From assembly GCA_913056255.1 (NCBI GenBank), contig CAJXLN010000002.1, positions 33,698-97,697 of the forward strand: 64,000 bases of DNA, given 5' to 3'. A program made the translations under genes and the position numbers. How positions within the stretch are numbered: position 1 is the stretch's first letter; every line of letters starts with the position of its first letter. Source of the DNA: an uncultured Thermotogae bacterium. Its GTDB lineage: Bacteria > Thermotogota > Thermotogae > Mesoaciditogales > Mesoaciditogaceae. Shown one piece after another: positions 1 to 64,000 of the stretch. Below the pieces are notes generated by a model. It worked only from the letters and a program-made list of their open reading frames with translations. It searched no databases and was not told the origin of the DNA.

Positions 1-689
1 CGAGTGTTCGGCGTAGAGAGGCCTTACTGATGGACTATGTTTACAAGTATCATCACGAATTCAAGGATTTGAACATTCCAAGATACTACAATTTGGAAGA
101 CCCGTTTTTCATAGAGGGAGGAGATGTAGAAATTTTAAATTCCGAAGTCGTCGCGATCGGAATTTCTCAGCGTACGGAGCCAGAGGCTGTTGAACTCATT
201 GCAAGAAGAATACTCGAATTTGGAGATTCGTTCAATACGATACTCGCATTTGAAATACCACAGTCCCGAGCTTTTATGCATCTTGATACCGTTTTCACAA
301 TGCTGGATTACGATAAATTCGTCATACATGCCAAATTAACGGGCATGGTTAAATTATTTGCCTTAAAACTCTCCGGCGATGGCATAGCTATTATCCCTGA
401 GGAAGACAATCTTGAAGAAGTGCTCAAACGTTATTTAAAACTACCAGCTGTTAAAATTGTGAAATGTGGTGGAGACGATCCGGTAGATCAGGATCGTGAG
501 CAGTGGAGCGACGGCTCGAATACTCTCTGCATATCTCCAGGTACGGTTATTACGTATTCAAGAAATTACGTGACAAATTCACTTATAAGGAAGGCTGGGG
601 TCGAAGTTATAGAAATTCCTTCAAGTGAACTTTCGCGTGGTCGTGGAGGGCCAAGATGCATGGGCATGCCAATAGTTAGAGATAAATGA
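1..689 (+). CDS. arcA: arginine deiminase, C-terminal part (cut by window edge)
   Basis: The reading frame is open from base 3 back through the window edge, so this is the 3' part of a longer gene. The methionine at base 30 is internal. Arginine deiminase converts arginine to citrulline and ammonia, the first step of the arginine deiminase ATP-yielding pathway in the cytoplasm. The sequence shows the guanidino-modifying fold motifs in order: EGGD near the start, MHLDTVFT with the catalytic His and substrate-binding Asp, and the terminal RGGPRCMGMP with the nucleophilic Cys. The first catalytic Asp lies upstream, outside the window. The neighbours needed for the full pathway (argF, arcC) are not downstream. 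The family is clear; the exact start is unseen. Confidence 0.93.
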   Translation, partial: SVRRREALLMDYVYKYHHEFKDLNIPRYYNLEDPFFIEGGDVEILNSEVVAIGISQRTEPEAVELIARRILEFGDSFNTILAFEIPQSRAFMHLDTVFTMLDYDKFVIHAKLTGMVKLFALKLSGDGIAIIPEEDNLEEVLKRYLKLPAVKIVKCGGDDPVDQDREQWSDGSNTLCISPGTVITYSRNYVTNSLIRKAGVEVIEIPSSELSRGRGGPRCMGMPIVRDK

Positions 690-912
690 GATGCTTTTTT
701 TCAACTGCCGAGCGGAGATGTTGAGTGAGTTTGAACTATGTCCTTAATTTGTGCGTCAACTTTACAACTTTGAGAACTAAATCTTTTTTCGCTTTTCAAG
801 CGATGACTGCGAAGCGGAAACTGAGAATGAAGGAGTGTGTTGCCTGTTCAGCCAGCCATCCCGCTTAAGTTTTTCTGCAATCTGTCGAATATAGTAATGG
901 AGGTTGTAGAAA
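690..912. other. spacer without recognised gene
   Basis: This 223-base spacer separates arcA from the fliS pair. It contains a short hairpin around 787-803 (CGCTT/AAGCG arms) that recurs at 23892-23908. A TATAGT at 890-895 lies too close to the ribosome binding site at 898-902 to serve as the promoter. I see no convincing terminator after arcA. Confidence 0.4.
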
Positions 913-1482
913 ATGATAAAGGTAAAAATCAACGGAATCGAAAGTAGGAATTACGCAGGCAAAGTCTCTTTAGGGGAGATTGTTGGCGATGTGTATCCAA
1001 AAGACACCGTTCTTGAATACGTGAAAATTGATGGAGAAAACGTGCTTTCTCAGGATCTTTCAAAAGTTTACGTTTCTGACAGTCAGATCGTGGATCTTGG
1101 CTTCATGAGTTTGGGGCAAAGTATTGCCAAAATCGCTCAAAGTGCTGTGGATTTTCTCGATTGGATTGATTCGCAGAACATGGATGAGGATCATATCTTC
1201 ACCACTTTGTCAAAAATAGCAAGTGGATTAGAAGTAATGGAAAACGCCATATTCTCCATTCAATCTGTTGGAAAGAGAATAGAAACGGAGCAAGAAAATC
1301 GTGATTTGATCACGAAATTCGAAGAAATAAACTCTTTCACGTCTTTGGGAAAAAAAGAAGAGGTGCGAAATAGAATCCAAGAAGTCTCCAAAATTTACAG
1401 AAAGATATTTTCAAGAGTTCTTGAAGGAGGTGCTTTAGATGAACCAGTACATGCAAAGCGCGATCTTGACGGCAAGTCCTGA
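913..1482 (+). CDS. uncharacterised protein overlapping fliS
   Basis: I do not recognise this 189-residue protein. It begins at an ATG with GGAGG about ten bases upstream. Its first 65 residues look like a small beta-rich domain, and the rest (from about residue 70) is predicted helical, with heptad-like spacing between residues 90 and 180. There is no signal peptide or membrane segment. Its 3' end overlaps fliS by 44 bases in another frame, and the fliS ribosome binding site (AAGGAGGTG) lies inside it, so the two are probably translated together. By context it may be a flagellar filament-associated or FliS-partner protein, but that is inference from position only. Confidence 0.7.
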   Translation: MIKVKINGIESRNYAGKVSLGEIVGDVYPKDTVLEYVKIDGENVLSQDLSKVYVSDSQIVDLGFMSLGQSIAKIAQSAVDFLDWIDSQNMDEDHIFTTLSKIASGLEVMENAIFSIQSVGKRIETEQENRDLITKFEEINSFTSLGKKEEVRNRIQEVSKIYRKIFSRVLEGGALDEPVHAKRDLDGKS

Positions 1483-1831
1483 AAAGTTAGTTCAGATGTT
1501 GTATGAAAGGGTAATAGACTTGGTTAAAGAGGCTATTTCTAAAATAGATGACATCGAATCCAGAAATGCTTCTCTTGTTCGAGCTGAAGAGATCGTACTT
1601 TATCTCAATTCTGTTTTGGATATGAGTAAAGGTGGAGAAATCTCAAAAAATCTCAGAGCGTTGTACGATTTCATTTATCGTCAACTTATCGATGGGAATA
1701 TCAACGGTGATGTTGAAAAGTTAGAAATCGCGCGGGACTTTCTGCAAGAAATGCTTGACACCTGGAAAGAGGCATCCAAGCATGTAAGTGTACATCCTCC
1801 TTCAAAAAATGGTTTCAGTATATCGGTGTGA
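1439..1831 (+). CDS. fliS: flagellin export chaperone FliS
   Basis: FliS binds the disordered C-terminus of flagellin in the cytoplasm and stops it polymerising before export. The 130-residue length is right for the family. The N-terminal pattern MNQYMQSAILTASPEKLVQM and the following LYERVIDLVKEAI match the conserved Y-x-x-x-x-(I/V)-x-T-A-S-P-x-(K/E)-L-(I/V) region, and the rest is an all-helical bundle. The ATG at 1439 has a strong AAGGAGGTG upstream. The gene overlaps the preceding unknown gene by 44 bases. No flagellin or fliD gene lies in the window. Confidence 0.9.
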   Translation: MNQYMQSAILTASPEKLVQMLYERVIDLVKEAISKIDDIESRNASLVRAEEIVLYLNSVLDMSKGGEISKNLRALYDFIYRQLIDGNINGDVEKLEIARDFLQEMLDTWKEASKHVSVHPPSKNGFSISV

Positions 1832-2043
1832 TTTTTTGTATCAAGCATGTAGTACTTGGTGATAAGCTCCAAAAGTTAGATGAAGCCCCATTTTTCAGCT
1901 ATTCTTCGATCGAGAGTTTGAAGCACCGAGTATCAAGTGGCGTAAACTGAAAGACGTATGAACGCGCGAATCAAGCTTAATAAGATTTCGAAAAATCACA
2001 TCATCACTTGCAAAACAGGAATCATACGGACGGCAAATCACGT

Positions 2044-2072
2044 AAAAAAAGCCGCCCGTTTTTTCGGGCGGT
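2044..2072 (-). terminator. intrinsic terminator after pullulanase
   Basis: A perfect 7-bp stem (CCGCCCG/CGGGCGG) with a six-base loop is followed on the minus strand by seven T residues. It lies about 100 bases downstream of the pullulanase stop codon. Confidence 0.9.
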
Positions 2073-2174
2073 GGTGAAGAGGAAGCACTTAGACGGTGAA
2101 TTTCCTTTCTTGCTGAAAAGTATAACACAAAATCGTTTTGTGTTCTTTGATTTTATTCAAATCTTAACTTATAT

Positions 2175-4787
2175 TTAATTTTGGTACAGAATGTACATCG
2201 ATATTGGCTCAATGTCGATCGTACCTGATAGAGACTTTATCGTTTTTGTACCAGCCTGATTTCGATCTGCAACTAAGTTCCATGTACCTTCAGGAAGTTT
2301 GAACTTTACTGGCGATACTTCTCCATTGTATATTACAACGATATTTTTCCAGCTATCTCCATTTGCATTTCCCTTTATTTCGTATGCAACCATTGCAATT
2401 GGCACTCTTAGATACTTCGTGACCTTTTTAAATTGCTTTGGGAAGAATGTGATGTGAGATTTTATCTGTTTTGCCGTGTACATTCTGAAAGCCGGGTGTG
2501 CCTTTCTCAATTTTATAAGGCCTTCGTAGTAGTCGTTGATTCCTTTGAATTTTGCAAGGTTAGACCAGTCCAAAGCGTTTACGGCATCGCCAGCGTTGTA
2601 GCTATTTCCATTGCCATCTTTTGTCCTCGCAAATTCAACACCTTCGGTGATGAAAGGAATTCCTTGAGAGGTTAAAATTATGGCATTGGCGAATTTCTGA
2701 GCGGCTTTCTTTTGTTCAATCGTCCAATTTGGCTCGGCACCGTTTATTTTATCCCAGAGTGTGTAGTTGTCATGGCATGTTGTGTAATTTACAGTTTCTC
2801 CTGGTTGAGCAGTGAATCCTGAGATCAAAGAAGAGTAATCGGTTTCACCAACAATGCCACGTTGAATCAGGATGTTCTTGGAGTTGTTTCCTTCAATAAA
2901 GCCTTTGGCTTTTATGTTGAAAACTCTACCTATTATGGCATCTCTAAAGTCATCGTTGAAAACGGAGATTTTCATGTTTTTCTGATCTCCTTTGCCAAAT
3001 AGCGGGGTTACTCCCCATCCACCCCAAGGCTCACCGTAAAGGAGAATTTGAGGGTCAATTGAGTGAAGCTCGCTGACTATCTTTTTGACCGTTTGTTTAT
3101 CAAAGAGACCAAGAAGATCAAATCTGAAGCCGTTAACATGGTACTCTTTTACCCAATATTTCACGGAGTCAAGTATGTATTTGCGCGCCATGGAGTTTTC
3201 CGTTGCAAAGGTATTCCCAACACCTGATTGGTTGAGATAAGCACCCTTGGCATTGACTCTGTAATAGTAATAAGGGACTGTCTGATCGAAAGCTGACTGG
3301 TTCCCAATACCCGAAGTGTGATTGTAGACAACGTCCATAATCACACCAATACCTGAGTTGTGAAAGGCTTTGATCATTTCTTTGACCTGATGTATTGTAG
3401 CGATAGGGCTTGAAGGATCGGTCGAATACTGGGCTTCTGGTGCATTGAAGAGATAAGTTATATAACCCCAATTGTACTGATCGAAAGGCTGATTCCAAAA
3501 ATCCTGTATTGGCATGAGATGAACATCGGTGATGCCAAGCGCTTTGAGATGATCGATTCCTGTTGGAATACCATCGTAGTTGGTACCATGAACGGTAAAG
3601 CCAAGATATTTACCTCTGTATTGAGTGGGAAGACCGGAGTTTGGGTTCGATGTAAAATCTCTGACGTTAACTTCGTAGATCACGGCATCTGTTGAATGAG
3701 GTAGTTTTGGAGAAATGTCTTCATTCCAACTTGGTGGGTTCGTTTCATCTAGATTCACGATCATTGATTTTCTGTTGTACATATCGGCAGCGTAACAGTA
3801 AATATCTGGAGTTAGACGAGTTTTACCGTAAGAGTTGAATTCGTAAAGATAATAAATTCCATTCAGATCACCCTTTACGGTTGTGGACCACACACCTTGA
3901 GAATTCCGAGTCATCCGATAAGTGGCATATGGGACGTTAGAATCAGCTGATTTGTAAAGAAGTACCTTGGCCGATACCGAGATCGGTGACCAAACTTTAA
4001 AGGTTGTTTTATCTGGAGTGTAAATCGAACCAAGTTTCCCATCGTAGTAGAACTTCGGATCGTTTAAAGCTTTGTAAGCGTAAACAGTTGCCGGTCTAAA
4101 ATCCTTGATTTTCAGAATCATCGGTTTTGCAACATCGTACGTTGAAAGTGGTTTGGCAAGTGTTATCTCAATGTGGTTTGTCTTTGGAAGGCTACCAGCT
4201 ATGACAGGACCAACATTTTTTATCGGCCAGTTTTTTCCATTAACCGTGAATGTCAGGATTTTTGGCCAATTTTTCGTGTTTACCGCATTGGTCAAAAACG
4301 CATCAATCGTTTTCAAAGAATTGAGAAATGTACTCATAGCTCTCGGCGATATATCTGCTTTTTCAGGATCAGTGTACCAACTACTCTGCCCTTCTACCAA
4401 CCAAATTTCGGCCACACCACCTTTTGGAATGTTGACAAACCTGTCTTCAGAAACATCCTTGGCTTTCCAGTCATCGAGACGAACGATGAAACCCAAAGCT
4501 GTGTATTCTTTATCGAATTTGATGATTGCGTAAGGACCGTAGTTGTCTTTGGCACTGAATTGGTAAGCTGCTCCAGGTAAACTGACAGGTTTATGAGGCC
4601 ATATCCACAAATTCCATCCAGCATAGTTGTTGTCGTATCGATGATAATGCACGATCAAAACCGTTTTGGCACCAAAGTCTGCAGCTGTCTTTCCACTGGA
4701 AAGACTTTTAAAGTTGGCGGCTAACGAAATAGCTGAAAGTAAAGCGACAACAACGACTACAACGAAGAACTTTTTCAAAAACATCAC
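2175..4787 (-). CDS. pulA: secreted type I pullulanase
   Basis: This enzyme hydrolyses alpha-1,6 bonds of pullulan and branched starch. The 870-residue protein has a signal peptide (MMFLKKFF followed by a hydrophobic run, to about residue 24). An N-terminal starch-binding region of CBM41 type contains VHYHRYDNNYAGWNLWIWP. An Ig-like N domain of GH13 debranching enzymes follows, then the GH13 barrel. Barrel motifs are DVVYNHT, GFRFDLLG (nucleophile Asp about 557), YGEPWGGWG (acid/base Glu about 586) and CHDN (Asp about 673), so the catalytic triad is intact. The ATG follows GGGGGTG on the minus strand. It is the last gene of a minus-strand set after the small membrane protein, and a terminator follows it. 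Confidence 0.95.
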   Translation of the reverse strand: MMFLKKFFVVVVVVALLSAISLAANFKSLSSGKTAADFGAKTVLIVHYHRYDNNYAGWNLWIWPHKPVSLPGAAYQFSAKDNYGPYAIIKFDKEYTALGFIVRLDDWKAKDVSEDRFVNIPKGGVAEIWLVEGQSSWYTDPEKADISPRAMSTFLNSLKTIDAFLTNAVNTKNWPKILTFTVNGKNWPIKNVGPVIAGSLPKTNHIEITLAKPLSTYDVAKPMILKIKDFRPATVYAYKALNDPKFYYDGKLGSIYTPDKTTFKVWSPISVSAKVLLYKSADSNVPYATYRMTRNSQGVWSTTVKGDLNGIYYLYEFNSYGKTRLTPDIYCYAADMYNRKSMIVNLDETNPPSWNEDISPKLPHSTDAVIYEVNVRDFTSNPNSGLPTQYRGKYLGFTVHGTNYDGIPTGIDHLKALGITDVHLMPIQDFWNQPFDQYNWGYITYLFNAPEAQYSTDPSSPIATIHQVKEMIKAFHNSGIGVIMDVVYNHTSGIGNQSAFDQTVPYYYYRVNAKGAYLNQSGVGNTFATENSMARKYILDSVKYWVKEYHVNGFRFDLLGLFDKQTVKKIVSELHSIDPQILLYGEPWGGWGVTPLFGKGDQKNMKISVFNDDFRDAIIGRVFNIKAKGFIEGNNSKNILIQRGIVGETDYSSLISGFTAQPGETVNYTTCHDNYTLWDKINGAEPNWTIEQKKAAQKFANAIILTSQGIPFITEGVEFARTKDGNGNSYNAGDAVNALDWSNLAKFKGINDYYEGLIKLRKAHPAFRMYTAKQIKSHITFFPKQFKKVTKYLRVPIAMVAYEIKGNANGDSWKNIVVIYNGEVSPVKFKLPEGTWNLVADRNQAGTKTIKSLSGTIDIEPISMYILYQN

Positions 4788-4818
4788 CCCCTAAAATATT
4801 TGCGAGAAAATGTGAATG

Positions 4819-5190
4819 TCACCACTTTTCCCAGAATTTCACTTTTACACTTTTTTTGAACAGTATTTGAAGGCCTATTCCAATCAGATATGAGGCTATG
4901 AATGCCAAAAAAACTTGAACGATAGACGAAGAAAATCCAAACAGATCAAGCGCCCGTATTATAAGGAAAGCGGAAAACAACACACCTCCTACTCCTATGA
5001 GATTTTTGTTTATCAATTCTCTGGTTCCCTCAACCCCGAAAAGGATTGCAAAAAGAATCCAAATCAAAAATCCAAAGGAAACGTTAACAAATCCCAAAAT
5101 GGATAAAAAGAGAAGCGATCCGAAAATTACTAAAAAAATTGAAAAAGCTTTCAATGTCACCACGCTCCCGATCTTTGTTTCGTGATCCAA
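4819..5190 (-). CDS. small multi-pass membrane protein of unknown function
   Basis: I do not recognise this protein beyond its topology. It has about 110-123 residues with four hydrophobic segments, roughly residues 14-34, 38-52, 63-80 and 88-108, and a lysine-rich C-terminus ending KVKFWEKW. The longest frame starts at a TTG (5190) with no properly spaced ribosome site. A TTG at 5154, ten bases after GGGAG and just before the first membrane segment, is also plausible, so the start is uncertain. The longest version overlaps the nuclease gene by 34 bases, and pullulanase begins 31 bases downstream, so all three may share a transcript. A weak resemblance to LiaF/DUF5668-type membrane domains is possible. 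Confidence 0.7.
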   Translation of the reverse strand: MDHETKIGSVVTLKAFSIFLVIFGSLLFLSILGFVNVSFGFLIWILFAILFGVEGTRELINKNLIGVGGVLFSAFLIIRALDLFGFSSSIVQVFLAFIASYLIGIGLQILFKKSVKVKFWEKW

Positions 5191-5693
5191 TTCTTCCGTG
5201 GCCCACTCTTTAAGATTTCTCTTATATCATCCTCATCTTTAAGCAGAACTCCTATATCTTTGGCTTGCTTTTTAGCAGAAGCTGTAAAATGAGATGATGT
5301 GACCACCGCTGCACGTCTTAAATGTGGAAATCCGTTTTTCTTCCAGTAATTCATTCCTGCAAATACCGCCATTATCGCATCATTTCCCACGTTATCTTTG
5401 TAATGTTTTGCCTGCACGGCAATTTTACCATCTAAGATCATATCCACCCCGAAATCCGGTGAGTTAACCGAAGAAGTTGGATTTTTCACGTGCCAACCAC
5501 AGGCTTCAAAAAGCTTTTTAAGAAAATCTTCGAATTCTTTTCCATCACCATTTTTTCTCATTTTGTTAAACCATCTTGGAAGCTTTCTAAAAGTAACGAA
5601 ATGTTTTATCGATAACGTCATTGCGTAAAACATTGTAATGGTTGAAATGAAAATTCCTATTATCACGATGGTTTCAAGATTCGATTGCGTCAT
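5157..5693 (-). CDS. membrane-anchored Mrr-type restriction endonuclease-like protein
   Basis: The protein has one N-terminal membrane segment (about residues 7-27). It is followed by a PD-(D/E)xK nuclease domain of the Mrr_cat type: GKEFEDF (E53), PDFGVD (D80, D84) and the QAK motif (Q94, K96). The catalytic residues are therefore present. Family members cleave modified DNA or act as general nucleases; tethering to the membrane is seen in some uncharacterised relatives. The ATG at 5693 has GGAGGTAG upstream. No methyltransferase or specificity subunit is nearby. The promoter overlaps that of the divergent fliQ operon. Its substrate cannot be told from sequence. Confidence 0.85.
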   Translation of the reverse strand: MTQSNLETIVIIGIFISTITMFYAMTLSIKHFVTFRKLPRWFNKMRKNGDGKEFEDFLKKLFEACGWHVKNPTSSVNSPDFGVDMILDGKIAVQAKHYKDNVGNDAIMAVFAGMNYWKKNGFPHLRRAAVVTSSHFTASAKKQAKDIGVLLKDEDDIREILKSGPRKNWITKQRSGAW

Positions 5694-5709
5694 GGTTCTA
5701 CCTCCATGT

Positions 5710-5738
5710 TTGATTATATCATTCTACAGTGGTATTAT
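5710..5738 (+). promoter_or_regulatory. promoter of the flagellar export operon
   Basis: TTGATT (5710-5715) and TATTAT (5733-5738) are separated by 17 bases, and TGG precedes the -10 element. The fliQ start lies 25 bases downstream of the -10. Confidence 0.65.
5713..5721 (-). promoter_or_regulatory. extended -10 promoter for the nuclease gene
   Basis: On the minus strand the sequence reads TGATATAAT, an ideal extended -10 element, 20 bases before the nuclease start codon. The -35 region is weak. The TATAAT overlaps the -35 hexamer of the plus-strand fliQ promoter. Confidence 0.65.
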
Positions 5739-5762
5739 ATTGCCAAGTTAGGAGTGATTTTT

Positions 5763-6029
5763 TTGACCAGCGAAGTTTTTATGGATGTCATTTCACAGGG
5801 AATATACGTGCTTTTAACAGTTATAGCACCTGTTATGTTACTGAGTCTTTTGGTAGGACTCACTATCAGTGTATTTCAGGCAGTTACTCAGATAAACGAG
5901 CAGACGTTAACATTTGTGCCTAAAATATTGGTCGTTTTTTTGACTCTTGCTTTGACTGGAACCTGGATGATGCAAAAGTTACTCGAGTACGCTCAAATGC
6001 TGTTTACACAATACATATCTATGATTTGA
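5763..6029 (+). CDS. fliQ: flagellar export apparatus protein FliQ
   Basis: FliQ is an inner-membrane subunit of the type III export gate, where it assembles with FliP and FliR into the helical channel. The frame is open back to 5685, but TAGGAG at 5749-5754 sits nine bases before a TTG at 5763. The family's own N-terminus (T-S-E-V-F-M-D-V) begins there, giving 88 residues, the usual size. Two membrane segments flank the conserved SVFQAVTQINEQTLTFVPK region. It is the first gene of the operon. FliP, usually just upstream, is replaced by the divergent nuclease gene. Confidence 0.92.
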   Translation: MTSEVFMDVISQGIYVLLTVIAPVMLLSLLVGLTISVFQAVTQINEQTLTFVPKILVVFLTLALTGTWMMQKLLEYAQMLFTQYISMI

Positions 6030-6033
6030 TACC

Positions 6034-6807
6034 ATGGACTTTCAAACTTTCTTGCAAACGAAATTTTTAGTATGGCTAATGCTGATCAGTCGCCTTACCG
6101 GTTTGTTTTCTTTTTCGCCATTTCTTGGGGCGGCATTTTTTCCCACAATTGTAAAGGTTCTGGTGGTGGTAATTTTTTCGTGGCTCCTCATTCCGTATGC
6201 AGGAGTTGTTATTTCTATTTACACCCCTGTGGGGATCATCGCTTGGATGACATTCCTGAATTTTACAATCGGTATGGCAATAGGGCTTTTTGCAACTATA
6301 TTTTTTTACACTGTGCAATTTGCTGGGAGGATATATGGCTATCAAATAGGATTTGCCGTTGCCAATGTGCTTGATCCACAAACTCAAACACAAGTTCCAA
6401 TACTTGGACAGTTGACGTATCTCATTGCTTCATACTTGTTTGTTTCTATCAATGGTCCGGCGATTTTACTGATAGCAGTTGCAAACTCATTGAAAGGAAT
6501 CCCGTTGAATGCATTGATCATCGGGACTGGATTCGTACCCACTTTTTGGAAAGAGGTAGGAACGATTTTCTCTGTTGGAATGCAAATAGGATTTCCGATA
6601 ATTGCTTTTATGATCACGGTTACCATCGTACTTGGTGTGATGTCGAGAATCATGCCTCAGATGAATGTCTTTATGGTTGGCATGCCATTGAATGTTTTTG
6701 TCGGTTTGATAATGTTTGTAGCTCTCATCCCAATATGGTTCACGGTTTTTGGAAATATGATCGAGTCTCTATCAACTAAAATAGCCGTACTTATTGCCGG
6801 AATGTAG
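6034..6807 (+). CDS. fliR: flagellar export apparatus protein FliR
   Basis: FliR is the third component of the FliP-FliQ-FliR export channel. The 257-residue protein is highly hydrophobic, with about six membrane segments and the family features GRIYGYQIGFAVANVLDPQ and a VGMPLNVFVGL-type C-terminal region. The ATG lies four bases after the fliQ stop and lacks a clear ribosome site, so translation is probably coupled. Nine bases separate it from flhB. Confidence 0.93.
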   Translation: MDFQTFLQTKFLVWLMLISRLTGLFSFSPFLGAAFFPTIVKVLVVVIFSWLLIPYAGVVISIYTPVGIIAWMTFLNFTIGMAIGLFATIFFYTVQFAGRIYGYQIGFAVANVLDPQTQTQVPILGQLTYLIASYLFVSINGPAILLIAVANSLKGIPLNALIIGTGFVPTFWKEVGTIFSVGMQIGFPIIAFMITVTIVLGVMSRIMPQMNVFMVGMPLNVFVGLIMFVALIPIWFTVFGNMIESLSTKIAVLIAGM

Positions 6808-6815
6808 GGAATGTT

Positions 6816-7892
6816 ATGTGGATAGATTTATCTGTTTTTGCCGATCCAGAAAAAACGGAAAAGGCGACGGCGCGCCGAAGGCAGAAGGCGAGAGAAGAGG
6901 GAAATGTTTCTCAATCTCCCGATCTGAATACGGCAATTTCGCTTTTGGCGGTAGCCAGTGTTGTTTATTTCACATTTGGAGGATTGTATAGAGATTTTTC
7001 AAGGCTAATTCTTGTGTTTTCCTCCGGTTTTTCTGGTACTGCAACTATGTCCATTTCACAAGCAATGAAATATCTTTCCTTCGCTTTCTCAGGGGCTTTA
7101 CAATGGCTTATATTTGTGATGATCGTAGGGGTAGCCGGTGCTATGCTACCATCTCTTTTACAAACAAGATTTGCCATCTCGTTCAAATCTCTAATTCCAG
7201 ATCTCAACAAAATCAATCCTGTTAAAGGTTTAAAAAATCTTTTTTCTCTCAGATCGATCGTTAAATTTCTGAATTCGCTGTTGAAGATCGCAGTAATAGG
7301 TTATATAGGATATATCACCATTTCTGGGGCACTTGGGAACTATTTAAGCACTTCTCAGCAACCAACTGGGAGTTCTGCGATATTTCTTGGCAATTTCATT
7401 TATCAGCTCATAATGAAGATCGGTATTGCTCTTTTGGCCATTGGAATTTTGGATATTTACTATCAGAAATGGGAATACGAGAGATCTCTTAAAATGACGA
7501 AGAAGGAAGTAAAGGATGAGATGAAAGATACACAAGGAAATCCTTTGATTAAAAACAGACAACGCAAAAAAATGATGCTACTCGCTCGTAGTCGTATGAT
7601 GGAAAATGTGAAAAATGCCGATGTGGTCGTTACCAATCCAACTCACGTGGCAGTTGCCATTGAATACAAAGAGTCAATGAACGCCCCAAAAGTGATTGCT
7701 AAAGGTGCTGGAGAAGTGGCTGAAAGAATAAGGAAACTCGCAAGGAAACACAAAGTACCAATTATCAGGAATCCACCACTTGCGAGAGAGCTTTTTAAAA
7801 TCGTAGAAATTGGTGAAGAGATACCATCGAGACTTTACAAGGCTATAGCTGAGTTGCTTGTTACTGTTTACAAGATGAAAAGCGAAGTGTAA
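6816..7892 (+). CDS. flhB: flagellar export switch protein FlhB
   Basis: FlhB changes export specificity from rod/hook to filament substrates through self-cleavage. The protein of 358 residues has a charged N-terminus (KTEKATARRRQKAREEG), four membrane segments between about residues 30 and 210, and a soluble C-domain. The autocleavage motif NPTH is intact (N274-P275), followed by VAVAIEY as in the family. It starts at the ATG at 6816, shortly after fliR. Confidence 0.95.
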   Translation: MWIDLSVFADPEKTEKATARRRQKAREEGNVSQSPDLNTAISLLAVASVVYFTFGGLYRDFSRLILVFSSGFSGTATMSISQAMKYLSFAFSGALQWLIFVMIVGVAGAMLPSLLQTRFAISFKSLIPDLNKINPVKGLKNLFSLRSIVKFLNSLLKIAVIGYIGYITISGALGNYLSTSQQPTGSSAIFLGNFIYQLIMKIGIALLAIGILDIYYQKWEYERSLKMTKKEVKDEMKDTQGNPLIKNRQRKKMMLLARSRMMENVKNADVVVTNPTHVAVAIEYKESMNAPKVIAKGAGEVAERIRKLARKHKVPIIRNPPLARELFKIVEIGEEIPSRLYKAIAELLVTVYKMKSEV

Positions 7893-7912
7893 AAAGGCTA
7901 TGAGGTGGTCCG

Positions 7913-9985
7913 ATGTCGCGGTACAATGATATTTTCATAGCTATTGGCGTTTTGTTTATAGTTCTCTTGATGATATTGCCAATAAGTGGTGGAATGCTGG
8001 ACGTCTTTCAAATTATAAATATCACGATATCCATTTTGGTGCTTTTGACCACCATGTACCTCAAACGTTCGATACAGCTTTCTTCTTTTCCAACCATCGT
8101 GCTGATCTTAACGATATACAGAGTTGCACTTAACATAGCATCAACCCGATTAATACTTTTAGAAGGAAAGAACTTTGATGGGCATGTGATACGTGCTTTC
8201 GGGAATTTTGTAGTTGGTGGTAGTTACGTAGTTGGTCTTGTTATATTTTTCATACTTGTAGTAGTTCAGTACATCGTGATCACAAAAGGTGCCGAAAGGG
8301 TGTCCGAAGTTGCGGCTCGTTTTACCTTAGACGCCATGCCAGGCAAACAGATGTCAATAGATGCCGATTACAATGCTGGTGTAATTACGGAGTCTCAGGC
8401 ACGTAAACGAAGAGAAGAAGTAAGACGTGAAGCGGATTTCTATGGTGCCATGGACGGAGCATCTAAATTCGTACGTGGAGATGCGATATCCACTATAATA
8501 ATAGTGTTCATAAACATAATAGGTGGTCTTGTGATCGGAATGTTAATTCATCATATGGGGGCTACAGAAGCTGCACAAACTTACGTGCTTTTGACTGTGG
8601 GAGATGGACTTGTAACTCAGATACCAGCCATACTTATGTCCACATCTACGGGTATAATAGTATCAAGAGCTGCGTCTCAGCATTCTCTTGGTCAAGATGT
8701 TGTGAATGAACTTTCTTCTGAACCACGAGCACTGATAATAGCTGGAATCGCGATTTTGTTTCTTGGAATTTTTACCCCGTTACCCACTGTTTCAATGGTA
8801 TTTGTTGGCCTTACAACTCTTATACTTGGATACGTTGCCTCACGATCATCTCCAAAGGAAGAGCCTGAAACTGCTTCCAAATCTGGAACTCCTGGAAAAA
8901 CCGTGCCGTCCAGAGGAGTTGAGGGAGCTATTCCTTTGAGCACTCCGATGGATGTATCTGATATTATAACCACGGATACGGTGGAAATTGAGATCGGATA
9001 CGGTTTGATTCCACTTGCCGATAGATCTCAAGGTGGAGATCTCCTTGATAGAGTAACGATGGTGCGAAAGCAGATAGCGTACGAATTGGGATTGATGATC
9101 AGTCCCATAAGGGTGCGAGACAGCGTTTTACTTAAGCCAAACGAATACATAGTAAAGATTCTTGGCTCAGAGGTAGCACGTTACGAAATATTTCCCAACA
9201 GGCTGCTTGCAATGAACCCTGGAGTTGTGGAAGAAAAAATAGAGGGAATTCCAACGAAAGAACCGGCTTTTGGATTAGAAGCTTTTTGGATAACTGAGGA
9301 TCAGAGAGAAACCGCAAGAGGTTTGGGATACACTGTTGTCGATGCTCCAAGTGTGTTTGCGACACATTTAACGGAGCTGTTGAGAAGTCACGCCGCTGAA
9401 CTTTTAGGTCGAAGAGAGATGGAAATGTTGCTTGAAGGATTAAGGCAAAAGGTTCCATCACTTGTCGATGACTTGATTCCTGGTATAATGAAAGAACCTG
9501 TTGTTCGCAATGTGTTAAGAAGACTTTTGGAGGAAAAAGTATTCATTCGTAATCTTCCGGTGATCTTTGAAACACTTATAGAGTATGGAGAAAGAACTTC
9601 AGATGTGTCTGAACTTACGCAAGAAGTTAGAATTGCGTTGAAACGCCAAATAAGTGAATCGGTAAAATCAGAAGATGGTTATGTTCATGCGGTAGCGTTG
9701 TCACAATCTTTGGAGGAAAAATTAAACGAATCCATGACCACTTCTGGCGGTAAGAAGATCTTCAATGTAAATCCAGAAATCATGTCTAAGATCGTAAATT
9801 CAATAGCGTTATTGTTGAAAAAAATCATGGAAAAAGGGAATTCTCCTGTCATCATCTGTTCGGCATCTATAAGAGAGGCGATGGCACGTTATATTCTGAA
9901 AAGTTTACCCAAGATTCCAGTAGTTGCTTACGAGGAAATGACAGATGATGTGAAATTAAAAGTGGAAGATATTGTAAACGTATAA
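7913..9985 (+). CDS. flhA: flagellar export platform protein FlhA
   Basis: FlhA forms the nonameric ring that receives export substrates and couples the proton motive force. The 690-residue protein has about eight membrane segments in its first 320 residues. The conserved cytoplasmic loop DAMPGKQMSIDADYNAG is followed by RRREEV(R)READFYGAMDGASKFVRGDA, split by a helix. A large C-terminal cytoplasmic domain begins at about residue 350. The ATG has GAGGTGG upstream, and the gene lies 20 bases after flhB. Confidence 0.96.
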   Translation: MSRYNDIFIAIGVLFIVLLMILPISGGMLDVFQIINITISILVLLTTMYLKRSIQLSSFPTIVLILTIYRVALNIASTRLILLEGKNFDGHVIRAFGNFVVGGSYVVGLVIFFILVVVQYIVITKGAERVSEVAARFTLDAMPGKQMSIDADYNAGVITESQARKRREEVRREADFYGAMDGASKFVRGDAISTIIIVFINIIGGLVIGMLIHHMGATEAAQTYVLLTVGDGLVTQIPAILMSTSTGIIVSRAASQHSLGQDVVNELSSEPRALIIAGIAILFLGIFTPLPTVSMVFVGLTTLILGYVASRSSPKEEPETASKSGTPGKTVPSRGVEGAIPLSTPMDVSDIITTDTVEIEIGYGLIPLADRSQGGDLLDRVTMVRKQIAYELGLMISPIRVRDSVLLKPNEYIVKILGSEVARYEIFPNRLLAMNPGVVEEKIEGIPTKEPAFGLEAFWITEDQRETARGLGYTVVDAPSVFATHLTELLRSHAAELLGRREMEMLLEGLRQKVPSLVDDLIPGIMKEPVVRNVLRRLLEEKVFIRNLPVIFETLIEYGERTSDVSELTQEVRIALKRQISESVKSEDGYVHAVALSQSLEEKLNESMTTSGGKKIFNVNPEIMSKIVNSIALLLKKIMEKGNSPVIICSASIREAMARYILKSLPKIPVVAYEEMTDDVKLKVEDIVNV

Positions 9986-10029
9986 CTGTATTATAATAAA
10001 TGATTATTAATAATATTGGGGCTGATTTT

Positions 10030-11127
10030 GTGGAGTTGAAGAAGTTCATTGCCACTAACATGGCAGAAGCCATGATAAAAGTGAAAAACGAACTTGGTTC
10101 TGATGCGATAATACTCCAAACTCGTCGTGTTAAACGTGGAGGGTTTCTTGGCATTGGTTCGAAGGTCTATATAGAAGTTACAGCCATGAACGAGGACAAG
10201 CAAAATGTCCCGAAGCCCTCTCAATCGCGTATGACAATTGCCAATGAATCTTCTTTACAATTGAAGAATGAGCTGTCCGATATAAAGTTAGCACTGAAAA
10301 GTGTCAATGAAAAATTGTCAAGTGTTCGTAGATCTGGAAATTTCCCAGAACCATTTGAACACATTCATACAAAACTCATAGAATCAGGACTCAGTTTCTC
10401 TGAAGCTACGTCAATTGTGGAAAAAACGAGTCAAAGCATGACACCCTTGGAAGCCAGAGATGATGAGAAAATATCCAGAGCCTTGAAAATGCACTTTTAT
10501 GGGATGGTAAAAACTCAAAGAGTCGCCTTTAGCGTGCCTCAAAAGATCATCTTTGTTGGTCCAACTGGTGTAGGCAAGACGACAACTCTTGCGAAGATCG
10601 CCGCAATGTTAAGAATAAAGGAAAAACTTCCTTTGTCCATTTTAACGTTAGATACTTATCGGATAGCAGCTGCTCAACAATTAAAAACTTATGCTGATAT
10701 AATGCACATACCTTTTAAAGTGATTTACACCCCTCAGGAAGCTGAAGAGGTTTCTTCCAGTACCAACGAAAGTTTGATTCTGATGGATACCGCTGGAAGA
10801 AGCCAAAAAGATGCAATGAAAATCGAGGAAATATCGGCGTATGTTCGTGCCATTAAACCGGAGATGGTTTTTCTCACCATAGATGCAACGAAAAAAAGAT
10901 CGGATGTGGAAGATGTGATCTCACATTTTATGAGTATCGCACCCACTCATATTATCATCACCAAAATCGATGAAACCTCTTCTCTTCTTGGTATCATGAC
11001 TTCATTGGCAAATTCTAAAATCCCCCTTAGCTTCGTTACCAATGGTCAAAATGTGCCGGAAGATATAATGTATGCCGATGAGTTGGACATATCGACCTTG
11101 ATAGTCAAGGAGGTTCTTGATAAATGA
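10030..11127 (+). CDS. flhF: SRP-type GTPase FlhF
   Basis: FlhF is a signal-recognition-particle family GTPase that sets flagellum position and number. Family members begin near KKFIATNMAEAMIKVKNELG, which favours GTG 10030 (after TTGGGG) over the ATG at 10000. The B domain (first 110 residues) precedes an NG domain with GPTGVGKTTTLAKIAA (P-loop), DTYRIAAAQQLKTYA, MDTAGR and TKIDET. It overlaps flhG by four bases (ATGA). Confidence 0.93.
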   Translation: MELKKFIATNMAEAMIKVKNELGSDAIILQTRRVKRGGFLGIGSKVYIEVTAMNEDKQNVPKPSQSRMTIANESSLQLKNELSDIKLALKSVNEKLSSVRRSGNFPEPFEHIHTKLIESGLSFSEATSIVEKTSQSMTPLEARDDEKISRALKMHFYGMVKTQRVAFSVPQKIIFVGPTGVGKTTTLAKIAAMLRIKEKLPLSILTLDTYRIAAAQQLKTYADIMHIPFKVIYTPQEAEEVSSSTNESLILMDTAGRSQKDAMKIEEISAYVRAIKPEMVFLTIDATKKRSDVEDVISHFMSIAPTHIIITKIDETSSLLGIMTSLANSKIPLSFVTNGQNVPEDIMYADELDISTLIVKEVLDK

Positions 11128-11972
11128 TCAACGATCAGGCAACCATGCTGCGAAATGAACTGAAAACGGCTCGTTTTGTCACCGTTGCTTCTGGGAAGGG
11201 TGGTGTTGGTAAGTCTCTTGTGACTATGAATGTCGCTGTTTCATTGTCGAAAATGAATAAAAAAGTGTTAGTTATAGACATGGATGTGGGATTTGCCAAT
11301 CTTGAGGTTCTTGGGGGGCTGCACCTTAAACACACTCTTAAAGATTTTTTCAGTGGCGTTGATTTGGGCGAAATTATTGAAAAAACAAAATACGGATTCT
11401 GGCTTTTAAGCAGCGGAAACGATGTGAATGATATATACGCTTTCCAAATGGGGGAAAGAGAAAGACTCTTCTCGGAATTTCAAAAACTTGGAAGTGAAAT
11501 GGATTACATTCTTATCGATATGGGAGCTGGATACTCCGAGCTTATGGATAACATATACACAATTACAGATGATTTTATTCTTGTTATAACACCAGAGCCA
11601 ACATCGATTATGGATGGGTACACATTTTTGAAAATATTGTCAATAAAAGAATTGAAAAGTAGGATGCTCTTGGTTGTTAACATGGTCAACGATCTTTCAG
11701 AAGGACGGATTTTAATCAAGAAATTTGGAGAGGTTATCACTAAATTCACTTCCCTTCAGTTCGAAAAATCATACTCCATACTGAATGATCCGAGGGTCAG
11801 ACGTTCTGTCAGAGATCAAAAACCATTCGTAATTTCACACGAAAAAATACAGCCAACCTTTGGAATTATAGGAATATCTTCGGCTATTGCCGGAAGAGAT
11901 TACAAAAACAACGCTCCGAAAAAAATGAGCTTTGCCAACAAGATCAAGCGTTTTTTCAGATTGGAGAGATAG
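11124..11972 (+). CDS. flhG: MinD-like ATPase FlhG (YlxH)
   Basis: FlhG is the ATPase partner of FlhF and limits flagellar number. The 282-residue protein has the deviant Walker A motif KGGVGKS (25-31), a MinD-like switch with DMDVGFANLE, and DMGAGY. Its ATG overlaps the flhF stop. The C-terminal RFFRLER is basic and may form part of a membrane-targeting helix. It is the only MinD-type protein in the window, although minC is present at 52.7 kb. Confidence 0.93.
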   Translation: MINDQATMLRNELKTARFVTVASGKGGVGKSLVTMNVAVSLSKMNKKVLVIDMDVGFANLEVLGGLHLKHTLKDFFSGVDLGEIIEKTKYGFWLLSSGNDVNDIYAFQMGERERLFSEFQKLGSEMDYILIDMGAGYSELMDNIYTITDDFILVITPEPTSIMDGYTFLKILSIKELKSRMLLVVNMVNDLSEGRILIKKFGEVITKFTSLQFEKSYSILNDPRVRRSVRDQKPFVISHEKIQPTFGIIGISSAIAGRDYKNNAPKKMSFANKIKRFFRLER

Positions 11973-11975
11973 GGT

Positions 11976-12644
11976 TTGGCTTATTTTCTCGAAGAAGTCG
12001 GTATCGATCGCATAAAGCCAGGTATGCCGCTGAGGATAGAAGCAAGCTCAACTTTGGGCTTTACAGGAGGAGAATTCAAATCAAAGGTAGAGGACATCAT
12101 TAACACTTTGCTGAAAGCTGCCATGCCATCCATGAAAGGCAGGCTTGTTCCATTTCCGGTTGGCATAACGGCAAGGATTTCTGCCGTTGATAAACAGTCG
12201 TTGTACGTCTTCTATGGAACTGTCTTAGGCAATAAAGAAGAAGAAAATATTCCCATCACCATTTTCAATATACGAGGAAAAATCAGAAGAGTTCAAAGAA
12301 GGAGATTCCTTCGCCTACCATTCGTTTCGCAAGGTACTTTAAGGATTTTCGGGGCAAAAGAAGACATATCTTTTGTGAGTTTAGATGTAAGCGCGGGCGG
12401 TATGAAGATCGCGACGAAGACGAAGTTAGAAGTTGGAATGTTAGTCAATATCGATTTCAAATTCGAAAAAGGTTTGGAACTCAAAAAACAAGAAGCCAAG
12501 ATCTTGAGAGAAGTGAAATCAGAATCAAAAAACCTTCACACTTATGGAATAGCATTTTTCAACATGCCTTTTTCTACGCAAGACAGGATAATGAAATTCA
12601 CTTTCAAGTTGGAGTTGAAATTGAAGGGAGGAAGAAAAGATTGA
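11976..12644 (+). CDS. PilZ-domain cyclic-di-GMP-binding protein (YcgR-like)
   Basis: The protein has an N-terminal YcgR-like domain (to about residue 100) and a C-terminal PilZ domain. Both c-di-GMP-binding signatures are intact: RRFLR (R109 to R113) and D137-x-S139-x-x-G142 in DVSAGG. YcgR-type proteins slow or brake the flagellar motor when c-di-GMP is bound. The start is TTG at 11976, with GGAGAG a few bases upstream. It overlaps the next gene by four bases. The same gene sits between flhG and cheC in Thermotoga. Confidence 0.9.
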   Translation: MAYFLEEVGIDRIKPGMPLRIEASSTLGFTGGEFKSKVEDIINTLLKAAMPSMKGRLVPFPVGITARISAVDKQSLYVFYGTVLGNKEEENIPITIFNIRGKIRRVQRRRFLRLPFVSQGTLRIFGAKEDISFVSLDVSAGGMKIATKTKLEVGMLVNIDFKFEKGLELKKQEAKILREVKSESKNLHTYGIAFFNMPFSTQDRIMKFTFKLELKLKGGRKD

Positions 12645-13258
12645 GATGGAAAGATCAGCTTAACGATATGAAACTCGATGTACTTAAAGAGATAGGAAAC
12701 ATAGGAGGCGGCAACGCTGCCACCGCGCTTTCGAACATGATAGAGAAAAACGTGGATATAGAAGTTCCAAAAGTTCATGTGGTGGGTTTATCGGATATTT
12801 ATAAAATACTCAGAGATCCAGAAGAAATATCCGCATCTACTGTTGTGCCAATAAAAGGCGAAGCCCCCGGGAAAATGCTCATGATCTTCGATTCCGAATC
12901 TTCCAAAAGACTGATTTCATTCTTGATCGGTAAAAAACCAGAAGATCTCACTGAGCTGGATGAAATGCAATCTTCTGTTTTGAAAGAGATAGGAAATATA
13001 ATGTGTTCATCCTACGTCATAGCACTTTCAACTTTCACGTCTCTTTTTATGGAAACGGATGTTCCCATACTTGTAATTGATATGCTTGGTGCGGTGATCG
13101 CGGAAACGTCTATTCTGTCATCCGAGGAATATGACGATGTGATAATGATTGAAAATATTTTGAAAATCAAGGACAGCGAGAATTTAAGTGGATTTTTGAC
13201 TATGTTTCCACAGCATGGGAGTCTTAAAAAGATATTCTCAAAGCTTGGAATTTCATGA
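12641..13258 (+). CDS. cheC: CheY-P phosphatase CheC
   Basis: CheC dephosphorylates CheY-P and regulates CheD by binding it. Both copies of the phosphatase signature are visible: LKEIGNIGGGNAATALS near residue 15 and LKEIGNIMCSSYVIALS near residue 112, each with the E-x-x-N pair. The 205-residue length is normal. The start is TTG at 12641, overlapping the pilZ stop (TTGA). The adjacent cheD is its usual partner. Confidence 0.93.
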   Translation: MRWKDQLNDMKLDVLKEIGNIGGGNAATALSNMIEKNVDIEVPKVHVVGLSDIYKILRDPEEISASTVVPIKGEAPGKMLMIFDSESSKRLISFLIGKKPEDLTELDEMQSSVLKEIGNIMCSSYVIALSTFTSLFMETDVPILVIDMLGAVIAETSILSSEEYDDVIMIENILKIKDSENLSGFLTMFPQHGSLKKIFSKLGIS

Positions 13259-13270
13259 GGTCGTCACGCA

Positions 13271-13750
13271 ATGGGAAATAAGATCATAATAGGTATAGGA
13301 GAGTACGCCGTTGCCAACAATCCCAGTATTATTATCACGCTTGGACTCGGTTCTTGCGTAGGAGTCTGCGTTAGGGACAAACGCAACCGAATTGGTGGCA
13401 TGATCCACGTGATGTTACCTGAGGCTAAAGACAAACTCAAAAAGATGAGCAAATATGCGGATCCTGGAATAAAGCTCATGATCGATGAGATGGTTAAAAA
13501 GGGAGCCAATCTCCGAAATTTCGAAGCTAAGATAGCAGGTGGCGCTTCTATGTTTCAAACGAAAGGGTTCGATGTTGGAAAGAGAAATGTTGAAAAAACA
13601 AAAGAAGTCCTTCGCTCACTACACATCCCACTAATTGCGGAAGACACCGGGAAAAATCGTGCAAGAAGTATAGAATTTCATATTGAAACCGGTGATCTTT
13701 TTGTGAAAAAGGTTGGCGGGAAGGAGAAGATTGAAATCATCAAGCTATAA
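13271..13750 (+). CDS. cheD: chemoreceptor glutamine deamidase CheD
   Basis: CheD deamidates glutamines on chemoreceptors and is regulated by CheC. The protein of 159 residues has the catalytic Cys in LGSCVGV (C29) and the His in GGMIHVMLP (H46), and a conserved Thr in the AEDTGKNRARSIEF region. The ATG is 12 bases after the cheC stop. Its C-terminus overlaps the next small gene. Confidence 0.95.
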   Translation: MGNKIIIGIGEYAVANNPSIIITLGLGSCVGVCVRDKRNRIGGMIHVMLPEAKDKLKKMSKYADPGIKLMIDEMVKKGANLRNFEAKIAGGASMFQTKGFDVGKRNVEKTKEVLRSLHIPLIAEDTGKNRARSIEFHIETGDLFVKKVGGKEKIEIIKL

Positions 13751-13961
13751 GGCGTGGATTTACGCGTTTATGATTTTTGAGCTTTTCTTTTTGCTTTTGA
13801 ATTTTGCCGGCGATCGAACACTTTTAGAGTCAATCGTGAGGGCTACGATATCTTCCGCTATATTGGAGTTCTTGTTCTTTTTGGTGTATCTGGTTGTTGT
13901 GAAGAAAAAAGATAAAAAACTAAAGGGGAGGTCTTTCGATCAGAAGGATTCCGACAAATGA
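13731..13961 (+). CDS. small membrane protein of the flagellar operon
   Basis: I do not recognise this protein of about 76 residues. It has two hydrophobic segments (roughly residues 7-24 and 38-58) and a strongly basic, charged C-terminal tail (KKKDKKLKGRSF). The frame is open from 13713. A TTG at 13731, four bases after AAGGAG, is the better start and overlaps cheD by 20 bases. It lies between cheD and fliA and is tightly packed, so it is probably real. A link to motility is inferred from position only. Confidence 0.7.
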   Translation: MKSSSYKAWIYAFMIFELFFLLLNFAGDRTLLESIVRATISSAILEFLFFLVYLVVVKKKDKKLKGRSFDQKDSDK

Positions 13962-13980
13962 TTTTGGAGGGCGATTATCG

Positions 13981-14679
13981 TTGAGATCTTACGTAGATAA
14001 AGAGTGGGCAGTGAAAAAATTCACACCGTTGATTAGAAAATTGGCCTATGATCTTGCGAGATCACTCCCTCCCTCTGTGGAAGTTGAAGATTTAGTTCAA
14101 GAAGGCGTAATTGGATTGCTTGGGGCAATAGAGCGTTTCGATCCATCAAAAAATGTAAAACTTTCCACTTATGTTGTTACCAGAATAAAGGGAGCCATGC
14201 TCGATTACTTGAGATCGATAGATTGGATGCCCAGAACTTTGAGAAAAAAAATGAAAGATGTTGAACGTGCACGTTCGAAATTTGCCAACGAGGAAGATCC
14301 CGAGAAGGTAAGAGCTATGATATCAGCGGAACTTGAAATGAGCTCGAAAGAGATCGAAATAGTAGAACGAGAAATACTTCGAAATCAAGTCTTATCTTTA
14401 GATAGATATCTTTTGTCAAATGAAGAATTTGCTGATTTGATTCCGTCCAGAGAACGTACACCGAAGGAATTGTACGAAGAAGAAGAAACGATTTTAAAAC
14501 TTAAAGAAGCAATTGAAAGTCTAAACGAAAGAGAAAAGCTGTTGCTATCTCTCTATTACAACGAAGATTTGACATTTAAGGAAATAGCTCATATTCTCGG
14601 TATAAGTGAATCGAGAGTTTGTCAAATACACTCGATATCTCTTTCCAAGATCAGAGATAAGCTGAAAGGGATGAGATGA
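13981..14679 (+). CDS. fliA: flagellar sigma factor FliA (sigma-28)
   Basis: FliA directs transcription of late flagellar and chemotaxis genes. The 232-residue protein has region 2 (DLVQEGVIGLLGAIERFDP and RIKGAMLDYLRSIDWMPR), a region 3 helical segment, and region 4 with the helix-turn-helix LTFKEIAHILGISESRVCQI. The start is TTG at 13981, with TTGGAGGG upstream. No anti-sigma flgM is adjacent. Confidence 0.93.
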   Translation: MRSYVDKEWAVKKFTPLIRKLAYDLARSLPPSVEVEDLVQEGVIGLLGAIERFDPSKNVKLSTYVVTRIKGAMLDYLRSIDWMPRTLRKKMKDVERARSKFANEEDPEKVRAMISAELEMSSKEIEIVEREILRNQVLSLDRYLLSNEEFADLIPSRERTPKELYEEEETILKLKEAIESLNEREKLLLSLYYNEDLTFKEIAHILGISESRVCQIHSISLSKIRDKLKGMR

Positions 14680-14680
14680 T

Positions 14681-14977
14681 TTGTTAAGACCTGTGGATTT
14701 ACAGGTTGTGATAGTGAAAGGCGTGGATAACGCTCAAAATATCAGTTATTCTCAGCAATTGATGAGTTCCGCACAACAAACTGTAAGTGTTGAAGAACAA
14801 AAAAGATTTGCTGAGAATCAGCACAGAGTACTTGCAAAAGATAAAACTCAAAACCCAAACGTTCGTACACCTACGGAATCGGGTGGAAATGGTGGCTATT
14901 ATTTTACCCAAAGACGTGGGAAGAAGAAACAGAGCGTTGATCCTTATCGAGGAAAGGTGATAGATATACGCCTGTGA
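14681..14977 (+). CDS. uncharacterised small protein downstream of fliA
   Basis: This 98-residue protein starts at TTG 14681, directly after the fliA stop, and ends in a four-base overlap with mfd (GTGA). I do not recognise a family. The middle is hydrophilic and Gln-rich. The ending, GKKKQSVDPYRGKVIDIRL, looks like a short conserved tail, similar in style to the DUF6470/YlxR-type small flagellar-operon proteins, but I cannot assign it. Tight packing on both sides argues that it is translated. Confidence 0.65.
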   Translation: MLRPVDLQVVIVKGVDNAQNISYSQQLMSSAQQTVSVEEQKRFAENQHRVLAKDKTQNPNVRTPTESGGNGGYYFTQRRGKKKQSVDPYRGKVIDIRL

Positions 14978-17900
14978 AAGAGTGGAAAGAAAAAATTGAA
15001 GATGCCTCACGCAGGTTGAAGATAAACGGCTCGAAGATCAACATTTATTCGGCCGGGAAGGCGGAGCTGCTTTCTTGTGTTTTATCGTTGATTCATCACG
15101 GTGAAAATCCCGTTGTTGTTCTTCCGAACATTCGATATGCTCAAGAAATATCTAAAAATATGGATGAATTGAAGATAAAACATTCCATTCTCCCCGATAT
15201 TGATATTTTGCCTTTTGAAACCCTTGAACCATCTAAACAAGGAATCTCTTTGAGAATAGAAGCGCTTAGTGCTCTCCTCACGGGGGAAGAAGTGGTTGTA
15301 ACAGATGTAACGGCACTTCTCAAGCGCACAGCTCCACCTCGATTTTTAAAGGATAAACGCGTGTTATCCGTGGGTGAACGGCTTCCACATGATCTTGTAA
15401 GATGGTTCTTGAATGTAGGTTACACACGCACAATGACGGTGAGGAGTGTTGGAGAATTCGCTGTAAGAGGGAATATCGTTGACTTTTTTTCTCCCAAAAG
15501 TGGTCCTGTACGAATCGAAACTTTCGATGTGGATGTAGAATCGTTGCGCATTTTCGATCCAGAGACACAAATCAGCGTTTTAAAATTGAGAAGTGTGGAA
15601 ATATTACCCTTTATGGAGATATACAAAAGCGAAGAATCGTTGACAATGGCGCGTGAAAGACTTCAAAAGCGGGGGCACTTTGAACTTTCTCAAAAACCTG
15701 CAGAAAGGCTTCAAGGAATGAACGGCCTGTTTTGGAAAAATTCGTACTGTGGACTGGATTACATTCCTGAAAATGTGCACCTCGTTGTCTATAATTTTGA
15801 GGAATGCAAGTCTCGCTATGAGGAGTATGAGCGTGAAATATTCGAACTGTACGATGAAACTTTCCGAGAAATCTATAAACGTTTCTCTTACGCTCCTTTT
15901 GAAAGATTAGATCATAGCAAAATGATACACGTGTCAAAAAATCCCGTTCACATGCCGTTGGACGACTCTTTTGTATTTTCTGTAGGAACTGACGTGCCTC
16001 TCGTTTTTGAAAGGCAATCTTCTAGACAGTCCCTTGAAAAAGTGGAAAATTTTTCTGAAATAGAACCGGGAAGCCTTGTAGTACATTCCGATCATGGTAT
16101 AGGAGTGTATCAAGGAACTCAGATAATAGAGGATGCCGATGGTGTCCACGAATATCTAAAAATACTTTACAAGCATAACGCCATACTTTACGTTCCAGTT
16201 GAAAAATTCACCAAGATCAACAAATACATAGGCTCCAAAGGCAAGGTCACTTTATCCGATATAAGTGGAAAAGAATGGAGAAAAACTAAAGAAAAAGTGA
16301 AAGCTGGTGTTGAAGCTGATGTTAAGGCACTTCTAAGACTTTACGCTATGAGGGAAGAATCTCGAGGGTTTTCATTTTCTGAAAGTGTAGAGCTTGAAGA
16401 AGCATTTTCAAAAAGTTTTGAGCACATTGAGACACCAGATCAGGAAAAAGCCCTTGAAGATGTTTTTGAAGATATGGCTTCTGTAAAACCCATGGACAGA
16501 CTCATATGTGGTGATGCTGGTTTCGGTAAAACGGAAATCGCACTCAGAGCCGCATTTCGGGTGGTGGCAAATGGAAAACAAGTGGCGGTTCTCGTGCCAA
16601 CAACGATTCTTGCAAGGCAGCATTACAATCTTTTTTTATCGCGTATGGAACCATTCGGTATCAAAGTTTCTCTTTTATCATCCAAGGTTAGCACTTCAAA
16701 AAAGGCGGAAAAAATAAAAGAGATAGCCAGTGGAAAGGTCGACGTAGTCATTGGTACTCATTCTTTGATATCGGGAAAAGTTTCTTTCAAGGATCTTGGA
16801 TTGGTGATAATAGATGAAGAACAAAGGTTTGGAACGAAACAAAAAGAATCTTTGAAAAAATTGCGTTTGAATGTTGATGTCTTGACTCTTGCCGCAACTC
16901 CAATTCCAAGAACATTACACATGGCACTTGCGGGAATAAAAGAGATGTCAGTGATCCAAACTCCACCAATTGGTCGAACGGTGCCAAGAATTTATGCGGC
17001 AAAGTGGAACGAAAAAATCGTGCAAAGTGCAATTCTCAGGGAAGTCAATCGAGGCGGACAAATTTTTTACGTTCATAACAGAGTTGATGATTTGGAAGAA
17101 GTGGCTGAAAAGCTGAAAAAATTGATTCCTTCTTTGAGCGTTGCCTGTGTACACGGACAAATGCCTAAGATAGATTTCATAAAGGCAATTGATGGGTTTT
17201 ATTCCGGAAATATCGATGTTTTAGTCGCAACAAGTGTGGTGGAAAATGGCGTAGACGTTCCAAATGCGAATACCATTATTGTAGATGATGTGGAAAGATA
17301 TGGTTTAGGGCAGTTGTATCAGCTCAAAGGGAGAGTTGGACGATCTGATAAAAGGGCTTTTGTTTATCTCATGTACTTCAAAGAGCCATCTCCTTTGGTT
17401 CGAGAAAGACTTAACGCGATATCTAAATATTCCGATCCGGGAAGCGCCATGGAATTGGCTCTCAAAGATATGGAAATACGTGGAGTTGGTGAGATTTTAG
17501 GCCTTCGTCAACACGGACATATAGATTCAGTAGGATTGCAAATGTATCGTGATATATTGAAGAGGACTATATCCAAGCTAAAGGGAGAAGATTTCGAAAA
17601 AGATCGTAGAGAAGTAGACGTTGAGCTTCCATCCTCTGTACTGCCAAAGGATTATATTCTCGATTCGGTGGAAAGGATGAAACTGTATCGAAGATTAGCG
17701 GGTGCCCAAAAAATCGAAGAAGTGGATGAAATCATCAAGGAAATGCGTGACAGATTCGGTCCTGTTCCATCGTCAGTTGAAACCCTTTTGGATCATTCTA
17801 AGATCAGAGCATTGCTTTTATCGACCGGTATAAAGAGCATCAAAGCGCGGGGCGAAGATGTGGAAATGATATTCAACGGAAGAAATGAACTGTCCAATTT

Positions 17901-18051
17901 TTCAAGATTTTACAAAGAGTGCTTAACAAATCCATCTAAAAATGGTATGATCTTGCGATCCGTGATCGTTAAAAACGATCTCAAGCCTCTATTGAATATA
18001 TTGTTGGATTATCAAAAAAATGTATTACCTAAAAAGGAAGGAGTAGTTTGA
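14974..18051 (+). CDS. mfd: transcription-repair coupling factor Mfd
   Basis: Mfd displaces stalled RNA polymerase at DNA lesions and recruits UvrA. The 1025-residue protein has a UvrB-like N-terminal part. An RNA-polymerase-interacting CarD-like domain starts around VVHSDHGIGVYQG (about residue 368). The RecG-like translocase has ICGDAGFGKTEIALRAA (P-loop about 513-520), IIDEEQRFG, LAATPIPRTLHMAL and VVENGVDVPNANT, and a C-terminal D7 domain follows. It is about 120 residues shorter than the E. coli protein, mostly in the N-terminal half. The start is GTG at 14974. Confidence 0.95.
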   Translation: MKEWKEKIEDASRRLKINGSKINIYSAGKAELLSCVLSLIHHGENPVVVLPNIRYAQEISKNMDELKIKHSILPDIDILPFETLEPSKQGISLRIEALSALLTGEEVVVTDVTALLKRTAPPRFLKDKRVLSVGERLPHDLVRWFLNVGYTRTMTVRSVGEFAVRGNIVDFFSPKSGPVRIETFDVDVESLRIFDPETQISVLKLRSVEILPFMEIYKSEESLTMARERLQKRGHFELSQKPAERLQGMNGLFWKNSYCGLDYIPENVHLVVYNFEECKSRYEEYEREIFELYDETFREIYKRFSYAPFERLDHSKMIHVSKNPVHMPLDDSFVFSVGTDVPLVFERQSSRQSLEKVENFSEIEPGSLVVHSDHGIGVYQGTQIIEDADGVHEYLKILYKHNAILYVPVEKFTKINKYIGSKGKVTLSDISGKEWRKTKEKVKAGVEADVKALLRLYAMREESRGFSFSESVELEEAFSKSFEHIETPDQEKALEDVFEDMASVKPMDRLICGDAGFGKTEIALRAAFRVVANGKQVAVLVPTTILARQHYNLFLSRMEPFGIKVSLLSSKVSTSKKAEKIKEIASGKVDVVIGTHSLISGKVSFKDLGLVIIDEEQRFGTKQKESLKKLRLNVDVLTLAATPIPRTLHMALAGIKEMSVIQTPPIGRTVPRIYAAKWNEKIVQSAILREVNRGGQIFYVHNRVDDLEEVAEKLKKLIPSLSVACVHGQMPKIDFIKAIDGFYSGNIDVLVATSVVENGVDVPNANTIIVDDVERYGLGQLYQLKGRVGRSDKRAFVYLMYFKEPSPLVRERLNAISKYSDPGSAMELALKDMEIRGVGEILGLRQHGHIDSVGLQMYRDILKRTISKLKGEDFEKDRREVDVELPSSVLPKDYILDSVERMKLYRRLAGAQKIEEVDEIIKEMRDRFGPVPSSVETLLDHSKIRALLLSTGIKSIKARGEDVEMIFNGRNELSNFSRFYKECLTNPSKNGMILRSVIVKNDLKPLLNILLDYQKNVLPKKEGVV

Positions 18052-20064
18052 ATGAATTGGATGCAAAAAATGAGAAAACACGCTCCTCTTATCGTATGGA
18101 TAATAGTCATCACATTTGCGGTGGGTATCGCATGGTGGTCTATCTCATATTTCATTGGAGGGTCTCGTGTATCAGCTTCGACCGTACATAAACCATCTGA
18201 AAGCCAAGCGATCGCCTTGGTAACCAAAAATGGAACTCCGCTTTCATACCAGTATTGGGTTATGCCAACCGAACTTCAAAATTACATGCAAAACATCATA
18301 GCCAATTACAAAAATTACTATGGGGCTCCACCTGATTCGTTATTCAAAGAGCCAGAACTTCAGGTAAATGCGATTAAGCAATTGGTCGATCAGAAAGTTA
18401 TAGATTACTTTGCCAATACGAACAACATCAGTATTTCAAGTAATGATATAGATTCACAGCTGAAGGCCATTGTCAATAAATACGCATCGAATCCGCAGGC
18501 AAAAGATTACATAATCAAGAGATACGGTTCGATAAAGAATTTTGAAAATGCAATAAAACCAGATGTGAAGCAAAGTCTTACAGTTCAAAAAGTAACGTCA
18601 CTGGTAGCAAATGTTACAGAGAGCGACGTCAAAAATTACTATGAATCTCACAAGACGGAGATAGAAGATAAATACGACGAAGTCAAAGCAGCTCACATAC
18701 TTGTTTCCACCCAAGCAACGGCAAATAAGATTCTTAATCTGATAAAATCCAAGAAAATAACTTTCTCTAAAGCTGCTGAAAAATATTCAAAAGACACGGC
18801 TTCAGCCACAAATGGTGGAGAACTTGAATGGTTTACACGCTCACAAATGGTTCCTCAATTCAGCAATGCTGCATTTAACGCAAAAGTTGGTCAAATCGTG
18901 GGACCAATCCAAACTCAGTATGGTTGGCATTTGATAGATGTTGAAGGCAAAAGAATGTATGACACATTTGATGCCATTAAATCTTCTACACCCATTTACA
19001 ACGATTTACTAACCCAGGTTAAAAATGAAAAATTCGCAAATTGGCTGAAGAAATACAAAGCGGACGAGAAGATTTCTTACCGTATTCAAGGCGAAGTGTT
19101 GCCTTATGTTCAAAGATTTTATTCAATACCGGCAACGAATGTAAAGAAGGTTAAGGCGTTCATAGAAGAAATGGATTCTTACGTGTATCCATCTAAGAGT
19201 GCCACGGTTAACACATCTATAGATCCAAGATTATTGGCACTTTACGAATCTGCACTTGAAGAATACAAGAGTGACTTGCAATCTCAAAATGCAGCACTTG
19301 AGAGCTATCATTACAGCTCAGGAACTTTCCCGGCAACTTATGTTGGCCTTTCAGCCACCGTTTTGCAGAAAAAACTGGATGAAGTGAGTAAGGAAATGGA
19401 TACCGCAACTGGCACGACCTTTTCAAAACTCTTTGACAAGAAACTCGAACTTCAGAAGGCCCTTAACTACGCTAATGCAATTGAAAACTTGAGAAAACTT
19501 GGTTACAAGAATACTGAAAGCATCAAAAAAGCTTACGATGACTATCAAAAGAAGTTGAATGAACTTTCAAGCAGGATAAAACAAGTTCTAAGTGCACTTT
19601 ACCAGGTTGCACCTTACTCATCAGATGTAGTTACAAAACTTTACAAACTCGAGCCTTCTAATAAGAAAGTTGCCCTTCAGTATTTTCAAAATGAGTACAA
19701 ACTAATAGAACCTGTACTTTCCAACAAACAAACGTACCAAATGTATTCATCTCGAATAACACCCGTTCTTGAATACGTCAAGTCAGGTTTAGAAAATATA
19801 ACATACACGGCCGAATCTACAAGCTTAAAGACGGGAGCAATTGTAACACTGATCGATATGTCGGAAAAAATGGGAAATTTGGGTGAAGAACTTAAATATT
19901 TGAAAAAACTCAAAGAAGTTGATCCCCATTATCAGGGTGTGGATCAGGTTATAAAGCAAGTGGAAAATGCGATCTCCGCAAGCTCGACATCCACAAAGAG
20001 TGCGACAAGCCTTCAATCCACACCGACTTTGAAGATACCCACTTCGAGTAATTCGGGGAAATAA
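18052..20064 (+). CDS. membrane-anchored parvulin-type foldase (SurA/PrsA-like)
   Basis: The 670-residue protein has one N-terminal membrane anchor (about residues 12-35) and a SurA-like chaperone segment containing the substrate-binding helices. A parvulin peptidyl-prolyl isomerase domain lies at about residues 212-305 (AAHILVST, NGGELEWFTRSQMVPQFSNA, YGWHLIDVEG). A long helical C-terminal region with TPR-like character follows to about 645, and a Ser/Thr-rich tail ends the protein. It would help fold exported and outer-membrane proteins. It begins at the base after the mfd stop with AAGGAGT upstream, and it is the last gene before a terminator. A PpiD-like role is possible. Confidence 0.88.
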   Translation: MNWMQKMRKHAPLIVWIIVITFAVGIAWWSISYFIGGSRVSASTVHKPSESQAIALVTKNGTPLSYQYWVMPTELQNYMQNIIANYKNYYGAPPDSLFKEPELQVNAIKQLVDQKVIDYFANTNNISISSNDIDSQLKAIVNKYASNPQAKDYIIKRYGSIKNFENAIKPDVKQSLTVQKVTSLVANVTESDVKNYYESHKTEIEDKYDEVKAAHILVSTQATANKILNLIKSKKITFSKAAEKYSKDTASATNGGELEWFTRSQMVPQFSNAAFNAKVGQIVGPIQTQYGWHLIDVEGKRMYDTFDAIKSSTPIYNDLLTQVKNEKFANWLKKYKADEKISYRIQGEVLPYVQRFYSIPATNVKKVKAFIEEMDSYVYPSKSATVNTSIDPRLLALYESALEEYKSDLQSQNAALESYHYSSGTFPATYVGLSATVLQKKLDEVSKEMDTATGTTFSKLFDKKLELQKALNYANAIENLRKLGYKNTESIKKAYDDYQKKLNELSSRIKQVLSALYQVAPYSSDVVTKLYKLEPSNKKVALQYFQNEYKLIEPVLSNKQTYQMYSSRITPVLEYVKSGLENITYTAESTSLKTGAIVTLIDMSEKMGNLGEELKYLKKLKEVDPHYQGVDQVIKQVENAISASSTSTKSATSLQSTPTLKIPTSSNSGK

Positions 20065-20092
20065 ATAAAAATAACAGAAGAATTTCATGACA

Positions 20093-20121
20093 AAAAGCTC
20101 CCGACTGGGAGCTTTTGTTTT
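20093..20121 (+). terminator. intrinsic terminator of the flagellar-mfd operon
   Basis: A perfect 10-bp stem (AAAAGCTCCC/GGGAGCTTTT) with loop GACT is followed by GTTTTG. It closes the plus-strand operon that starts at fliQ. Confidence 0.9.
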
Positions 20122-20140
20122 GTGTCAAAAATCAACTTTC

Positions 20141-20214
20141 TGGCTGCGCGGGGAGGACTCGAACCCCCACGCCGGGATCCAAATTCCCGTGTGCTACCAT
20201 TACACTACCGCGCA
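20141..20214 (-). tRNA. tRNA-Gln (anticodon UUG)
   Basis: The minus strand folds into a full cloverleaf: acceptor TGCGCGG/CCGCGCA, D arm GTGT/GCAC, anticodon stem CGGGA/TCCCG with loop ATTTGGA (anticodon TTG), T arm GGGGG/CCTCC with TTCGAGT loop, discriminator G and an encoded CCA. The first base pair U-A is typical of tRNA-Gln. Confidence 0.97.
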
Positions 20215-20223
20215 ATCATGAAT

Positions 20224-20253
20224 ATTCTAACACATAATCAGGGGGTAAGGCAA
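20224..20253 (-). promoter_or_regulatory. promoter of tRNA-Gln
   Basis: On the minus strand TTGCCT and TAGAAT are 18 bases apart, with the -10 ending nine bases before the tRNA. Confidence 0.5.
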
Positions 20254-20319
20254 GACTAATTTTATAAAAATCCACGTGAAATGATGATATGATCAAAAAC
20301 GTTATTTTCTTCCCGTATT

Positions 20320-20328
20320 TGATATAAT
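20320..20328 (+). promoter_or_regulatory. extended -10 promoter of the formate dehydrogenase gene
   Basis: TGATATAAT is a perfect extended -10 element. No clear -35 hexamer is present 17 bases upstream. The transcript would begin about 40 bases before the GTG start. Confidence 0.6.
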
Positions 20329-20374
20329 GTGAACAGTTGAGTGTTTTTTCTTGGCAAAAAAGGAGGCTTTTCAA

Positions 20375-23086
20375 GTGCTAAAAATGGTGAAGATAGAAGT
20401 AGATGGAAAAGAGTACTTGGCAGAAGAAGGAAAAAATCTCCTCGAATTTCTTCTTGAAAACGATTTCGATATCCCACATTTATGTTACCATCCATCCGTA
20501 AAAAGCATTGGGGCATGTCGTATGTGTGTCGTTGAAGTGGAAGGGGCCAAAAATCTCAGTACTTCTTGTACGACAAAGATCGTTGAAGGCTTGAAGGTCA
20601 AAACCAAAAGTGAAAGAGTCGACAAATCTGTGAAGATGAATTTAGCCCTCATTTTGTCAGAACATCCCAACGAATGTATGACTTGTGACATGAATGGAAA
20701 CTGCGATCTGCAAGATTTAGCTTACAAGTATTTTCCTGAAGGTGAGCCCACATTTGGTTATTCTAAGCGGAATATACCACTCGATGATTCCAGTGAGTTC
20801 ATCTTAAGGGATCTGAACAAGTGTATACAATGTCAACTGTGTGTCAGAGTTTGCGATGAAATTCAAGGTATGAGTGTGTATTCCATGGCAAACCGTGGGT
20901 ATAAAGAATTGCCTACCACACCCTACGAACTTCCACTTGCAGAAACTGACTGTGTTAACTGTGGGCAATGTGCCACGATATGTCCTGTTGGCGCTATAGT
21001 GGAAAAACCGTCTATAGGCAAAGCACGATGGTGGGAAACCGAAAAAACAAAAACGACTTGTGTGTACTGTGGTGTCGGTTGCCAACTGGATGTGTATTCC
21101 GATCCGAAAAAGAACGATATCGTTAGAATCAATGCATCCAAGCAAAATCCCGAAGTTAACGATGGGGTAGCAACGTGCGTGAAGGGGAAATTCGGTTATG
21201 AATTCGTCAATCATCCTGATAGATTAAAAGATCCAATGATAAGGAAAAACGGGAATTTGGTTCCCGTTGAGTGGAATGAAGCTCTTGATTACACGGCTAA
21301 GAGATTACTCGAAATAAAAGAAAAATATGGGCCTGATTCCATTGCCTTCCTTTCTTCCGCAAGATGTACAAACGAAGAAAATTATCTACTTCAAAAAATA
21401 GCCCGTGTTGCCATTGGAACTAACAATGTGGATCATTGTGCAAGACTCTGCCATGCCTCCACGGTTGCAGGTTTGGCAAGAACACTTGGGAGCGGTGCAA
21501 TGACGAACAATCTACACGATGTACTTGAAGCCAACGTGATCCTCTTGACAGGTTCCAATCCAACTGAAAACCATCCGGTTTACGGTTCGAGAATAAAAAG
21601 AGCCGTTCGTGAAGGAGCAAAGCTTATTGTCGCTGATCCAAGAAGAATCGAGCTTGTAGACTACGCAACTCTATGGTTGAGACACTTGCCTGGTACAGAC
21701 ACTGCACTTTTCAACGGAATACTCAACGTGATAATACGAGAAGAACTTTACGATAAGAATTTTATCGATGATCGTACTGAAGGTTTTGAAAAACTTAAAA
21801 GGACTGTTGAAAAGTATAATCCGGAGTACGTTTCTCACATAACTCAAGTACCACTCGATGATATAATACGTGCTGCAAGAATCTACGGAAACGCTGAAAA
21901 TGCTGCGATCATATATGCAATGGGAATAACTCAACACGTAACTGGAACTGACAACGTTACATCTTTGGCAAACCTTGCCATGGCTACCGGGAATATTGGA
22001 AGGCCTGGAACGGGTGTGAATCCACTTCGTGGACAGGGAAATGTTCAGGGCGCTTGTGATGTCGGAGCACTGCCAAACGTGTATCCTGGATATCAGAAGG
22101 TAACAGATGAAAATATACGTAGAAAATTTGAAAAAGCGTGGGGAGTGAAAAGATTATCTTCCAAGAACGGTTTAACGATCGTTGAAATGATGAATGCCAT
22201 CCTTGATGGAAAAATAAAGGCTTTGTTCATCATGGGGGAAAATCCGAAAATGAGTGATCCAGATGCCCACCATGTTGAAAAGGCACTTCAAAGTCTTGAA
22301 TTCATGGTAAGCATGGATATATTTCCAAATGAAACGAACAAGTACGCAGATGTGGTTTTAGCAGCATCGAGTGGCTTCGAAAAAGATGGTACCTTCACGA
22401 ACACCGAAAGAAGAATTCAAAGAGTAAGAGCGGCTATAAAACCAGTCGGAAATTCCAAACCGGATTGGATCATACTTAAAGAAATTTCAAATCGTCTTGG
22501 CTATAATATGAAATACGAAGATCCCTCTGAGGTGATGGACGAGATCGCGAGTGTTACACCTATCTACGGTGGAATTTCATACGATCGATTGGAAAATGTA
22601 GGACTCCAATGGCCATGCCCATCACCAGATCATCCTGGGACACCGATACTTCATGCTGAGAAATTCAATCGTCCAAATGGGAAAGGGAAATTCGTACCCG
22701 TTGAATTTGCAGAACCACCAGAGTTGCCAGACGAGGAATATCCATTTTATTTGTCCACCGGAAGGATACTCTATCACTACCACACCGGAACTATGACGAG
22801 GCGTGTTAAGGCGATAGATAAACTAAAACCGGAAGTTGAGATAGAGATCAATCCATCGGATGCTGAAAAACTCGGAGTATCAACGAACGATGTTGTAAAA
22901 GTCACATCGAGAAGAGGCTCCATATCCGGAAAGGCGAAGATAACCAGACGCTCTATGGAAGGAATGGTATTCATACCATTCCATTATGCAGAAGCTGCTG
23001 CAAACGATCTAACGCTTGCGGTACTCGATCCGATCGCGAAGATCCCAACGTACAAAGTTGCAGCCGTGAAGATAGAAAAGGTATAA
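20375..23086 (+). CDS. fdhA: formate dehydrogenase catalytic subunit (cysteine type, FdhA/FdhF)
   Basis: This 903-residue molybdo- or tungsto-enzyme oxidises formate or reduces CO2. It carries an N-terminal 2Fe-2S ferredoxin domain (CYHPSVKSIGACRMCVVEV) and a NuoG-like His-Cys 4Fe-4S segment (HPNECMTCDMNGNC). Next come two 4Fe-4S clusters (CIQCQLCVRVC and CVNCGQCATICPVG), then the bis-MGD domain with its own 4Fe-4S motif (CVYCGVGC). The metal ligand position is Cys359 (HCARLCH), encoded by TGC, not selenocysteine. AAGGAGG at 20360-20366 selects GTG 20375. No electron-transfer subunits or hydrogenase genes adjoin it; convergent fdhD is downstream. Confidence 0.92.
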   Translation: MLKMVKIEVDGKEYLAEEGKNLLEFLLENDFDIPHLCYHPSVKSIGACRMCVVEVEGAKNLSTSCTTKIVEGLKVKTKSERVDKSVKMNLALILSEHPNECMTCDMNGNCDLQDLAYKYFPEGEPTFGYSKRNIPLDDSSEFILRDLNKCIQCQLCVRVCDEIQGMSVYSMANRGYKELPTTPYELPLAETDCVNCGQCATICPVGAIVEKPSIGKARWWETEKTKTTCVYCGVGCQLDVYSDPKKNDIVRINASKQNPEVNDGVATCVKGKFGYEFVNHPDRLKDPMIRKNGNLVPVEWNEALDYTAKRLLEIKEKYGPDSIAFLSSARCTNEENYLLQKIARVAIGTNNVDHCARLCHASTVAGLARTLGSGAMTNNLHDVLEANVILLTGSNPTENHPVYGSRIKRAVREGAKLIVADPRRIELVDYATLWLRHLPGTDTALFNGILNVIIREELYDKNFIDDRTEGFEKLKRTVEKYNPEYVSHITQVPLDDIIRAARIYGNAENAAIIYAMGITQHVTGTDNVTSLANLAMATGNIGRPGTGVNPLRGQGNVQGACDVGALPNVYPGYQKVTDENIRRKFEKAWGVKRLSSKNGLTIVEMMNAILDGKIKALFIMGENPKMSDPDAHHVEKALQSLEFMVSMDIFPNETNKYADVVLAASSGFEKDGTFTNTERRIQRVRAAIKPVGNSKPDWIILKEISNRLGYNMKYEDPSEVMDEIASVTPIYGGISYDRLENVGLQWPCPSPDHPGTPILHAEKFNRPNGKGKFVPVEFAEPPELPDEEYPFYLSTGRILYHYHTGTMTRRVKAIDKLKPEVEIEINPSDAEKLGVSTNDVVKVTSRRGSISGKAKITRRSMEGMVFIPFHYAEAAANDLTLAVLDPIAKIPTYKVAAVKIEKV

Positions 23087-23117
23087 CTCATGTAAAGACA
23101 AGGTAGTAACTTTGTCG

Positions 23118-23846
23118 CTAAATTTCCACACGTTCTGGATGCGTGTAGATGTTAGCGTGCCTTCCTCTTACAAAACCAATGAGTGTGATTTTCCGAATTT
23201 CAGCTGATTCTATAGCCTTATCGGTAACGGCAGATTTTGTGATCACTATGGGAATGCCGATCATTGCGCACTCTTCAACTATTCTTGAGTTTGCACGTCC
23301 GCTGGCAAAGAGTACAGGCTTGTCCACTTTGGTGGGATTGGAAACCATGTAACCAATACATTTTTCCACTGCACTGTGACGGGAAATATCTTCGGCAATG
23401 TATAAAAATTCGTCTTTTGCCAGATCGAAAACGCCTACCATATGGCAACCGCCGGTCTCTTCAAAAAGTGCGGAGGATTTCAACAGCTCTGCAATTCTTT
23501 TGAAGATAACATTTACAGAGATGGTGTATTTTCTACGATGATTTTTAAAGATTTCTGATTTGTTCAACAAAGTAACATCTACACGATTTCCATTCATCTC
23601 TAATTTCAATTCAGATGAGTTTGTCATAAGACCTTTGGCATAAAGAGTACCAATTGCCAGATAGTCGAGGTCATTTGGTGTACAAGAAATTTCCGAAACG
23701 ATTTCATCGTTAAAGGATATGCGTGCTGTGAATTCTTCAACGACAACATCTTTTTGAACCTCTTTTGAATTGTTCTTCACTTTGAGTATCTTAACTTCTT
23801 TTCTCATTTTGAATCCATAATCACCTGCCTTTGTAATCATAATCAT
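23118..23846 (-). CDS. fdhD: formate dehydrogenase accessory sulfurtransferase FdhD
   Basis: FdhD passes sulfur from a cysteine desulfurase to the molybdenum cofactor of formate dehydrogenase. Family motifs are CTPNDLDYLAIGTLYAKG, EETGGCHMVGVF, AEDISRHSAVEKCIGYM, FASGRANSRIVEE and KSAVTDKAIE. The loop that carries the Cys-x-x-Cys pair in the E. coli protein has no cysteine here (HRRKYTISVN). The remaining Cys are single: in CTPND, TGGCH, EKCIG and EECAM. The start is uncertain: ATG 23846 has no ribosome site; ATG 23807 (MRKEVKILK) is a plausible alternative. It converges on fdhA with a 31-base gap. Confidence 0.88.
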   Translation of the reverse strand: MIMITKAGDYGFKMRKEVKILKVKNNSKEVQKDVVVEEFTARISFNDEIVSEISCTPNDLDYLAIGTLYAKGLMTNSSELKLEMNGNRVDVTLLNKSEIFKNHRRKYTISVNVIFKRIAELLKSSALFEETGGCHMVGVFDLAKDEFLYIAEDISRHSAVEKCIGYMVSNPTKVDKPVLFASGRANSRIVEECAMIGIPIVITKSAVTDKAIESAEIRKITLIGFVRGRHANIYTHPERVEI

Positions 23847-24141
23847 TAAATCATGTTGTGCGTGAATGTTAAGAAGCTATCCTTAAAATCGCATCGCTTT
23901 TCAAGCGATTAGGAATTTTTTTCAAAGCCTTATCAAGACCGAATCGCTCGTTTATCCATCTTTCAGTTCACACCGCTCGGCACTCGTTACTTCGGCTTTT
24001 ACGACCAAGTCGGTAGACGCGACCGGTAGCCGAGAAGCAGCAGCCGCGACCCTTTAGCACCATCTTTTCCACTTTTGTGCCCCGTAAAACAGAATAAAAA
24101 AGCACAGGGCCAGTAGTAAAAAGGCGAATTCAAAGGTATTC
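23847..24141. other. spacer with short dispersed motifs, no gene seen
   Basis: This spacer separates two minus-strand genes. It holds a 7-bp hairpin ATCGCTT/AAGCGAT (23892-23908) that also occurs, one pair shorter, near 789-803. It also holds TAGCACCATCTTTTCC (24055-24070), repeated at 63853-63868. The stretch 23980-24050 is richer in G+C than its surroundings. I see no open frame and no terminator with a T-run. Confidence 0.35.
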
Positions 24142-25314
24142 TCACTTCATTTCAAGGTAAAATCCAAGCTCTTTCCCAAAGAAGATCTCCGGCTCGAAAA
24201 CACCAAATGGGCTGTTTATCTTTACTCCCAATCCTATAGACGCTTTAAAGGATTCCAAACTGATATTTTTATAATTCATAAATGCAATCTGAGGGATCAA
24301 TTCTGGCGTGTAAAGACTCAATTCTGGGGATTTGGATATTTCAAATGATGAAGTGAGTGGTACTCCGATTCTCGTTTCAAAAAGCAACATAAACGGAAGA
24401 TCAAATTCTTTTGTATCGTAACCTTTCAGATTGTAGGTATCACCAAAGTAGATTTTTCTTGTGAAGGGCGCATTCCCAAGATTCAAGACTCCGTAGAGTC
24501 TCGCTTGATAGTATACCTGTCCTATCATTCTGTGGTAAAGATTTCCATCAAGGGTGAACACCGAATATTTCGTGCCGTTTATTCCCTTCTCGAGGTGTAA
24601 ATTCCACCACGCGTAAGTGCGTTTGTTCTGCATTTGAATTGGTCGATCGTAAATGTCAAGCGAAACTGCATCAACGGCAAACTGTTCACTTGCCGATATA
24701 GAAACATTCTCGTGAATGTAATTCGCCATGAATCCAGAATTTCCACTCAACACATAGCCCGCGCCTACAGTTTTTCTTGCCAAATCGTACTGAAATTTTG
24801 ATTGTGAAGTTATCCACTGCATTTTTTTAAGATTCGAAAGTGCAATTTCAAAAGAAAATGGCGTTCCAAATGCCCGCTGTGAGGAAAGATCAAGTGAATA
24901 ACCACCAGCAAAGATTTCAAATGGAGAAAGGTTGAAAAATCTTATCGACGCTTCTCCCTGTACTCCAAGTCCAAAGAGATCGCTTTCTTTGATGCCAACT
25001 CCTTTCACCAAATCAACTATGGGAGAAATATGATTTTTCTCTTCAACACTTACCACGAGTACGTAATCATCATTCGTTGCTTCTAAATTCATGTAGACGT
25101 TTGAAAAAAGCCCAGAACTCATCAAAATATTTTGTGCTTTGGCTAATTCGTCTACGTTCACCTTCATACCTTTTTTGTAACTCATAAGATTGAGAATAAC
25201 GAACTTCTTTGTGAATGTGTTGCCCTGTATTTGGACATTTACTATTCTATTTGTGGCGAAGACGGACAACGAGAGAATCAAAATCAGAGTCAGTGATGAA
25301 ATTATTTTTTTCAT
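24142..25314 (-). CDS. Omp85-family outer-membrane barrel with a single POTRA domain
   Basis: The 390-residue protein has a signal peptide (to about residue 20). One POTRA domain follows (about 22-95: VNVQIQGNTFTKKFVILNLM, then LMSSGLFSNVYMNLE), and then a barrel of alternating aromatic beta-strands to the C-terminus. YNLKGYDTKEF near residue 305 resembles the L6 (V/I)RG(F/Y) motif of BamA/TamA/FhaC proteins. One POTRA domain is fewer than BamA has, so a specialised transporter or assembly factor is more likely than BamA. The ATG overlaps the stop codon of the sugar-binding protein gene (ATGA), making it the last gene of the importer operon. Confidence 0.82.
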   Translation of the reverse strand: MKKIISSLTLILILSLSVFATNRIVNVQIQGNTFTKKFVILNLMSYKKGMKVNVDELAKAQNILMSSGLFSNVYMNLEATNDDYVLVVSVEEKNHISPIVDLVKGVGIKESDLFGLGVQGEASIRFFNLSPFEIFAGGYSLDLSSQRAFGTPFSFEIALSNLKKMQWITSQSKFQYDLARKTVGAGYVLSGNSGFMANYIHENVSISASEQFAVDAVSLDIYDRPIQMQNKRTYAWWNLHLEKGINGTKYSVFTLDGNLYHRMIGQVYYQARLYGVLNLGNAPFTRKIYFGDTYNLKGYDTKEFDLPFMLLFETRIGVPLTSSFEISKSPELSLYTPELIPQIAFMNYKNISLESFKASIGLGVKINSPFGVFEPEIFFGKELGFYLEMK

Positions 25315-26582
25315 TTTTGTCTCTCCGACTTCAGGATTTCATCAACTTTTTTTGCCGCATCGTCAAAAGCCTGTTGAGGATTTTTAACACCATGTCTGAC
25401 TTCTTCAATTGCATTGAAAAGTGTGTGCCTGATTTCTATTATGTCAACGTTCACCGGTCTTGGACGCGCGTAAGGTATCGCCTCAACTGCTGGCTTCAAC
25501 TGTGGAAACTTTTTCCATATGAGCTTTATTTGCAATGAACTCAGAGCCGATTTTCTAACCGGCAAATATCCGGTATTCTCATACCAATAGAGTGTATTTT
25601 TCGTATTCGTCATCCATTTTATAAACTCCCATGCCGCTTTTTGCTTTCCAAGGGAAACATTGGAAAGTATTGCCAATGAACCACCACCAAGCGTTGTGGC
25701 AGTTGCCTTGTGGGATGGTAGCATCGCAACTCCAAGATCCCATGGAAGATTATCAAGTGCGTAACGTATTCCTCCACTGGTCATGGGGCCCATTGCGATC
25801 TTTCCCATCATGAAAGCCTGGATTCCCTCTTGATAGTTCATATTTGCAGGAGATATTCCTTCATCAAACCAACTTTTCCATCTTTTGAGTGTCTCAACAG
25901 CTGGTGGCTGATCAACGAGACATTTCGTCATGGACGAATTGAAAACTTTCCCGCCATTTTGCCATATAAGAGGCTCGAATTGATAAAAAGCCGTGTCTTC
26001 TCCACTGACTCCCCAAAACAATCCATATTGGGTAGCTCGGCCATTCGGAGCACGTACGGTTAATTTTTTTGCCACTTCTTCCATTTCTTTCCATGTTTTT
26101 GGCGCTTTGTTGGGATCAAGACCGGCTTTCTTGAAAAGATCTTCGTTGTAAAAGAGCATTAAACAGCTTATGTTGAAGGGCAAAGCGTAGGGTTTTCCGT
26201 TTATTACAACCGTTTTCCAGAATGGATCTACAAAATCAGATTTAAGAGATGGATCTTTTGAAAGGAACTTCGACAGATCGAGAAGTTGATGGTTGGCTGT
26301 AAATATTCTCAAGTGCTCAATGTTCAGTTGTACGATATCAGGTGTGTTCTTCGAAAGAAAAGCAGTTTTGAGTTTTGTAACGGTCTGATCGTAATTTCCC
26401 TCATAGATCGCCACAACATGTATGCCTGGATGTGTCGAGTTGAATTCTGACACCAACTTATCTAAAGCAGGCTTTTGATAGTCAGACATAGAATGCCAAA
26501 AGACAAGATTGACATTTGCAAATGCAAATGTGGTAATAAGAAGAAGCACTGCAACGATCAAAAAAGAATTTCTTTTCACCAT
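25311..26582 (-). CDS. ABC transporter sugar-binding protein (cluster B, UgpB/MalE-like)
   Basis: The protein has 423 residues with a signal peptide (MVKRNSFLIVAVLLLITTFAFA), then VNLVFWHSMSDYQKPALDKL, the usual start of the type 1 extracellular solute-binding family. TPDIVQLNIEHLRIF, YALPFNISCLMLFYNEDLFKKAG and GSLAILSNVS fit the family. There is no lipobox. It would deliver a sugar or glycerol-phosphate-like ligand to the two permeases upstream in the operon; the ligand cannot be read from sequence. The ATG follows GGGGGAA. Its stop overlaps the barrel gene. Confidence 0.9.
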   Translation of the reverse strand: MVKRNSFLIVAVLLLITTFAFANVNLVFWHSMSDYQKPALDKLVSEFNSTHPGIHVVAIYEGNYDQTVTKLKTAFLSKNTPDIVQLNIEHLRIFTANHQLLDLSKFLSKDPSLKSDFVDPFWKTVVINGKPYALPFNISCLMLFYNEDLFKKAGLDPNKAPKTWKEMEEVAKKLTVRAPNGRATQYGLFWGVSGEDTAFYQFEPLIWQNGGKVFNSSMTKCLVDQPPAVETLKRWKSWFDEGISPANMNYQEGIQAFMMGKIAMGPMTSGGIRYALDNLPWDLGVAMLPSHKATATTLGGGSLAILSNVSLGKQKAAWEFIKWMTNTKNTLYWYENTGYLPVRKSALSSLQIKLIWKKFPQLKPAVEAIPYARPRPVNVDIIEIRHTLFNAIEEVRHGVKNPQQAFDDAAKKVDEILKSERQK

Positions 26583-26625
26583 ATATTCCCCCTTTCGTTT
26601 TAAACGGCTACAGAAGCACTGTTCC

Positions 26626-27453
26626 CTACTTCAAGCCAGTTAACGTTATGCTCTTTATGAAATGTTTTTGTGCAAAGAAATAAGCGATTAGTATGGGGAG
26701 TGTGGCTATTACACTACCAGCCATGAATTGTCCCCATTGCATTCCACCTTCGTTTCTGAACATTGCCAAGCCCAGTTGTACAGTACGCATTTGAGGAACA
26801 TTCACGATCAGTAGAGGCCAAAAATAACTGTTCCATGACCACATGAATGAGAAAACCGCTATTGTTGATATGGCTGGTTTTGATAGTGGAAGAAATATCT
26901 TGACAAGTACCTGAAGACTGTTACAGCCATCGATCACCGCGGCATCCTCTAAATCTTTCGGAATACTCATGAAAAATTGTCTCAAAAAGAATGTTGTTAC
27001 TGCCGTGGCAGCGTAAGGAAGTATCAAACCTTGATAGGTGTTAATCCATCCGAATTTGGCTACTATCAGGTATTGTGGGATCATGAGTAACTGCCCGGGA
27101 ATCATCATTGTTGCGAGGAAGGCGTAGAAGATCAAGTTTCTTCCCTTGAATTTCAACCTTGAAAATGCGTATGCACTCAACATGGCAGTCACTATTTGCA
27201 AGATGGTGGTTAAAGATGCCACGATAAAGCTGTTCAACAAATATCGAGCAAACGGTATTTTGTTGAAAAGAGCCACATAATTGCCAAAAGTCGGATGAAG
27301 TGGTATAAGAGAAAATGGATTTCGGAAGACCTCTCTCAAACTTTTGAAAGATGTCGATAAGGCCCAAAAAAACGGAAAAAGCATGAGAAATGCTCCTGCG
27401 ATCAAAATGGAGTGTTTGAGGATCTTCATCCAAATTCCCTTGTGCTCACTCAT
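26626..27453 (-). CDS. ABC sugar permease, UgpE/MalG type
   Basis: This 275-residue permease has six membrane segments and the EAA loop (DLEDAAVIDGCNSLQVLVKIFLPLSKPA, broken here only by normal variation). It belongs to the binding-protein-dependent CUT1 group. It overlaps the previous permease by eight bases and is followed after 43 bases by the binding protein. No cognate CUT1 ATPase (MsmK/UgpC type) is encoded in this operon. Confidence 0.92.
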   Translation of the reverse strand: MSEHKGIWMKILKHSILIAGAFLMLFPFFWALSTSFKSLREVFRNPFSLIPLHPTFGNYVALFNKIPFARYLLNSFIVASLTTILQIVTAMLSAYAFSRLKFKGRNLIFYAFLATMMIPGQLLMIPQYLIVAKFGWINTYQGLILPYAATAVTTFFLRQFFMSIPKDLEDAAVIDGCNSLQVLVKIFLPLSKPAISTIAVFSFMWSWNSYFWPLLIVNVPQMRTVQLGLAMFRNEGGMQWGQFMAGSVIATLPILIAYFFAQKHFIKSITLTGLK

Positions 27454-28423
27454 AATTGACCTTTCGCTCTAAGAATAGAAACTGGAAAATCGTCATAGCA
27501 AGGATGATTCCCATAAGCAAAAAGGCGACTGCCATGGCATATCCCATGTTGTAATAGCTGAAAGCTTGTTTGTAAAGGTAAAAAACGATCACGCTGGTCG
27601 TATTCAAAGGCCCACCCGCGGGAGTCATGATTTGTATTGGCCCAAAGACCTGGAAAGAAGCGATTGTGAACATTATGAGCAAGAAAAACGTTGATGGAGA
27701 AAGCAAAGGAAGTGTTATGTGCCAGAATTTTTTCCATTTTGTCGCTCCATCTAAAGATGCAGCCTCATAGTAAGTATCGGAAATCGATTGTAATCCCGCA
27801 AGATAAATGACCGTTGCATAACCGATGTTTTGCCATATCCCTAACGATATTATCACACACATCGCGAGACTTGGTCCTTGTAGAACCTTTGGAAGAACAA
27901 CGTTGAAATGGTTGAAAAGCATTTGCAAGATCCCCGTTGGAGTCGAAAGCCAACTCACGGGTTGACCGCCAAGTTTCTCGATCAGATGATTTGCTATCCC
28001 CATCTGATTCTCAAATATCCAGTTGAATCCCATAGCTGCTGCTATTGGCGAAGTAACAACAGGCATGAAATAGATCATTCTGTAAATACTGGTTCCACGC
28101 ATGGTGCTATCTCTAAGTAAAAGTGCAAAAAACAACCCCAAAATCAACGAGAGTGGAAGTACTCCCAGGATGTAGTATGATGTGTAAAGCATGGAATTCC
28201 AGAAATCTACAGATTTTAAAGCCGTAACATAATTTTGAAATCCGGTATATATCGGCGCCGAAGACATATTCCATGTATGAAAACTCATTACAAAGGCGTA
28301 GATCAACGGGAAAAAAACGAAGACAGTTAAGATCAGCGCCGTTGGGCTTATGAAGATGTAACCTTTTATGAAATTTCTGAACTTTTGATGTTTTAAGATC
28401 ACTAGATTTTTCTTTCGTGTCAT
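27446..28423 (-). CDS. ABC sugar permease, UgpA/MalF type
   Basis: The 325-residue protein has six membrane segments and an EAA loop at YYEAASLDGATKWKKFWHIT followed by LPLLSP. It pairs with the UgpE-like protein. Its ATG overlaps the stop of the upstream Opp/Dpp-type ATPase gene by four bases (ATGA), so the peptide-type and sugar-type importers appear to be translated from one message. Confidence 0.92.
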   Translation of the reverse strand: MTRKKNLVILKHQKFRNFIKGYIFISPTALILTVFVFFPLIYAFVMSFHTWNMSSAPIYTGFQNYVTALKSVDFWNSMLYTSYYILGVLPLSLILGLFFALLLRDSTMRGTSIYRMIYFMPVVTSPIAAAMGFNWIFENQMGIANHLIEKLGGQPVSWLSTPTGILQMLFNHFNVVLPKVLQGPSLAMCVIISLGIWQNIGYATVIYLAGLQSISDTYYEAASLDGATKWKKFWHITLPLLSPSTFFLLIMFTIASFQVFGPIQIMTPAGGPLNTTSVIVFYLYKQAFSYYNMGYAMAVAFLLMGIILAMTIFQFLFLERKVNYE

Positions 28424-29421
28424 TTTTTATCAAAGAGATGACATGCTACCAATCTCCCTTGGTGCTCAACCAGTTCGGGTTCTTCTTCAGAGCAAATTTT
28501 CGTCGCATAGGGGCATCTGGTATGAAATCTACAGCCGGAAGGTACGTTTATTGGAGATGGTATCTCACCTTTCGGTATGATTTTAGAACGTTTCAATTTC
28601 GGATCTGGAATTGGTACTGCGCCCATGAGAATACGAGTGTAAGGGTGAAGAGGCTCTTTGAAGAGATCCGACGTCTTTGCAATCTCGACGATCTTTCCAA
28701 GATACATGACGGCTATCCTATCGCATATGTACTTCGCACTGGCAAGATCATGAGTTATAAAAAGATAAGTCAGTCCTAAGTCCTCTTTTATATCTATCAT
28801 TAATTTCAGTATCTGTGATCTTACGGAAACATCAAGCATCGCAGTGGCTTCATCGGCAACTATAAATTTGGGATTGGTAACTACTGCACGTGCTATGACA
28901 ACACGTTGACGTTGACCACCTGAAAGCTGTCTGGGAAAGCGATTGAAAAACTCTTTTGCTGGAATGAGATTTACCTTTTCAAAGAGTGAAAGCACTTTCT
29001 CTTTTCTTTCAGCGGGAGTTCCTATTTTATGTATTTCTAACGGATGAGAGACGGTTTTTCCTATTCTCATGTACGGATTAAGAGAGGCCATCGGATCTTG
29101 AAATATCATTTGAAAATCTTTTCTCGCCCTTCTCAAATTTTCTTTGGACAGTTTAGATATATCTTTTTTGTCAAATAAAATGCGCCCACTGGTTGGTTCT
29201 ATGAGCCTTATTATCACTCTTCCAGTTGTTGTTTTTCCACTTCCGGATTCACCAACCAATCCAAGCGTTTCTCCTTTTTTTATGTTAAAAGAAATATCAT
29301 CTATGGCTTTGACGGTGGGACGTTCCCTCTTCAGCAGTGCTTGTGTCCATGGTATTTTCAGAGGAAAGTACTTTTTTAGATTTTCAACTGACAGCAGAAC
29401 TTGTTTTGTCGATACCTGCAT
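28420..29421 (-). CDS. Opp/Dpp-type ABC ATPase, OppF/DppF
   Basis: This nucleotide-binding subunit has GESGSGKTTTGR (Walker A), LSGGQRQRV (signature), FIVADEATAMLD (Walker B) and the C-terminal oligopeptide-transporter domain (SGCRFHTRCPYATKIC) with iron-sulfur-like cysteines, common in this family. The frame is open from 29436. GGGGGTG six bases before ATG 29421 fixes the start, which overlaps the DppD-like gene by 38 bases. It is 333 residues long. Confidence 0.92.
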   Translation of the reverse strand: MQVSTKQVLLSVENLKKYFPLKIPWTQALLKRERPTVKAIDDISFNIKKGETLGLVGESGSGKTTTGRVIIRLIEPTSGRILFDKKDISKLSKENLRRARKDFQMIFQDPMASLNPYMRIGKTVSHPLEIHKIGTPAERKEKVLSLFEKVNLIPAKEFFNRFPRQLSGGQRQRVVIARAVVTNPKFIVADEATAMLDVSVRSQILKLMIDIKEDLGLTYLFITHDLASAKYICDRIAVMYLGKIVEIAKTSDLFKEPLHPYTRILMGAVPIPDPKLKRSKIIPKGEIPSPINVPSGCRFHTRCPYATKICSEEEPELVEHQGRLVACHLFDKK

Positions 29422-30382
29422 TGATTTCACCCCCATATAGCCAGCATTTTACCTTTCTTCCATCCACTTCCACAGTTGGAGGTGTTTCTCTTTTACATAT
29501 ATCTTTAACGTAGGGACATCTCGGCCAGTATCTACATCCCTTAGGAGGATTTTTAAGATCGGGAAGGCTGCCGGGAATATAGCGCAATTCTCTGTCTTCC
29601 AATTTCACATTCGGTATGGATTCCAACAGAGCTTTTGTGTAAGGATGAAGAGGTTTTTCATAAATGGAATAAACATCTCCTGATTCGGCAAGGTGTCCGG
29701 CGTACATGACAACCACTTTGTTAACCAACTCCGCCACGACTCCAAGATCGTGAGTTATTAAAACCATGGACATGTTCTTAGTCTTTTTCAAATCCCTTAA
29801 AACTTCCAGGATCTGTTCTTGAATCACAACATCCAACGAAGTTGTAGGTTCATCAGCGATCAACATAGAAGGTTGCAACGCGATCGCAAGTGCGATCATG
29901 GTTCTTTGCCGCATTCCACCACTGAATTCAAAAGGATAGTTGTTGAGTCTGGAAGGCTCTATTCCAACTGATTTCAGGGCCTCGGACGAAATTTTTTTCA
30001 TTTCATTTTCATCCATTTTGGGATAATGAGCCCGTAACAACTCAAAGAAATGATCTCTTATTCTCATTATTGGATCAAGAGAGGTCATAGGATCCTGAAA
30101 GATCATGGATATATCTTTTCCCCTTACTTTTCTCAATTCTTCATTTGATATCTTCAACAAGTCCCTTCCTTTGAACAAAATGCTTCCAGAGACACGAGCG
30201 TTTGGTGGAAGGAGTCCTAAAATGGCGGTACCTGTTGTGGATTTTCCACATCCAGATTCTCCCACAAGTCCAATTGAATCCCGTGCTTCTACGGAAAAGG
30301 ATATGTCATCCACCGCCTTCACAGTTCCATTTCTAGTCAAATAGTCTATGCTGAGATTCTTGATCTCTAAAAGTGCCATCAT
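29384..30382 (-). CDS. Opp/Dpp-type ABC ATPase, OppD/DppD
   Basis: The 332-residue protein carries GESGCGKSTTGTAILGLL, FSGGMRQRTM, LIADEPTTSLDV and the C-terminal GCRYWPRCPYVKDIC segment. It forms the ATPase heterodimer with the DppF-like protein. The tail after KCWLYGGE (INAGIDKTSSAVS) lies wholly in the overlap with the next gene. The ATG has GGTGAG just upstream, and the gene starts four bases after the permease stop. Confidence 0.92.
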   Translation of the reverse strand: MMALLEIKNLSIDYLTRNGTVKAVDDISFSVEARDSIGLVGESGCGKSTTGTAILGLLPPNARVSGSILFKGRDLLKISNEELRKVRGKDISMIFQDPMTSLDPIMRIRDHFFELLRAHYPKMDENEMKKISSEALKSVGIEPSRLNNYPFEFSGGMRQRTMIALAIALQPSMLIADEPTTSLDVVIQEQILEVLRDLKKTKNMSMVLITHDLGVVAELVNKVVVMYAGHLAESGDVYSIYEKPLHPYTKALLESIPNVKLEDRELRYIPGSLPDLKNPPKGCRYWPRCPYVKDICKRETPPTVEVDGRKVKCWLYGGEINAGIDKTSSAVS

Positions 30383-30385
30383 TTC

Positions 30386-31282
30386 TCACCGCTTTTCTCC
30401 TATGTTCGGATTAAGGTATTCATCCATACCTTCTGCAAACATGCTGAATCCAAGAACCAACAAGATAATGGCAATTCCAGGAAAGACAACCATCCACCAA
30501 TCGTTTTGAAGTAAGAATTGTTGTCCCTTTGCCAAATCGTAACCCCAATCCGGCACGGGCGGCGGTATGCCAAGACCCAAAAAACTCAATCCAGCTTCTG
30601 TCATGACGGCATCTGCTATGTTCATCGAGAGAACAACAATTGTCGAAGGTAAAACGTTCGGCAAGATGTATTTTCCTATAATGGTCATGTTTTTTGCTCC
30701 TATAGAACGTGCTCCCTCAACGTAGAGTTCTGATTTTATGGTACTTACCTGACTCCTTATAACACGATAATAGGTGGGAATGTAAACAACTGCTATCGAA
30801 AGCGAGATATTCAACACACCCGGACCAAGCATTGCAGCTATGGCTATAGCCAATATTAAACCTGGAAAAGTGTAGACAGAATCCATTATCATCGTGACGA
30901 TTCTATCGGTAACGCCTCCAGCGTATCCTACCAAAAGACCAGTTGGTATTCCTATAAAGGCAGCTATAGATGTGGCTATAACCGCTATCAACAGCGCCAT
31001 TCTTGAACCCCAAATAAATCGACTGAAAACATCATATCCGAGGTTGGTAGTTCCCATGATATGGCCCCACTGCGGGCTCAAAAGTGGTGCTCCTGAAGGT
31101 TCCACAGGACTGTATGGAGATATGTACGGTGCAAAGATCGCCATTAGTACGAAAAGCGACAACAGGATCAATCCTATGAATGTCATAACACCTGAAGAAT
31201 CTCCCATAAGTTGTCTGAATCCACGCCCTATTCTTGAACTTAACATCTGATTACCATAATTTGTATTTGTTGTATTTGCCAT
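30386..31282 (-). CDS. Opp/Dpp-type ABC permease, OppC/DppC
   Basis: The membrane subunit of 298 residues has an N-terminal anchor region, FAPYISPYSPVEPSG, and the EAA loop (VEGARSIGAKNMTIIGKYILP). The longest frame starts at GTG 31309, but GAGGT before ATG 31282 (MANTTNTN) is better and makes the start overlap the DppB-like stop by one base (TAATG). Confidence 0.9.
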   Translation of the reverse strand: MANTTNTNYGNQMLSSRIGRGFRQLMGDSSGVMTFIGLILLSLFVLMAIFAPYISPYSPVEPSGAPLLSPQWGHIMGTTNLGYDVFSRFIWGSRMALLIAVIATSIAAFIGIPTGLLVGYAGGVTDRIVTMIMDSVYTFPGLILAIAIAAMLGPGVLNISLSIAVVYIPTYYRVIRSQVSTIKSELYVEGARSIGAKNMTIIGKYILPNVLPSTIVVLSMNIADAVMTEAGLSFLGLGIPPPVPDWGYDLAKGQQFLLQNDWWMVVFPGIAIILLVLGFSMFAEGMDEYLNPNIGEKR

Positions 31283-32286
31283 TAGTACCTCACCCTCGGA
31301 TCTAACCACGCATTTGCGATATCTACCAATATGCTAACGATCGCAACAAACATTGCAAAAAAGACTATCGCACCTTGTATTGCAGGAAAATCTCTGTAAG
31401 TTATACGTGTAACAAGGTAGCTCCCTATTCCTGGCCAAGAAAATGTGACTTCCGTCAAAACCGCGCCTCCTAACAAGAGGGCAAACTCCAAACCCATGAT
31501 CGTTAAGATCGGAGCCATCGCATTTTTAAGGGCATGTTTGAAAATCACTTTTTTCTCTTTAGCCCCTCTTGCGCGAGCGGCAACAACGTATTGACTTGAA
31601 AGTGAAAGAATGACGTTTGATCTAACCATTCTCACGAATATACTTGATATCACAACCCCCAGCGTTACAGACGGAAGAATCAAATGATAAAGGGTGTCGA
31701 CTAAAACTGGCCACTCCAGATTGAGGATGGAGTCAATCACGTACAAACCTGTGTAAATGTGGTTCGGAATCATAAAAGGTGAAGATCTCCCTGAAACTGG
31801 AAGCCAGTGAAGCCATACCCCAAAAATCAGTTGAAGCATAATTCCAAACCAAAACACTGGAAAGGAATAGACGAAAATGGAGTAAACACGAGCCGCTATG
31901 TCTAATGTCCTTCCGAAATGATAAGCACCGTAAGTGCCAAAAAATATTCCTATAAAAACAGCTATGGTCATAGCGAAAATGGTAAGCTCAAGAGTTGCTG
32001 GAAACTTCTGCATAAGTTCCTGTATAACCGTTACACCTGTGTAAGCGGAAACACCAAAATCACCTTTTAGGATACTACCCAGGTAGTCTCCATACTGAAC
32101 TATAATGGGTTTGTCCAACCCCATTTGATGTTCCATAGCTTTTACAACTTCGGGAGGGGCTTTTGGCCCCAACAATGCCATGACAGGGTTCCCCGGAAGG
32201 ATCCTCAAAACGAAGAATATGATCGTCAATATTATGAGTATCATTGGAATGGCAAGAAGTATTCTGGTTAAAATGTAAGTTTTCAA
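31282..32286 (-). CDS. Opp/Dpp-type ABC permease, OppB/DppB
   Basis: The permease has 334 residues, with a typical N-terminus (YILTRILLAIPMILIILTIIFF), six membrane segments and the EAA loop VAARARGAKEKKVIFKHALK. The start is TTG at 32286 with AAGGAAG upstream. A terminator-like hairpin lies between it and the binding-protein gene. Confidence 0.92.
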   Translation of the reverse strand: MKTYILTRILLAIPMILIILTIIFFVLRILPGNPVMALLGPKAPPEVVKAMEHQMGLDKPIIVQYGDYLGSILKGDFGVSAYTGVTVIQELMQKFPATLELTIFAMTIAVFIGIFFGTYGAYHFGRTLDIAARVYSIFVYSFPVFWFGIMLQLIFGVWLHWLPVSGRSSPFMIPNHIYTGLYVIDSILNLEWPVLVDTLYHLILPSVTLGVVISSIFVRMVRSNVILSLSSQYVVAARARGAKEKKVIFKHALKNAMAPILTIMGLEFALLLGGAVLTEVTFSWPGIGSYLVTRITYRDFPAIQGAIVFFAMFVAIVSILVDIANAWLDPRVRY

Positions 32287-32303
32287 TCATTTTCACTTCC
32301 TTT

Positions 32304-32332
32304 AAAAAGGGCTGGGCACTTTCACCCAGCCC
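32304..32332 (-). terminator. intergenic terminator between binding protein and permease genes
   Basis: On the minus strand an 8-bp perfect stem (GGGCTGGG/CCCAGCCC) with an eight-base loop is followed by TTTTT. Sited after the binding-protein gene and before four more importer genes, it should lower expression of the membrane parts relative to the binding protein. Confidence 0.85.
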
Positions 32333-32340
32333 CGACTCCG

Positions 32341-33861
32341 TCATTTCTTGTACAATAGATAGTATCTGAATATTTGGACAGGATCCATCACTATTCCGCC
32401 GATATTTGGTTTGGTAACGACCTGCTGTTGGCCCTGGAAAAGAGGAATGTAAGGAGCTTCTTTTACCATGAGATCCTGAACTTTGTCATAAAGCGCTGTT
32501 CGACCAGGAATGTCACTGACAAGTCTCGCATCGAGGAGGAGCTCATCAATCGTTTTGTTTGAGTAGTAAGATCCCATGCTAGGACTGGCTTTAGATTCAA
32601 GGAAAGGCCACATGTAATCGTCTGGATCGAAGTAATCAGGATACCAACCAAGTAAGAACATTCCCATAACTCCCTTTGTCCAGTAGTCTATGTACGTGGC
32701 CCACTCAGCGTATTTGACATCACATTTTATGAGACCAGTTGCCTCAAAAACGTTCTTTATTGTCAAAGCGAGGTCAGATTCCGTTGAGCCGTAATGGCTC
32801 GGTGTGTACCAAAGTGAGATCTTCAACGGGTTATCTTTGGAGTAGCCGAGTGATTTGAGAATTGAAACGGTTTTTGAAGGATTGTAATGTGGCATAACAT
32901 CTTTATGTCCCCACATTCCGTCTGGAATGAGTGTGTACAGTGGAGACACCTGAGACATGAAAACCTCATTTGATATTTTAGCTCTGTTCACAGCATAGGA
33001 AAGAGCTTCTCTTACTTTTGGATTGTTAAATGGTTTGACGTTCACGTCAAAAACAACTTCTCTGATGAATGGACTTTTTCCAACGTAAGAGACGAAATTC
33101 TTGTTGTTCTTGATCTGAGCGAACTGCTGAGGAAGCAAAGTTCTGTAAGCAACATCTATTTCTCCACTCATCAAAGCCATGTAAAGGTTGTTGGCTGCTC
33201 TGAATATCTTTACGAGAATAATGGGCGTTTTGGCAGGTTTACCGTAGTAATTTGGATTTCTGACGAATTCGATCTCTTGACCTCTAACTAATTTCTTTAC
33301 CATGTAAGGTCCACTGGCTACAGGCAATCCATTGTAAACTTCGTTCGCTGAATAAACTTTTGGATCCACAGGATAGGAAATGGTGAAAGCCAGGATGTTT
33401 ATGAAAGGCGCAAAAGGATATTTCAACTGGATGTCAAACGTCAGATCATCTATCACCTTAACATCTTTCACAACATCTGCAAGCAAAAAGGATGGATTTT
33501 GCTTAAGGGAGATAGCCCTGTCGATTGAGAATTTGAAAGCTTGAGCGTTTATGGGATCTCCATTCGAGAACTTCAGTCCTTTTTTTAGAGTGAAAGTGTA
33601 AGTTAGCCCATCGGACGATATCTTCCAACTTTTTGCCAAAGATGGGACGATCTTAGTTGTTCCCGGGATGTATTCAACCAAACCGGTCATGACATTTTGC
33701 AAAATGTTGTCAGAAAAATACTCGTAAGCTTTTGCCGGATCTAAAGAAGTTATCTTGTCAGTCGTACCAACGATCACGTAGTTTTTAGCTGAGATGGCGA
33801 AGATGGATACGGAAAATACCACCAGTAGTAGAATCGTCATAAGGATAGAATACTTTTTCAA
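32341..33861 (-). CDS. Opp/Dpp-type ABC extracellular binding protein
   Basis: This family-5 solute-binding protein has 506 residues from TTG 33861, which has GGGAGGTG six bases upstream. The frame is open to a TTG at 33891. A signal peptide (KKYSILMTILLLVVFSVSIFA) precedes GTTDKITSLDPAKAYEYFS, the usual start of the mature protein. KTVSILKSLGYSKDNPLKIS and related segments fit the family. In Thermotogota many such proteins bind oligosaccharides rather than peptides, so the ligand is open. It is the first gene of a nine-gene minus-strand operon. Confidence 0.92.
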   Translation of the reverse strand: MKKYSILMTILLLVVFSVSIFAISAKNYVIVGTTDKITSLDPAKAYEYFSDNILQNVMTGLVEYIPGTTKIVPSLAKSWKISSDGLTYTFTLKKGLKFSNGDPINAQAFKFSIDRAISLKQNPSFLLADVVKDVKVIDDLTFDIQLKYPFAPFINILAFTISYPVDPKVYSANEVYNGLPVASGPYMVKKLVRGQEIEFVRNPNYYGKPAKTPIILVKIFRAANNLYMALMSGEIDVAYRTLLPQQFAQIKNNKNFVSYVGKSPFIREVVFDVNVKPFNNPKVREALSYAVNRAKISNEVFMSQVSPLYTLIPDGMWGHKDVMPHYNPSKTVSILKSLGYSKDNPLKISLWYTPSHYGSTESDLALTIKNVFEATGLIKCDVKYAEWATYIDYWTKGVMGMFLLGWYPDYFDPDDYMWPFLESKASPSMGSYYSNKTIDELLLDARLVSDIPGRTALYDKVQDLMVKEAPYIPLFQGQQQVVTKPNIGGIVMDPVQIFRYYLLYKK

Positions 33862-33893
33862 GAGTAACACCTCCCAATTCGATATACACAATC

Positions 33894-33912
33894 ACCATTC
33901 CTGATGAATGGT
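33894..33912. promoter_or_regulatory. palindrome in the leader of the importer operon
   Basis: ACCATTC and GAATGGT form a perfect 7-bp inverted repeat around CTGAT. It lies 25-43 bases downstream of the -10 element and 33 bases before the start codon, a position suited to an operator. Confidence 0.45.
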
Positions 33913-33936
33913 AGTTGCGCACTCATACGTTAAGTC

Positions 33937-33965
33937 ATTTTAACACTTTAAATTTTTTATGTCAA
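33937..33965 (-). promoter_or_regulatory. promoter of the importer operon
   Basis: On the minus strand a consensus TTGACA (33965-33960) and TAAAAT (33942-33937) are separated by exactly 17 bases, upstream of the binding-protein gene. Confidence 0.82.
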
Positions 33966-34030
33966 CATTGATACTTTTAAAGAAAGTTGATTACAAATCG
34001 ACATGAAATAAATTCAAAATTCTAAAAAAA

Positions 34031-35395
34031 TCACGTTCTTTTGAACATCGCCTTTGGAACTTTCCATTTTCCTGGAAGGTACAATAAGAAGGCCATAAGA
34101 GCCGCCCCGACGTTTGATAGTCCCATGGCCCACCATATACCATCGGAGCCAAGTTTAAAAGTCCAACCGAGAAGAAATATGAGCGGAATTCGCATAAACC
34201 ATAAACGCGAGATCATCAACCACATACTTGCCATCGTGTGTCCAGAACCGTTAAATGCTGCCATAAAAGATTGCATGATGGAAAAGAAAGGCATGAAAAA
34301 GGCAATGATGATCATCAAATGAGTACCCTGTTTCACAACATTTGGGTTTGTGATGAAAATTCTCATGAGTGGATCCCTGAAAATTATCATCACAGATGAA
34401 ATTCCAATCATGGTCAGAGTGTTCAGCAACAACGTCTCCTTTAAGGTTTTCTCCGCTCTATCGATTTTATGTGCTCCGAGATTTTGTCCCACGATTGCAG
34501 CCGATGCCGCAGTTATTCCCATTGAGAACATTGTGGCAAGTGATATTATTCTGTTGCCTATTCCAAAAGCCGCCAGTGTGTAATTTCCAAATGAGGTTAT
34601 TATGGCTGTCATCACGACAAATCCTAATGCTTGTCCAGATTGGCTCGAGCCAAGTGGAAGGCCAATTTTTATGATAGGGAAAAGTCTTTTCCATTTTGGA
34701 ATCAAATTCTTCCTGCTGATTTTCAAGCCATTTTTTCCAGAAAGCAAGAGGTAAAAGGCATATATGGTGAAGATTCCTCGAGCAATGAAAGTGGCCAGCG
34801 CAGCACCAAAAACACCGAGTTTTGGAAATCCTAAAAATCCAAATATAAGAATCGGGTCAAGAGCCATGTTGGCCATAACGGAATAAAGTGAAAGTTTCAT
34901 CGGTGTTACCGTGTCACCGTATCCTCTCAAAATAGAAGAGTAAACCATGAACCCAAAAGTAAAGGGAATGGAAATGAAGATGGTTTTCATGAATATAGAT
35001 GCAAGAGGTATCAATTGCTTTGACGCCCCCATCCAATGAACAATTGAATCTGTCAGTAAAAATCCCAAAATCCCAAGTCCAACGGATAAAACCACCATGA
35101 TAAACAATGTTTGTCCGGCGGCTTCTCCAACCATATCTTCTTCACCAGCGCCATGATGTTGAGCCACAAAAGAAGTTCCAGCCATTCCAAATCCTCCGGC
35201 AAAGGATATAACTAAGAAAATGACTGGCCAGGAGATTGTTGGGGCATTTATGGCGAGAGGTCCCAATTTCCCAAGCCAAAAGGTGTCTACTATGTTGTAC
35301 AAGGATTGAAGTAAATTCGCAGCGATTAATGGCCATGAGAGTTTAAAAATCGTTGAAATTATCGATCCTTCCGTTAAATCATGCGCTTTACCCAC
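34031..35395 (-). CDS. MATE-family multidrug/sodium exporter
   Basis: The 454-residue protein has about 12 membrane segments, the MATE opening HDLTEGSIISTIFKLSWPLIA split by normal variation, SLYNIVDTFWLGKLG and the QNLGAHKIDRAE loop of the second half. MATE proteins expel cationic drugs or metabolites using Na+ or H+. The start is GTG at 35395. It follows the MFS gene by six bases on the same strand, so both probably share a promoter. No terminator with a T-run is visible after it. Confidence 0.93.
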   Translation of the reverse strand: MGKAHDLTEGSIISTIFKLSWPLIAANLLQSLYNIVDTFWLGKLGPLAINAPTISWPVIFLVISFAGGFGMAGTSFVAQHHGAGEEDMVGEAAGQTLFIMVVLSVGLGILGFLLTDSIVHWMGASKQLIPLASIFMKTIFISIPFTFGFMVYSSILRGYGDTVTPMKLSLYSVMANMALDPILIFGFLGFPKLGVFGAALATFIARGIFTIYAFYLLLSGKNGLKISRKNLIPKWKRLFPIIKIGLPLGSSQSGQALGFVVMTAIITSFGNYTLAAFGIGNRIISLATMFSMGITAASAAIVGQNLGAHKIDRAEKTLKETLLLNTLTMIGISSVMIIFRDPLMRIFITNPNVVKQGTHLMIIIAFFMPFFSIMQSFMAAFNGSGHTMASMWLMISRLWFMRIPLIFLLGWTFKLGSDGIWWAMGLSNVGAALMAFLLYLPGKWKVPKAMFKRT

Positions 35396-35401
35396 GTGAC
35401 T

Positions 35402-36562
35402 TCACTTCACTTTTTTGGTTTTTGGAAGTCTCAAAGCTGTTATTGCCGAGGCTAATAATGAAAAAACGCCGATAAAAAGTACGCTATGTAGTCCAATTGA
35501 ATTGATCGTTGAACTTATCCCCACGAAGATTAAACTCGCCATTCCCCATGAAATTCCCATTCCGAGACTCGATGCAATACCTTTTCTATGTGGTAAGAAC
35601 TCTTGCATGTACGAAACGTTAGAGGCCATTGTGAAAAATGCAAAAAATACCATCATTATGTACATCACGAGCATAATGTAAATATTACGAGTTAGCACTA
35701 AAACCAAAGCAAAGGGAAGAGCCGAAAATATGGAAAGTACATTTACATTTTTGGGCCCGATTTTATCGGAAAGAATGGCTCCTAAATAATTTCCGACAGT
35801 CCCAGCCAGTGTGGAAAGGGTAAGAAAGTATCCTCCCCACACCAGCGATTGACCCATCTGTTTGAGATAAAGAGGCAACAAATTCGAGAACATCATGAGT
35901 GCCAGTGAACGCAAAACGATAACGGAAACCAAGCCCTTTACTCCTTTAACAGACAAAGAATCTTTTAACCCAAAACCAGGTATTTGCTCTACATGATCTG
36001 CACTTTCTTTGAATGTCGGAAGATATAAAATGGAGACAATCGCAACGATCAATCCAAAAAGAGTCAACAGATACATCGAGTGAAATCCGAATAGCTCTAC
36101 ATACCAGACTATTATCACTGGCATGATTGCCCCACCGAGACTTCCACCAATTGAAAACAAGGACATCGCCGTATGTTCACGCTTGAACCCCATTTTTCCA
36201 ACGAATGCGGCTGCATTTGGATGAAAAAAGCCGTTTCCTATCCTTCCCAATATTAGAAAGATGATCAACAGGAGTAAACTGTTGGTAACTCCTATCAAAG
36301 GCATGAAAATCGCCGATAGCAAAATGCTGATAACTTGCATTCTTTTTTCACCGAATTTTATGCCCAAAATAGCACCTATCGGTTGTATGAATACGACTAT
36401 CACGCCAAGGCTTGCAGCTATAAATGCCGTTGTCCCTTGAGAGAGAGAAAAAATCGTCATTATGGCAGGCCATAGGGGAGTAAGCATGCTGGTGTACGCA
36501 TCAACTGTGAAATGATTTAAACTGGACAAAGCTAACTGTGCTTTTGAGGAAACTTTTCTCAT
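35402..36562 (-). CDS. MFS exporter (fosmidomycin-resistance-like)
   Basis: The 386-residue protein has twelve predicted membrane segments. NHFTVDAYTSMLTPLWPAI, GRIGNGFFHPNAAAFVGKMG and a repeated-half architecture match the Fsr-like branch of the major facilitator superfamily. The ATG follows GAGGTGAAGG. It is the first gene of a two-gene exporter unit with the MATE gene, under a clear promoter. The substrate is unknown. Confidence 0.88.
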   Translation of the reverse strand: MRKVSSKAQLALSSLNHFTVDAYTSMLTPLWPAIMTIFSLSQGTTAFIAASLGVIVVFIQPIGAILGIKFGEKRMQVISILLSAIFMPLIGVTNSLLLLIIFLILGRIGNGFFHPNAAAFVGKMGFKREHTAMSLFSIGGSLGGAIMPVIIVWYVELFGFHSMYLLTLFGLIVAIVSILYLPTFKESADHVEQIPGFGLKDSLSVKGVKGLVSVIVLRSLALMMFSNLLPLYLKQMGQSLVWGGYFLTLSTLAGTVGNYLGAILSDKIGPKNVNVLSIFSALPFALVLVLTRNIYIMLVMYIMMVFFAFFTMASNVSYMQEFLPHRKGIASSLGMGISWGMASLIFVGISSTINSIGLHSVLFIGVFSLLASAITALRLPKTKKVK

Positions 36563-36594
36563 CCTTCACCTCTAATAAGTTCGGTTTGCGTACT

Positions 36595-36624
36595 ATTTTA
36601 CACCATTGCGTTTTTTAATGTCAA
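36595..36624 (-). promoter_or_regulatory. promoter of the MFS-MATE unit
   Basis: On the minus strand TTGACA (36624-36619) and TAAAAT (36600-36595) are 18 bases apart, 33 bases before the MFS start. Confidence 0.75.
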
Positions 36625-36733
36625 TTGTTCAAATTGTTTCATAAAAAATCAGAAGTTTTTGAACCAAAGTAAAAAACGCACGTCTAAATGTTGAAATACC
36701 CCCCTATCCCCCTTAATACTAGTGAATATTTCT

Positions 36734-36767
36734 AAAAAAGCGGGCTGCCCAGCCCGCCTTTCTTTTT
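36734..36767. terminator. orphan bidirectional terminator
   Basis: GCGGGCT and AGCCCGC form a perfect 7-bp stem. The stem has six A residues on its left and CTTTCTTTTT on its right, so it can terminate on either strand. It sits between two divergent promoters with no gene facing it. Confidence 0.7.
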
Positions 36768-36791
36768 ATGTTTTCAATTTAAGGTTTTTTC

Positions 36792-36820
36792 TTGACAAAT
36801 TGTTTTTTATATGGTATCAT
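36792..36820 (+). promoter_or_regulatory. promoter of the asparagine-synthetase-like gene
   Basis: TTGACA (36792-36797), a 17-base spacer and TATCAT (36815-36820) with TGG in front form a near-consensus promoter. Transcription would start around 36827, about 12 bases before the leader's ribosome site. Confidence 0.88.
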
Positions 36821-36852
36821 TTTTTAAAAGTTCTAACCGGGAGGTACTAATT

Positions 36853-36924
36853 GTGTTCAAGTACATGGTTATCACTAAAATGAATAACAACGATAATTCG
36901 ATTGACATCGGTCAATCGGGTTAA
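36853..36924 (+). CDS. Asn-rich leader peptide (23 codons)
   Basis: A short frame starts at GTG 36853, seven bases after GGGAGGT (36839-36845), and ends at TAA 36922-36924. The peptide begins MFKYMVITK and continues MNNNDNSIDIGQSG. It has four Asn codons in a run of five (codons 11-13 and 15) with one Asp between them. It lies just downstream of a strong promoter and just before competing RNA hairpins, as do his, trp and thr leader peptides. Its role would be to make the ribosome stall when charged tRNA-Asn is scarce. It is too short to find by similarity, and the inference rests on the arrangement. Confidence 0.82.
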   Translation: MFKYMVITKMNNNDNSIDIGQSG

Positions 36925-36990
36925 TCATGTAATTCAATATAAAACCCAATGGCCGGTGACAGTTAAAAAGTCACCGGCCTTTAATTTTAT
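36899..36990 (+). promoter_or_regulatory. transcription attenuator controlled by the Asn leader
   Basis: Three mutually exclusive structures are visible. Pause hairpin 1:2: CGATTGAC (36899-36906) with GTCAATCG (36911-36918). Antiterminator 2:3: CATCGGTCA (36906-36914) with TGGCCGGTG (36950-36958), nine pairs including two G-U, extended by GGGTT (36918-36922) with AACCC (36943-36947). Terminator 3:4: GGCCGGTGAC (36951-36960) with GTCACCGGCC (36970-36979), ten perfect pairs, followed by TTTAATTTT. A ribosome stalled on the Asn codons (36883-36897) would cover segment 1 and free segment 2 to form the antiterminator. Confidence 0.85.
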
Positions 36991-37006
36991 CAGGAGGTGT
37001 TTCAAA

Positions 37007-37924
37007 ATGGACAAACTTAAAAGTGTGCAAGAGGCTCTTAAGGTTAAAAAAGAAGTCTTAGAAATCTCAAGCGAGTTGATCTCCTTAATGGGACAATTCC
37101 TTAGGAGAAATGGATTCATCGAGATCTTACCAGTGATAATATCTCCAATCACAGATCCGCTGAATCATTCTGTTTTTGATGCTACAATAAAATACTATGA
37201 TGGGAGCTACTCTCTCACCAAATCCATGATATTTCATAAGCAGCTGGCAATGCGTATTCATCCAAAGATCTTCTCATTCTCACCAAACGTACGATTAGAA
37301 ACGGAAGACAAGAAAGACAGCGGACGTCATCTTATCGAATTCACTCAAATCGATCTTGAAATGCGTGAGGCAACACGCGATGATGTGATGACTCTTGTAG
37401 AAGAAATGTTAAAAGATGTATTCGAAAAATTAGAAGAAGAGTTTGGAACTCTGTTAAGGGAAATGAATTCCCATTTTTCAACGATAAAGCCTCCATTTAA
37501 ACGCGTTAAATATCTTGAAGCTCTGGAAGAATATGGACCAGATTTTGAAAGTGTGCTTTCGAAACGCGCCACTCAACCTTTTTGGCTAATAGACATTCCC
37601 GTCGATGATCGCGAATTTTATGATAAACTTGATGCTACTGGTAAGACATTGCGCGATATGGATCTCATTTATCCGTATGGTTTCGGAGAAGCGTCATCCG
37701 GTGGAGAAAGGGAGTATGAATACGAAAGTGTTCTCCGACGCATGAAATACAAAGGAAATGATCTTGAGTCAATGAAATGGTACCTTGAAGAGGTGAAAAG
37801 GGGGATCCCTTCATCGGCTGGATGCGGAATCGGCGTCGAACGACTTACACGATTTGTTTGTAATCTCGAAGACATAAAAAACGCCAGACTTTTTGCAAAA
37901 AAGCCTGGTGAGCTTTCAATTTGA
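37007..37924 (+). CDS. asnA: asparagine synthetase of the AsnRS-related (archaeal-type) class
   Basis: The 305-residue protein is a class II aminoacyl-tRNA-synthetase-like catalytic core without the N-terminal anticodon-binding OB domain of AspRS/AsnRS. Motif 2 is VRLE (R96, E98) followed by GRHLIEFTQIDLEM, and motif 3 is GCGIGVERLTRF (about 271-282). This pattern fits the AsnRS-derived ammonia-dependent asparagine synthetase described in archaea, which makes Asn from Asp, ATP and ammonia. The Asn-rich leader upstream supports a role in asparagine supply. AGGAGGTG (36992-36999) fixes ATG 37007; the frame is open upstream, but that would translate the terminator. A role in tRNA or protein modification is an alternative. 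Confidence 0.8.
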   Translation: MDKLKSVQEALKVKKEVLEISSELISLMGQFLRRNGFIEILPVIISPITDPLNHSVFDATIKYYDGSYSLTKSMIFHKQLAMRIHPKIFSFSPNVRLETEDKKDSGRHLIEFTQIDLEMREATRDDVMTLVEEMLKDVFEKLEEEFGTLLREMNSHFSTIKPPFKRVKYLEALEEYGPDFESVLSKRATQPFWLIDIPVDDREFYDKLDATGKTLRDMDLIYPYGFGEASSGGEREYEYESVLRRMKYKGNDLESMKWYLEEVKRGIPSSAGCGIGVERLTRFVCNLEDIKNARLFAKKPGELSI

Positions 37925-37931
37925 TCTTGAA

Positions 37932-37963
37932 GAAAACGCTCCCATTCTTGGGGGCTTTTTCTT
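37932..37963. terminator. bidirectional terminator between asnA and rpmE
   Basis: GCTCCC and GGGGGC (one G-U pair) close around ATTCTT. TTTTTCTT follows on the plus strand and TTTTC on the minus strand, serving the convergent asnA and rpmE genes. Confidence 0.75.
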
Positions 37964-38168
37964 ACTTTTTTCCATATCTTCTGTTGAAACGTTCAACTCT
38001 ACCTTCGGTATCTATGATATTCGTCCGCTTACCCGTGAAAAACGGATGGCAAGCAGAACAAACCTCAAGACTGATTTCTTTTTTTGTTGTGAGAACCTTG
38101 TACTCTGCTCCACATGCACACTTCGCGATCACTTCGTGAAGCTCAGGATGTATACCTTTTTTCACCAC
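37962..38168 (-). CDS. rpmE: 50S ribosomal protein L31
   Basis: The 68-residue protein has the L31 signature: GIHPELHEV at the start, zinc-binding CACG and CSACHPF, and the basic RFNRRYGKK end. All four zinc-ligand cysteines are present, so this is the zinc-containing form. Two GTG codons in a row open the frame after AAGGAGG; either could start. It is convergent with asnA. Confidence 0.95.
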   Translation of the reverse strand: MVKKGIHPELHEVIAKCACGAEYKVLTTKKEISLEVCSACHPFFTGKRTNIIDTEGRVERFNRRYGKK

Positions 38169-38200
38169 AAAAAACCTCCTTGATCTCTTTTTCCTTAAGG

Positions 38201-38209
38201 ATTATATCA
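38201..38209 (-). promoter_or_regulatory. extended -10 promoter of rpmE
   Basis: The minus strand reads TGATATAAT 33 bases before the rpmE start. The -35 region is not consensus. Confidence 0.55.
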
Positions 38210-38230
38210 CAAAAAAGTTAATGGAAAAAG

Positions 38231-38239
38231 TGGTATAAT
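38231..38239 (+). promoter_or_regulatory. extended -10 promoter of the dciA-gyrB unit
   Basis: TGGTATAAT ends only five bases before the first in-frame start codon (GTG 38245). The predicted transcript start therefore coincides with the start codon or lies just upstream of ATG 38260. Confidence 0.6.
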
Positions 38240-38244
38240 GGATT

Positions 38245-38532
38245 GTGTCTGAGCACAAAATGTCAAAGCTTTTTGAAAGTTTAGCACGCAAGGATCCTTT
38301 CTTTTCTGAACTTGAAAATAGAATGAAGATTAACACCGCATGGAGAAAAGCGGTAGGTGATTTTTTGGCTTCAAGAACTTACGTTTCTATAGGCAGAAAT
38401 GAAACCTTGGAAGTTTGGGCAAAAGATTCTGTCGTTCTCAGCGACGTTCGTTTTAGAGCTGCGGAACTTTTAAAAGCGATGAGAGATCATGGTATGAATT
38501 TCAACAAATTGGTCGTAAAAAGGCTTAGTTAA
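38245..38532 (+). CDS. dciA: DUF721 protein, DciA-like helicase loader
   Basis: The 95-residue protein (90 if it starts at ATG 38260) matches the DUF721/DciA core: a Trp in NTAWRKAVGDFLASRT, then the LEVWAKDSVVLSDVRFRAAELL strand-helix segment. DciA helps load the replicative helicase DnaB in bacteria lacking DnaC/DnaI. Its place directly before gyrB, 12 bases apart, agrees with a replication role. The promoter lies so close that translation from GTG 38245 would be leaderless. It is shorter than most DciA proteins and lacks their N- and C-terminal extensions. Confidence 0.75.
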   Translation: MSEHKMSKLFESLARKDPFFSELENRMKINTAWRKAVGDFLASRTYVSIGRNETLEVWAKDSVVLSDVRFRAAELLKAMRDHGMNFNKLVVKRLS

Positions 38533-38544
38533 AGAGGTGGAAAA

Positions 38545-40470
38545 ATGGGTTTCAATGTGAATGAAAAAAACGATTACAACGCAAACAGCATAAAAATTTT
38601 GCGTGGCTTAGAAGCTGTGAGAAAACGACCTGGAATGTATATAGGTTCAACAGGATCAGCTGGATTACATCATTTAATAAGCGAAATAGTAGATAACAGT
38701 GTAGACGAAGCGACTGCCGGATTTTGTGATTGGGTAAGGGTAGAAATATCCTCTGATTCTGTTGTAACGATCGAAGATAATGGACGGGGTATACCTGTGG
38801 ATGAGCATTCCGAAGAGCATAAAAGTGCTTTAGAAGTCGTTATGACCGATCTACATGCCGGTGCGAAGTTTTCGCAGAGGACTTACAAAGTCAGTGGCGG
38901 CTTGCACGGAGTGGGCGCCAGCGTGGTCAATGCGTTGAGCGAATGGATGGAGGTTTTTGTCAAACGTAATGGAAAATTGTATCATCAAAAATACGAGCGC
39001 GGAATACCGATAACGCCCGTTGAAATAATTGGAAAAGCGGAAGGATCAGGTACCAAAACGGTATTCAAACCGGATTCGAAGATATTCAAATCTATAGAAT
39101 TCGATAGCAGGATAATCGAGCATAGGCTCATGGAATTAGCATTCCTTAACAAAAATTTAACTATAGAATTCGTTGATTCAAGGGAAGAAGAACCATACAG
39201 AAAAGTTTTTCATTACGAAGGTGGGATAATCGAATTTGTCAAGTACCTTTCTCGGAGTTCGAAACATGTTATAGAAGAGCCCGTGTACTTTTCTGGCAAA
39301 AAAAATGGAGTGGAAATGGAATGTGCTTTCATTTATACAAACAATTACGATGAGAAACTGGAAGCATTTGCGAACAACATAAACACCGTCGAAGGCGGGA
39401 CTCACGTTACGGCTTTTCACGGATCTCTAACAAGAATTATGAACGATTTTTCACGCAGAACCGGCGTGCTCAAAAAAAACGCTGAGAATTTCAAGGGAAG
39501 TGATATGCGCGAAGGACTGGTAGCTGTATTAAACATGAGGATTCCTGAACCTCAATTTGAAGGACAAACAAAATCCAAACTTGGAAACGAAGAGGTTTCA
39601 GATGTTGTCAACTCGGTAATGCAGGACAAACTTCCTGAGTTCTTAGAAATAAATCAAAAGACTCTCAAACGTATTCTCGAAAGAATATCTCAAGCTGCAG
39701 CGGCCCGCATTGCTTCCAGAAAAGCTCGTGAAATGGTTAGAAGGAAAAGCGCTTTCGAAAACACATCATTACCAGGGAAGCTTGCCGATTGCACGATGAC
39801 TGGCAAAAGAGGTTCTGAAATATTCATCGTTGAGGGTGATTCTGCCGGCGGATCGGCCAAGCAAGGGCGAGATCGAAATCTTCAAGCTATTCTTCCGTTA
39901 AGAGGGAAAATACTTAATGTGGAAAAAGCCGGTATGGACAAGCTTCTCAAGAACGAACAGATCAACAACATAATAATTGCGCTTGGTACAAACATAGGAA
40001 ATGATTTTGATATTTCAAAGCTTCGCTACGATCGGATTGTCATGATGACTGATGCTGACATTGACGGAGCACATATAAGAACCTTACTCCTTACTCTATT
40101 TTATCGTTACATGCGACCACTTTTAGAAAATGGCAAGATCTTTTCCGCCATGCCACCACTTTACAAGGTGAGCTACGCGAAAAAGCACGTATACGCTTAC
40201 ACGGAAGACGAGCTGAAAAAAGTGTTGGACGAGCTGAAAGAAAAATCTCAAAAATTCGATGTCCAAAGATATAAAGGTCTTGGCGAAATGAATCCAGAAC
40301 AACTCTGGGAAACGACGATGAACCCTGAAACGCGTAAGATCATGAAGATCGGTATCGAAGATGCAGAGTACGCAAACGACGTCTTTCGAATACTCATGGG
40401 TAATGATGTGGAGAGCCGAAGAAATTTCATCTCAAGACACGCTTTAAATGCCACGAACATAGACATCTAA
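38545..40470 (+). CDS. gyrB: DNA gyrase subunit B
   Basis: Gyrase B supplies the ATPase and TOPRIM parts of the topoisomerase that introduces negative supercoils. The 641-residue protein has the GHKL ATPase (VDNSVDEA, EDNGRGIPVD, GLHGVGASVVNALS), the transducer domain, TOPRIM motifs EGDSAGGSAKQGRDR and DADIDGAHIRTLL, and the C-terminal YKGLGEMNPEQLWETTM. The length is typical of gyrB/parE without the E. coli insertion. AGAGGTGG precedes the ATG. Discrimination from ParE rests mainly on length and on there being one type II enzyme in most Thermotogota. Confidence 0.92.
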   Translation: MGFNVNEKNDYNANSIKILRGLEAVRKRPGMYIGSTGSAGLHHLISEIVDNSVDEATAGFCDWVRVEISSDSVVTIEDNGRGIPVDEHSEEHKSALEVVMTDLHAGAKFSQRTYKVSGGLHGVGASVVNALSEWMEVFVKRNGKLYHQKYERGIPITPVEIIGKAEGSGTKTVFKPDSKIFKSIEFDSRIIEHRLMELAFLNKNLTIEFVDSREEEPYRKVFHYEGGIIEFVKYLSRSSKHVIEEPVYFSGKKNGVEMECAFIYTNNYDEKLEAFANNINTVEGGTHVTAFHGSLTRIMNDFSRRTGVLKKNAENFKGSDMREGLVAVLNMRIPEPQFEGQTKSKLGNEEVSDVVNSVMQDKLPEFLEINQKTLKRILERISQAAAARIASRKAREMVRRKSAFENTSLPGKLADCTMTGKRGSEIFIVEGDSAGGSAKQGRDRNLQAILPLRGKILNVEKAGMDKLLKNEQINNIIIALGTNIGNDFDISKLRYDRIVMMTDADIDGAHIRTLLLTLFYRYMRPLLENGKIFSAMPPLYKVSYAKKHVYAYTEDELKKVLDELKEKSQKFDVQRYKGLGEMNPEQLWETTMNPETRKIMKIGIEDAEYANDVFRILMGNDVESRRNFISRHALNATNIDI

Positions 40471-40481
40471 AGACTTGTAAG

Positions 40482-41171
40482 ATGGATCATTTTGATGCGA
40501 GAGCGCGTTTTATCGTAGTATTCATCGGTATTTTCATAATCACACTGATGATAAAAGCTTTTCTCGCACTTGATTTTGATCCTGTGATTCATAAATTGAA
40601 AATTTCCGGGAATAGATTTTTGAATCCTCAATATATTGAAAGAAAAGTTTTGCCAATCGGAGGTGTGCATTTTTCAGAATTGGGAGCGCCTTCCGATTCT
40701 TTTGTTGAATCTTATAAAATACGCTACATCGGTAACGGTACGGCTGAGTTGATTTTAAAAGAAAGGAAGCCTGATTTTGTAGTTGCAACACAAAACGGAT
40801 ATTTTCTCACTTCAAAAGACGGAATTTTTCTTTTAAAACTTTCAAAAAATGAAATCTATCATGCAACTGGATACAAGATATTCTTCGATGTGGATCCGAC
40901 AAGTTTAGATAAGAATGGTATAATCAATCCAAAGATACTTTCAAATATCAACACGATTTTTTCTTATCCAAAATGGTTCAGAAAACTCGTACTTGAGGTA
41001 GATCTTAGAAAAAAGACGTTGTACTTCATTAAAGGTATCACGGTAAAAGTCAACGATCTGAATTTAGGTGAATCGTATGAGCACGCAATAGTTAAGTTGA
41101 TCGAGAATTCCCGAATCGGATCAAGGTACTTCGTTGTTGGGCAAAATTTCGTTCGTCTTCCAAATCGCTAA
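40482..41171 (+). CDS. FtsQ/DivIB-like cell division protein
   Basis: The 229-residue protein has a short cytoplasmic N-terminus, one membrane segment (about 8-28) and a POTRA-like domain (IHKLKISGNRFLNPQYIERKVLP) followed by a beta domain. That is the FtsQ layout. Similarity is weak except at the POTRA domain, as is normal for FtsQ. FtsQ links early and late divisome proteins at the septum. The ATG is 11 bases after gyrB. Its last 80 bases overlap the convergent ABC ATPase gene. Confidence 0.7.
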   Translation: MDHFDARARFIVVFIGIFIITLMIKAFLALDFDPVIHKLKISGNRFLNPQYIERKVLPIGGVHFSELGAPSDSFVESYKIRYIGNGTAELILKERKPDFVVATQNGYFLTSKDGIFLLKLSKNEIYHATGYKIFFDVDPTSLDKNGIINPKILSNINTIFSYPKWFRKLVLEVDLRKKTLYFIKGITVKVNDLNLGESYEHAIVKLIENSRIGSRYFVVGQNFVRLPNR

Positions 41172-41940
41172 GAACGCGAATTCTTCCAGTTCTTGGATGA
41201 TGTATTATGGTGCAATGAGCTCCGTAAACTTTGTAAATTATCTCCTCTTTTAAAACATCTTCTGGAGTTCCATCGGCTACGATGTTCCCATCTTTCATGA
41301 CCATTATCCTGTCAGAAAAGGCGGCAGCCTGATTTATATCATGAAATGTGGCTATTACAGTTTTACCGTTTTCTCTGGAAAGTTTCATGATCTTTTTGAG
41401 TAAATGCTCAGTGTGACCTATATCCAAATGCGCGGTTGCTTCGTCAAGCACCAAGATCTTTGGCTCCTGAGCGAAAACTTTGGCAACGTACACCATTTGT
41501 CTTTCTCCTCCACTCAAGGAATAAAACATACGATCTTTTAAATGAGAAATTTCGAGAGATTCAAATGCCATTTCAACAGCTCGTTTATCCTCATTTGTTA
41601 TCTGGCCCCAGATAGTGGTGTATGGGATTCTTCCCAACTCGACTACTTCAGTTGTACTCATGTTGTAGGATGGTAAAAACTCTTGAGCTACGACGCCGAG
41701 AATGCGAGCGAGTTTCTTCCTTGAATAGTCTTTTACCTCTTTGTCTTCGATTTTCACACTTCCTTCGTACTGTAGAATTGAGGAGATGGATTTAACCATG
41801 GTAGTTTTTCCAGAACCGTTTGGCCCTATTATTCCAACTATCTCACCTTTGGAAATCGAAAAATTCACATCGTTGAGGGCCTTAAAAGACGATGCCGAAT
41901 AAGAATAACCCAAATGCCGAACTCTCAATATCTCACACAA
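41092..41940 (-). CDS. btuD: cobalamin ABC transporter ATPase
   Basis: This FecE/BtuD-type ATPase carries GPNGSGKTT (Walker A), LSGGERQMVYVAK (signature), ILVLDEATAHLDI (Walker B) and a switch His in ATFHDINQAA. It is the last gene of the riboswitch-controlled importer. The frame opens at TTG 41940 with AGGAGG ten bases upstream, and it overlaps the permease gene by eight bases. After PRTGRIRVL, where relatives usually end, there is a tail of about 25 residues, and this tail is exactly what overlaps ftsQ. Confidence 0.9.
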   Translation of the reverse strand: MCEILRVRHLGYSYSASSFKALNDVNFSISKGEIVGIIGPNGSGKTTMVKSISSILQYEGSVKIEDKEVKDYSRKKLARILGVVAQEFLPSYNMSTTEVVELGRIPYTTIWGQITNEDKRAVEMAFESLEISHLKDRMFYSLSGGERQMVYVAKVFAQEPKILVLDEATAHLDIGHTEHLLKKIMKLSRENGKTVIATFHDINQAAAFSDRIMVMKDGNIVADGTPEDVLKEEIIYKVYGAHCTIIHHPRTGRIRVLSDLEDERNFAQQRSTLIRFGNSRST

Positions 41941-42937
41941 TTCGTGATCGCCTCCTGAGTACGTAAATGAAGATCGGAGCGCCTATAAGGGCTGTTATTG
42001 TGCCAATTGGCATCTCTGCAGGTGTAAAGGCAGCTCTTGCAATCGTATCACATGCAACCAAAAATACGCCACCCAAAACTGCACTCGCTGGCATTGATAT
42101 TCTATGATCGGCACCAAACAATCTTCGAGCAATATGTGGCACAACAAGTCCAACAAATCCAATGATACCAGAAGCGGACACGGCTACCGCAGTGATGAAT
42201 GTTCCCACTGCAAAGATTATAACTTTCAGCATCTCCACCCTTACACCAACGTAAGATGCCTCTTCTTCCCCCGCAGACATCGCATTCAAATACTTCCCTA
42301 TCATGGTGAAAAAAAACGTGGACGCGATCGCCACAACGTCAACGAAAAGCACGTAATTCCAACTAACTCCAGCGAGGCTTCCAAGAAGCCAGAACGTGGC
42401 GATCTGGATATCGCGCCAGCCGTAAACTATGAGAAATGTCACACCAGCGCTAAACATGAGATTAACCATAACACCACTCAAAATCAACTCAGTTGCGGGA
42501 AGTTTTCCACCTCTTCTTGCGCTAAGATATGTAATGGCTGCCGCAATGATACCAAAGGAAAAAGCGAATATCCACACGTAAAATACCAGATTGGGATTGT
42601 ACATCTGTGCAAGAGCATTTGCGAGTATAGCACCAAATGCGGCACCTGAAGACACACCGAGTATGTACGGATCAGCCAGTGGATTTTTCAACATTGCTTG
42701 AAAAGAGTTGCCAGTTACAGATAGAGCCGCTCCAACACCAAGGCCCAAAAGTATCCTCGGAAACCTTAATTGGATCAATATGAGTTTGTCCGTTTCCGGG
42801 ACTTTCAATCCAAGCAAACTCTTTAAAACGTCACCAAAAGGCGTATAAACTGAACCGAATGCTAAATTCAGAATAACAAAAGCCGTAAGCAAAGGAAGAG
42901 CCAATAAGAGAGCTCTTCCTTTGCCGATTTTCACCAT
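41933..42937 (-). CDS. btuC: cobalamin ABC transporter permease
   Basis: The 334-residue FecCD-family permease has about ten membrane segments, LRFPRILLGLGVGAALSVTG, NPLADPYILGVSSGAAFGA and GIIGFVGLVVPHIARRLFG, all diagnostic of the BtuC/FecC/FecD group. Its ATG overlaps the binding-protein stop. Cobamide as substrate is inferred from the riboswitch upstream. Confidence 0.93.
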   Translation of the reverse strand: MVKIGKGRALLLALPLLTAFVILNLAFGSVYTPFGDVLKSLLGLKVPETDKLILIQLRFPRILLGLGVGAALSVTGNSFQAMLKNPLADPYILGVSSGAAFGAILANALAQMYNPNLVFYVWIFAFSFGIIAAAITYLSARRGGKLPATELILSGVMVNLMFSAGVTFLIVYGWRDIQIATFWLLGSLAGVSWNYVLFVDVVAIASTFFFTMIGKYLNAMSAGEEEASYVGVRVEMLKVIIFAVGTFITAVAVSASGIIGFVGLVVPHIARRLFGADHRISMPASAVLGGVFLVACDTIARAAFTPAEMPIGTITALIGAPIFIYVLRRRSRIV

Positions 42938-43821
42938 TTTTTGCTGAATATATTGTAAAGCTGTTCGAGAAGGCCAACAAGCTTTGTATTCGGTTGTGAT
43001 GCTATGTTTCCATTGATTGCGTAAACGTGTCCCTCTTTAACAGCTCTTAAGTTCTTGAAGGCAGGATATTCGCTAAAGGCTTTTACAGCAGCTTTTCCAC
43101 CATTTGGGGTGTAATAAGGAACAAGGATGATATCCGGATCTTGAGAAACCACGAATTCTGGGCTTACAGGTAACCATCCATTTGGCCCCGCGTAATTTCC
43201 CGCAATGTTCACACCGCCGGCAAGAGAAATGATTTCATTGAGGAAAGAGCCCATTCCGGCAGTCCATATTTGTTTGCTTGCAGAACCGTAAAAGACTCTC
43301 GGCCTTTTTGAAATTGGAACTTTGTATGCCGCATCCGCAATTTTCATAACCTTTGAACGCAAAGATTCAACTAATTTATGACCTTTTTCAGGGTTTCCCA
43401 TGATCGTTGAGACATCCATGATATCCCTGTAAACTCCATCGAGATTCTTGGCATTAAGTACAAACGTCCTTATTGAGAGTCTCTTGAGTTTTTCGTATTG
43501 CGAGAGTTGAAATCCGCCGAATATGAAGACGACGTCCGGTTTCAAAGAAACTATCTTTTCCAAATTCAGCGGGTATAAAAGTCCAATATTCTCAGCTTTA
43601 GTGTAAGAATCGTACTTCGTTACACCAACTATCTTGTCAGCATAGCCAAGTTTAAGCAAGAAATCCGTAACAGACGGAGCGGCATCGACAACACGTTCTG
43701 GTTGACTTTCAAATGTAACTACGTGCCCAGCATCATCAACCAAAGTTAACGGATATGTACTCGCGATCACAAGAGAAAAAAGCAAGATCAGTAAAGCACC
43801 AAAAACTAAATACTTTTTCAT
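42931..43821 (-). CDS. btuF: cobalamin ABC transporter binding protein
   Basis: The protein has 296 residues with a signal peptide (KKYLVFGALLILLFSLVIAS). A class III binding-protein fold follows: YPLTLVDDAGHVVTFESQPERVVDAAPS, LKPDVVFIFGGF and an interdomain helix. No lipobox is present. It is the first gene after the cobalamin riboswitch, with AGGGGG before the ATG. Iron chelates are the usual alternative substrate of this family, but the riboswitch favours B12 or a corrinoid precursor. Confidence 0.9.
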   Translation of the reverse strand: MKKYLVFGALLILLFSLVIASTYPLTLVDDAGHVVTFESQPERVVDAAPSVTDFLLKLGYADKIVGVTKYDSYTKAENIGLLYPLNLEKIVSLKPDVVFIFGGFQLSQYEKLKRLSIRTFVLNAKNLDGVYRDIMDVSTIMGNPEKGHKLVESLRSKVMKIADAAYKVPISKRPRVFYGSASKQIWTAGMGSFLNEIISLAGGVNIAGNYAGPNGWLPVSPEFVVSQDPDIILVPYYTPNGGKAAVKAFSEYPAFKNLRAVKEGHVYAINGNIASQPNTKLVGLLEQLYNIFSKKW

Positions 43822-43836
43822 ATCAAAACCCCCTTT

Positions 43837-43865
43837 AAAAAAATTAAAGCCGACTTCAAGTCGGC
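43837..43865 (-). terminator. terminator of the cobalamin riboswitch
   Basis: On the minus strand GCCGACTT/AAGTCGGC is followed by TTTAATTTTTTT, between the aptamer and the btuF start. It is the expression platform that stops transcription when ligand is bound. Confidence 0.88.
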
Positions 43866-43917
43866 TTGATTTCCCTTTTTAACCATGCCAAACACTTCTC
43901 CCGAGTGTCGAGAACAT

Positions 43918-44072
43918 TCAAAACAGGCAGGTCTCCTGACTCCCGAGTCATCCTTTATCTGCACCTTCCCAGTTTCCCAGTGGCATTTCGCAGATATCGT
44001 CATCGGTTACAGTGGCGGGACCGTGCCGGAATTTCACCGGACTTCCCTTTTAAACTTTCGTACCTGTTCCGT
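43918..44072 (-). ncRNA. cobalamin (adenosylcobalamin-type) riboswitch
   Basis: On the minus strand the aptamer has the conserved B12-box (GTCAGGAGACCTGCCTG, plus-strand 43924-43940) and the core GAAATTCCGGCACGGTCCCG, followed by CGCCACTGTAA and the GCCACTGGGAAACTGGGAAG element. P1 closes with AACAGG pairing CCTGTT (43922-43927 with 44063-44068). A terminator and btuFCD follow, so the switch represses corrinoid uptake when cobalamin is abundant. Confidence 0.95.
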
Positions 44073-44077
44073 TGGTT

Positions 44078-44106
44078 ATTTTAACATTTCAGAATCGTTT
44101 TTCCAA
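44078..44106 (-). promoter_or_regulatory. promoter of the btu operon
   Basis: On the minus strand TGTTAAAAT (extended -10, 44086-44078) has TTGGAA 17 bases upstream (44106-44101). The predicted start near 44071 coincides with the 5' edge of the riboswitch P1. Confidence 0.7.
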
Positions 44107-44121
44107 AAAATCAAAATTTCA

Positions 44122-44162
44122 AACTTCAAAACCCATAGAGACGCCCAACTTTGGCGTCTCTA
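44122..44162 (-). terminator. terminator after the Ig-repeat lipoprotein
   Basis: TAGAGACGCC and GGCGTCTCTA form a perfect 10-bp stem with a seven-base loop, 25 bases after the lipoprotein stop. The T-run on the minus strand is broken (GGGTTTTGAAG). Confidence 0.75.
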
Positions 44163-44186
44163 CATGTTTCTTACAAAGTTTTTCCC

Positions 44187-46517
44187 TTACTTCACTATCA
44201 AAATTCGATGTTTTTTTGAAGAATTTCCCGAATTGTCTTTTGCCGTAACGTACACCGTGTAAGTGGCAGATTTTGTGGGAGTGAACTGGACGGTGAAATG
44301 ATGTGATGGATTTTCGTAAGTTTTTGAAAAAATCGGTAATATATTGGGATATGGCAAAGGAGCGCTGGATGAGTATATTTCAATTTTAGCGAGCTTTATC
44401 CCACTTTCAGTGTCAAAAGTTGTGATATCGATCAGGATCTTCTCATTTGTCGAAGTAGTCGATGGAATCGAAATCGAAAGATATGGCGGAGTTGTGTCTT
44501 TGAACACGCTGAAAGCAGTTGTTGAATATCCCTTGTTTCCATAAGAATCCACTGCTTCCGCAGTAAGAATGTGAGTTCCGACTTTGACGGTTTTCCAAGA
44601 TATTGTGTACGGCGGATAATAACTTGATCCGGCTAATGAACCATTCACGTAAAAGTTAACCACACTGATCGGGGCAGAGACCTTTAAAATGGTGGCCGTA
44701 AATGTGATGTTTCCACCAAGGTAAGTTGATTTGGGCGTGGCCTTTACAGATAATTTTGGGAGTTGGCTCGGATAAACGTAGAAATAGAAATCTGATGTTG
44801 CACACCTTGCGTAAATATCCTCAGCGTAAACTTTGAAAACATGGCTTCCGGTTGCGTTGGCAATCCATTTAATTTGATACAAACCGGTTGAAGATTGGGA
44901 CGGCGTCAGTGCTACGTTATCTACCCACATTTTTACCTTTACCAATTTCGCACTATCCACAACACTTGCCGCTAAGGTTATTCGAGAAGATTCTTGAATC
45001 ATGGACTGAAAGACGGGATGTACAACAGGCGCACCGTTATTCGCACGCTTTAAGAGCACCTTCACGTTAACAACGGTTGAAGAATTTGTTTTATTCGAGT
45101 CAATGGCAGTGATCAAAATTGGAACGCTGCCCGCCTCTTGTGGAATCCACGATATTGAGTAAATTCCATTGCTACCTGATGTACTTTCACCTATCATTTT
45201 AGAAGATATCATGTCTATGAATGTTACTTTTTCTATCTTCGCATTTGGTGCCGTAGCGGTGGCATAAACACTGAGAATTTTTGCACTTCCAACAGTTGCT
45301 TTGGGCGTGGAAGTTACCGACACTGTTGGAGGATACTTTTGAGGATCGAATTTGACTGTAAAACTTTTGGTTACGGTATCCTCTTCTCCAAGCTTATCAT
45401 TTGCATGAATTTTTATCGTGTGTGTGCCGTCAGAAGGAATGAACGTGTATTTCATCGTATCAGTCGAAGATGAACTCATTTTGACGTTATCCACAAAGAG
45501 ATCCATTTTTTCGATTGGTGCGTAGGAATCGTATGCGATGGCACTCACGGTTAATTTGTCTCCATGAGTTGGATTTTGCGGGTCTATTCCGAGTATCACA
45601 TTCAGATCTCCAGATTGTGGAGATATTGGCAAATAATGGGTTTCTTCGTTGTACCATCCTTTGAGAGAGTCGATCAATTTGACTTTCACATTATGATATC
45701 CTGGCACGATATCCCACGTTGCTATGAAGGTATCTGTGGTTGAAGAAGCGTTTGTGACATTCAATTCTTTCCCGTCTACGGATATCGTTGCGTAAAATCC
45801 ATTGGGATCCGTTCCTGATACCTTAAAAACGAGTTTTCGATCGCTTAGAGAAGGATTTTGTGGTTTCCAGGTAAAGGAACAAATTTGGGGTATTGGATAG
45901 TTGGATACATTAAAACTTACATCGGTTGATGAAGTCGTTCCCATTTTATCAGGCACAGATACTTTAATCGTGTGTTTGCCTGGAATTGCAACCCAGGTTG
46001 CAGAAAATTGTCCAGAGCCCTTTTTTATGACATTCAACGAATTCGAATCTATTTGAAAATTCGGATTTGACAAGCCTATAATCGAAGTGGCACCAACTGT
46101 GAATATCATCTGATCTCCACCCTTTGCTTGAACGGGAGACCATACGATTTTATTTATTTGTGGAGGATTTGGTTGATTAACGTTTAAAGTTTCAGTCGCT
46201 CTTACGCTGTGTCCATAACTGTCTTTCACGTTGGCCACAAAAAGATGTTCTCCCTTTACCGCGGTCCATGTTGCGATAAAAGTATCTCCCGATTGAATTC
46301 CTGAAATGTTGGAATTACCGTCTATATTAAGGGTAGTTTTTATGGTTGAATAGTCGTCACTTGACTTGACTTCGATAGTTACATGCTGTCCCGATACCGG
46401 ACTTAAGGGGCTGAACACGATCGTTGGCCTACTCGGTGCGGGAATGTTGAAACATCCTGATAGTAAAAATATCACACCTGTCAAAGCAACGGTAAAGGTA
46501 AGTATCTTTCTTTTCAA
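44187..46517 (-). CDS. lipoprotein with eight Ig-like repeats
   Basis: The 776-residue protein has a lipoprotein signal (LLSGC, about residue 18-22), so it should be lipid-anchored after export. About eight tandem repeats of 85-95 residues follow. Each ends in a pattern such as FIATWTAVKGEHLFVANVKD, FSATWVAIPGKHTIKVSVPD, YQIKWIANATGSHVFKVYAED and VQFTPTKSATYTVYVTAKD, typical of bacterial Ig-like or PKD-like folds. No catalytic domain is seen. It probably serves as a surface or periplasmic scaffold or adhesin. The start is TTG at 46517 after AGAGGTGA. The gene stands alone between the btu promoter and ffh. Confidence 0.85.
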   Translation of the reverse strand: MKRKILTFTVALTGVIFLLSGCFNIPAPSRPTIVFSPLSPVSGQHVTIEVKSSDDYSTIKTTLNIDGNSNISGIQSGDTFIATWTAVKGEHLFVANVKDSYGHSVRATETLNVNQPNPPQINKIVWSPVQAKGGDQMIFTVGATSIIGLSNPNFQIDSNSLNVIKKGSGQFSATWVAIPGKHTIKVSVPDKMGTTSSTDVSFNVSNYPIPQICSFTWKPQNPSLSDRKLVFKVSGTDPNGFYATISVDGKELNVTNASSTTDTFIATWDIVPGYHNVKVKLIDSLKGWYNEETHYLPISPQSGDLNVILGIDPQNPTHGDKLTVSAIAYDSYAPIEKMDLFVDNVKMSSSSTDTMKYTFIPSDGTHTIKIHANDKLGEEDTVTKSFTVKFDPQKYPPTVSVTSTPKATVGSAKILSVYATATAPNAKIEKVTFIDMISSKMIGESTSGSNGIYSISWIPQEAGSVPILITAIDSNKTNSSTVVNVKVLLKRANNGAPVVHPVFQSMIQESSRITLAASVVDSAKLVKVKMWVDNVALTPSQSSTGLYQIKWIANATGSHVFKVYAEDIYARCATSDFYFYVYPSQLPKLSVKATPKSTYLGGNITFTATILKVSAPISVVNFYVNGSLAGSSYYPPYTISWKTVKVGTHILTAEAVDSYGNKGYSTTAFSVFKDTTPPYLSISIPSTTSTNEKILIDITTFDTESGIKLAKIEIYSSSAPLPYPNILPIFSKTYENPSHHFTVQFTPTKSATYTVYVTAKDNSGNSSKKHRILIVK

Positions 46518-46599
46518 TCTGAATCACCTCTCCATATTATAATTCAATCACAAGGGTATTCATTCCTCACCGTGGATGATTTTTCGAGTGTGCCAATTA

Positions 46600-46608
46600 T
46601 GGTACAAT
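46600..46608 (+). promoter_or_regulatory. extended -10 promoter of the ffh operon
   Basis: TGGTACAAT lies 84 bases upstream of ffh with no good -35 hexamer. The spacing leaves a leader of about 75 bases. Confidence 0.5.
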
Positions 46609-46692
46609 GATTTTCATTAAATGTTTCAAATTCTTTAATTGACTTAACTACATGATGAGAGTTATACTACTCAAGCGATTGGAGGTATCGGT

Positions 46693-48018
46693 ATGTTTGA
46701 AAATCTTCAAGAAAGGTTGTCGGAAGCATTCAAACTGTTGAAAGGCAAGGGAAAGATCAACGAAAAAAACGTTCGTGATGCATTGCGACAAGTAAAAATG
46801 TCACTTCTTTCTGCTGATGTCAATTACAAAGTTGTCAAAGAATTCATGGATAAAGTGACATCTGAAGCATTGGGCGAGAAAGTTATAAAAAGTGTTACGC
46901 CAGATCAGCAGTTTGTGAAGATCGTGAACGACAAACTTACCGAACTTCTTGGTGGTAAAGAACACGGCCTTGATTTGAAATCACGGCCTTCGATTGTACT
47001 CATGGTTGGTCTCCAAGGTAGTGGAAAGACTACAGTATCCGCAAAATTGGCTCGCTGGCTGAAGAAAAAAAATGGGAGAAATCCACTCCTTGTGGCAGAC
47101 GATGTACACCGACCCGCCGCTATAGAACAATTGGAAATATTAGGCAAGAGTATCGATGTACCTGTCTTTGTGGGGAATCGAAAAGATCCCTATAAGATCG
47201 CCAAAGAAGCTGTGAATTTCGCCATAACCAAGGGTAACGATGTCGTAATAATAGACACGGCTGGACGTCTTCATATAGATGAAGGAATGATGAAAGAGGT
47301 TGAAGAGATTGCCAACTTAACAAAGCCAGATGAGGTTTTAATGGTGCTTGATTCCATGGCGGGGCAAGATGTTGTGAATTCTGCCGTAGAGTTCGACAAG
47401 CGCTTGACCATTACTGGTTTTGTCGTTACAAAATTGGACGGGGATTCTCGAGGTGGAGTTGCGCTTTCCGCAAAGTACGTTACCGGAAAACCCATCAAAT
47501 TCGTTGGAGTTGGCGAGAAACTCGATCAGTTGGATGTTTTTTACCCGGATAGGATGGCTTCGAGAATACTTGGAATGGGCGATGTGGTTTCTCTTGTAGA
47601 GAAAGTTCAAGAGGATCTTGATAAGAGAAAAATGAAAGAAATGGAAAAACGTCTCAGAAAGGCGCAATTCACTTTTGACGATTTTCGGGAACAACTCAGC
47701 CAGATCAAAAAAATGGGATCACTTTCTTCTGTGCTTGAAATGATTCCAGGAGTTCCCAAGATGAAAGACGTTAAAGTAGATGAAGATCAGCTCGTACACG
47801 TTGAAGCGATCATCAATTCAATGACTAAGAAAGAACGATCAAATCCTGAAATTATAAATTTATCGAGAAAGAAGAGAATTGCTGCAGGGAGCGGTCGATC
47901 CCTTTCGGAAGTTAACAAATTGATGAAGAACTACGATGGTATGAAGAAAATGATCAAGCAATTTGGAAAGTTAGAAAAACGAGGGAAATTGGGAAAATTT
48001 CCATTCCAATTCAAATAA
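46693..48018 (+). CDS. ffh: signal recognition particle protein Ffh
   Basis: Ffh binds signal sequences and 4.5S RNA to deliver membrane proteins to SecYEG. The 441-residue protein has the N domain, the G domain with GLQGSGKTTVSAKLA, DDVHRPAAIEQL, IIDTAGR and TKLDGDSRGG, and a C-terminal M domain (from about 300). The DDVHRPAA segment shows a His where many Ffh proteins have Tyr/Phe (DTYRPAA). GGAGG precedes the ATG. It starts the operon with rpsP, khpA, rimM, trmD, rplS and lepB. Confidence 0.96.
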   Translation: MFENLQERLSEAFKLLKGKGKINEKNVRDALRQVKMSLLSADVNYKVVKEFMDKVTSEALGEKVIKSVTPDQQFVKIVNDKLTELLGGKEHGLDLKSRPSIVLMVGLQGSGKTTVSAKLARWLKKKNGRNPLLVADDVHRPAAIEQLEILGKSIDVPVFVGNRKDPYKIAKEAVNFAITKGNDVVIIDTAGRLHIDEGMMKEVEEIANLTKPDEVLMVLDSMAGQDVVNSAVEFDKRLTITGFVVTKLDGDSRGGVALSAKYVTGKPIKFVGVGEKLDQLDVFYPDRMASRILGMGDVVSLVEKVQEDLDKRKMKEMEKRLRKAQFTFDDFREQLSQIKKMGSLSSVLEMIPGVPKMKDVKVDEDQLVHVEAIINSMTKKERSNPEIINLSRKKRIAAGSGRSLSEVNKLMKNYDGMKKMIKQFGKLEKRGKLGKFPFQFK

Positions 48019-48045
48019 AATGACATGGAGGTGTTGTGAAGAACT

Positions 48046-48324
48046 ATGGTGAAAATTAGACTTACTCGAATGGGAAAGAGGGGACAACCTTTTTACAGAA
48101 TTATAGTCCTCGACTCAAGAAAGGCAAGAGATGGGGCGTACATTGAATCACTGGGTTACTACAATCCCTTGAAAAAGCCTTACGAACTAAGTGTAAACAG
48201 CGAAAGAGTGCTCTACTGGTTGGAAAAAGGTGCCCAACCGACGGGAACAGTAAGATCCCTTCTTTCGAAGAACGGAATAATGAAAAAGTTACACGAGAGG
48301 AAATACGCAAAGACTGAGGAGTGA
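48046..48324 (+). CDS. rpsP: 30S ribosomal protein S16
   Basis: The 92-residue protein opens with [18 protein letters not shown], the invariant S16 start, and has [16 protein letters not shown]. The ATG at 48046 agrees with the family, although the GGAGGTG is 12 bases away, which is long. It overlaps khpA by four bases. Confidence 0.97.
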
Positions 48325-48563
48325 GGATTTTGGATCTGAAAGAGCCTCTGAAATTTCTGGTTACATCTACGTGTAAGGAACCGGACATAGTGAAGATCAA
48401 CGAGAAAATTGAAGGTAAAAAGACGATTTACGAAATATTCGTGTCTGATGATGATGTAGGACAGATAATCGGTAAGTCCGGGAGAACGATAAAATCGATC
48501 GATTTGATTTTGAGGTCTTTGAAAAAAGGCAAAGGAGAATTCGAGCTGAAGGTGATTCGGTAG
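48321..48563 (+). CDS. khpA: RNA-binding KH-domain protein KhpA
   Basis: The 80-residue protein consists of one type II KH domain with the GxxG loop in [13 protein letters not shown]. KhpA binds RNA, often with KhpB, and is linked to ribosome assembly and cell-size control in Gram-positives. It starts at GTG 48321 overlapping rpsP (GTGA), or at TTG 48330. One base is shared with the rimM start. Confidence 0.92.
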
Positions 48564-49078
48564 TGAAAGATAAATTCGTCGAAATAGGAAAAATCTTCAC
48601 CACCTTCGGATTAAAAGGCTGTGTGAAGGTCTATCCGTATTCCGACAGTCAAACTTTCGAATCCTTTAAAGGAAAGAAAATATGGATTGGCAATGGTCAA
48701 ATGCCAATGAGTGTGAAGATGAGCGATGTGAAACGCGCGAATAAAAAGAGTTATTTAGTTGAGTTAGATGGCTTCAACACGATTGAAAAATCTAAGAGAA
48801 TAGTTGGTAAAATCATAAGTGTTAAAGAAAAAGAACTTCCTCCTCTTGGAAGGGATGAGTATTACTTTTATCAAGTGATTGGTATGGAAGCTTACGATGA
48901 ATCCAACAATCTTATCGGTGTTGTTGAAGACGTGATACGGACGGGTGCCAATGATGTTTTCGTGATAAAAATTGAGACGCGAGATGAAGAAATATTGATT
49001 CCATCTGTAAAGGATTACGTCCTTGACATAGATTTTGAGAATTCGCGCATGGTTGTGAAAATGATGGAGTGGTACTGA
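48563..49078 (+). CDS. rimM: 16S rRNA processing protein RimM
   Basis: RimM binds S19 and aids maturation of the 30S head. The 171-residue protein has the N-terminal RimM domain (EIGKIFTTFGLKGCVKVYPY) and a C-terminal PRC barrel (LPPLGRDEYYFYQVIGME, then GANDVFVIK and LIPSVKDYVLDID). The start is GTG at 48563 with AAGGTGA upstream. Confidence 0.95.
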   Translation: MKDKFVEIGKIFTTFGLKGCVKVYPYSDSQTFESFKGKKIWIGNGQMPMSVKMSDVKRANKKSYLVELDGFNTIEKSKRIVGKIISVKEKELPPLGRDEYYFYQVIGMEAYDESNNLIGVVEDVIRTGANDVFVIKIETRDEEILIPSVKDYVLDIDFENSRMVVKMMEWY

Positions 49079-49819
49079 TTGAGGATTGAGGTCATCACAA
49101 CTCTTCCCGAACTCTTCAAACCGTTCGTACGAATGGGAGTCGTTGGACGAGCCATTCAAAATGGTAAGTTGGATTTTGACATCGTTAACCTTAGAGACTA
49201 CACACATGATGCTCATCGTACGACTGATGATTACGCTTACGGAACGGGTATAGGAATGGTCATGAAACCTGAACCCATTTTTGAAATGTTTGACGATTAC
49301 CTTTCAAAGCATTCTCATCCGTGGGTTGTGTTTCCTTCGCCACAAGGTAAACGCTTCGATCAGAAAAAAGCCATTGAGCTCTCCAAACGAGAAGATGTGA
49401 TGTTCATATGTGGACGGTACGAAGGAGTGGATGAGAGAGTTATGACCATTGTGAACGAGGAGTTATCCATAGGTGATTTTGTTTTGAGTGGTGGAGAAAC
49501 AGCCGTTATGATTTTTGTTGAAGCCATGGCAAGAATGATTCCTGGTGTTGTTGGAAAGCAGGAATCAGTCGAAAACGATTCTTTCTACAATGGTCTTTTG
49601 GATTACGGTCATTACACTCGTCCTTCTGAATACAGAGGAATGAGCGTTCCTGAGGTTTTAAAGAGTGGCAATCACGCCAAAATAGGCAAATATCTTCTCA
49701 AAGATGCGTTGCGCCGAACTATGCTCAAAAGACCTGATCTTTTTCTTGAACATAAATTCACCGTTGAGGAAAAGGCGGCATTGCTCGAATTATTCAAGGA
49801 GATGCATGAAAAATGTTGA
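49079..49819 (+). CDS. trmD: tRNA (guanine37-N1)-methyltransferase TrmD
   Basis: TrmD methylates G37 of tRNAs reading CNN codons, preventing frameshifts. The 246-residue protein is a SPOUT methylase with RDYTHDAHRTTDDYAYGTGIGMVMKPEP, interrupted here for brevity, and the knot motifs FICGRYEGVDERV and SIGDFVLSGGETA. The start is TTG at 49079 with GGAG nine bases upstream. It overlaps the next SPOUT gene by seven bases. Confidence 0.96.
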   Translation: MRIEVITTLPELFKPFVRMGVVGRAIQNGKLDFDIVNLRDYTHDAHRTTDDYAYGTGIGMVMKPEPIFEMFDDYLSKHSHPWVVFPSPQGKRFDQKKAIELSKREDVMFICGRYEGVDERVMTIVNEELSIGDFVLSGGETAVMIFVEAMARMIPGVVGKQESVENDSFYNGLLDYGHYTRPSEYRGMSVPEVLKSGNHAKIGKYLLKDALRRTMLKRPDLFLEHKFTVEEKAALLELFKEMHEKC

Positions 49820-50421
49820 ACAATGTACACGTTGCCGTCTTGCATTATCCAATGATTGGAAAAGACGGGAAAATAATAACAACAGCCGTTGCGAACATGG
49901 ATGTTCATGACATAGCACGAACTTGCAGAACGTACAATGTAAAGCGTTACTACATCGTCAACAATCTTCCGATGCAAAGACAGATCGTCATGCGTGTTCT
50001 CAATTATTGGAAAAGCGGATTTGGGCGCGAGTACAATCCTTCCCGTGCGGAAGCTTTAGGAATGGTAAAGATCGTTTCGTACTACGAAGATCTTGTGGAA
50101 GATATTACGAGCGAAAATGGTGTTCCACCAGTGAAGATTTTTACCTCTGCTAAGATCAGGAAAAACACAGTTTCATATGAGAAAATGAAAAGTGTTGTTT
50201 TAAATGAAAAAAGGCCTTTACTTTTTCTCTTTGGAACTGGCAGGGGGATGCCACTCGAAATTTCTGAAACTTGTGAATTTTCGCTTGAACCGATAAGAGC
50301 TAAATCCGATTTCAATCACCTTTCTGTTAGATCGGCAGTTGCGATCACACTTGACAGAATTATTGGAGAAAACATTTATCAAGGAGGGAAACAAAATGGA
50401 CCAATTGATCAGAGCCGTTGA
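49813..50421 (+). CDS. SPOUT-superfamily RNA methyltransferase (TM1570-like)
   Basis: The 202-residue protein resembles the trefoil-knot methylase that follows trmD in Thermotoga maritima (TM1570). Visible features are VAVLHYPMIGKDGKIITTAVANMDVHD, of which VHDIARTCRTYNVKRYYIVN is the core strand-helix, the knot segment LLFLFGTGRGMPLEI and the basic VRSAVAITLDRII. Its RNA target is unknown; the family is assumed to methylate rRNA or tRNA. The ATG at 49813 follows GGAGA within the end of trmD. Confidence 0.85.
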   Translation: MLNNVHVAVLHYPMIGKDGKIITTAVANMDVHDIARTCRTYNVKRYYIVNNLPMQRQIVMRVLNYWKSGFGREYNPSRAEALGMVKIVSYYEDLVEDITSENGVPPVKIFTSAKIRKNTVSYEKMKSVVLNEKRPLLFLFGTGRGMPLEISETCEFSLEPIRAKSDFNHLSVRSAVAITLDRIIGENIYQGGKQNGPIDQSR

Positions 50422-50752
50422 AATGCCTTACAAAAAAGAGCGGCCCAAATTAGCTATAGGCGATTTAGTTAAAGTTACCACCGCAGTTGTTGAAGGTGGT
50501 AAGGAGAGAGAACAAATTTTCGAAGGTGTTCTCATTGCCATGTCTGGATCGGCAGGCGGAAGAACATTTACCGTCAGGAAGATCTCTCACAATGCTGTTG
50601 GAGTTGAAAAGATATTTCCATTCAATTGTCCTACCGTAAAAGCTGTAAAAGTTGTGAAGCACGGTAAGGTGAGAAGGGCCAAGCTTTACTACATTAGGGC
50701 CTTGAAAGGGAAAAAGGCCAGAATAAAGGAAAGACGTGAACACAAGAAATAA
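50396..50752 (+). CDS. rplS: 50S ribosomal protein L19
   Basis: L19 sits at the interface of the two ribosomal subunits. The 118-residue protein has IGDLVKVTTAVVEGGKEREQ, FEGVLIAMSG, TFTVRKISHNAVGVEKIFP and KVRRAKLYYIRALKGKKARI, all canonical. AAGGAGGG (50381-50388) selects ATG 50396 although the frame is open from 50339. It overlaps lepB by 17 bases. Confidence 0.97.
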   Translation: MDQLIRAVEMPYKKERPKLAIGDLVKVTTAVVEGGKEREQIFEGVLIAMSGSAGGRTFTVRKISHNAVGVEKIFPFNCPTVKAVKVVKHGKVRRAKLYYIRALKGKKARIKERREHKK

Positions 50753-51551
50753 GAAAGAGGAGAGCGCGGTTTACCAGAAAGCAAAACATGAGGCCTGGGA
50801 ATGGGCAAAGGCTTTCGTGGTGGCTTTCATTATCGCGATTTCCATAAAACTTTTCGTGCTTGACACGATGATCGTGCCAACTGGCTCTATGCTTCCAACA
50901 ATTCAAATTAATGATAGGCTTTTCGTCGATAAGATCACATGGCAGTACCAAAAGCCGACCATTGGAGAGATAGTGGTGTTTTGGACACCATTTGTGGATA
51001 AGACATCTCTCCGTATGTTGGGGCCGTTTGATAAGCTTATGGATGCGCTCAGTCCGGCAAAATTTCATGGTCATGTAAAGTACGTTAAAAGATTGATAGC
51101 TTTAGGTGGAGATACGATAGAATTGGTACCGGTATCAGGGCATCCTTACATGTACCATATCAAAGTCAACGGTAAGATCCCTGAAGCTTTGAAAAACAGG
51201 TTGTACTCGAAGGAAGGAATATTTGCCGATCCCATGTTTTACAACAAAATGGCGCATCCAGAGAAGTATATTTATGATTCGAATTACAGACTACTTCTTT
51301 ATTTCAACAGAGACACGGATTACACGAAATACTATGACAAATCATCTCTCGAATGGGGAAAATACGTTTCCGTAAACGCATCTGGAAATGTCGTTGTTCA
51401 TGTCCCTAAGGGCTACTTCTTTGCCATGGGTGATAACACAACTGATTCTTTTGATAGCAGATATTGGGGATTCATTCCAGATGATAATATGGTGGGTGCA
51501 CCATTTTTGAGAATATGGCCCTTGAAACGATTTGGAGCGGTGAAATTATAA
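50736..51551 (+). CDS. lepB: signal peptidase I
   Basis: Signal peptidase I removes signal peptides from exported proteins at the outer face of the inner membrane. The 271-residue protein has one N-terminal membrane segment (about 22-44), the catalytic Ser in VPTGSMLPTI, the catalytic Lys in YVKRLIALGGDTIEL and the box E motif MGDNTTDSFDSRYWGFIP. It has an insertion of about 60 residues between boxes D and E that is longer than in Bacillus enzymes. The start is GTG at 50736, inside the end of rplS. Confidence 0.94.
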   Translation: MNTRNKKEESAVYQKAKHEAWEWAKAFVVAFIIAISIKLFVLDTMIVPTGSMLPTIQINDRLFVDKITWQYQKPTIGEIVVFWTPFVDKTSLRMLGPFDKLMDALSPAKFHGHVKYVKRLIALGGDTIELVPVSGHPYMYHIKVNGKIPEALKNRLYSKEGIFADPMFYNKMAHPEKYIYDSNYRLLLYFNRDTDYTKYYDKSSLEWGKYVSVNASGNVVVHVPKGYFFAMGDNTTDSFDSRYWGFIPDDNMVGAPFLRIWPLKRFGAVKL

Positions 51552-51634
51552 TAATGGGTAGAAGAAGAAAATTCGACAGTTGTAATTAGAAGAAGTTGTT
51601 TCATCTGTTGCAAATAGCATAGAGGAGAAATGTC

Positions 51635-52435
51635 GTGGAAGTTTGGTACCCATCTCATGTCGAAAAAGCTAAAAAAGCTATAAAGTCCTTGGTGAAGTCG
51701 GTTTCTGGTGTGGTGGAGATCGTTGATGCACGCGCTCCAATGGCAACTCGTCCAATGGATATAGAACCTTATTTCGCCGATAAGATAAGAATGATCTTTT
51801 TGAATAAAACCGATCTTGCCGATCCGATAATAACAAACATGTGGATCGAATCGCTTTCAAAAAGCGATTCGATCGTGATGTCAGGTTCTCTGAAAGAGAT
51901 GCGAAATGTAAAGAAGATGTTCGACCGTTTTAGAAGCCCTCATGAGATCAATGTTGCAATTGTTGGAATGCCTAATGTTGGAAAATCGACATTGGTTAAC
52001 ATGATCAAGCGCAAAAGATCGGCCTTTGTTGCTGATAAGCCTGGAATTACAAGGGTTGTTCAATGGATGAAGGTTAGCGATCATCTCAAAGTTTTAGATA
52101 CACCTGGAGTTACATATCCAAGGATATACAACGATCTTCTATATGCAAAATTAGGGTTGTGCAATGTTGTGGATATCGAAAAGATCAATTTCGAAGCTTT
52201 GATATACTATGAACTTGATCTTCTGTCTAAAAATCAACCTGAGGTGGTTGAAAAGATAGGTGAAGGTTCATCAGTAATGGAAAGAGTGGAAAGTTATGCT
52301 AAAAAACACGGCTTCCTGTTGAAAGGTGGAATCTTAGATATGAATAGGGCACTTCTTACCATTCACCGTGAAATAACACATGGGAAGTTTGGAAGAATCT
52401 CTTACGAGACGCCGAATGACTACGATGAGATTTAA
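51635..52435 (+). CDS. rbgA: ribosome biogenesis GTPase RbgA (YlqF)
   Basis: RbgA is a circularly permuted GTPase needed for late 50S assembly. Motif order shows the permutation: G4 LNKTDLAD (about 51), then G1 [12 protein letters not shown] (about 110), then G3 LDTPGVTYP. The helical C-terminal domain follows. The 266-residue length is normal. AGAGGAG precedes GTG 51635. The coding sequence contains an unusual perfect hairpin at 51844-51874. Confidence 0.94.
51844..51874. repeat. 14-bp perfect inverted repeat inside rbgA
   Basis: GATCGAATCGCTTT (51844-51857) and AAAGCGATTCGATC (51861-51874) are perfect reverse complements around a three-base loop, CAA. It encodes part of the linker between G4 and G1. 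A 14-bp perfect stem is unlikely by chance in 64 kb. Confidence 0.9.
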
Positions 52436-52449
52436 AAGGAGGAAAGAAG

Positions 52450-52689
52450 ATGGAAGATATTTTCGAGAAAGTAAAGAATGTTATCGCTGATAAGTTAGGT
52501 GTGGAGCCTGAAGAGATCACAGAATCCTCTTCGTTCATAGACGATCTTGGAGCCGATTCTCTTGATGTGGTGGATATCGTTATGGCTTTTGAGGATGAAT
52601 TTGGAGTTAAAATCGCCGATGATGAATTGGAGAAATTCACGACAGTTGGTGACATTGTTAAGTACTTGAAAGAGAAAGCTCAAAATTGA
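52450..52689 (+). CDS. acpP: acyl carrier protein
   Basis: The 79-residue protein has the carrier motif LGADSLD with the phosphopantetheine-binding Ser37, and acidic helices ([17 protein letters not shown]). It carries acyl groups in fatty acid synthesis. AAAGGAGGAAA precedes the ATG. No fatty-acid synthesis genes adjoin it in the window; minC follows by 33 bases. Confidence 0.96.
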
Positions 52690-52722
52690 TCGCAATCTTT
52701 ATGAAAGTTGAGAGGTGGGGCA

Positions 52723-53403
52723 ATGGGTAGCGTCGATTTACGAATGACAAAGCAAGGCGTTGTGCTTTTTATTGAGAAGTACGATGCTCTTTCTCAACTT
52801 TTTGCAGATATCACCAACAAATTCTTGCAACTTGACGGCTTTTTTGCCAGAGGTGACAAAATCTCGGTGATGATCAAAGATAGAGAGAAATACTCTAAGG
52901 ATATAACAGAGATAGTTTCATTTGTGGAGAAGATGGGATTTAAAGTTGGAGAAATACTCGTTGGAGAAATGCACAAAAAAATGCCAAATAAACTGTCTGT
53001 AAAGCAAAAAATGAAGGTCGTTGAGAGTGAGAATGTCCAACGACTCAATCCTACAAAAGTCGTCAGGAAAACTGTGAGATCTGGGCAAGTCGTTATACAT
53101 GATGGTGATGTAATTCTCATGGGAAATCTGAATTCCGGAGGGGAAATTATTTCCGCTGGTAACGTGATGGTTTTGGGAGAAGCACGTGGAGTGATACGTG
53201 CGGGAGTTAAAGGTGATGAAGAGGCGCTCGTTTTTGCAATAGTCATGTCTCCAGAACTCATTCAAATTGCAGATCATGTCTCGCACGTTCCAGAATCCTT
53301 TGAAAACACCGTAGCACATGTTAGAGGTGGAAAAGTTGTTGTGGAAAAGTACGACAATATCAAGTTTGGCGTTAGAAGATCACGAACTGAAAAAGAGCGT
53401 TGA
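52723..53403 (+). CDS. minC: septum site-determining protein MinC
   Basis: MinC inhibits FtsZ polymerisation away from midcell. The 226-residue protein has a divergent N-terminal domain and the conserved C-terminal beta-helix: RSGQVVIHDGDVILMGNLNSGGE, of which HDGDVILMGNLNSGG is diagnostic, followed by GNVMVLGEARGVIRAG. AGAGGTGG (52711-52718) selects ATG 52723 although the frame is open from TTG 52708. minD and minE are not adjacent. Confidence 0.94.
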   Translation: MGSVDLRMTKQGVVLFIEKYDALSQLFADITNKFLQLDGFFARGDKISVMIKDREKYSKDITEIVSFVEKMGFKVGEILVGEMHKKMPNKLSVKQKMKVVESENVQRLNPTKVVRKTVRSGQVVIHDGDVILMGNLNSGGEIISAGNVMVLGEARGVIRAGVKGDEEALVFAIVMSPELIQIADHVSHVPESFENTVAHVRGGKVVVEKYDNIKFGVRRSRTEKER

Positions 53404-53469
53404 GCTTTTAAAAGAATTGTCGATGATTTTTTGACCTTCAGGATGCGAAAGAAAGTTAATTACTTCTCG

Positions 53470-53600
53470 CATAAATGCGGAGGGCTTGTGAGAGCAAGTC
53501 CTGATGTTGTTTATGACTGTGTAGGTATTCTTTTTGAAAGGGGGATGCGTCAATTCCCCTTTCTAATGAATTGAAGAGTTTATTTGACGCAAATCCTACG
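53470..53600 (+). other. possible structured RNA leader before the aroB-like gene
   Basis: The spacer holds nested complementary segments: GGGCTTG/CAAGTCC (53482-53501 area), GAAAGGGG/CCCCTTTC (53536-53543 with 53556-53563) and GTAGG/CCTAC (53521-53525 with 53595-53599). TGCGTCAA in the loop of the second hairpin (53546-53553) is complementary to TTGACGCA downstream (53584-53591), a pseudoknot pattern. There is no T-run terminator. I do not recognise a riboswitch class, and chance pairing cannot be excluded. Confidence 0.35.
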
Positions 53601-53629
53601 AATTTTTTGATTGAGGAGGAGATCACGTT

Positions 53630-54643
53630 CTGAAAGTAGTTGACTTTTCTCCTGAAGCTGTTAGAATTCAGCCGATGGAAGTGTACCTTTTAGACAAGAA
53701 AAAAGAATTGTCAGATCTCATCGCTTCTACGTATCCAGGAAGAGGGATTATTTATTTTTTAGATTCAAAGGTAAAGCTTTTTCATTTTGACGTAGTCGAT
53801 GTGATGAATTCCTTTCCAATTTTTGCTGGAGAGCGTGGCAAGTCTGTAGTAGGTGTCATGGATATTCAAAATCATTTGATAAATTCGGATTTGAATGATC
53901 CTGTGGTCGTTGTTATGGGGGGCGGTACAGTACTTGATATGAGTGGATTTGCACTTGCCACTTTTACCAAAAAACTAAAAACGATTTTTGTGCCAACAAC
54001 ATTTAGTTCCCAACTTGAGGGATTCTTCAAAGAAGATGTTTACATCAATTTTAACCGAGTTAAGGATGTAATGAGAGTTGGTTTTCATCCAAATCTTTTG
54101 GTAAACATCATGGAATTCACAAAGACTCAAAGTTTTGAAGAGAAGAGAAAATCTTTTATTCAGGCAGTCACAGTAGGGCTTTCTCATTCAAAAAAATTTT
54201 TTAAAACGGCATTCAAAGTGATCACTTCGAATTTGCTCAGTAACGAAGAGATGATCAAGCACATACTCTTTGAGAGTATTCAAATGCGTGCCAATATAAA
54301 GGGGAATTTGGTGGGAGAAGAAAGTGCGAGAGCTTTGATCACAGCTTCAAAACTTGAAATGCCTTATTTAACGGCTTTACAATACGGAGTCCTGATAGAA
54401 TCTTTTATTTCCAACAAATTAGGCTTTTTTTCAGACGAGTCTTTTAGAGAAGTTTACAATTTGGTAAGAATGTGTGGAAACGCACATTTCGATCTGTCAA
54501 GTGCCGTGGAAGCTCTCTCATATCAAGAAGATCCTCTTAGAGTACGACTTCCCGTCAAAATAGGTAGCTCGATTGAACATCAGATCTTTCCCGGATTTTT
54601 AACAGAAATGATATATTCAGCACACTCTAAAGGCTTTTTATAA
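53630..54643 (+). CDS. AroB-like (3-dehydroquinate synthase/glycerol dehydrogenase fold) protein, degenerate active site
   Basis: VVVVMGGGTVLDMSGFALATF and IFVPTTFSSQLEG match the nucleotide-binding half of the dehydroquinate synthase-like family. In the C-terminal half, the AE..K segment reads QAVTVGLSHS and the zinc-ligand GHT-x-GHA motif reads ASKLEMPYLTALQ, so the metal ligands appear lost. It is therefore unlikely to be a working dehydroquinate synthase. The ATG at 53675 has no ribosome site. GAGGAGGAG (53613-53621) sits eight bases before an in-frame CTG (53630), giving LKVVDFSPEAVRIQP in front, so CTG is the likely start (337 residues). Confidence 0.75.
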   Translation: MKVVDFSPEAVRIQPMEVYLLDKKKELSDLIASTYPGRGIIYFLDSKVKLFHFDVVDVMNSFPIFAGERGKSVVGVMDIQNHLINSDLNDPVVVVMGGGTVLDMSGFALATFTKKLKTIFVPTTFSSQLEGFFKEDVYINFNRVKDVMRVGFHPNLLVNIMEFTKTQSFEEKRKSFIQAVTVGLSHSKKFFKTAFKVITSNLLSNEEMIKHILFESIQMRANIKGNLVGEESARALITASKLEMPYLTALQYGVLIESFISNKLGFFSDESFREVYNLVRMCGNAHFDLSSAVEALSYQEDPLRVRLPVKIGSSIEHQIFPGFLTEMIYSAHSKGFL

Positions 54644-54672
54644 GAATAAATGGAACAAGGAGGGGAGAAAAA

Positions 54673-55380
54673 GTGGAAGAAAAACATGAAATCTACTACA
54701 AGGTAAGATTGGCAATATTAGTGGCGATCGTAGGTCTCCTGATTGCCACGATAGGATGGTTGGCGGGTGTAAATGGAAGGGTAAACTCGGTGGCGAAGCA
54801 GATCGATAGTGAAAAAACTGCCATTTCTTCACTTAACACGTTAGTTGCAAGCCTCACGGCAAAAGTCGATGATATTACACTTAAAGCTTCAAGATTATCA
54901 AATAACATCAAAGTCAATCTTCCAACTCTATCATCTACGTATATTTCAATCCAGTCGATGAAGTACACAACTATTCTAAAAAATGCACCTCTAACCGTTT
55001 CTTCAAGTGCGATATTAGATACTATTTCTTCGACGGATATCAAAAGCTTCAAATCCATACTCGAAGGCACGGGAGCTTACGAAATAACAGAGTACAATGG
55101 AATGTACAACCTTGCTTACCAGGATAATTTCGGGACAACGTACTCCATTCAGATCGTTTCATCTCCATATCCCGATAGAGTGATGGATCTGGTGAAAAAA
55201 TTGAGAAGTCTTGGACAACCTGCGTTTGAAATCAACTATGCCAATCAATCCGGATTATTCATCGGAGTCTTCCCAACTTATTCACAAGCAAAGGAATACG
55301 CAAGTTCAATAAGTTCAACGTCTATTTTATCCATAGTTGGTACCGGACCAAAAAACTGGTTACCGAGGAAAATACCATGA
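54673..55380 (+). CDS. membrane-anchored protein with SPOR-like C-terminal domain
   Basis: The 235-residue protein has one membrane segment (about 11-32), a coiled-coil region (about 36-80) and a C-terminal part with the SPOR-type pattern: YSIQIVSSPYPDRVMDLVKKL, broken here, then GLFIGVFPTYSQAKEYASSI. SPOR domains bind peptidoglycan stripped of stem peptides, often at division sites. GTG 54673 follows AGGAGGGGAG. The next gene begins five bases after the stop. The assignment is by pattern only. Confidence 0.7.
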   Translation: MEEKHEIYYKVRLAILVAIVGLLIATIGWLAGVNGRVNSVAKQIDSEKTAISSLNTLVASLTAKVDDITLKASRLSNNIKVNLPTLSSTYISIQSMKYTTILKNAPLTVSSSAILDTISSTDIKSFKSILEGTGAYEITEYNGMYNLAYQDNFGTTYSIQIVSSPYPDRVMDLVKKLRSLGQPAFEINYANQSGLFIGVFPTYSQAKEYASSISSTSILSIVGTGPKNWLPRKIP

Positions 55381-55384
55381 AACA

Positions 55385-55945
55385 ATGAAAACGAAAACTC
55401 GAATCGTTGTAGGAGTAGCTCTTTTGCTGATTTTGACAGGAGCAGTGATTCTTTTCACGCCACTTGGAAAGAGTGACAAGTTGAAGAATGAAGTATCTGT
55501 TTCACAGACTTCTGCCAAATTTTCTTTGATAGATGTGAACAATGCATCGATTAGAGAATTGGAAAAATTGCCTGGTGTGGGACCTTCTAAAGCACGGGCA
55601 ATTGTTGAGTACAGAAAAAAGAATGGAGCTTTCAAGAAAATTCAAGATTTACTGAAAGTATCAGGAATAGGAAAGGTAACACTCAAGAAATTCTCTAACA
55701 TGATCACGGGTTTTTCGGTGTCAAGCCAACCATCGAAAAATGCAGACCTTGTGGATATAAACAAGGCATCTGTTAATGAGTTCGAACAACTCCCCTCAAT
55801 TGGACCAACAAAGGCTAAAGAGATCGTTGAATACAGGGACTTACATGGCCCTTTTTCGAATGTTGAAGAACTTTTAGAAGTTAAGGGAATAGGCCCTAAA
55901 ACCTTGGAGAAGATCAAAACATTGGTAAAGGCCGGGAAGAGTTAA
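55385..55945 (+). CDS. ComEA-like protein with two helix-hairpin-helix modules
   Basis: The 186-residue protein has an N-terminal membrane anchor (about 7-26) and two ComEA-type HhH modules: IDVNNASIRELEKLPGVGPSKARAIVEYR, quoted in part, and DINKASVNEFEQLPSIGPTKA. Each is followed by a second half (LKVSGIGKVTLKKF and LEVKGIGPKTLEKI). ComEA binds DNA outside the membrane during natural transformation and usually has one such module. The start is ATG 55385, just after the SPOR-like gene. comEC is not in the window. Confidence 0.85.
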   Translation: MKTKTRIVVGVALLLILTGAVILFTPLGKSDKLKNEVSVSQTSAKFSLIDVNNASIRELEKLPGVGPSKARAIVEYRKKNGAFKKIQDLLKVSGIGKVTLKKFSNMITGFSVSSQPSKNADLVDINKASVNEFEQLPSIGPTKAKEIVEYRDLHGPFSNVEELLEVKGIGPKTLEKIKTLVKAGKS

Positions 55946-55954
55946 GCCTTTGTG

Positions 55955-55983
55955 TTGACTTTGATCGATTTAAGTGGTATGAT
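55955..55983 (+). promoter_or_regulatory. promoter of the cold-shock gene
   Basis: TTGACT (55955-55960), a 17-base spacer and TATGAT (55978-55983) preceded by TGG form a strong promoter, 46 bases before the start codon. Confidence 0.8.
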
Positions 55984-56029
55984 CTGCTTGTGACCGCAAG
56001 GTCATACGAATTTTAAGGAGGCAAGATGC

Positions 56030-56230
56030 ATGAAAGGTACTGTTAAGTGGTTTGACCCCAAGAAAGGCTACGGATTCATCACAATGGAGGACGGAAATGA
56101 CATTTTTGTTCACTATTCCGCGATAAGCATGGATGGATTCAAGACTCTTGAGGAAAATCAGAGAGTCGAGTTCGACATCACGGAGGGTCCCAAAGGTAAA
56201 CAAGCTTCAAATGTGAGATTCGCAGACTAA
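56030..56230 (+). CDS. csp: cold-shock protein
   Basis: The 66-residue OB-fold protein has both RNA-binding motifs: KGYGFIT (RNP1) and DIFVHYSAI (RNP2), with the N-terminal [11 protein letters not shown]. It acts as an RNA chaperone. AAGGAGG precedes the ATG. It is a single-gene unit with its own promoter and terminator. Confidence 0.97.
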
Positions 56231-56257
56231 TTTAATCAGTTTGTCAAACTCGAGAGA

Positions 56258-56285
56258 AAAAGCCCGGCTATGGTCGGGCTTTTAA
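56258..56285 (+). terminator. terminator of the cold-shock gene
   Basis: AAAAGCCCG and CGGGCTTTT form a 9-bp stem around GCTATGGT, and T residues continue from the stem. Confidence 0.88.
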
Positions 56286-56501
56286 TATTGGTTGAAGAGA
56301 TGAGCTACACGTTCCGCAGCAAAAATGAGATAAGATAGAAATTTCTGTGTATGGAGCAAAGAAATCTTCGCTTGAGCGAGGATCGATGAATAAATTCTTA
56401 CAATAATCACTGTAATCTAAAAAATGATCTTTTGAACATTCTCGTCGGAGCTTTTTTGGAATTTTTATTGAAAGTGTTAAAATTCAAGTGAATATGAATT
56501 T

Positions 56502-56568
56502 CTTGTATAATCCCGGGAATAAGGCTCGGGAGCTTCTACCAGATGACCGTAAATCGTCTGACTACAAG
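56502..56568 (+). ncRNA. purine riboswitch aptamer, guanine class
   Basis: P1 is CTTGTA/TACAAG (56502-56507 with 56563-56568), P2 TCCCG/CGGGA (56511-56515 with 56527-56531) and P3 CAGATGA/TCGTCTG, with the canonical loops AATAAGG and CCGTAAA and the junction TTCTACC. The specificity base in GACTAC is C, which pairs guanine; adenine switches have U there. It lies upstream of a purE remnant, glnA, guaA, guaB and purB-purA. Confidence 0.95.
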
Positions 56569-56587
56569 AGGGATGATAGGTGTGTAG

Positions 56588-56619
56588 ATCACTCTTGTGA
56601 GAGTGATTTTTTCTTTTTT
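56588..56619 (+). terminator. expression platform terminator of the guanine riboswitch
   Basis: ATCACTCT/AGAGTGAT with loop TGTG is followed by TTTTTTCTTTTTT. An alternative antiterminator pairs ACAAGAG (56564-56570) with CTCTTGT (56592-56598). It is incompatible with both P1 and the terminator, so ligand binding favours termination. Confidence 0.9.
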
Positions 56620-56670
56620 GTAGTCCCCGTTGAATCTACTTACAAAGATCACAAGAAAGGATGATGCACA

Positions 56671-56842
56671 GTGAGAGTATCTATCATTCTTGGCTCAGAA
56701 AGTAATAGGGAATTCGCACAACAAGGTTCGGAAACACTCGTAAATGCCTAATGGTATTCCAGTCGCCACGATGGGAGTTGGAAAAGCTGGCATGATCAAC
56801 GCCGCAAAATTGGCTTTGAGAATTCTGGAGGTGGTTAGATGA
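56671..56842 (+). pseudogene. purE: purE remnant (internal deletion and frameshift)
   Basis: GTG 56671, after AAAGGATG, opens a frame for VRVSIILGSESNREFAQQG, the N-terminus of N5-carboxyaminoimidazole ribonucleotide mutase (PurE), but TAA at 56749 stops it after 26 codons. Immediately afterwards, in another frame (56753-56842), GIPVATMGVGKAGMINAAKL continues as ALRILEVVR, the PurE C-terminus. About 100 residues of the usual 160 are missing between the two. Its stop codon overlaps the glnA ATG (ATGA), and the glnA ribosome site lies inside it. It was evidently the first gene after the guanine riboswitch. Confidence 0.88.
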
Positions 56843-58149
56843 CAAGAGAAGAAATTCTGAATCTCATTGAGAAGAGGAGTGTAAAGATCATTCGACTCCA
56901 ATTCACAGATTTAAATGGGACTCTTAAACAGGTAAGTGTGCCTGTTTCTGAAATTAACAGGGTGTTGGACAACGATATCATGTTCGATGGTTCATCGATA
57001 GAGGGATTCGCCCGCATCGAAGAATCAGATATGTATCTCAAACCCGATCTTAACACTTTCACATTGATACCGTGGGAAGGTTTTAAATCAGCCCGAATTA
57101 TTTGTGATGTCATGAATTCGGACGGAACGAATTTTGAAGAATCACCAAGGTATATCCTTAAAAAAGTGATCGAAGAAACGAAAAGAATGGGTTTTGAAGC
57201 TTATGCTGGACCTGAACCTGAGTTTTTTCTCTTCGACACGAATGATGACAGTTCAAGCACTCTTCTTGATTCCGGAAGCTACTTCGACATGCTTCCGCTC
57301 AGCAGGAGTGAATTGGCGCGTCGCGAAATGGTTCAAGCGCTTGAAGACATGGGATTTCAAGTTGAAGCTGCCCATCACGAAGTAGCCCCTTCTCAGCATG
57401 AGATAGACTTCAAGTACGCGGACATATTGACAACCGCCGACAGGGTTCAAACTTTTAAGCTCGTCGTTAAAACCATTGCGATAAAGCACAATATCCATGC
57501 GACCTTCATGCCAAAACCTGTAGAAGGCATCAACGGTTCTGGAATGCACGTTCACTTGAGTCTCTTTAAGGACGGAAAGAATGCTTTTTACGATCCCAAT
57601 GGTGAATACAAACTCAGCAAAATTTTCATGCACTTCGTCGCTGGTATCGTAGAACATGCGCGTGCCATAACAGCTATCACAAATCCAACTGTGAATTCGT
57701 ATAAAAGACTCGTTCCAGGCTACGAAGCTCCTGTGAATATCGCGTGGGCTGTTGGAAACAGGAGTGCACTTGTAAGAGTGCCACAGGCCCGTGGTAATGC
57801 CACAAGGCTTGAGTACAGAAGTCCTGATCCAACGTGCAACGCTTATCTCGCTTTCGCCCTCATACTTGTTGCAGGTCTTGATGGAATAAATCGGAAGTTA
57901 ACACCACCAGAACCCATAAATCAAAATATATTCAATATGACCACTTCTCAAAGGAAAGACAAAAACATAAAGTCTTTGCCAGGAAATTTGAAAGAAGCTC
58001 TCAATGAGGCAAAACGCGATAACCTCGTTTTAGAAACGATGGGAGAGAATGCTTTTGACACTTTCTTGAAAATGAAAATATCGGAGTGGGCCGAATTCTC
58101 TTCTGCAGTGACTGATTGGGAAACGAAAAAGTACTTCAAGGTGTTGTGA
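56839..58149 (+). CDS. glnA: glutamine synthetase type I (GSI-alpha)
   Basis: The enzyme makes glutamine from glutamate, ammonia and ATP. The 436-residue protein has the beta-grasp N-domain (FDGSSIEGFARIEESDMYLKPD), the catalytic GPEPEFFLF, NGSGMHVHLSLFKDGKNAF in part, and ATRLEYRSPDPTCNAYLAF. No adenylylation Tyr is present near NIFNMTTSQRK. The Arg in GFARIEESDM matches the feedback-controlled GSI-alpha group of Bacillus and Thermotoga. Its ribosome site GGAGGTGG is in the purE remnant, and the riboswitch lies upstream, so its transcription is probably guanine-responsive. Confidence 0.95.
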   Translation: MTREEILNLIEKRSVKIIRLQFTDLNGTLKQVSVPVSEINRVLDNDIMFDGSSIEGFARIEESDMYLKPDLNTFTLIPWEGFKSARIICDVMNSDGTNFEESPRYILKKVIEETKRMGFEAYAGPEPEFFLFDTNDDSSSTLLDSGSYFDMLPLSRSELARREMVQALEDMGFQVEAAHHEVAPSQHEIDFKYADILTTADRVQTFKLVVKTIAIKHNIHATFMPKPVEGINGSGMHVHLSLFKDGKNAFYDPNGEYKLSKIFMHFVAGIVEHARAITAITNPTVNSYKRLVPGYEAPVNIAWAVGNRSALVRVPQARGNATRLEYRSPDPTCNAYLAFALILVAGLDGINRKLTPPEPINQNIFNMTTSQRKDKNIKSLPGNLKEALNEAKRDNLVLETMGENAFDTFLKMKISEWAEFSSAVTDWETKKYFKVL

Positions 58150-58155
58150 TGGTGT

Positions 58156-59667
58156 GTGGATGAAATACTTGTAATTGATTACGGTTCTCAGTATACGAGA
58201 CTTTTGGCACGGAAAATACGAGAAATCGGCGTTTATTCCCGTGTAGATGTGCCGCAAAAAGCATGTCCTTCAGACAAAACAATGGGTATAATTCTCTCCG
58301 GAGGGCCAAAAAGCGTTTACTCTTCAAATACACTTGATATACCAGATTGGGTGCTGCCTTCAGGGATTCCAATACTTGGTATTTGTTACGGTATGCATCT
58401 TTTGGTTCAAAAGTTTGGTGGAAAAGTTTTGCGTGGAAGGGTTTTTGAATATGGAATGACAACCGTGAAATTATCAGAAGATCCTATTTTTTCAGGACTT
58501 CCCAGAACTGTAAAAACCTGGATGAGCCATGGTGACTCTGTAGAAAAAATTCCAAAAAACTTTTCTGAGATCGCTAAAAGCAAGGCAGGAATAACTGCAG
58601 CTATCCGATCAAACGACGAAAAAATATACGCCTTCCAATTTCATCCAGAAGTTTTCCACACAGAACATGGAGTTGAGATGATACGGTATTTCGTTACTCA
58701 CGTGTGCAAAGCCAAAAAAAATTGGAAAATTGGAAATTACGCTGATTTTGCAGTTGAAAAAGTACGTGAAAGTATTGGAAACTCAAAAGTAATCGGTGCG
58801 ATCTCTGGAGGAGTGGATTCTGCCGTAGCCGCCATAATAACAATGCGCGCCGTCGGAGAAAATCTCCAATGCGTCTTCATTGACAACGGTTTGCTTCGCA
58901 AGGAAGATGAATCAGTTCCGGAGAAGCTTCGAGAACTCGGAATGAAAGTCAAACGTGTGGACGCTTCTGAACTCTTTTTAGAAAAATTAAAAGGAGTAAC
59001 CGATCCGGAACAAAAACGTAAGATAATAGGGGAAACTTTCATAGAAGTTTTTGAGAAAGAGGCAAAGCTTTTCGACGCCGAGTATCTTCTTCAAGGCACG
59101 ATTTATTCCGATGTAATCGAATCAGCTGCAGCTTCAGCCACCTCTTCTAAAATAAAAAGTCATCACAACGTTGGAGGACTCCCAGAAAAAATGAATTTGA
59201 AGCTTGTAGAACCGCTGCGTGAGCTTTTCAAAGACGAAGTTAGAGAGGTTGGAAAGTTATTGGGCCTCTCTCCTGATATCTTGAATCGACATCCATTTCC
59301 CGGACCGGGATTAGCTGTGAGAATAATTGGAGAGGTTACCAAAAAGCGCGTAGATATCTTAAAACGAGTCGATGACGTTTACACTCAGATACTAAGAAAA
59401 TCAGGAGAATACTCAAAGATATGGCAGGCCTTTTCTGTTCTTTTATCTGTAAAGAGTGTTGGAGTCAAGGGTGATGAGCGTTCTTACGGATACGTAGTAG
59501 CCTTGCGTGCTGTTAACAGTATTGAAGGAATGACGGCGGCATGGTATCCAATGCCGCATGATGTTCTCAGGAAAATATCATCTAGTATCACGGACCGGGT
59601 TCCTGAAATTGGCAGAGTGGTCTACGATGTGTCGGACAAACCTCCAGCCACGATAGAATGGGAATGA
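58156..59667 (+). CDS. guaA: GMP synthase (glutamine-hydrolysing)
   Basis: GuaA converts XMP to GMP with glutamine as nitrogen donor. The 503-residue protein has an N-terminal class I amidotransferase domain (GICYGMH, nucleophile about Cys77; FQFHPEVFHTEHG with His and Glu), an ATP pyrophosphatase domain (GAISGGVDSAVAAII) and the C-terminal dimerisation domain ending KPPATIEWE. GTG 58156 starts six bases after glnA. The neighbouring glutamine synthetase would supply its amide donor. Confidence 0.96.
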   Translation: MDEILVIDYGSQYTRLLARKIREIGVYSRVDVPQKACPSDKTMGIILSGGPKSVYSSNTLDIPDWVLPSGIPILGICYGMHLLVQKFGGKVLRGRVFEYGMTTVKLSEDPIFSGLPRTVKTWMSHGDSVEKIPKNFSEIAKSKAGITAAIRSNDEKIYAFQFHPEVFHTEHGVEMIRYFVTHVCKAKKNWKIGNYADFAVEKVRESIGNSKVIGAISGGVDSAVAAIITMRAVGENLQCVFIDNGLLRKEDESVPEKLRELGMKVKRVDASELFLEKLKGVTDPEQKRKIIGETFIEVFEKEAKLFDAEYLLQGTIYSDVIESAAASATSSKIKSHHNVGGLPEKMNLKLVEPLRELFKDEVREVGKLLGLSPDILNRHPFPGPGLAVRIIGEVTKKRVDILKRVDDVYTQILRKSGEYSKIWQAFSVLLSVKSVGVKGDERSYGYVVALRAVNSIEGMTAAWYPMPHDVLRKISSSITDRVPEIGRVVYDVSDKPPATIEWE

Positions 59668-63833
<4,166 letters not shown>

Positions 63834-64000
63834 TGCAACAGTCGAGAACCCAATAGCACCATCTTTTCCGCCTCTTCGACTAAGAACCTATCCTTAAATA
63901 ATCACGATATCTTTAACTCTCAAGTATTACCGTTCTCGACTTCATAACTACCGTTTCTTGGCTGGCGTCAAATCGAAGATTTTTTTATTCTACTCTCCCG
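63834..64000. other. downstream spacer to window edge
   Basis: It contains a 10-bp inverted repeat, AGTCGAGAAC (63840-63849) and GTTCTCGACT (63932-63941), enclosing TAGCACCATCTTTTCC, which also occurs at 24055-24070. A T-run at 63980-63987 has no strong stem in front of it. I see no gene. Confidence 0.35.

Follow-up and report, generated by a model that had tools for sequence, protein, structure and literature searches.

The window analysed here (the whole stretch of DNA, 64 kb) comes from a Mesoaciditogaceae (Thermotogota) genome placed via its nearest named relatives, and carries on its forward strand a leader followed by an asnA-type gene. The sigma-70-type promoter (36792-36820; TTGACA-17-TATCAT, extended -10 TG, 11 of 12 matches) has hexamers identical to those upstream of the leader in G014, G015 and G016. 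A Shine-Dalgarno sequence, GGGAGGT (36839-36845), precedes a leader peptide ORF of 23 codons (36853-36924; GTG start, MFKYMVITKMNNNDNSIDIGQSG, stop codon TAA at 36922-36924), which has orthologous ORFs in 46 genomes of the phylum and contains the control codons AAT AAC AAC GAT AAT (36883-36897; Asn-Asn-Asn-Asp-Asn, NNNDN), i.e., four Asn codons among five. The end of the ORF is overlapped by a pause hairpin (1:2), CGATTGAC-ATCG-GTCAATCG (36899-36918), and the antiterminator, a 9-bp and a 5-bp helix in computed folding, pairs its 5' arm (36906-36922) with a 3' arm (36943-36958) that overlaps the 5' arm of an intrinsic terminator (36951-36989; stem-loop 36951-36979 and the T-rich tail TTTAATTTTA). 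The three pairings exclude one another, as the earlier note on this DNA had proposed, with computed energies of -9.3, -17.2 and -19.7 kcal/mol for pause, antiterminator and terminator, respectively (-4.9, -9.3 and -13.2 kcal/mol at 58 C). The Shine-Dalgarno sequence of the gene, AGGAGGTG (36992-36999), is not enclosed in the terminator, an arrangement that argues for regulated transcription and against regulated translation initiation. Promoter, GGGAGGT, 23-codon ORF, stop codon, pairings and gene thus all lie where the earlier note had placed them.

Just 5' of the promoter (36700-36769) stand ATACCCCCCTATCCCCCTTAATACT and a G+C-rich hairpin; ATACCCCCCTATCCCCCTTAATACT is present in G015 too, and the hairpin recurs with altered arms in G014 and G015. 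Elsewhere in the window, Rfam models identify a cobalamin riboswitch (43909-44082, minus strand) and a purine riboswitch (56483-56584, plus strand).

The gene (37007-37924, plus strand; ATG at 37007, 37007-37921 without the stop codon) encodes a protein of 305 aa consisting of the class II synthetase core only, with no anticodon-binding domain. It scores 381.9 bits against the equivalog model NF005054, 'asparagine synthetase A' (curated cut-off 309), and its closest PDB matches are 1nnh and 3p8t, the latter deposited as an archaeal asparagine synthetase A. The asparagine-synthetase-like assignment made earlier can thus be narrowed: judged by these profile and structure matches, the gene is a short archaeal-type, AsnRS-derived asparagine synthetase (AS-AR) and not a bacterial AsnA or AsnB, its catalysis being inferred. 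The agreement of the amino acid read in the leader with the product of the gene, which the earlier note had drawn upon, holds for this enzyme and counts for an attenuator. AsnRS and GatB are both present in the same genome, and AsnB was not detected in this assembly, which is 89% complete. AsnRS occurs in 47 of the 49 genomes with AS-AR, although it is frequent in Thermotogota regardless (89 of 103 genomes); where it is present, tRNA-Asn charging can follow free Asn.

Conservation of the Asn codons and the pairings

A close AS-AR match occurs in 49 of 103 Thermotogota genomes; two of these 49 have no readable upstream region (in G009 the contig begins inside the leader; in G054 only a gene fragment is available). 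The leader is present in all 47 remaining genomes: 46 have an Asn-codon ORF with a downstream terminator, and in the 47th, G034, the leader model matches some 600 nt 5' of the gene. We based the codon counts on 49 leaders, among them an additional copy from G023 and those of two MAGs that carry the label Caldisericum. Orthologous leaders lacking Asn codons, which would have refuted the original proposal, were not encountered: at least four clustered Asn codons are found in 40 leaders, three in four and two in five, four of the last being Mesotoga-type. The clusters hold 255 Asn codons (195 AAT and 60 AAC), one Lys codon and four Asp codons. Moreover, ORFs in which a stretch of seven codons includes four or more Asn lie upstream of 38 of 48 Thermotogota AS-AR genes, and upstream of none of 41 archaeal and none of eight Caldisericota/Bipolaricaulota-type AS-AR genes. 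The peptide outside the Asn run varies between families, while the frame, the Asn codons and the pairing logic are kept.

Since a joint alignment of the Mesoaciditogaceae- and Kosmotogaceae-type leaders offsets the pause loops by about two columns, each family was scored for structure on its own. Among ten Mesoaciditogaceae-type leaders, 96.7% of the pairs in the pause helix are standard, with six both-side changes; for the terminator the figures are 98.0% and five. None of 500 shuffles reached the covariation score of either helix. In the antiterminator of these leaders 94.4% of the cells pair; its columns hardly vary, and therefore covariation says nothing about it. Compensatory pairs are also found in Kosmotogaceae-type leaders. 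The Petrotogaceae antiterminator is built from the first arm and the loop of the pause hairpin (94.4% of cells paired, three both-side changes), and the terminator of this family shows eleven both-side changes. The check for covarying stems that had been called for is thus passed by the pause and terminator stems, and is uninformative for the nearly invariant antiterminator columns of the nearest relatives.

The effect of ribosome position was assessed by computed folding of the nascent RNA, taking the pairing frequency of the terminator 5' arm in the 49 leaders. A ribosome at the Asn codons left this arm paired at a frequency of 0.72, a ribosome at the stop codon at one of 0.27; the difference is 0.44, whereas shuffled spacers gave 0.17 (Wilcoxon p = 3.5e-11, overstated because the rows are related). 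For the window leader alone, 0.74 and 0.27 were obtained (p = 0.08), and in G002 the difference has the wrong sign. The Aminicenantia leaders described below were left out, since the automatic terminator finder chose weak, spurious hairpins there.

Other leaders in Thermotogota and Aminicenantia

Covariance models made from the leaders and searched over the phylum recover the AS-AR leaders together with others, whose downstream genes were named by reading their sequence, except for aspartate--tRNA(Asn) ligase, which was named by a model cut-off. An Asn leader with a terminator directly precedes glutamine synthetase-like genes in two Mesoaciditogaceae genomes (L140, G010:C41:81547-81658, minus strand; L141, G008:C1:1948219-1948329, minus strand) and in G100 (L162, C97:68843-68973, minus strand), an example of the peptide in this group being MFAFFRMNNNNNNNNPIGTGRLG, followed by the stop codon. 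The same arrangement stands before ammonium-transporter-like genes (L155, G048:C1:1972414-1972504, plus strand; L176, G046:C10:62851-62941, plus strand), where the peptide ends in SSNNNNNKQRRLKTL before the stop codon; copies scoring equally occur in three more genomes of the genus (G047, G049 and G050), in which the neighbouring genes were not read. The placement of Asn leaders ahead of glnA and amtB suggests that some of these bacteria monitor their nitrogen status through the charging of tRNA-Asn. Leaders with DDD and a terminator (L171, L179 and L170 in G007, G006 and G053) precede a gene above the aspartate--tRNA(Asn) ligase cut-off and are, on sequence grounds, the Asp counterpart of the Asn attenuator. 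Further leaders contain Met codons (L144, L145, L149, L152, L153, L159; their genes include MetQ-like and aspartokinase-like ones), His-His (L146, L148, L157), Cys-Cys (L147), the aromatic FWFYY (L163) or TTTT (L173), each followed by a terminator and a matching transport or biosynthesis gene. Judging from these predicted leaders, leader-peptide attenuation seems to be general in Thermotogota.

The genome of the window itself has a WWW leader with a terminator upstream of a tryptophan-synthase-beta-like gene (L142, G000:C8:46461-46604, minus strand), a trp attenuator. At L150, L151 and L154 a conserved leader containing TLNNQPEPK and a terminator precede a citrate-synthase-like gene, and the amino acid read is unclear. 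The weak covariance-model matches are of more than one kind. Some are attenuators that read other amino acids; others (L165-L169, L174, L175, L177, L178, L158) resemble coding sequence or ordinary terminators and were rejected.

In G018 a Kosmotogaceae-type Asn leader (L143/L164, C1:791979-792103, plus strand) stands beside a different gene and has no asparagine gene adjoining it. Both the AS-AR gene of this genome and the leader in front of it are of the Petrotogaceae type. We infer that gene and leader may have moved together, and the Kosmotogaceae-type leader is perhaps a remnant left after gene replacement.

A second architecture was found in Aminicenantia and relatives, where AS-AR is preceded at 17 loci by ORFs ending in NNNVPF before the stop codon, or similar (L048, L057, L059, L064, L067, L070, L081, L083, L084, L086, L088, L091, L094, L095, L098, L102, L104); such a leader is present in all 13 cases with a located AS-AR gene. 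The stop codon is spanned by a hairpin, GUCCCC..GGGGAC; these leaders have no intrinsic terminator that could be clearly recognized. The next 60 nt are C-rich and G-poor (C 0.22 vs. G 0.13), a composition that fits Rho without proving its action. In a midpoint-rooted AS-AR tree the Thermotogota, Aminicenantia and leaderless Bipolaricaulota-type genes group together, and the archaeal and Caldisericota genes stand apart; given this grouping, one origin of the leader cannot be told from two.

Proposed mechanism and alternatives

The logic of ribosome waiting and read-through is established for trp and his attenuation, and the window leader has the parts that it requires. The sequence offers a translatable ORF with start, Shine-Dalgarno sequence and stop, its translation being inferred; clustered, conserved codons for the amino acid of the downstream gene; a pause hairpin overlapping the ORF; an intrinsic terminator before the structural gene; and, by computed folding, an antiterminator that cannot coexist with the terminator and whose formation depends on where the ribosome stands. 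We therefore hold with high confidence, in the absence of expression data, that the leader is a ribosome-mediated transcription attenuator of the trp/his type, sensing charged tRNA-Asn and controlling the archaeal-type asparagine synthetase. The earlier idea of an attenuator like those of his, trp and thr, keyed to asparagine, thus finds support in the observed leader conservation, the 255 Asn codons and the covarying stems, and in the folding.

The action itself is inferred. The ribosome would translate the 23 codons while RNA polymerase transcribes the leader. When Asn-tRNA-Asn is scarce, it would wait at the Asn codons and cover the 5' arm of the pause hairpin, so that 36906-36922 could pair with 36943-36958, sequestering the terminator 5' arm and allowing read-through into the gene. 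With Asn-tRNA-Asn in good supply, the ribosome would reach the stop codon (36922-36924) and mask the antiterminator 5' arm, the terminator would form, and transcription is predicted to end near 36985.

It might be argued that the run of Asn codons arose by chance in A+T-rich DNA and that the hairpins are a mere terminator or insulator unrelated to translation, given that the leader is A+T-rich, that AAT repeats expand easily and that five leaders have just two Asn codons. We regard this as very improbable. The four Asn codons in five noted earlier are confirmed, and an ORF with a Shine-Dalgarno sequence and at least four Asn in five codons arose in only 2 of 2000 dinucleotide shuffles of a 446-nt segment; in the whole window, on both strands, only one other such ORF exists (start 49806). 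Moreover, 36 of the 49 leaders use both AAT and AAC, and the Lys codons AAA and AAG are almost absent, which indicates that the amino acid is kept and not simply an A-rich repeat. The absence of such ORFs from the archaeal orthologues and the change of pairing with ribosome position also speak against chance.

It is likewise very improbable that we are dealing with a riboswitch for a metabolite or a tRNA (e.g., T-box-like) and that the ORF is incidental. A terminator and an antiterminator are both present, and Asn control in Firmicutes uses T-boxes; however, Rfam models gave nothing relevant for the window leader at gathering or permissive thresholds, including no T-box, the leader is only about 160 nt long with conservation limited to three stems and the codons, and families that differ in peptide sequence outside the Asn run still preserve the peptide frame. 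Finally, a leader-peptide attenuator might respond to the general nitrogen state or to Asp rather than to free Asn. The leaders before glnA and amtB in relatives would fit this, as would the Asp codon inside the run of the window leader and of G016, but the clusters contain 255 Asn against 4 Asp codons, and the Asp-rich leaders stand before another gene, aspartate--tRNA(Asn) ligase, which indicates that Asn and Asp are read separately; we consider this explanation very improbable. We hence retain the reading of an attenuator that senses charged tRNA-Asn.

Relation to known systems and meaning

Like the trp, his, thr, leu, ilv and phe attenuators of Proteobacteria, the window leader combines a short translated leader containing codons for the pathway product with overlapping pause, antiterminator and terminator helices, followed by a biosynthetic gene; unlike them, it reads Asn and sits in Thermotogota. 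The Rfam Trp, His, Thr and Leu leader models have no detectable match in it, except for a chance-level Thr leader match (14 bits vs. a cut-off of 55). In Firmicutes, control by Asn is exerted through T-boxes, and the T-box of asparagine-related genes likewise governs Asn supply via tRNA-Asn charging and a terminator; it differs in binding the tRNA directly, without translation. A survey found no T-box in its Fusobacteria/Thermotogae genomes (2008; PMC2494555). Two other leader-peptide systems are comparable: the uORFC-8-2 motif of cysS in Rhodobacterales, also a predicted attenuator for a less usual amino acid, differs in reading Cys, in belonging to alphaproteobacteria and in preceding a tRNA synthetase gene (PMC8632094), and the His leader peptides of Bacillus hisS/hisZ, also found by comparative genomics outside Proteobacteria and Actinobacteria, differ in amino acid, in phylum (Firmicutes) and in preceding synthetase genes (PMC2965389). 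Before its own Bacillus His case, the latter paper (2010) regarded leader-peptide systems as known only in Proteobacteria and Actinobacteria, and a later survey (2013) listed His, Leu, Thr, Trp as well as Ile/Val and Phe attenuators, suggesting a gammaproteobacterial origin (PMC3766115). In agreement with the earlier remark that no ribosome-mediated Asn attenuator was known in this group, no description of an Asn leader-peptide attenuator was found in the open literature searched, although an earlier mention in Lopatovskaya et al. (2010) is not excluded. Hence, the kind of mechanism is known from trp and his attenuation, while the Asn specificity and the phylum appear, within that literature, to be new.

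Asparagine would thereby become one more amino acid sensed by textbook attenuation. The mechanism would also be placed in Thermotogota, a phylum distant from the Proteobacteria in which a survey saw its origin (PMC3766115). Moreover, an archaeal-type enzyme is paired here with a bacterial control device that is missing from its orthologues in Archaea. Taken together, it is somewhat probable that attenuation is general in Thermotogota, that charged tRNA-Asn serves some of these bacteria as a nitrogen gauge for asparagine synthetase and, in relatives, for glutamine synthetase and an ammonium transporter, and that Aminicenantia use a second, differently built and possibly Rho-dependent Asn leader on AS-AR.
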